Shown: positions 1 through 18,651 of the stretch, piece by piece
Position numbering within the stretch: the stretch's first letter is position 1
How the letters are laid out: each line of letters starts with the position of its first letter
DNA from: Thiobacillus sp.
GTDB lineage: Bacteria; Pseudomonadota; Gammaproteobacteria; Burkholderiales; Thiobacillaceae
Direction of reading: 5' to 3'
Assembly: GCA_020216925.1 (NCBI GenBank)
Contig: JAIWOL010000038.1
Coordinates: 1 to 18,651 of the forward strand
DNA: 18,651 bases
Notes under the pieces: generated by a model
The model's database searches: none
Seen by the model: the letters and a program-made list of their open reading frames with translations, nothing else
What the model was told of the DNA's origin: nothing
Made by a program: the position numbers and the translations under genes

Positions 1-2
1 TC

Positions 3-386
3 AAGGTCAATCTCAATAATCAACCTCTTACCATGACCACCCACCACCCTTCCAACCTCGGGCAGTTTTGCACACAAGTCAGCACACTACCCACGCGAAC
101 CCTGAGCCGCCTGGCGGCCACACCGGCGACACGGGGCGCACAGCTTTATCTCGCCCTGTACGAAAACCGCCTGGTGTCGCGCGTCACCGCCGGCGAGAAT
201 GCGGCCCGCACCCTGCGCCACGATTACGTGGTGCGGACGCTGGCCGGGCCCTTCCAGCCGGGCGACACCCGTCACCGGTTCATATTGCGTCCGGATTGGC
301 AGGCCGACCAGATGGGCGTGGCGGCGTTTGTCGTGAATGCACAGGGGCAGACCCTGCAGGCGCTTGCCCGGGCCGGCTGCCCTTGA
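3..386 (+). CDS. DUF1223 family protein, C-terminal part (truncated by window edge)
   Basis: The frame is open from the left edge of the window to a TGA at 384-386. The stretch LYLALYENRLVSRVTAGENA followed by RTLRHDYVVRTLAGP, then LRPDWQAD and VAAFVVNAQGQTLQALARAGCP, matches what I know of the C-terminal half of DUF1223 proteins. These are exported thioredoxin-fold proteins of about 240 residues in proteobacteria. The thioredoxin-like N-terminal half with its CxxC would lie outside the window, so only about 127 codons are present. An in-frame ATG at 33 exists but is unlikely to be the native start, because it would remove half the domain. The first 110 bases are less GC-rich and rich in CA dinucleotides compared with the rest, and the protein they encode does not resemble the family. 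The join between that part and the conserved part could be divergent or damaged. Function is unknown. Confident in the family for the C-terminal 80 residues only. Confidence 0.6.
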   Translation, partial: KVNLNNQPLTMTTHHPSNLGQFCTQVSTLPTRTLSRLAATPATRGAQLYLALYENRLVSRVTAGENAARTLRHDYVVRTLAGPFQPGDTRHRFILRPDWQADQMGVAAFVVNAQGQTLQALARAGCP

Positions 387-429
387 CCGACGCGCGCGCC
401 ATGCAGCAAAGAACACACGTCGCAAGAGC

Positions 430-730
430 ATGCCACGAGCCGTATCGTCGTCGACCGGGCAGCGGACGACGCGCAGCTGACCCCGCTCGGGGTCTGGCGC
501 AGGCCGGTATGGGAAAAGGGCGTGTCGATCTTTTCCCGGGAGTATTTCGAGGGCGAAACCAGCTACATCGTGTCGGGCTGCGCCATCGTCACGCCGGCAG
601 GCGGCGCGGCTGCGAAGACCGGCGCGGGCGATCTGGTGCGGTTTGAATCAGGGCTGATCTGCAAGTGGCAGATCATCGAGCCGATCCGCAAGCCTACCGG
701 TCCGGCCGGGCGGTTCAGGCAAACACGTAA
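430..730 (+). pseudogene. Cupin-domain protein (DUF861/cupin_3-like), reading frame broken at both ends
   Basis: One frame reads SRIVVDRAADDAQLTPLGVW, then PVWEKGVSIF, ETSYIVSGCAIVTPAGG, GAGDLVRFESGLICKWQI and EPIRK. This is the order of a small DUF861-type cupin (single beta barrel, normally about 90-115 residues, ending in RKHYRFG or similar). The conserved stretch runs from about 444 to 692. No ATG, GTG or TTG precedes it in that frame: the first GTG (522) is already inside the domain. The nearest ATG codons (401, 430) are in other frames. After the RK at 692 the frame runs on antisense into ppx, whereas a shift of one base gives YRSGRAVQANT and a stop at 728-730, which looks like a normal family ending. 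The gene therefore seems to carry two indels, from decay or from sequence error. The last 16 bases overlap the 3' end of ppx on the other strand. Function cannot be assigned. Confidence 0.5.
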
Positions 731-2193
731 CGCGTGCCGACCGCATGCCAGTGCACCGCCTCCTCATCCAGGGCGCGCTGGGTCAGTGGACGGCGTTCCA
801 GCCAGCCGCCCGGCAACTCCAGGCGGATGCGTTTGCCATTCAACTCCACTTTCACGTCCGGCAGGCGCGGCTCGGCCCGACTGCGGCAGAGAATGACGGC
901 CTGCCGCAGCAACCAGACCAGAAGTCTGTCGTGTTCGGACACCTGGCCTTCTGCAAACTCCGGCACTTTCACCAGCGCGCCCCGCTGTGCACGCGCGAGC
1001 AGGGCCAGGCGCGCCTGTTCCGTGCGCGAAAATCCCGGCATGTCGGCATTTTCCAGGATGTAGCCCGAATGCCGGTGATAGCCGCCGTGCGAGACCGACA
1101 GTCCGATTTCGTGCAGCCGCGCCGCCCAGTCCAGGAACAGCAGATCGTTTTCGTCAGCCTGCCCCCCGGACGCTGCCAGCAGTTTCTGCGCCACCCGCTT
1201 CACGCGCGCCGCCTGCTGTGTGTCGATATGGTAGCGACGCATGAACTCACCTACCGTCGCCTCGCGCATATCCTGTTTGTGGAAGCGGCCTAGCAGGTCG
1301 TAGAGAATGCCTTCGCGCATGGCGGCTTCGGCCACGTCCATCTGTTCAATGCCCAGCTCGGCAAAGAGCCCCGCCATGATGGCAAAGCCGCCGGCGATCA
1401 CCGGGCGGCGATCGCGCGACAGCCCCGCCAGGTCCAGCGCATCGACATGTCCCGCCTTGAGCAGTTGCGCACGCAGCTTGTCGAGTCCGTCTGCGGTGAT
1501 GCCCCGTGCCGACCAGCCGTTCTGTTCCAGCAGTTCGCGCAAGGCTCGCGCAGTGCCGGAGGAGCCGACCGCCTGCTGCCAGTTTCCCCTTGAAAATTCG
1601 CGGGCAATGCGCTCGACTTCAACGCGCGCCGCCACCTCGGCGGCCTTGAGTGCGGTCTTGTCGATCACGCCGCCGGCAAAAAACCGTTTGGAAAAATTGA
1701 CGCAGCCCATGTGCAGGCTTTCCCGTTCGTGCGGCTTGAGCCCGTGGCCGATGATGAATTCGGTGGAGCCGCCGCCGATGTCGACCACCAGCCGGCGGTC
1801 GGGCGATGCCGGCAGCGAATGCGCAACGCCCAGATAAATGAGGCGGGCTTCCTCGCGTCCGGCAACAATCTCGATGGGATGCCCCAGCGCAATCTCGGCC
1901 TTGGGAATGAATTCGTCGGCATTCTTGGCCATGCGCAGAGCCGAGGTGCCGACGCAGCGAATCGCCTCGGGACTCAAGCCGCGCAGCCGCTCGCCAAAAC
2001 GGTGCAGGCAGGCCAGCGCGCGGGCCTGCGTGGCCTCGTCAAGCCGCTTGTCGTCGCCGAGTCCACCGGCAAGCCGCACGGTTTCCTTCAGCGAATCGAG
2101 CGGATAGAGCTGGTCGCCCGACACGCGCGCCACTTCGAGGCGGAAAGAATTTGAGCCGAGGTCGACGGCGGCGAGGGTGTCATAAGTTTTCAT
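715..2193 (-). CDS. ppx: Exopolyphosphatase, Ppx/GppA family
   Basis: Cytoplasmic ASKHA-fold phosphatase that removes terminal phosphates from polyphosphate; relatives hydrolyse pppGpp. Near the N-terminus is the first phosphate loop DLGSNSFRLEV (residues 11-21). The likely catalytic glutamate lies in AGREEARLIYLG (about 111-122). The second phosphate loop is VVDIGGGSTEFIIG (about 136-149), and GSSGTARAL follows. The C-terminal half carries an HD-like helical domain (RLHEIGLSVSHGGYHRHSGY), as in full-length Ppx proteins of about 500 residues. I chose the ATG at 2191-2193 (492 aa), which begins MKTYDTLAAVDLGSNSF. A longer start at 2232 would add 13 unconserved residues and overlap the upstream gene. 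It is last in a four-gene minus-strand operon, 22 bp after the SpmA-SpmB gene. The Ppx/GppA distinction is not certain from sequence alone. Confidence 0.93.
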   Translation of the reverse strand: MKTYDTLAAVDLGSNSFRLEVARVSGDQLYPLDSLKETVRLAGGLGDDKRLDEATQARALACLHRFGERLRGLSPEAIRCVGTSALRMAKNADEFIPKAEIALGHPIEIVAGREEARLIYLGVAHSLPASPDRRLVVDIGGGSTEFIIGHGLKPHERESLHMGCVNFSKRFFAGGVIDKTALKAAEVAARVEVERIAREFSRGNWQQAVGSSGTARALRELLEQNGWSARGITADGLDKLRAQLLKAGHVDALDLAGLSRDRRPVIAGGFAIMAGLFAELGIEQMDVAEAAMREGILYDLLGRFHKQDMREATVGEFMRRYHIDTQQAARVKRVAQKLLAASGGQADENDLLFLDWAARLHEIGLSVSHGGYHRHSGYILENADMPGFSRTEQARLALLARAQRGALVKVPEFAEGQVSEHDRLLVWLLRQAVILCRSRAEPRLPDVKVELNGKRIRLELPGGWLERRPLTQRALDEEAVHWHAVGTRYVFA

Positions 2194-2215
2194 CTCGGGG
2201 ATTTCATCGCAGGCG

Positions 2216-3454
2216 TCAGGCCGCCGCAGCAAAGAACAGATAAGCCATGCCTATGGCCGCCGATATGCCGGCAAGGTCAGCGATCAGGCCGCAGGCCACG
2301 GCGTGGCGTACCCGTTTGATGCCGACCGCGCCGAAATACACTGCCAGCACATAGAACGTGGTTTCGGTGCTGCCCTGCACCATGGAAGCCAGCCGCCCGG
2401 CAAAGGAGTCGGCGCCGTGGGTCTGCATGGTGTCGATCATCATCGCGCGCGCACCGCTGCCGGAAAAGGGTTTCATCAGCGCAGTGGGCAGCGCGTCGAC
2501 CCAGCGCGCGTCGAAGCCCAGCGCCAGCACCGCGCCGCGCACGGCATCCATCAGCAGGTCGAGCGCGCCGCTGGCGCGGAACACGGCAATGGCGACCAGC
2601 ATGGCGACAAGATACGGAATGATCGTGACAGCGGTGTGAAAGCCCTCCTTCGCCCCTTCGACAAAGGCTTCGTAGGCATTCACGCGGTTTTTCACCGCCA
2701 TCAGCAAGAAACTGACGATCAGCCCGAACAGCACCAGATTGCTGAGTAGGGAAGACTGCCGCGTCATCTCGGCAGCCGGCAGGCCGGAAAAATACGCGAC
2801 CAGCCCGCCGACGAGCGCCGTCGCCCCGCCCAGATAAGCCAGCGTCACCCGGTTCCACAGCTGCAGCTTCTGGAAAAAACCGGTCACGAACAACCCGACC
2901 AGCGTGCCGATGTAGGTAGTGATGAGCAGCGGCACGAACACATCGGTGGGGTCGGCCGCGCCCAGCTGCGCGCGATAGGTGAAGATTGTTACCGGCAGCA
3001 GCGTGACCGACGCGGTATTGATGACGAGAAAGAGAATCTGCGCGTCGCTCGCGGTGTCTTTCGACGGGTTGAGTGTTTGCAGCTCCTGCATGGCCTTGAT
3101 GCCCAGCGGCGTGGCCGCGTTGTCCAGCCCCAGCATGTTCGCGCCCATGTTCATGGTCATGGCCCCAAGCGCGGGATGATTGGGCGGCACGTCGGGAAAC
3201 AGGCGGCGAAACAGCGGGGTGAGACCCCGTGTCAGCACGTCGAGCATCCCGGCGCGTTCGCCGATTTTCATCACCCCCAGCCACAGCGCCATCACGCCGG
3301 TGAGTCCCAGGGCAATTTCGAACGCGGTACTGCTGCTGTCGAACAATGCCTTCACCAGCGCGGCCATGATCCCGGCATCGCCCAAAAACAGCAGTTTGAA
3401 CAGCGCAATCAGGAAGGCAAGCAGAAAAAAACCGATCCAGAGCGCGTTGAGCAT
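2216..3454 (-). CDS. Fused SpmA-SpmB-type nucleoside-recognition membrane protein
   Basis: Polytopic inner-membrane protein of 412 residues made of two gate-type (nucleoside recognition) domains. The N-terminal half carries the SpmA signature MNMGANMLGLDNAATPLGIK. The C-terminal half carries the SpmB signature, with FSGSGARAM, then VQGSTETTFYVLAVYFG and a final hydrophobic helix. In Bacillus these are two separate spore-maturation proteins. The fused form occurs widely in non-sporulating proteobacteria, where its substrate is unknown. I chose the ATG at 3452-3454, 8 bp after the stop of the CobD/CbiB-family gene. The frame stays open much further upstream, but that part only shadows the neighbouring gene. 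The context is one transcription unit with a CobD-like protein and Ppx. Transport of a nucleotide-like or anionic solute is possible but unproven. Confidence 0.88.
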   Translation of the reverse strand: MLNALWIGFFLLAFLIALFKLLFLGDAGIMAALVKALFDSSSTAFEIALGLTGVMALWLGVMKIGERAGMLDVLTRGLTPLFRRLFPDVPPNHPALGAMTMNMGANMLGLDNAATPLGIKAMQELQTLNPSKDTASDAQILFLVINTASVTLLPVTIFTYRAQLGAADPTDVFVPLLITTYIGTLVGLFVTGFFQKLQLWNRVTLAYLGGATALVGGLVAYFSGLPAAEMTRQSSLLSNLVLFGLIVSFLLMAVKNRVNAYEAFVEGAKEGFHTAVTIIPYLVAMLVAIAVFRASGALDLLMDAVRGAVLALGFDARWVDALPTALMKPFSGSGARAMMIDTMQTHGADSFAGRLASMVQGSTETTFYVLAVYFGAVGIKRVRHAVACGLIADLAGISAAIGMAYLFFAAAA

Positions 3455-3462
3455 GAATGTTG

Positions 3463-4380
3463 TTAAGCGACCCAGCCGGCAACGACGACCAGCAGCCCCG
3501 CCACCAGCCAGATCACCAGGCCCCGCCAGACCATGCTGACAGCACTGTCGATGCAATCGGCGTCGGGCGGCTGGCCGGTGCCCAGGTCGGGCCGCCAGAC
3601 GGTTTCGCCCCCCACGTTCACGGACTGTCCGAGCTTGATGCCCATCGCCCCGGCCCCGGCTGACACGACCACCCCTTCTTCCGGTTCCGGCCAGGTTTCG
3701 GCCTGGGTGCGCCAGGCATAGGTTGCATCCTCGAAGTTGCCTGCGATGGCGTAAGTCAACGCGGTGAGCCGCGCCGGCAGCCAGTTGATGGCGTGGAACG
3801 CACGCCGGGCAAACGCGCCGAACTGCCCGCCCGCCCCGGCCCAGCGGCGAGCCAGAATCGATGCGGCACGAAACAGCACTGCACCCACGGGCCCCAGCGG
3901 AATCAGAACGGCAAACCAGATCAGCACGCCGAACATCTGCCGGTGGCTTGCTGCCAGCGTCTGTTCGATGGCAACGCGCGTGAGTTCGTCGGCCGAAAAC
4001 TGGCTGGTATCGCCACCGCGCCATTCCGCCAGGTGCCGGCGCGCCGCGTCGAGGTCGCCGTCGCGCAGCAGGCGGGCAATGCGCTCGGCATCGTCGCTGT
4101 AATACTTGAACCCCAGTGTGGCGTAGAGCACGGCCACGTTCCATAGCCAGCCGAGAAAGGGCGCAATGTCGCTCAACGCCCAGTAGACCAGCGCCACCGC
4201 CGCCAGCAGCGGCAGCACCGCCAGCCCCCAGGCAATAGCGCCGTGGTTGTATTCGCCTGCGTTGAACCGCCGCTCCAGCCATTGCGTAAACCGTCCGTAT
4301 TGCTGGTAGTGCGGCAGCGGCTGGCGCAGCGGCCGCCAGTGTTCGAGTGCAACGGCTGTCAGAATGGAAAAGAAAGCCAT
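3463..4380 (-). CDS. CobD/CbiB family membrane protein
   Basis: A 305-residue membrane protein with the short hydrophobic N-terminus MAFFSILTAVALEHWRP and several hydrophobic segments (about 48-70, 75-90, 150-175 and 285-303). It shows the family pattern GFKYYSDDAERIARLLRDGD, HAINWLPARLTALTYAIAG and a late GQSVNVGG. This resembles the betaproteobacterial CobD/CbiB family, distantly related to adenosylcobinamide-phosphate synthase and AmpE. No cobalamin gene lies nearby, so a true role in cobalamin assembly is doubtful. The ATG at 4378-4380 overlaps the TGA of the upstream gene by one base (TGATG), which points to translational coupling. The stop is 8 bp before the next gene. Family call fairly sure, function not. 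Confidence 0.8.
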   Translation of the reverse strand: MAFFSILTAVALEHWRPLRQPLPHYQQYGRFTQWLERRFNAGEYNHGAIAWGLAVLPLLAAVALVYWALSDIAPFLGWLWNVAVLYATLGFKYYSDDAERIARLLRDGDLDAARRHLAEWRGGDTSQFSADELTRVAIEQTLAASHRQMFGVLIWFAVLIPLGPVGAVLFRAASILARRWAGAGGQFGAFARRAFHAINWLPARLTALTYAIAGNFEDATYAWRTQAETWPEPEEGVVVSAGAGAMGIKLGQSVNVGGETVWRPDLGTGQPPDADCIDSAVSMVWRGLVIWLVAGLLVVVAGWVA

Positions 4381-4907
4381 CAGCGGTTGATTTCCACGGT
4401 AAAGGTGCCGATACGCTCCGCCTCGCCGCCCGGCCGGTAGAGTTCCACCGCCGGCATGACGATGGCGCGGCGCTGCGCATCCAGATAGGTGGCCAGCGCC
4501 TGGTAGGCCTTGGACGGGGCAAGCAGCACCACCGCCCGCACCTGCGCCCGCATCACTGGCCGGCGCGCGATGCGCCCTTCCTTCAGCCCATTGGGGACGG
4601 GTGCGGTTTCGCCCAGCAGATAGCCCACGTGCGCACGCACCTTGCCGTTGTCGGTGCGCGGATCGGTGAACAGCACTGTGATGGTATCGCCGGCCGGCAC
4701 GCGCGCGGCATTGAATTCATCCAGCGCGCGGCGCTGTGTCTTGCGCATGTTGTTCAGCGGGCCGTCGTATTCCAGATAGGCGTAGCGGTACGGCCCGGCC
4801 TCGACCTCGGATACGTCGACGGTCGCAAAGCCGCCCCACCACCAGAACACGCCCAGCAGGGGCAGCACAAATGCCAGCAGGAAGGCTGGCCACTGTTTCT
4901 TGAACAC
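4380..4907 (-). CDS. Membrane-anchored GyrI-like domain protein
   Basis: A 175-residue protein with one N-terminal membrane helix (about residues 9-26, WPAFLLAFVLPLLGVFWWWG). A soluble domain follows, containing VSEVEAGPYRYAYLEYDGPL, then VLFTDPRTDNGKVRAHVGYL and PAVELYRPGGEAERIGTFTVEI. The pattern of a Y-x-G-P loop followed by a 'D..p......r..vG' strand resembles GyrI-like/SOUL-type small-molecule-binding domains fused to a membrane anchor. The start is GTG (4905-4907), preceded by AAGGA about 9 bases upstream. It heads the minus-strand operon that ends with ppx, and its TGA overlaps the next ATG. Ligand and role unknown; orientation toward the periplasm is a guess from the short positively charged N-terminus. 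Confidence 0.65.
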   Translation of the reverse strand: MFKKQWPAFLLAFVLPLLGVFWWWGGFATVDVSEVEAGPYRYAYLEYDGPLNNMRKTQRRALDEFNAARVPAGDTITVLFTDPRTDNGKVRAHVGYLLGETAPVPNGLKEGRIARRPVMRAQVRAVVLLAPSKAYQALATYLDAQRRAIVMPAVELYRPGGEAERIGTFTVEINR

Positions 4908-4936
4908 CTTGTCTATTCCTTACTTGTTGCGGTTCG

Positions 4937-4945
4937 AAGATACCA
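4937..4945 (-). promoter_or_regulatory. Candidate extended -10 promoter of the GyrI-like/CobD/Spm/ppx operon
   Basis: On the minus strand this reads TGGTATCTT, an extended -10 (TGnTATxxT). It sits about 30 bases before the GTG start at 4907, leaving a short leader with an AAGGA ribosome site. No good -35 box is visible, which fits an extended -10 promoter. Prediction by eye only. Confidence 0.3.
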
Positions 4946-4982
4946 CAGCCGGCGTGACGCAGCCGTCCGTCGATATGCTGTC

Positions 4983-4988
4983 TATAAT
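4983..4988 (+). promoter_or_regulatory. -10 box (TATAAT) of the MBL-fold hydrolase gene
   Basis: A perfect TATAAT stands 28 bases before the ATG at 5017. That would place transcription start near 4995 and leave a short leader with the ribosome site CGGAG (5005-5009) 7 bases before the ATG. The -35 region is poor (about 4960-4965). Together with the opposite candidate at 4937-4945 it makes a compact divergent promoter region of about 110 bp. Confidence 0.4.
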
Positions 4989-5016
4989 CCCAGCGTCTGT
5001 TTACCGGAGTCCACTC

Positions 5017-5976
5017 ATGCTTGCGCGCCTGCTCATCCTGTTTGTCCTGGCCGCCTGGTGGCCGCTTGCGCACGCCGCGGATGCCACCCGTGCCGTTACC
5101 GTTCCGATGAAAGCCGTCAAGCTCGGCAAACACAGCTATTTCGTGCAGGGCCTTCCCGGCGCTGCCTCCAGCGCGAATCAGGGCTTCATGTCGAATGCCG
5201 GCTTCGTCGTCACGCAGGCCGGCGTGGTGGTGTTCGACGCCCTGGCCTCGCCGCCGCTGGCGGAAAGGCTGGTCGCCGAAATCCGCAGGGTCACCAAACA
5301 GCCGATCAAGCGCGTGATCGTCAGCCACTACCACGCCGACCACTTCTACGGCCTGCAGGTATTCAGGGCGCTGGGTGCGGAAATCTGGGCGCACAAGATG
5401 GCCGAAGGCCAGACTCGCAGCGAAGGCGCAGCCGGCCGGCTGGCCCAGCGCAAGGAAGCCCTGTTTCCCTGGGTGGACGACGGGACGCAGTTGCTGGAGG
5501 CCGACCGCTTTCTGGACGGCGATACCGATTTTGAAATGGGCGGCGTGCATTTCATGCTGCGCTATGTGGGCCCGGCGCACTCCAGCGAAGACATGGCCAT
5601 GATCGTGAAGGAAGATGGCGTGCTGTATTCCGGCGACCTGGTCTTTCGCGGCCGCGTGCCCTTTGTGGGCGATGCCGACAGCCGCGCCTGGATCGGCGCG
5701 CTGGACAAGCTCATTGCACTCAAGCCCCGCGTTCTGGTGCCAGGACACGGCGCACCCTCGCGCAACCCGCAAAAGGATCTGGCGTTCGTCCGCGATTACC
5801 TGAAGTATCTGCGCCAGGAAATGGGCAAGGCCACGCGGGATTTCGTGCCCTTTGAAGAGGCCTACGCACAGACCGACTGGTCGATGTACCGCAACATGCC
5901 GGCCTTCAACGAATCTAACCGCGTCAACGCCTACAACCAGTATCTGCGCATGGAACAGGAAGGCGCCGGGCAGTAG
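5017..5976 (+). CDS. Exported MBL-fold metallo-hydrolase (SoxH/quinoprotein-relay-like)
   Basis: A 319-residue protein with a Sec signal peptide (MLARLLILFVLAAWWPLAHA, cleavage near residue 20), so it is periplasmic. All zinc ligands of the metallo-beta-lactamase fold are present: HYHADH at 104-109, H188 in GPAHSSEDM, D207 in YSGDLVF and H244 in VPGHG. The enzyme should therefore bind two metal ions and be active. The general plan (MSNAGFVVTQAGVVVFDA, long C-terminal helical part) resembles SoxH-type and quinoprotein-relay metallohydrolases rather than glyoxalase II. The substrate is unknown. I chose the ATG at 5017, which follows CGGAG at a good distance and starts the signal peptide. An upstream ATG in frame would hide the signal peptide behind about 40 extra residues. 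It is convergent with the TauE-family gene, 16 bp away. Confidence 0.85.
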   Translation: MLARLLILFVLAAWWPLAHAADATRAVTVPMKAVKLGKHSYFVQGLPGAASSANQGFMSNAGFVVTQAGVVVFDALASPPLAERLVAEIRRVTKQPIKRVIVSHYHADHFYGLQVFRALGAEIWAHKMAEGQTRSEGAAGRLAQRKEALFPWVDDGTQLLEADRFLDGDTDFEMGGVHFMLRYVGPAHSSEDMAMIVKEDGVLYSGDLVFRGRVPFVGDADSRAWIGALDKLIALKPRVLVPGHGAPSRNPQKDLAFVRDYLKYLRQEMGKATRDFVPFEEAYAQTDWSMYRNMPAFNESNRVNAYNQYLRMEQEGAGQ

Positions 5977-5978
5977 TC

Positions 5979-5991
5979 GCGGCGCTGCCGC
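5979..5991. terminator. Small GC hairpin between convergent genes
   Basis: GCGGC and GCCGC form a perfect 5-bp stem around a 3-base loop in the 16-bp gap between two convergent stop codons. There is no T run on either side, so it is at best a weak bidirectional terminator. Confidence 0.25.
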
Positions 5992-5992
5992 T

Positions 5993-6772
5993 TCAGCCCA
6001 GAATCAGCTTCAGGCCAATGAGAACCGTCACCGTCTCGAAGGCGCGCTTGATCCACAGATTGCCCTTCATGATCGCGAAATGGCTGCCGAGGTAGCCGCC
6101 CACCACCGACCCCACCAGCAGCGCCGGCATCCAGCTCCACGCCACCGTGCCTATGGTGCCCAGCACCAGCGCGCCGGTGCCGTTCCACACCAGTCCGCAC
6201 AGCACGAGCGTGTAGGCCACCGCGCGGGTGTAGTCCAAGCCAAACCAGCGGATCAGCCAAAGGGTGAGAAACAGCCCCGTGCCGCTGGTGATCGAGCCGT
6301 TGAGCAAACCCACGCCGAAGAGCCCCGCCATGCCTATCCACAGGCCGGCGCCGCTCTGGTGGCGCGGCGCGTGGTCCATGCCGAGCCGGGGTTTGAACAT
6401 CGAATACACTCCCAGCCCCAGGGTCAGTACGCCCAACGCCAGCGTCGCCGCGCGTTCGGGCATCTGCAAAATGGTAAACGCGCCCAGCACCACGCCTGGC
6501 AGGCCCGCGCCCAGAACGACGAGCGAGAAGCGACGCTCGAGATGCGAAGTTTTCAGGTGCCGGATGGTGGCCCCCAGGCCCAGCGCCACGCTGGCGACCT
6601 TGTGCGTGGCGAGCGCCACGCCGAAGGGTAGCCCCAGAAAGATCAACATGGGAAACTGGATCAAGCCCGCCCCGCCGCCAGACAGCGCCGACAGGAAATT
6701 GGCCGCCAGAGAGGCGATCAGCAGGACGATCTGATCGAACCAGATCAGGGTGTCCAGTCCCGCGCCGGCCAT
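5993..6772 (-). CDS. TauE/SafE (TSUP) family membrane transporter
   Basis: A 259-residue polytopic membrane protein. Members of this family export sulfite, sulfoacetate or related organic and sulfur anions. It has the two internally related halves: the first with SLAANFLSALSGGGAGLIQFPMLI-like residues (about 20-43) and ALATHKVASVALGLGA, the second with GLLNGSITSGTGLFLTLWL and VGGYLGSHFAI. The ATG at 6770-6772 overlaps the stop of the DUF190 gene by one base (TGATG), so it is the last gene of a tightly coupled crcB-DUF190-TSUP operon. In a sulfur oxidiser sulfite export is an obvious possibility, but the linkage to a fluoride channel leaves the substrate open. Confidence 0.88.
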   Translation of the reverse strand: MAGAGLDTLIWFDQIVLLIASLAANFLSALSGGGAGLIQFPMLIFLGLPFGVALATHKVASVALGLGATIRHLKTSHLERRFSLVVLGAGLPGVVLGAFTILQMPERAATLALGVLTLGLGVYSMFKPRLGMDHAPRHQSGAGLWIGMAGLFGVGLLNGSITSGTGLFLTLWLIRWFGLDYTRAVAYTLVLCGLVWNGTGALVLGTIGTVAWSWMPALLVGSVVGGYLGSHFAIMKGNLWIKRAFETVTVLIGLKLILG

Positions 6773-7083
6773 CAGCCGGTGATGCCGAGTTCGGCCGGCA
6801 GCTTTGCGTAAACCAGCTTCAGGCCGGCCGCCGACACCGCCTTGAGCAATGCATCGATTTCCGCCTCCTGCGCAATGCACTGCACCACCACCGGCAGTTC
6901 GCCCGCCAGTTCGAAAAAGCCTGCGTCGTGCCGGCCATGGCGGCCAAAGCCCGCAATCGACTGAAAGGCCGACCCGCCCGGAATGCCCGTCGCCTGCGCC
7001 TGGTCGAGCAGCCATTCATAGGTGAGCCTGCCCTGATGGCGATGCGACTCGGTGACAAAGAGTTGCAGACAGACAGCATTCAT
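6772..7083 (-). CDS. DUF190 (PII-like) protein
   Basis: A 103-residue soluble protein with the DUF190 pattern: [20 protein letters not shown], then [37 protein letters not shown] and [18 protein letters not shown]190 proteins have a PII-like trimeric fold and are very often encoded next to crcB. A regulatory or ligand-sensing role is assumed but not shown. The ATG (7081-7083) and the crcB stop overlap as ATGA, and its own stop overlaps the next start, so the three proteins are probably made in step. Confidence 0.85.
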
Positions 7084-7454
7084 CTGAATAGCCTCATCGT
7101 GTAGAAGCCAAGCCCTGTAGCGGCCAACGAGCCGAACATGTGCGTCAGGGCGATCAACCCGCCGGTTGCCCACAGGCCGCGCATCAGCGCCCCCACAACC
7201 TCGGCGGAAAATGTGGAAAACGTCGTCAGCCCGCCCAAAAGACCGGTGATGAGAAACAGCCGGGCCTCGGGCGGCACGCCCGGATGTTCCGCAAACCAGG
7301 CGATGACAAGACCGATGAAATACCCGCCGACCAGATTCGCCGCCAGCGTGCCCAGCGGCATTGTAGGAAACACGGGGTTGAGCCACAGGCCCAGCCCCCA
7401 GCGCAGCCAGGCGCCCAGCGCAGCACCGATGCCCACGGCCAGAAAGGCAGTCAT
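7080..7454 (-). CDS. crcB: Fluoride channel CrcB/Fluc
   Basis: A 124-residue membrane protein with four hydrophobic helices, the usual length for this family. It has [17 protein letters not shown] in helix 1, [15 protein letters not shown] in helix 2, the central [16 protein letters not shown] (the broken helix with pore phenylalanines and the Na+ site) in helix 3, and a final helix [21 protein letters not shown]. Fluc works as a dual-topology dimer in the inner membrane and lets fluoride leave the cytoplasm. Only one copy is present, as expected for a homodimer. It heads the operon with DUF190 and the TSUP transporter. No fluoride riboswitch is visible in the 54 bp upstream. Confidence 0.93.
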
Positions 7455-7486
7455 GGCTGAAATGCGGCTCGGGAGTTCATGTGCAC

Positions 7487-7492
7487 ATTCTA
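7487..7492 (-). promoter_or_regulatory. Possible -10 box for crcB
   Basis: On the minus strand this reads TAGAAT, about 33 bases before the crcB ATG, in the 54-bp gap after the DUF302 gene. The -35 region is weak, so crcB may instead be read through from the DUF302 gene. Confidence 0.25.
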
Positions 7493-7508
7493 GCCGAGGG
7501 GGCGCAGC

Positions 7509-7967
7509 TCACAGCGCATCCCGGATGATCTCCGTGAGCAGTTTCTCCACGTCCGCCAGCGCCTTCTTCAGCGCCGGATTCTTGCTTGCCGCCGGCTTGC
7601 GGTAGGCGATGTACACCGTCTTGTCGCCGGGGATCGTGTACACCGACACGATGTACGGGCACATCACGATCGCGTGCGGATCGGCTTCCATCATCGCGCG
7701 CGAAATCGTCGCGCTGCAGAACTCGAACTGCTCGCCGCGCCCGTAAACCTGCTTGGTTGCGCCCAGGTCCTTGCCCGTGCGCTCCAGCATGCCGGCGATC
7801 TGGTTGGTGTGGTTGATCTTCAGACCCTTGCCCTCGATCGACGCCTGCACCAGATCGCGCACATCCTCGAACGCGGCCTGCGTCTTGAACACAACGGTGT
7901 ACCCTTCCGCCGCCAGCGCCGAAAGCGGTAGGCAAACAAGGGCCAATAAAGCGACGAGTTTTTTCAT
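7509..7967 (-). CDS. Exported DUF302 protein
   Basis: A 152-residue protein with a Sec signal peptide (MKKLVALLALVCLPLSALAA). A DUF302 domain follows, with YTVVFKTQAAFEDVRDLVQA, an 'INHTNQIAGMLERTGKDLG' segment and a C-terminal VYIAYRKPA. DUF302 proteins have a small TT1751-like alpha/beta fold. They are often found in envelope-stress or metal/sulfur contexts, with no established activity. Two cysteines (in FEFCSA and VMCPY) could form a disulfide in the periplasm. The ATG at 7965-7967 has a clear AGGAG ribosome site 6 bases upstream. It is divergent from the ModE-type regulator, which may control it. Confidence 0.85.
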   Translation of the reverse strand: MKKLVALLALVCLPLSALAAEGYTVVFKTQAAFEDVRDLVQASIEGKGLKINHTNQIAGMLERTGKDLGATKQVYGRGEQFEFCSATISRAMMEADPHAIVMCPYIVSVYTIPGDKTVYIAYRKPAASKNPALKKALADVEKLLTEIIRDAL

Positions 7968-7995
7968 GATGCTCTCCTGGATTAAGCTGGCCGCA

Positions 7996-8026
7996 ATTGT
8001 CTGCCTGCCCGTGTGACCGCCACAAT
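7996..8026. promoter_or_regulatory. Possible divergent promoters between DUF302 and the ModE-type gene
   Basis: On plus, TTGTCT (7997-8002) and CACAAT (8021-8026) are 18 bases apart. On minus, almost the same bases give TTGTGG (8020-8025) and GACAAT (7996-8001), also 18 bases apart. The boxes are imperfect. The overlap would make the two directions compete and would suit control by the adjacent regulator. Confidence 0.25.
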
Positions 8027-8048
8027 GGTCGTTTGTTACACTGCGGCC

Positions 8049-8402
8049 ATGCCTGCTGCCCTACAAGCCGACGGCCGCTTCTGGCTCACCCTGGACGGCC
8101 GCAACTTCCTCGGTCGCGGCCGGGTCGAGCTGCTCCAGCGCATCCGCGAAACCGGCTCCATCTCCAAGGCTGCCCGCGCCATGAAAATGAGCTACAAGGC
8201 CGCGTGGGACGCCGTCGATGCGATGAACGCCGCCTGGGGCTCACCCCTGGTCGACAGCGGCCCCACCGGCAGCCGGCTCACCCCGGATGCCGAACAGCTC
8301 ATTGCTGCCTGGCAGCGCGCGGAAATGCGGCATTTGGCGTTCATGAAAAAATTGGCCACGGGCTTGCTCAGCGTTCCCCGCGCCCGAATCGATCGACAAT
8401 GA
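8049..8402 (+). CDS. ModE N-terminal-type winged-helix regulator without MOP domain
   Basis: A 117-residue LysR-like winged-helix protein with the ModE N-terminal signature: GRFWLTLDGRNFLGRGRVEL, then ETGSISKAARAMKMSYKAAWDAVDAMN (recognition helix) and a wing SRLTPDAEQL. The molybdate-binding MOP domains of full ModE (about 260 aa) are absent; such stand-alone HTH forms are common in proteobacteria. The loop before the wing is shorter than the glycine-rich loop I would expect. I chose the ATG at 8049 because it starts close to the domain; GTG 8013 or ATG 8025 would add up to 12 residues. No strong ribosome site is seen for any. Effector unknown; the divergent DUF302 gene is a plausible target. 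Confidence 0.82.
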   Translation: MPAALQADGRFWLTLDGRNFLGRGRVELLQRIRETGSISKAARAMKMSYKAAWDAVDAMNAAWGSPLVDSGPTGSRLTPDAEQLIAAWQRAEMRHLAFMKKLATGLLSVPRARIDRQ

Positions 8403-8438
8403 CCACAGCTTTCGCTCACCGATTTTGATAATCCAGAG

Positions 8439-8459
8439 GAGGCCGCCTCGATTAGAGGC
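8439..8459. other. Alternating small hairpins in the modE-like/rlhA convergent gap
   Basis: The 155-bp gap between the convergent genes (8403-8557) contains no convincing gene. A GAGG segment at 8439-8442 can pair with CCTC (8446-8449). Alternatively GCCTC (8445-8449) pairs with GAGGC (8455-8459) around the loop GATTA. This could act as a weak terminator in either direction, but no T run follows. Nothing else stands out in the gap. Confidence 0.25.
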
Positions 8460-8557
8460 TTCATTGCCAACGCAGCCGGCAAACAAGCAACGCAAACTTT
8501 TTACCGCGTCGGGCACAACCCGATTGACAAACCGGCCAAGCCACCCGAACCCGTCAC

Positions 8558-10501
8558 TCAGGGCCGCGTCTTGTAAAACGTCAGCGGCACGGCCTGCCTG
8601 GCCACGGCCGGTTTCAGCTTGCCCATCACGTGCATTTCGCAGGGCTTGCAGTCGAAGCGCAGAGTGAGTTTTTCGCTGCCGTTGACCAGCGCGAGCGGTG
8701 CGGCGCGCACGGTGCCCTGCACGCCGGTGACGCCCTTGGCTTGTTTCGGACAAAGACTCAGCGAATAGCGCACGCAATGCTTGGTGATCATCAATGACAC
8801 CTCGCCCTCTTCCTCGTGCGATTCGTAGGCGGCGGCGATGAGCTTGACGCCGTGCCTGGCGTAGAAGTCGCGCGCCTTGTGGTTGAACACGTTGGCGAGG
8901 TAGCTCAGTGTGTCTTCGGGATACGCCACGGGCGGCTCGACGGCGGCGGCGCGCGGCGGGCGCACCCAGGCTTCGGCACGCGCAGTTTCCAGCGCGGCCA
9001 CGGCGTCGCGGCGCAGGCCGTTGAGCACGGAGGCCGGGACGAACCAGGGCTGCGTCAGCTCCAGCGCGATGCCCCGGGATTCGAAATGCGTGGCGCCGAG
9101 CTTGCCCAGGTGTTCGTGCAGGCTGGCGAGGGCGCGGTCAGCATCCTTTGCCGGCTCGCGCGGCTGCGTGGCCTCGGCCGCGGCGGTGAACCCGTCTTCG
9201 TCGGTGAGCGTGAGCGCAAGGCCGTCGGCGGTTTCATCCAGCCGCATCCACACGCCGATGCGGCGCGCGCTGGAGGGTTTGTCCAGCATGCGCATCCAGT
9301 TCATGTCGCGGTTGCGGTTGACGGCAGTGCCGGCGCGCAGGTCCCTGAAGCTCGTCATCGGGTCTTTCGGAAACACGCGCCAGACGCCCTCGCCCACCTT
9401 CTCGGCGCGGTTGATCGCCAGTCCGGCCAGGTCTTTCTGCAGGGTGTAGTAGCAGAGGCCGTCGCCGTTGTTGAGCACGGTCGCGGGGTCATCGGTTTCC
9501 AGTTCCACCCATTTGTCGCCGAGCTTCTTGACGTGGCCGACCGGCAGGCCGGGGTTCTTGGGCGTGTCGAAGGCGCCGATGTCGTCACGGCGCCCGGTCA
9601 CGAAGTAATCGGTGAATTCGCGGTTGAAGTTCTGGTTGGGGTCGGGGGTGAAGGCAAAGGTGGTACGGCCGCTGGAGCTGCGCGCGAATTCGGGGCGGCG
9701 TTCGATCAGGGCATCCAGCAGGGTGCGGTAGTGGGCGGTGATGTTCTTCACGTAGCCCATGTCCTTGTAGCGGCCTTCGATCTTGAAGCTGCGGATGCCG
9801 GCGTCGACCAGGGCTTCGAGGTTGGCGCTCTGGTTGTTGTCCTTCATGGACAGCACGTGCTTGTCGTGCGCGACGACGCGCCCTTCCATGTCCAGCACCT
9901 GATACGGCAAACGGCAGGCCTGCGAGCAGTCGCCGCGGTTGGCGCTGCGCCCGGTGTGGGCGTGGCTGATGTAGCACTGGCCGCTGTAGGCCACGCACAG
10001 CGCACCGTGGACGAAGAATTCCAGCACGGTGTCGGGCCTGAGCGCCGCGCGCACGGCGGCAATCTGTTTCAGGTCGAGTTCGCGCGCCAGCACGATCTGC
10101 GAAAACCCCGCGTCCTGCAGAAAGCGGGCCTTGTCCGGCGTGCGGATATCGCACTGCGTGCTGGCGTGCAACTGGATCGGCGGCAGATCGAGTTCCAGAA
10201 GACCCATGTCCTGCACGATGAGCGCGTCGACGCCGGCGTCGTACAGCTGCTGAATCTGGCGGCGTGCCGGCTCCAGCTCGTTGTCGGCGAGGATGGTGTT
10301 GATCGTGACGAAGATGCGCGCGTTGAAGCGATGCGCGTGGTCGACCAGCCGCGCGATGTCGGCGATGTCGTTGGCCGCAGAAGCGCGCGCGCCGAACGCA
10401 GGCCCGCCGATGTACACGGCGTCGGCACCGTGGTTGACCGCTTCGATGCCGATGTCGGCGTCGCGCGCGGGGGCGAGCAGTTCGATCTGGTGGGGGAGCA
10501 C
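8558..10501 (-). CDS. rlhA: U32-family 23S rRNA C2501 hydroxylase RlhA
   Basis: A 647-residue cytoplasmic protein, very close to the length of E. coli RlhA (YdcP), which hydroxylates C2501 of 23S rRNA using an iron-sulfur cluster and prephenate-derived chemistry. The N-terminal barrel starts IELLAPARDADIGIEAVNHG with DAVYIGGPAFGAR. The U32 signature supplies the four cluster cysteines C169, C176, C192 and C196 (HGALC, SGQC, GDC, QAC). FKIEGRYKDMGYVKNI follows, then an insert domain (about 380-500, DUF3656-like) and a C-terminal domain with NHKARDFYARHG and CKPCEMH. The start is a GTG (10499-10501) directly before the conserved LPHQIELLAPA. The fold is often labelled collagenase-like peptidase, but full-length proteins with this layout are RNA-modifying. 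It is a single gene between the ModE-type regulator (convergent) and the YceI operon (same strand). Confidence 0.9.
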   Translation of the reverse strand: MLPHQIELLAPARDADIGIEAVNHGADAVYIGGPAFGARASAANDIADIARLVDHAHRFNARIFVTINTILADNELEPARRQIQQLYDAGVDALIVQDMGLLELDLPPIQLHASTQCDIRTPDKARFLQDAGFSQIVLARELDLKQIAAVRAALRPDTVLEFFVHGALCVAYSGQCYISHAHTGRSANRGDCSQACRLPYQVLDMEGRVVAHDKHVLSMKDNNQSANLEALVDAGIRSFKIEGRYKDMGYVKNITAHYRTLLDALIERRPEFARSSSGRTTFAFTPDPNQNFNREFTDYFVTGRRDDIGAFDTPKNPGLPVGHVKKLGDKWVELETDDPATVLNNGDGLCYYTLQKDLAGLAINRAEKVGEGVWRVFPKDPMTSFRDLRAGTAVNRNRDMNWMRMLDKPSSARRIGVWMRLDETADGLALTLTDEDGFTAAAEATQPREPAKDADRALASLHEHLGKLGATHFESRGIALELTQPWFVPASVLNGLRRDAVAALETARAEAWVRPPRAAAVEPPVAYPEDTLSYLANVFNHKARDFYARHGVKLIAAAYESHEEEGEVSLMITKHCVRYSLSLCPKQAKGVTGVQGTVRAAPLALVNGSEKLTLRFDCKPCEMHVMGKLKPAVARQAVPLTFYKTRP

Positions 10502-10522
10502 GGCAGTGTCCGCAAATACAAA

Positions 10523-10540
10523 ACGCGCATTTTACGCGCA
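10523..10540 (-). promoter_or_regulatory. rlhA promoter region with 7-bp direct repeats around a TAAAAT -10 box
   Basis: On plus, ACGCGCA occurs at 10523-10529 and again at 10534-10540, separated by TTTT. On minus, the segment between and overlapping them reads TAAAAT (10529-10534), a good -10 box about 28 bases before the rlhA start. No clear -35 is visible. Repeats 11 bases apart would lie on the same face of the helix. Confidence 0.35.
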
Positions 10541-10551
10541 CGCTGCCGTGT

Positions 10552-10575
10552 CGGCGGCCGGCCGTGCGGCCGCCG
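10552..10575 (-). terminator. GC-rich hairpin after the YceI operon
   Basis: CGGCGGCC (10552-10559) and GGCCGCCG (10568-10575) form a perfect 8-bp stem around an 8-base loop. It lies just beyond the stop of the downstream yceI gene on the minus strand. It is stable but lacks an immediate T run; the nearest T-rich stretch is about 20 bases further on. Probably a transcription end or an mRNA-stabilising hairpin between the yceI operon and rlhA. Confidence 0.4.
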
Positions 10576-10580
10576 GGAGA

Positions 10581-11150
10581 TTACGGCTTCTTGAAAGCTT
10601 CCACGGCCAGGGTCAGGGTCACGTCGTCGCTCACCAGCGGGGCGTTCTTGCCCATGTTGAAGGTGGAACGCTTGATCTTGGTCACGGCGTTGGCCCCGCA
10701 GGTTTCCACCTTGCGCATGGGATGCATGCCGCAGTTGAACGCGGTGACCTCGAAGGTGATCGGCTGGGTCACGCCCTTGATGGTGATGTCTCCCGAGATG
10801 CTGGCCGGCACGTCGCCCTTGTACGCCACCTTCGTACCCTTGAAGGTGATGCTGCCGTGGTTGGCAGTGTCGAAGTAATCGGCAGCCTGGATGTGCTCGT
10901 TGAACACGGCGTAGCCGGTGTCCACCGATTTGGTGTCGATGGTCACGTCGGCCGAGCCGGTCTTTGCTTCGCGGTCGAGCGTGATGGTGCCGGTGGTTTT
11001 GGTGAAACGATGGGTCTGGTTGGAAAAACCGAGGTGGTTGTAGCTGAAGTACGGGTAGGTGTGGCTGTTGTCGATGGTGTAGGTGACCGGGGCGGCGTGG
11101 GCGGCAACGGTCTGGGCGGCAAGAACGGAAGCAAGAATAAGGCGTTTCAT
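10581..11150 (-). CDS. YceI family periplasmic protein (first paralogue)
   Basis: A 189-residue protein with a Sec signal peptide (MKRLILASVLAAQTVAAHAA). It carries the YceI lipocalin-like barrel pattern: YTIDNSHTYPYFSYNHLGFS, TGTITLDREAKTGSADVTID, FNEHIQAADYFDTANHGSITFKG and ISGDITIKGVTQPITFEVT. Family members bind isoprenoid quinone-like lipids in a beta-barrel in the periplasm, and E. coli yceI sits beside a cytochrome b561 gene, as here. Two cysteines (NCGMHP and ETCGANA) are likely disulfide-bonded. The AGGAG ribosome site is about 9 bases before the ATG. It is the last gene of the operon, 50 bp after the second YceI gene. Confidence 0.92.
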   Translation of the reverse strand: MKRLILASVLAAQTVAAHAAPVTYTIDNSHTYPYFSYNHLGFSNQTHRFTKTTGTITLDREAKTGSADVTIDTKSVDTGYAVFNEHIQAADYFDTANHGSITFKGTKVAYKGDVPASISGDITIKGVTQPITFEVTAFNCGMHPMRKVETCGANAVTKIKRSTFNMGKNAPLVSDDVTLTLAVEAFKKP

Positions 11151-11200
11151 GGTGCGACTCTCCTGGCGGGGAAACAGCGTTGAAGTTGAACAGGCACGGA

Positions 11201-11758
11201 TTACTTGCCGGTGGCGGCAATGCGGAACTTGACGGTGACTTCATTGGCGACGGTTTCGACGTCGGCCCACATGCCTTCGCCAATGCCGAAGTCCAGACGC
11301 TTCAGCACAAAGCTTCCGTCGAAAAAGGCGATGTCCTTGCCCGGCACATAACGCACCGGGATCGTCAGGGGGCGGGACCGGCCCTTGAGCGTGAGCGTGC
11401 CGGAAAGTTCGAAGCGGTTATTGCCCAGTGCCCGTACCCGGCTGGAGACGAAGCGTGCCCTGGGGAACGCCGTGCGGTTGAACCACAGCTTGCCGGCGGA
11501 TTCCTCGTCGGCCTCGGGCGAGCCGGCGTCGATGCTGGCAAGGTCGATTTCCAGCGTGGCCTGCGCGGATTCAGGCTTGGCGGGATCAAACGCCATTTGC
11601 GCGGTAAAGCGCTTGAAATGGCCGGGGATTTTCACGCCCATCTGCGTGAACTCGAAGCCGATGCGGCTCTGCGCCGGCACCACGCTGCGGTATTCGATGG
11701 CGTGGGCAGCCGGAGCCAGCGTCAGTGCGGCGAGCAGGGTCAGGGATTTCAGCATCAT
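11201..11758 (-). CDS. YceI family periplasmic protein (second paralogue)
   Basis: A 185-residue exported protein (signal MMLKSLTLLAALTLAPAAHA). It has the same fold pattern as its neighbour but a clearly different sequence: YRSVVPAQSRIGFEFTQMGV, HFKRFTAQMAFDPAKPESA, LEIDLASIDAGSPEADEE, LSGTLTLKGRSRPLTIPV and a late FGIGEGMWADVETVANEVTV. Where most YceI proteins have a long 'hl.s.dFFd' loop, this one has ESAGKLWFNRTAFPRARF. The ATG at 11756-11758 has AAGGA 5 bases upstream; an adjacent ATG (11755) or an upstream one (11773) is possible. It lies between cytochrome b561 (25 bp upstream) and the other YceI gene, so the pair probably arose by old duplication or works as a pair with the cytochrome. 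Confidence 0.9.
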   Translation of the reverse strand: MMLKSLTLLAALTLAPAAHAIEYRSVVPAQSRIGFEFTQMGVKIPGHFKRFTAQMAFDPAKPESAQATLEIDLASIDAGSPEADEESAGKLWFNRTAFPRARFVSSRVRALGNNRFELSGTLTLKGRSRPLTIPVRYVPGKDIAFFDGSFVLKRLDFGIGEGMWADVETVANEVTVKFRIAATGK

Positions 11759-11783
11759 GAGGGTCCTTTTCATTTGCCCGGGT

Positions 11784-12314
11784 TTATTTGCCCAGGCCCA
11801 TGCGCTGCAAAAAAGGCTGGCGTTCAAAAAAATGGTGTTTGAGTGCTGCGGCAACGTGCAGGATGACCAGCGCCAGCAGCAGATAGTTCAGCCATTGGTG
11901 CGCGCTGCCCAGGGCATCGCCCAGCTCGCGATTCTTCTCCACCAGATCGGGCAGCGGCAGCACCCCAAACCACACGGTCTGAAAACCCTTGGCCGAGCTC
12001 ATCAGCCAGCCTGTCAGCGGCACAGCCAGCAGCAGCAGGTACAGCAGCCCATGGACGGCATGGCTCGCCGCACGCTGCCAGCGCGGCAGGTCGCCCGGCA
12101 GCGCTGGCGGACGATGGGTGAGCCGCCAGACGACGCGCAACCCCGCCAGCAGCAGCACCGAAATGCCGATCCATTTGTGGTAGCTGTAGAGCTGCAAGCG
12201 CGTCGGCGACAGCGGCAGATCGCTCATGTAAACCCCGAGCGGAAAGGCGACGAAGATCAGCCCGGCAATCAGCCAGTGCAGAACGACGGCAGGAACGGTG
12301 TAACGCTGGATCAT
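11784..12314 (-). CDS. Cytochrome b561 (YceJ-like)
   Basis: A 176-residue inner-membrane di-haem b cytochrome with four helices. Candidate haem histidines lie in VVLHWLIAG (helix 1), YSYHKWIGI (helix 2), ASHAVHGLLY (helix 3) and LVILHVAAALKHHF (helix 4). The family moves electrons between quinol and periplasmic acceptors, sometimes including superoxide. Together with the two YceI proteins downstream it matches the yceJ-yceI arrangement of enterobacteria. I chose the ATG at 12312-12314 (MIQRYTVPAVVLHW). Its ATGA overlap with the stop of the small upstream ORF suggests coupled translation. The frame is open further upstream, but that part is not membrane-like. Confidence 0.9.
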   Translation of the reverse strand: MIQRYTVPAVVLHWLIAGLIFVAFPLGVYMSDLPLSPTRLQLYSYHKWIGISVLLLAGLRVVWRLTHRPPALPGDLPRWQRAASHAVHGLLYLLLLAVPLTGWLMSSAKGFQTVWFGVLPLPDLVEKNRELGDALGSAHQWLNYLLLALVILHVAAALKHHFFERQPFLQRMGLGK

Positions 12315-12526
12315 GTCGGGGATTCCGGGAGGAACCGGGTCTGCGGGGCAGCTTGCCGTCCGGCATGGTCGGCCCGCGCGGCACCGGCAAATTGCGCCTG
12401 CAAACAGGCCAGGCAGGCGAAGAATGCCTTGTTGAATAATCTGTCGCCGGATTTCGCCTGCCGCACGATCTGGCAGCACTGCACCAGGGCGCAAAGGGTC
12501 GGCAGAAAATGGACGGGCCTGCTCAT
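12311..12526 (-). CDS. Small cysteine-containing hypothetical protein
   Basis: A 71-residue frame (or 83 residues from the ATG at 12562) that I do not recognise. It contains five cysteines, mostly in LCALVQCCQIV and FFACLACLQ, and a short basic middle. The C-terminus is proline-rich and looks unstructured. Its TGA overlaps the cytochrome b561 ATG by four bases (ATGA), and most third codon positions are G or C, which supports real coding. No good ribosome site precedes either start. It could be a short redox or metal-binding accessory of the cytochrome/YceI operon, or only a leader that couples translation. Confidence 0.4.
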   Translation of the reverse strand: MSRPVHFLPTLCALVQCCQIVRQAKSGDRLFNKAFFACLACLQAQFAGAARADHAGRQAAPQTRFLPESPT

Positions 12527-12578
12527 GTCGGGTTTGGCCACGATGCCCGGACATGTGATCATGCGGGTCGGATTCGAA

Positions 12579-12592
12579 GCAAACTAGTTCGC
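12579..12592. promoter_or_regulatory. Near-perfect 14-bp palindrome in a divergent intergenic region
   Basis: The bases GCAAACTAGTTCGC are self-complementary except at one pair, with AACTAGTT (12582-12589) perfect. The adjoining GTTC-N6-GAAC (12587-12600) is a second small dyad. They lie in an AT-richer patch between the minus-strand cytochrome b561/YceI operon and the plus-strand DCC gene, where a dimeric repressor (for example of MarR or TetR type) could bind. No regulator gene of that type is in the window. Confidence 0.35.
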
Positions 12593-12662
12593 ATTAGAAC
12601 CAATGTCAATTCATCGTACTCCGGCGGAAGAAACGCCGTCGCTTTTCGCTTCTCACCATGCC

Positions 12663-13049
12663 ATGACTCTACCTGCTGCGCCCCGACTGATTGTGTATTA
12701 CGACGGCGGCTGCGCCGTCTGCTCGCGCGAAATCGGTTTCTACCAGCGCCTGCGTGGTGCCGATCGACTCGACTGGGTGGATGCCGCGCGCTGTGATTCT
12801 GCCGCGCTGGGCGCAGACTTGCCGCGCGCCGCCGCCCTCGCCCGCCTGCATGTGAGGGGAACGGACGGTCGGCTGTTTTCCGGTGCACGCGCCTTTGCCA
12901 CGCTATGGTCTGCGTTGCCCGGCACACGCATCCTTGGCCGGATCGCAGGTTGGCCAGGCGTGGTGCATGTGCTCGAATGGGGGTATCGCGGCTTTCTTCG
13001 GGTTCGCAGGTTATGGCGCGGCAAGCAACAGTGCCGGTTTCCGAGCTAG
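12663..13049 (+). CDS. DCC-family (DUF393) thiol-disulfide oxidoreductase-like protein
   Basis: A 128-residue protein with the DUF393/DCC signature YYDGGCAVCSREI near its N-terminus (CxxC at residues 17-20). FYQRLRGADRLDWVDAA and the typical later GARAFATLWSALPGTRILG with a final aromatic and basic tail follow. The family has a thioredoxin-like fold and a presumed thiol-disulfide role. I chose the ATG at 12663, which leaves six residues before the first strand, as usual. The ATG at 12603 would add 20 unconserved residues. Neither has a clear ribosome site. It is divergent from the cytochrome b561/YceI operon and 81 bp before the binding-protein gene. Confidence 0.8.
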   Translation: MTLPAAPRLIVYYDGGCAVCSREIGFYQRLRGADRLDWVDAARCDSAALGADLPRAAALARLHVRGTDGRLFSGARAFATLWSALPGTRILGRIAGWPGVVHVLEWGYRGFLRVRRLWRGKQQCRFPS

Positions 13050-13130
13050 CAGAAATTGCCGCCCGTCGAAAAAAACGAACAACGCGCCGCGAAAAACGCC
13101 ATTCACCCGAATTTCTTCTATCGTTCCAGA

Positions 13131-14084
13131 ATGAATGAACTCGGCAACAGCGGTCGGCGGAATTTTCTGCTTATCTCAAAAAGCCTGGTTGCGGCCTGGA
13201 TGCTCGGCCGCATACCTGTCAGTCGGGGTGACGACGATCGCCAGCTCGAATCCATCATGCGCATTCAGGGGCAGATTTGCCGAACCCGGCTTGCCAGCGA
13301 GGATGCCCTGCCCCGCAAGCTTGCAGGCGATCTGTTCTACCAGGGCACTCACATACTCACGCACGGAGCATTCCGCGATCTCGCCGCCGCCTATAGCCAA
13401 CCGGGGCGCCGCATGGTCGCCGCGGGTGGCGGCTGCGACGACGGGATTGGCGCCGTACGCACGGGTGTCGCCGATCTGGGCGGGATGTGCTGTCCGGTAC
13501 GCGGGTCGCGAGCCGAGGGCATGCCGTATCGTCTGGTCGCACACGATTACAAGGCGGTGATCGCGCACCCAGACAGCCGGGTGACGCAGGTGAGTCTGGC
13601 GCAGTTGCGCAAAATTGCACGTGGAGAGATTGCTCGCTGGAGCGTGCTTGGCGGCCCGGATCGCGCCATCGCGCTGGTCGCGCGCAAGCACTGCCCGGAT
13701 TATTTCGAGCCGGTACGCCATTTGCTGCTCGACAATCGTCCGACATGGTCAGCGCGCGGCATTTATGTGGATACCGACGAACAGATCACCGACACCGTGA
13801 GCCGTTACCCTGCGGCGCTGGGGCTGGTGAGCTGGGTGTTCGTCAAACCCCTGGCCGAGTCGGGTCGCCTGCGCGTGCTGGCCGTGGACGGGCGGCACCC
13901 CGGCCAGGGACGCGACTATCCCCTGCTTGGACCCTTGAGTGTGGTCTATGCGCGCTGGAACGACACAAGCATGCGCCCGTTTTTCGATTATCTGTACGGC
14001 CCCACCGGGCAGCGTATCCTGGGCCGGCTGCTGCTGCCAGTATCCGCCCGCGAGGCGGGTTACGCCCCGTCCGCTGTGGCCTGA
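13131..14084 (+). CDS. Tat-exported PstS-like substrate-binding protein with cysteine-rich ligand loops
   Basis: A 317-residue periplasmic-binding-protein-like protein. The N-terminus (SGRRNFLLISKSLVAAW, residues 7-23) has a twin-arginine motif followed by a hydrophobic stretch, so Tat export is likely. The core follows the phosphate-binding-protein plan: a ligand loop at 99-109 (GGGCDDGIGAV) and TGVADLGGMCCPV at 111-123, where ordinary PstS has Ser/Gly-rich 'GSGxGI' and 'ADIGxSSR'. YKAVIAHPDS, LAQLRKIARGEIARWSVLGG, DTDEQITDTVSRYPAALGLVSW and PFFDYLYGPTGQ follow. Cysteines are at 50, 102, 120, 121 and 188. No ABC permease or ATPase gene is near. Its 3' end overlaps that of the histidine kinase by 25 bp, so it is more likely a sensor partner than a transporter part. 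Ligand unknown. The ATG at 13131 is the first that gives a proper signal peptide; a TTG at 13056 is also in frame. Confidence 0.75.
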   Translation: MNELGNSGRRNFLLISKSLVAAWMLGRIPVSRGDDDRQLESIMRIQGQICRTRLASEDALPRKLAGDLFYQGTHILTHGAFRDLAAAYSQPGRRMVAAGGGCDDGIGAVRTGVADLGGMCCPVRGSRAEGMPYRLVAHDYKAVIAHPDSRVTQVSLAQLRKIARGEIARWSVLGGPDRAIALVARKHCPDYFEPVRHLLLDNRPTWSARGIYVDTDEQITDTVSRYPAALGLVSWVFVKPLAESGRLRVLAVDGRHPGQGRDYPLLGPLSVVYARWNDTSMRPFFDYLYGPTGQRILGRLLLPVSAREAGYAPSAVA

Positions 14085-15691
14085 GCACGCGGCAGGTGTA
14101 CGCTCACCCGGCCGTGCGTGCCGCGCGGAATCTCGATATTTCCGCCATGCGCGCGCGCGATCAGCAACGCGCTGGCCAATCCCAACCCGGTGCCATGCGT
14201 CTTGGTGGTATAAAAAGGCTCGAAAAGATGCACGCGATCGGCTTCGCTGAACCCCGGGCCATGGTCGGCCAGTTCGATCCGTATGGTGTCCGTGTCCGCT
14301 TCCAGCGTCACCGTCACCGGCGGACCGGCGTGACAGGCATTTGCCGCAAGGTTGTCCAGCATCTGTTCGAGCAGCACGCTGTCGAGACAGACCAGGACGG
14401 GCTGTGCCCGCGTGCGATAGTGCAGGCAGTCTGCGAACTGGCCGCGCCGGCTCCAGCGCACCGCCCAGTCTGCCAGCCACGCATCGGCGTCGAAATCGTG
14501 CACACGGGGACGCAGGGTGCGGCCAAATTCGAGCAGCTGCCGCACGGTTTCGCTGGCGCGCGCACTGTGATGTCGGATGAGCTGCGCATCCGCGTAGGCG
14601 GGGGTCTCCGGGGGCAGTTCGCGCGCCATCAGCTGGGCTGTGTTGCTAATGACGGTCAGCGGATTGTTGATATCGTGTGCGACGCGCGCAGCCACCCGGC
14701 CAATCGCCGACAGGCGGGCCTCGTGTTCCATGCGCGCCTCGATTTCGCGCGCCTTGCCAAGCTGCGCCGTCATGCCATTGAACGCAGCAACCAGCCGACC
14801 GATCTCGTTGTCGTCTTCAGCCGCAAGCCGCACCGCAAACTCGCCGCGGCCAACCCGCTCGGTGGCCAGCGCGAGGTCGCGCAAGGGACGCAGGCGCCGC
14901 CGTAACACCCAAGCAGTAAGCGCCAACAGTACAAAACCTGCCAACGCGAGAATGGCCAGCAGTAGCCGCCGCACCTCGGCCAACGCCGCCTGCGCGGGAT
15001 TGGCCACGCGCGCAACCAGCCAGACATTGTCAGCGAGCTTGAGTTTGGTGTCCCCGGGCGGCGGGGCAGGATAAAGCTGAAGGGACTCGATATCGCCTGT
15101 CAGACGTGCGCCGAGGCGCGCCGACAACGGTTGCGCGATTTCCACCCGGGCGATTTGCAGTGTGCCGCGCCGCACAGGCTGGCTAGCCAGCAGCCAGGGT
15201 TCGCGGCCCAGCCAGACGATGCGAACACCTGTGCCGGGGGTATCGGGCAGACTCACCCCACGGGAAGCGATCCTGCGCCCCTGCGGTGTCGTCAGAGCCA
15301 ACGCGCCCAGCCGGAAGGTATCGGCAAGACGAGCCACCGCGCTTTCCGGCAACGCGCGCTCGCCCTCAAGATAAAGATGATAATAGGTACTGTTGGCCAG
15401 CTCGCTGTCGCTGGCCACCAGGCCAGCCAGGCTGTCCAGATAACGTCGTTCCTCGCCGAGCGCGGATGTGGCCTGGGTTTGCAGACGAGCCACGCGCTGC
15501 TGATGCAGCGCAGCGAACTGTCGGTCGATGAAATACTCGATGCTGAAATAAGTCACTAGACTGACGCCCGCCACGACCCCGCCCAAAAGCCAGAGCAGGG
15601 ATGCCAGCAACGAGGCTTGCCGCTGCCGCACCGGACGCGCGGTTGCGCCGGTGTCGGCAGGACGGGTAGGAGAGGCTTCCACGGAGTGCAT
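14060..15691 (-). CDS. Membrane sensor histidine kinase with HAMP domain
   Basis: A 543-residue kinase. Helix 1 lies at about 28-50, a periplasmic sensor domain at about 51-240 and helix 2 at about 243-263. A HAMP linker (RRRLRPLRDLALATERVGRG and on to about 315) follows. The dimerisation domain carries the phospho-acceptor H339 in ARVAHDINNPLTVI, then the ATP domain: N-box MLDNLAANACHAG (about 444-456), G1 DHGPGF (476-481), F-box FEPFYTTK (490-497) and G2 GTGLGLA (500-506). The H-box and split ATP domain are of the NtrB/DctB type that pairs with NtrC-like regulators, which is exactly its divergent neighbour. The ATG at 15689-15691 touches or overlaps the start of that gene; no clear ribosome site is seen, so the true start may be a few codons inside. 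The signal is unknown; by context a sulfur compound, possibly presented by the convergent binding protein. Compare TspS of Acidithiobacillus caldus. Confidence 0.9.
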   Translation of the reverse strand: MHSVEASPTRPADTGATARPVRQRQASLLASLLWLLGGVVAGVSLVTYFSIEYFIDRQFAALHQQRVARLQTQATSALGEERRYLDSLAGLVASDSELANSTYYHLYLEGERALPESAVARLADTFRLGALALTTPQGRRIASRGVSLPDTPGTGVRIVWLGREPWLLASQPVRRGTLQIARVEIAQPLSARLGARLTGDIESLQLYPAPPPGDTKLKLADNVWLVARVANPAQAALAEVRRLLLAILALAGFVLLALTAWVLRRRLRPLRDLALATERVGRGEFAVRLAAEDDNEIGRLVAAFNGMTAQLGKAREIEARMEHEARLSAIGRVAARVAHDINNPLTVISNTAQLMARELPPETPAYADAQLIRHHSARASETVRQLLEFGRTLRPRVHDFDADAWLADWAVRWSRRGQFADCLHYRTRAQPVLVCLDSVLLEQMLDNLAANACHAGPPVTVTLEADTDTIRIELADHGPGFSEADRVHLFEPFYTTKTHGTGLGLASALLIARAHGGNIEIPRGTHGRVSVHLPRAQATADGA

Positions 15692-15692
15692 G

Positions 15693-17054
15693 ATGCAAAG
15701 CTATCAATCCCGCGCAGATAAAGCCAGTCCGGAATCCGCACCGGCGGGGCGGGTGCTCATCGTCGAGGACGAGCCCGATGTCGCGCACCTGCTTGATCGC
15801 GTCATCCGCAGTTGTGGTGATTACGCCATACAGCGCTGCACCGATCCGCAGCAATTCGCCGCCTGCCTCCAAACTTTCCGCCCCGACCGCGTGTTTACCG
15901 ACCTTGCCATGCCTGGTATTGACGGCTTCGAGATCATTCGCCGCGTGCGCGCATACGACGAAAACCTGCCGGTGGTGGTTGTCAGCGCCCATGCCAGTCT
16001 GGAAAATGCCATCCAGGCGATCAAGATCGGCGCCTTCGATTTTCTCGCCAAGCCCTTCAGCACCGAAACTGTGGAAATCGTGCTTGAAAAGATCACGCGC
16101 GAGCTGGCGCTGCGTGCTCGCGCGCTTGAAGCCTGCCGGCTGGCGGCGAGCCGTGACCCGGGTCTGGCCGCGCTCATGGGCGCAAGCGCGGCCATGAGCG
16201 AGGTGCGCGAGTGGATCGCGCGCGTACGCCCCACCCGCGCCAACGTGCTGATCGAAGGCGAAACCGGCACTGGCAAGGAACTCGTCGCGCGCGCGCTGCG
16301 TCAGGGCGACAGCCCCTTCGTCGCGATCAATCTCGCCGCGCTGCCCGGTGATCTGATCGAATCGGAACTCTTCGGCCATCGCCGGGGCGCGTTTTCCGGC
16401 GCGCATACCGACCACAAGGGTCTCATCGAATCGGCGCACGGCGGCATCCTGTTCCTCGACGAAGTCAACAGCGCGCCGCCGCAGCTCCAGGCCAAACTCC
16501 TGCGGGTGCTGGAAGACAAGCGCGTGCGTCCGGTCGGCGGCAGCGCCGAGATCGCAGTCGACGTGCGTTTCATCGCGGCCACCAACCAGCCGCTGGAGCC
16601 ACTGGTTGCTGCAGGGCAATTCCGACGCGATCTTTATCACCGTCTCAAGGTACTTGGCGTAACGCTTCCGCCGCTGCGCGCGCGGCGTGAGGACATTCCG
16701 CTGTACGTGCGTGAGTTCGTGCCGCGTTACGCGCGCGCCCATGGCCGCCGCGTGCGCGAAGCCAGCGAAACGCTGATGCGCGAACTCGTCGCGCGCGACT
16801 GGCCAGGTAACGTGCGCGAACTGGAAAACTGGATCGAGCAGGCCGTGATCCTGAGCGCGGACGACGCACTCGAACTGGATCTGCCCGCGGGCGCGCCCCG
16901 GCCGCTTACAGATGCCGGCGCCGCCAACACCCTGGCCGCTGCCGAGCGACGCCATATCCTGCATATCCTCGCCGAATGCGGAGGCAACAAATCGCGCGCC
17001 GCCCGCGTGCTCGGCATCGACTACAAAACCCTGCTGCGCAAACTCCCCGCCTGA
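15693..17054 (+). CDS. Sigma-54-dependent NtrC-family response regulator
   Basis: A 453-residue three-domain activator. The receiver domain has E25/D26, phospho-acceptor D70 in VFTDLAMPG, S98 and K120. The AAA+ domain has Walker A GETGTGKE (189-196), the sigma-54 contact loop GAFSGA (232-237; the usual form is GAFTGA), Walker B ILFLDE (252-257), arginine region RRDLYHR (311-317) and WPGNVRELENW (370-380). The Fis-type HTH is AERRHILHILAECGGNKSRA through YKTLLRKL (about 417-451). GGAG (15683-15686) sits 6 bases before the ATG at 15693; the ATG at 15690 is 3 bases away and less likely. The gene ends before a dyad, a terminator and a sigma-54 promoter that drives soxXA, its likely target. Compare TspR, reported to control sox genes in Acidithiobacillus caldus. 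Confidence 0.93.
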   Translation: MQSYQSRADKASPESAPAGRVLIVEDEPDVAHLLDRVIRSCGDYAIQRCTDPQQFAACLQTFRPDRVFTDLAMPGIDGFEIIRRVRAYDENLPVVVVSAHASLENAIQAIKIGAFDFLAKPFSTETVEIVLEKITRELALRARALEACRLAASRDPGLAALMGASAAMSEVREWIARVRPTRANVLIEGETGTGKELVARALRQGDSPFVAINLAALPGDLIESELFGHRRGAFSGAHTDHKGLIESAHGGILFLDEVNSAPPQLQAKLLRVLEDKRVRPVGGSAEIAVDVRFIAATNQPLEPLVAAGQFRRDLYHRLKVLGVTLPPLRARREDIPLYVREFVPRYARAHGRRVREASETLMRELVARDWPGNVRELENWIEQAVILSADDALELDLPAGAPRPLTDAGAANTLAAAERRHILHILAECGGNKSRAARVLGIDYKTLLRKLPA

Positions 17055-17059
17055 ACCCC

Positions 17060-17084
17060 GGTCTATGGCAAAACGCCATAGACC
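17060..17084. promoter_or_regulatory. Perfect 10-bp inverted repeat, candidate enhancer (UAS) for the sigma-54 regulator
   Basis: GGTCTATGGC (17060-17069) and GCCATAGACC (17075-17084) are exact reverse complements around a 5-base AAAAC spacer. The element begins 5 bases after the regulator's stop codon. A separate, proper terminator lies 30 bases further on and no T run follows the repeat, so it is probably not a terminator. Its centre is about 104 bases before the -24 element of the soxX promoter, a normal distance for an NtrC-type binding site. Confidence 0.6.
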
Positions 17085-17114
17085 GCTCCGTGCATACTTG
17101 CATTTCGCCAGACC

Positions 17115-17138
17115 CCCGCTTTGGGCGGGTTTGTTTTT
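17115..17138 (+). terminator. Rho-independent terminator after the response regulator
   Basis: CCCGC (17115-17119) and GCGGG (17125-17129) form a stem around TTTGG, followed directly by TTTGTTTTT (17130-17138) and more T-rich sequence. It should stop regulator transcripts before soxX, so soxX would depend on its own promoter. Confidence 0.7.
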
Positions 17139-17174
17139 CTTCAATTTTTCATTGAGTTACAAAAGGCTTCAGGC

Positions 17175-17189
17175 TGGCACGTCTGATGC
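17175..17189 (+). promoter_or_regulatory. Sigma-54 (-24/-12) promoter of soxXA
   Basis: TGGCACG-TCTG-ATGC compares with the consensus TGGCACG-N4-TTGC. The invariant GG (17176-17177) and GC (17188-17189) are exactly 10 bases apart, and only one base of the core differs. Transcription would start near 17200, about 41 bases before the soxX ATG. It lies between a terminator and soxX, next to a sigma-54 activator gene. Confidence 0.75.
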
Positions 17190-17227
17190 GTATCCCCGTT
17201 TTGCCCGCTGGGCAATTGAAATCGATC

Positions 17228-17234
17228 GAGGAGA
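17228..17234 (+). promoter_or_regulatory. Strong ribosome binding site fixing the soxX start
   Basis: GAGGAGA ends 7 bases before the ATG at 17242. This supports the lipoprotein N-terminus (MRKLLSGG) as the true start rather than the ATG at 17264, which begins the downstream frame out of register. Confidence 0.7.
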
Positions 17235-17241
17235 CAACTGA

Positions 17242-17836
17242 ATGAGGAAACTGCTGTCAGGCGGTGCTGCCATCCTGCTGTTGCAGGCTTGCGCCACCCA
17301 ACCCGAGCCCCCCAAGGCTGCCGCCCTGCAACCCGCGCCGACCGTGGCTGAAGTCAAACCCAAACCCTGGCCTGCCGGCCGATGCGCTATACGATCCGAA
17401 TGCAAAGAACGGAACCATTTTTTACGTACCGACGACGGATACCGCTACCCTGAAGCAGGCCGATCATCCGCGCGACTTGTCAAAGTGGCTCACGCGCAGC
17501 CATCTGGACACGCGCGGCGTGCAGCCGCCGGTCAAGAAAAAGCTCGAAGGTCCGCTCAACGGCAACCCCGAAGAGGGCAAGAAAATCGCAATGAACACCG
17601 GTGCCGGCAACTGCTGGGCCTGCCATGCCTTACCCGGCGACGCCCAGCCCGGCAACCAGGGGCCATCGCTGATCGATTTCGCCAAGCGTGGCCTGAGCGA
17701 CGAGGAGGTGTACCAGACGATCTACGACCGCCGTTCGGTAAACCCCATGACCGCAATGCCGCCCTTCGGCGCGCTAGGCACCCTCACCGACCAGCAGGTA
17801 CGCGACATCGCCGCCTATCTGCAATCCCTGAAATAA
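17242..17836 (+). CDS. soxX: Sulfur-oxidising c-type cytochrome SoxX, with an apparent frameshift
   Basis: SoxX is the small haem subunit of SoxXA, which links thiosulfate oxidatively to the SoxYZ carrier in the periplasm. Two frames together give one normal protein of about 197 residues. The first frame (17242 to about 17367) encodes MRKLLSGGAAILLLQACATQ and then a Pro/Ala-rich linker. The second (about 17369 to the TAA at 17834-17836) encodes GLPADALYDPNAKNGTIFYV and the cytochrome domain with CWACH (124-128), GDAQPGNQGPSL and the methionine-ligand region NPMTAMPPFG (168-176), ending DIAAYLQSLK. Removing one C from the CCC at 17365-17367 joins them exactly. The N-terminus has a lipobox (L14-Q-A-C17), suggesting a membrane-anchored lipoprotein. 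As written the gene is broken; the intact domains on both sides and intact soxA suggest a base error or a very recent mutation. soxA starts 13 bases after the stop. Confidence 0.85.
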
Positions 17837-17849
17837 GCCGGAGTCGATC

Positions 17850-18651
17850 ATGAAAAAACTCAATCCGCGCCCGGGTATCCTGGCAGTCGCAGTCCTCGCC
17901 TATGCCGCCAGCGCGCTGGCAGCCGATCCCTACCGCGAATACGTATGGGATGTCACCAACAATCCACCCAGTGTCGAGGGCGACAAGAACCACACCGACA
18001 CTTATCAATACTGGAAAGACCGTTCAAAACTGCCCGCCATGAGCGGGGTCGACGAGTGGAAACTCAACTGGAAATTTCGTGATCGTCCCGGCAACGACCA
18101 GTTGCATGGCGGCGATCTGGCGCAGGAGCGAGGCGAGCTCGTCTACAGGAAACTCAACACCGGCAATGCCTTCGCCGCGTGCATGGGCGCACCTGACGGC
18201 AATCTCAAGGGGCTGCGCCTGAAATATCCGCGCTATGACGAAGACATGAAAAAAATCGTCGGCATGGAAGCCCGTATCGAATACTGCGCAAGCAAGCTTG
18301 GCAGCAAGCTGGTGAACGGCAGCTACGACAACAGTGCGGTGTCGATTTACATCGCTGCGTTCAGCAATGGCATGCCCATGGCGATCGATGTGAGCCAAGG
18401 GCCGCTCAAGGAATCGTTCGAGCGCGGTCGCAAGGCATTCAACCTCAAGGCGGGGCGGATGAACCTGGCGTGCGCAAGCTGCCACGTGCAGATGGTCGGC
18501 CGAAATCTGCGCGGGCAGACGCCGACTACCCACTTTGGCGACCTCACCCACTGGCCGACGTGGCGCGGCAAGGATGAATTGCAGTCGCTGCACGTGCGTT
18601 TTACCGAATGCGACAAGAACTCCGGGGTGCAGCCGTTGCAAATCGGCAGCC
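17850..18651 (+). CDS. soxA: Sulfur-oxidising c-type cytochrome SoxA, monohaem form (runs off the window)
   Basis: The first 267 codons of SoxA, cut by the right edge. A Sec signal peptide (residues 1-25, ending SALAA) precedes DPYREYVWDVTNNPPSVEGD. The C-terminal haem site ACASCHVQ (CxxCH at 208-212) is present, followed by PTTHFGDLTHWPTWR and the active-site cysteine C254 in VRFTECDKN. At the place of the N-terminal haem of di-haem SoxA there is no CxxCH; instead C111 (AACMG) and C146 (EYCAS) probably form the disulfide known from monohaem SoxA. SoxA catalyses attachment of thiosulfate to SoxY together with SoxX. The ATG at 17850 has GGAG 7 bases upstream. It shares the sigma-54 promoter with soxX; further sox genes probably follow outside the window. 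Confidence 0.93.
   Translation, partial: MKKLNPRPGILAVAVLAYAASALAADPYREYVWDVTNNPPSVEGDKNHTDTYQYWKDRSKLPAMSGVDEWKLNWKFRDRPGNDQLHGGDLAQERGELVYRKLNTGNAFAACMGAPDGNLKGLRLKYPRYDEDMKKIVGMEARIEYCASKLGSKLVNGSYDNSAVSIYIAAFSNGMPMAIDVSQGPLKESFERGRKAFNLKAGRMNLACASCHVQMVGRNLRGQTPTTHFGDLTHWPTWRGKDELQSLHVRFTECDKNSGVQPLQIGS

Follow-up and report, generated by a model that had tools for sequence, protein, structure and literature searches.

A Putative Three-Component Sigma-54 Signalling Module with a Cysteine-Bearing, PstS-Like Protein Upstream of soxXA in Thiobacillus

Introduction

What controls soxXA in this Thiobacillus, and to which signal does the control respond? Sensing of extracellular thiosulfate by sulfur-oxidising bacteria is poorly understood. 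The sox regulators that we met in the literature, some of it available in excerpt, are sulfane-sulfur repressors, a CsoR-type regulator in Thermus, and the TspS-TspR system. The ArsR-type proteins SoxR and sHdrR of Alphaproteobacteria also control thiosulfate oxidation genes and are described, in the available parts of PMC10451225 and PMC12423496, as sulfane-sulfur-responsive repressors, whereas for the locus studied here we predict activation from a periplasmic input. No ArsR family match was found by Pfam among the part of the window ORFs that was scanned.

Sigma-54 control of sox by TspSR, and sigma-54 genes beside sox, are already known. Excerpts of two further articles mention sigma-54 genes accompanied by kinase genes, in one case at soxYZ (PMC11237559) and in the other downstream of soxY in Tv. 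sulfidiphilus (PMC6382920). The Thioalkalivibrio thiocyanate dehydrogenase cluster, found in similar bacteria, likewise has sigma-54 two-component control, but as far as the accessible text goes its kinase carries a GAF domain and its target is a different one (PMC5744179). In the literature searched, which included partial texts, we found no description of a PstS-like cysteine protein as a third component together with sox and sigma-54, nor of the code of tandem sites or the distinctness from TspR, both of which are reported below.

Results

Layout of the Locus

The stretch of DNA that was analysed (the window) is 18,651 nucleotides long and makes up one whole contig (G000:C94) of an assembly that is 85% complete. 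The closest named relative among the matches listed is Thiobacillus sp. MAG W21, whose activator is 83% identical. The right end of the window carries, in order, a PstS-like gene, a sensor kinase gene, an NtrC-type activator gene, a 187-bp control region, soxX, and soxA:

13131–14084, forward strand: PstS-like substrate-binding protein (PBP), PF12849, with a twin-arginine motif (Pfam and NCBIfam matches, alignment of 120 homologues, AF2 model, co-occurrence with the activator)
14060–15691, reverse strand: sensor histidine kinase with HAMP, HisKA and HATPase_c domains (Pfam; an orthologue accompanies the activator gene in 21 of 22 loci)
15689–15692: CATG in which the divergent kinase and activator start codons overlap, under first-ATG annotation (from the sequence)
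15690–17054, forward strand: NtrC-type sigma-54 activator and response regulator, REC-AAA-HTH_8 with a GAFSGA loop (Pfam, tree)
17059–17085, core 17064–17080: perfect dyad TATGGC-AAAAC-GCCATA, candidate activator site 1 (sequence, comparison with relatives)
17096–17112: candidate for a second activator site (site 2), weak, with 8 of 12 consensus positions matched and a distance of 32 bp from site 1
17115–17139, forward strand: intrinsic-terminator-like hairpin (17115–17129) followed by a T run, where the activator transcript presumably ends
17175–17190, forward strand: sigma-54 -24/-12 promoter TGGCACGTCTGATGCG
17242–17853, forward strand: soxX start region with ribosome site, ATG and lipoprotein-like N-terminus, in a frame without the haem motif
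17264–17836, forward strand: ORF with the SoxX cytochrome domain, frame-shifted relative to ATG 17242 (TIGR04485, 80.9 bits against a cut-off of 61)
17850–18651, forward strand: soxA, cut by the contig end (TIGR04484)

A preliminary description had read the right end as an activator gene followed by a dyad, terminator, promoter, ribosome site and soxX start, and all of these are there, within 187 bp. Its claim that soxXA of a betaproteobacterium is preceded here by a sigma-54 activator gene, together with an upstream site and a promoter belonging to that activator, is supported. It had called the circuit self-contained, a label that leaves out the adjoining kinase and PstS-like genes; the tandem arrangement of sites and the soxX frameshift, both described below, had likewise escaped it. 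The activator gene itself is real, but the start that had been given, 15693, falls on the latter of a pair of neighbouring ATGs, and the ORF runs from 15690 to 17054. The overlapping divergent starts of kinase and activator are arranged in the same way in a close relative (locus L103), and RpoN is encoded in the window's own genome.

Proposed Signalling Module

We put the probability at about 0.7 that these genes form a three-component sigma-54 signalling system that induces soxXA, built like AioX-AioS-AioR around an unrelated sensor protein. Genes, sites, conservation and co-inheritance were read from sequence; from these we infer protein export and membrane topology, the phosphorelay pairing, the contact between PBP and kinase, the ligand and the direction of regulation. 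PBP, exported by Tat, would bind a reduced sulfur species in the periplasm, and the loaded protein would engage the periplasmic domain of the neighbouring membrane kinase. The kinase would phosphorylate the NtrC-type activator, which would bind the inverted repeat at 17064–17080 as an enhancer, and perhaps also the weak site 32 bp nearer the promoter. From there it would drive RpoN polymerase at 17175–17190, and the short soxXA operon would be transcribed. The order of signalling from PBP through kinase to activator is proposed by analogy with AioXSR. We favour thiosulfate or another reduced sulfur species as the ligand, on account of the target genes and the cysteines of PBP. Since a candidate sensor protein, its pocket residues, kinase, activator and DNA sites can all be named, each step is testable.

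In AioX-AioS-AioR, as in ArxXSR and ArrXSR, a periplasmic-binding protein, a kinase and an activator of RpoN promoters lie beside oxidase genes, and the binding protein has a pocket cysteine (PMC5908839, in excerpt). According to the same excerpt, all three aio genes are needed for arsenite-oxidase expression, and AioX binds its ligand in vitro (PMC5908839). At the level of genes, the same content is present here: a PBP, a kinase and a sigma-54 activator beside oxidase genes. The two systems differ in three respects. AioX is PhnD-like, whereas PBP matches PBP_like_2 and PstS and not the AioX/PhnD subfamily; PBP has four pocket-loop cysteines against one in the AioX pocket list; and the target here is soxXA, while that of AioXSR is a molybdoenzyme.

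The PstS-Like Protein and Its Ligand

PF12849 is the sole Pfam match of PBP at E ≤ 0.001, and the NCBIfam PstS model matches below its cut-off. Nine PDB profile matches are phosphate-type or unspecified ABC substrate-binding proteins, or in one case an uncharacterised protein. The AF2 model (pLDDT 86) has the fold of PstS, and its top structural matches are PstS proteins. The likeness to PstS ends at the sequence, with 23% identity over the residues compared, and at the pocket. Opposite Cys102, Cys120-Cys121 and Cys188 of PBP, PstS has a Ser, a Ser-Arg pair and the Gly before its SGT loop, respectively, in loops that we take to be those holding the phosphate. In an alignment of 120 homologues the conserved cysteines are Cys50, Cys102, Cys120, Cys121 and Cys188, and the four in the ligand-pocket loops (102, 120, 121 and 188) are virtually invariant. 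No transporter, and in particular no ABC permease, was noticed beside the gene in an unsystematic look at its flanks. The twin-arginine motif suggests export to the periplasm via Tat, and PBP is probably the periplasmic sensor subunit of the switch.

Our idea of what it senses is tentative and stands at rather less than even odds. PBP may be a thiol-based sensor of reduced sulfur, a PstS fold whose oxyanion-binding residues have been exchanged for Cys102, Cys120, Cys121 and Cys188. It would capture thiosulfate, tetrathionate or polysulfide on cysteine, perhaps covalently as on SoxY, and report to the kinase. If this is true, PBP would have evolved independently to do for sulfur what AioX does for arsenite, and it would account for the way in which many sulfur oxidisers perceive thiosulfate outside the cell.

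The same cysteines would suit soft ligands, and it is conceivable, though on the unlikely side, that what they bind, and the module senses, is an arsenic species (arsenite or thioarsenate) or a soft metal, copper for example, instead of thiosulfate or sulfane sulfur. The AioX pocket includes Cys106, according to the part of PMC5908839 at hand, and the accessible sections of PMC6620896 report that sox genes go up under arsenite in Tv. thiocyanoxidans. In Tv. jannaschii, however, the same sections describe sox expression as unchanged or slightly lowered by arsenite (PMC6620896). One relative without a soxX or soxA match in the stretch fetched, L136, has a DUF3299 gene and then a ZrgA-type metal protein gene downstream of a beta-propeller gene that carries the sites discussed below, an arrangement that would fit a metal signal. 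What speaks against arsenic or a metal is the company that the module keeps: 19 of the 22 loci examined have linked soxX and/or soxA genes.

Relatives and Gene Linkage

Those 22 loci were chosen by activator and consist of the window plus loci from all 21 other genomes with an activator match. In the family of Thiobacillus (f1), 10 of 117 genomes have the activator (E 1e-110). The order sample gave 5 of 399 (1e-125) and the class sample 4 of 369 (1e-110), while the families of two further genomes gave 2 of 22 (G294; 1e-125) and 8 of 47 (G725; 1e-115). The family, order and class counts include the window's genome, and some genomes recur across searches. Besides the Thiobacillus family, activators of the clade occur in Thioalkalivibrio, Sulfurivermis and Sulfuritalea, and the PstS-like protein also occurs in Thioalkalivibrio and Sulfuritalea, in each case among the matches listed.

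The kinase is linked to the activator in 21 of the 22 loci, the exception (L110) being a contig of 6.6 kb. PBP is linked in 20. The three loci without linked soxX or soxA are L113, an 8.6-kb contig, L136 and L138. Gene order varies while the set is kept: PBP adjoins the response regulator gene on one strand in L108, L109, L111 and L115, and adjoins the kinase gene in L116, L138, L139 and L140. A rough count of activator/PBP linkage, which may include pairs on different contigs, came to 29 among the 120 + 120 matches listed.

The kinase is presumed to be membrane-bound with a periplasmic domain. Structure modelling gave low confidence for it (pTM 0.42), and most of its listed PDB matches are to kinase cores. 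Among 20 kinase orthologues, dCache_1 was matched in one and CHASE4 in two, all weakly. The kinase may thus own a sensor domain, as would be expected if kinase and activator were the entire switch and PBP an independent enzyme or scavenging protein travelling along with them. One genome (G037, locus L106) agrees with such a pair, having activator and kinase with no PBP found at E 1e-30 and no tblastn match in L106 or L155. Likewise, PBP lies on another contig (C39) in G031, the genome of L110, and a few kb away in G057 and G035. Against this, PBP occurs in 9 of the 117 f1 genomes (E 1e-30), every one of which belongs to the 10 with the activator, and it adjoins kinase or activator in several different arrangements. 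We therefore regard a two-component switch with an unrelated passenger as improbable.

The Activator and Its Relation to TspR

Pfam finds a receiver domain (REC, PF00072), Sigma54_activat (PF00158), an AAA lid (PF25601) and HTH_8 (PF02954) in the activator, so that the receiver, AAA+ sigma-54 interaction and Fis-type HTH domains of two-component bEBPs are all present. It falls below the curated cut-off of each of the 25 NCBIfam models listed. The sigma-54 contact loop reads GAFSGA, in place of the usual GAFTGA, in the window, L103 and L114; the remaining 8 of the 11 loci listed (15 were scanned) have either GAFTGA or GAYTGA. This replacement could matter for sigma-54 contact.

TspS-TspR was reportedly the subject of a study by Li et al. 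in 2017. In the excerpt available to us, the system belongs to the sox-II cluster of A. caldus and is a sigma-54 two-component system directly upstream of soxX, with an inverted-repeat site, TGTCCCAAATGGGACA, and a -24/-12 promoter (PMC6335251). The window has the same logic and target, and the preliminary description had taken its activator for a probable relative of TspR. The comparison does not support that kinship. Exact copies of TGTCCCAAATGGGACA occur in 2 of 369 class genomes, both of family f77, and in none of the contigs of the window's own genome. The two genomes appear, from site and gene order, to be Acidithiobacillus relatives. Their loci (L144 and L145) read HK-RR-soxX-soxY-soxA-soxB on one strand, whereas kinase and activator are divergent in the window; the TspR-type clusters include soxY and soxB, and no PBP match at E 1e-3 was found in either 19-kb TspSR stretch. 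Similarity between the kinases is limited to residues 268–527, the catalytic part.

The TspR-type regulators are 38–39% identical to the window activator. Both score nearer to all 22 background activators (22 of 80 listed loci, mostly distant activators, the same set as in the tree) than to the window activator, and of the 7 further activators that the window's own genome encodes, 4 are also nearer to them. The tree unites the 22 activators of our loci in a clade (100/100) and places TspR with an activator from Aquificota (100/99). A tree of the regulator had been proposed as a check on whether sox-linked members group together. They do, and they do so apart from TspR, which leans against the TspR link. 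Forcing all 24 together costs 27.7 units of lnL and is not rejected at 0.05 (p-AU 0.069). With that caveat, we rejected orthology to TspR on identity, score, site, gene order and tree; the activator is probably neither an orthologue nor a TspS-TspR relative, although the tree test is not decisive. That the locus is a betaproteobacterial TspS-TspR, the Acidithiobacillus system with drifted sequence, has in our view very little likelihood. Should the tree be correct, sox came under sigma-54 control on at least two separate occasions.

The Control Region

The dyad starts 4 bp past the activator stop. Its arms, CGGTCTATGGC (17059–17069) and GCCATAGACCG (17075–17085), are complementary at 11 of 11 positions across a 5-nt gap, and it lies about 110 bp upstream of the -24/-12 element. 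The exact TATGGC site has one copy in the window's genome assembly, with one more place at 1 mismatch, which points to a switch dedicated to this locus. Only the promoter, TGGCACGTCTGATGCG, matches TGGCACG-N5-TGC perfectly in the window; with up to 2 mismatches the pattern is no commoner than chance (41 against 45.65 expected). The terminator-like hairpin alone is not significant (1 found against a shuffle mean of 1.7). Site 2 has an unremarkable score, equalled or bettered at 574 of 18,634 window positions, and was placed by its spacing, which agrees with that in relatives, so it is not independent evidence.

Much more can be read from the relatives, in which the 17-bp inverted repeat keeps its 6-bp half-sites and 5-bp gap. 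Of the 19 loci with linked sox genes, 17 have a promoter (at least 11 bits) and a site (at least 10 of 12 positions) together ahead of their first sox gene. The best site scores 11–12 of 12 in 16 of these and 10 in the other, L115. In L108 and L109 a 14.9-bit promoter goes with a pair of 9/12 sites 32 bp apart. Ahead of soxX itself, checked in 13 loci, a promoter of at least 11.9 bits is present in all 10 whose sox genes begin with soxX. The remaining loci, L108, L111 and L115, have no such promoter before soxX; theirs lies before soxA or soxY.

We scanned 20 of the 22 loci (275,460 bp; L109 and L113 left out) for exact matches to T[AG][GT]G[GT]C-N5-G[AC]C[AC][CT]A. There are 18, a count that is descriptive because the motif was written from the loci in which it is counted; the reversed-sequence control gave 0. 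Sox promoters account for 15 of them and the promoter of the L136 beta-propeller gene for one, with the site centre 87–141 bp upstream. The remaining two are at position 14144 of L140, preceding a beta-propeller gene, and at 3454 of L104, which is unexplained. Away from sox and beta-propeller genes, the 22 loci contain 10 further combinations of promoter and site, including one in the window. We take these as the noise level: nine have a 10/12 site and one an 11/12 site, so 10/12 sites alone mean little.

Tandem sites (second site at least 10) spaced 31–34 bp apart, about three helical turns, are found in 14 of 18 relatives, which comprise 16 sox loci, L136 and L138. By that scan L105, L110, L115 and L140 have no second site. 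In L136, L138 and L140 a site pair and a -24/-12 element precede a gene for a YncE/cytochrome-d1-like beta-propeller protein; L140 has sites at both its sox and its propeller targets, the propeller promoter and pair having been read by eye. Since the sites in L136 and L138 would control a beta-propeller gene and no soxX or soxA match was found in the stretches fetched for them, the signal may not be thiosulfate.

The end of the half-site in the first site also goes with the recognition helix of the activator, as tabulated for 18 of the 22 loci. GTC occurs with IGYKT in 5 of 5 loci, all of one clade, and GGC with IDYKT in 12 of 13, L141 having GGA. This covariation is one evolutionary change. 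Taken with the conserved sites, it points to the dyad as very probably the binding site of the activator.

We rejected the dyad as a terminator only, on site conservation, spacing and the tandem pattern in relatives. A mere RNA hairpin, or a piece of the activator terminator, is the least likely reading of all: the dyad does lie just past the stop codon, the stretch 17055–17140 folds at -38.5 kcal/mol (a value without shuffle control), and the arms outside the core differ between the window and L103 yet remain complementary, but no T run follows the dyad, and in relatives its half-sites and gap are kept at a narrow distance from the promoter, mostly in tandem, also before another gene, and with a half-site end (GTC or GGC) that tracks the recognition helix, if by one evolutionary change.

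The soxX Frame and the Extent of the Operon

The strong ribosome site that had been assigned to soxX is there, GAGGAGA ahead of ATG 17242, but the frame that opens at this ATG loses the SoxX cytochrome domain. The haem motif sits in the ORF at 17264–17836, and because this is a different frame, soxX is frameshifted in the window assembly. In the close relative L103, soxX is intact and in a single frame throughout. The frameshift is either an assembly error or the mark of a broken copy.

Contig C151 opens with 92 bases identical to the window's end and carries the remainder of soxA. After soxA come a hairpin and T run, seen by eye, and then MoeA and MoaA genes, so the operon consists of soxXA alone.

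An activator gene on contig C73, beside soxB, was considered as a second sox regulator and rejected. It is 30% identical to the window activator, and its best NCBIfam match is a PEP-CTERM response regulator model, below cut-off. On that contig soxY, a second soxA and soxB are grouped, and inspection by eye shows a frame resembling soxZ among them.

A beta-propeller gene as a further predicted target

In three activator-bearing loci of relatives, a YncE/cytochrome-d1-like beta-propeller gene is preceded by a sigma-54 promoter and by the activator sites known from the sox promoters:

L136, 7090-8325: beta-propeller gene
L138, 12748-13980: beta-propeller gene
L140, 12761-13993: beta-propeller gene

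Judged by sequence, this gene is a second, unexplained predicted target of the activator sites. In L136 it is followed by DUF3299 and ZrgA-type genes.

The activator and its control region

The start codons of the kinase and activator genes overlap, taking the first ATG of each, so each promoter would fall within the other gene. The close relative L103 has the same layout.

15689-15692, opposite strands: CATG, overlapping start codons

The activator search reported one TAA within the match in another genome (L017, G111:C27:243505-244848), which may simply be the normal stop. In the dyad ahead of soxX (17059-17085), arm bases beyond the site core differ between the window and L103 yet still pair, hinting that an RNA hairpin is also conserved.

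The soxX frame and a sulfite exporter gene

17242-17310: SoxX N-terminus, lipoprotein-like signal
5993-7015: TauE/SafE-type sulfite exporter gene

In the window, a break in the soxX frame (17242-17836) separates the haem domain from the N-terminal portion; in L103 soxX is uninterrupted, in one frame. The break is either an assembly error or a real loss. Both N-termini carry the motif LQAC and resemble a lipoprotein signal. The SoxX start as read in L104, another relative's locus, differs from this lipoprotein-like start. The exporter gene, also in the window, is possibly tied to sulfur metabolism.
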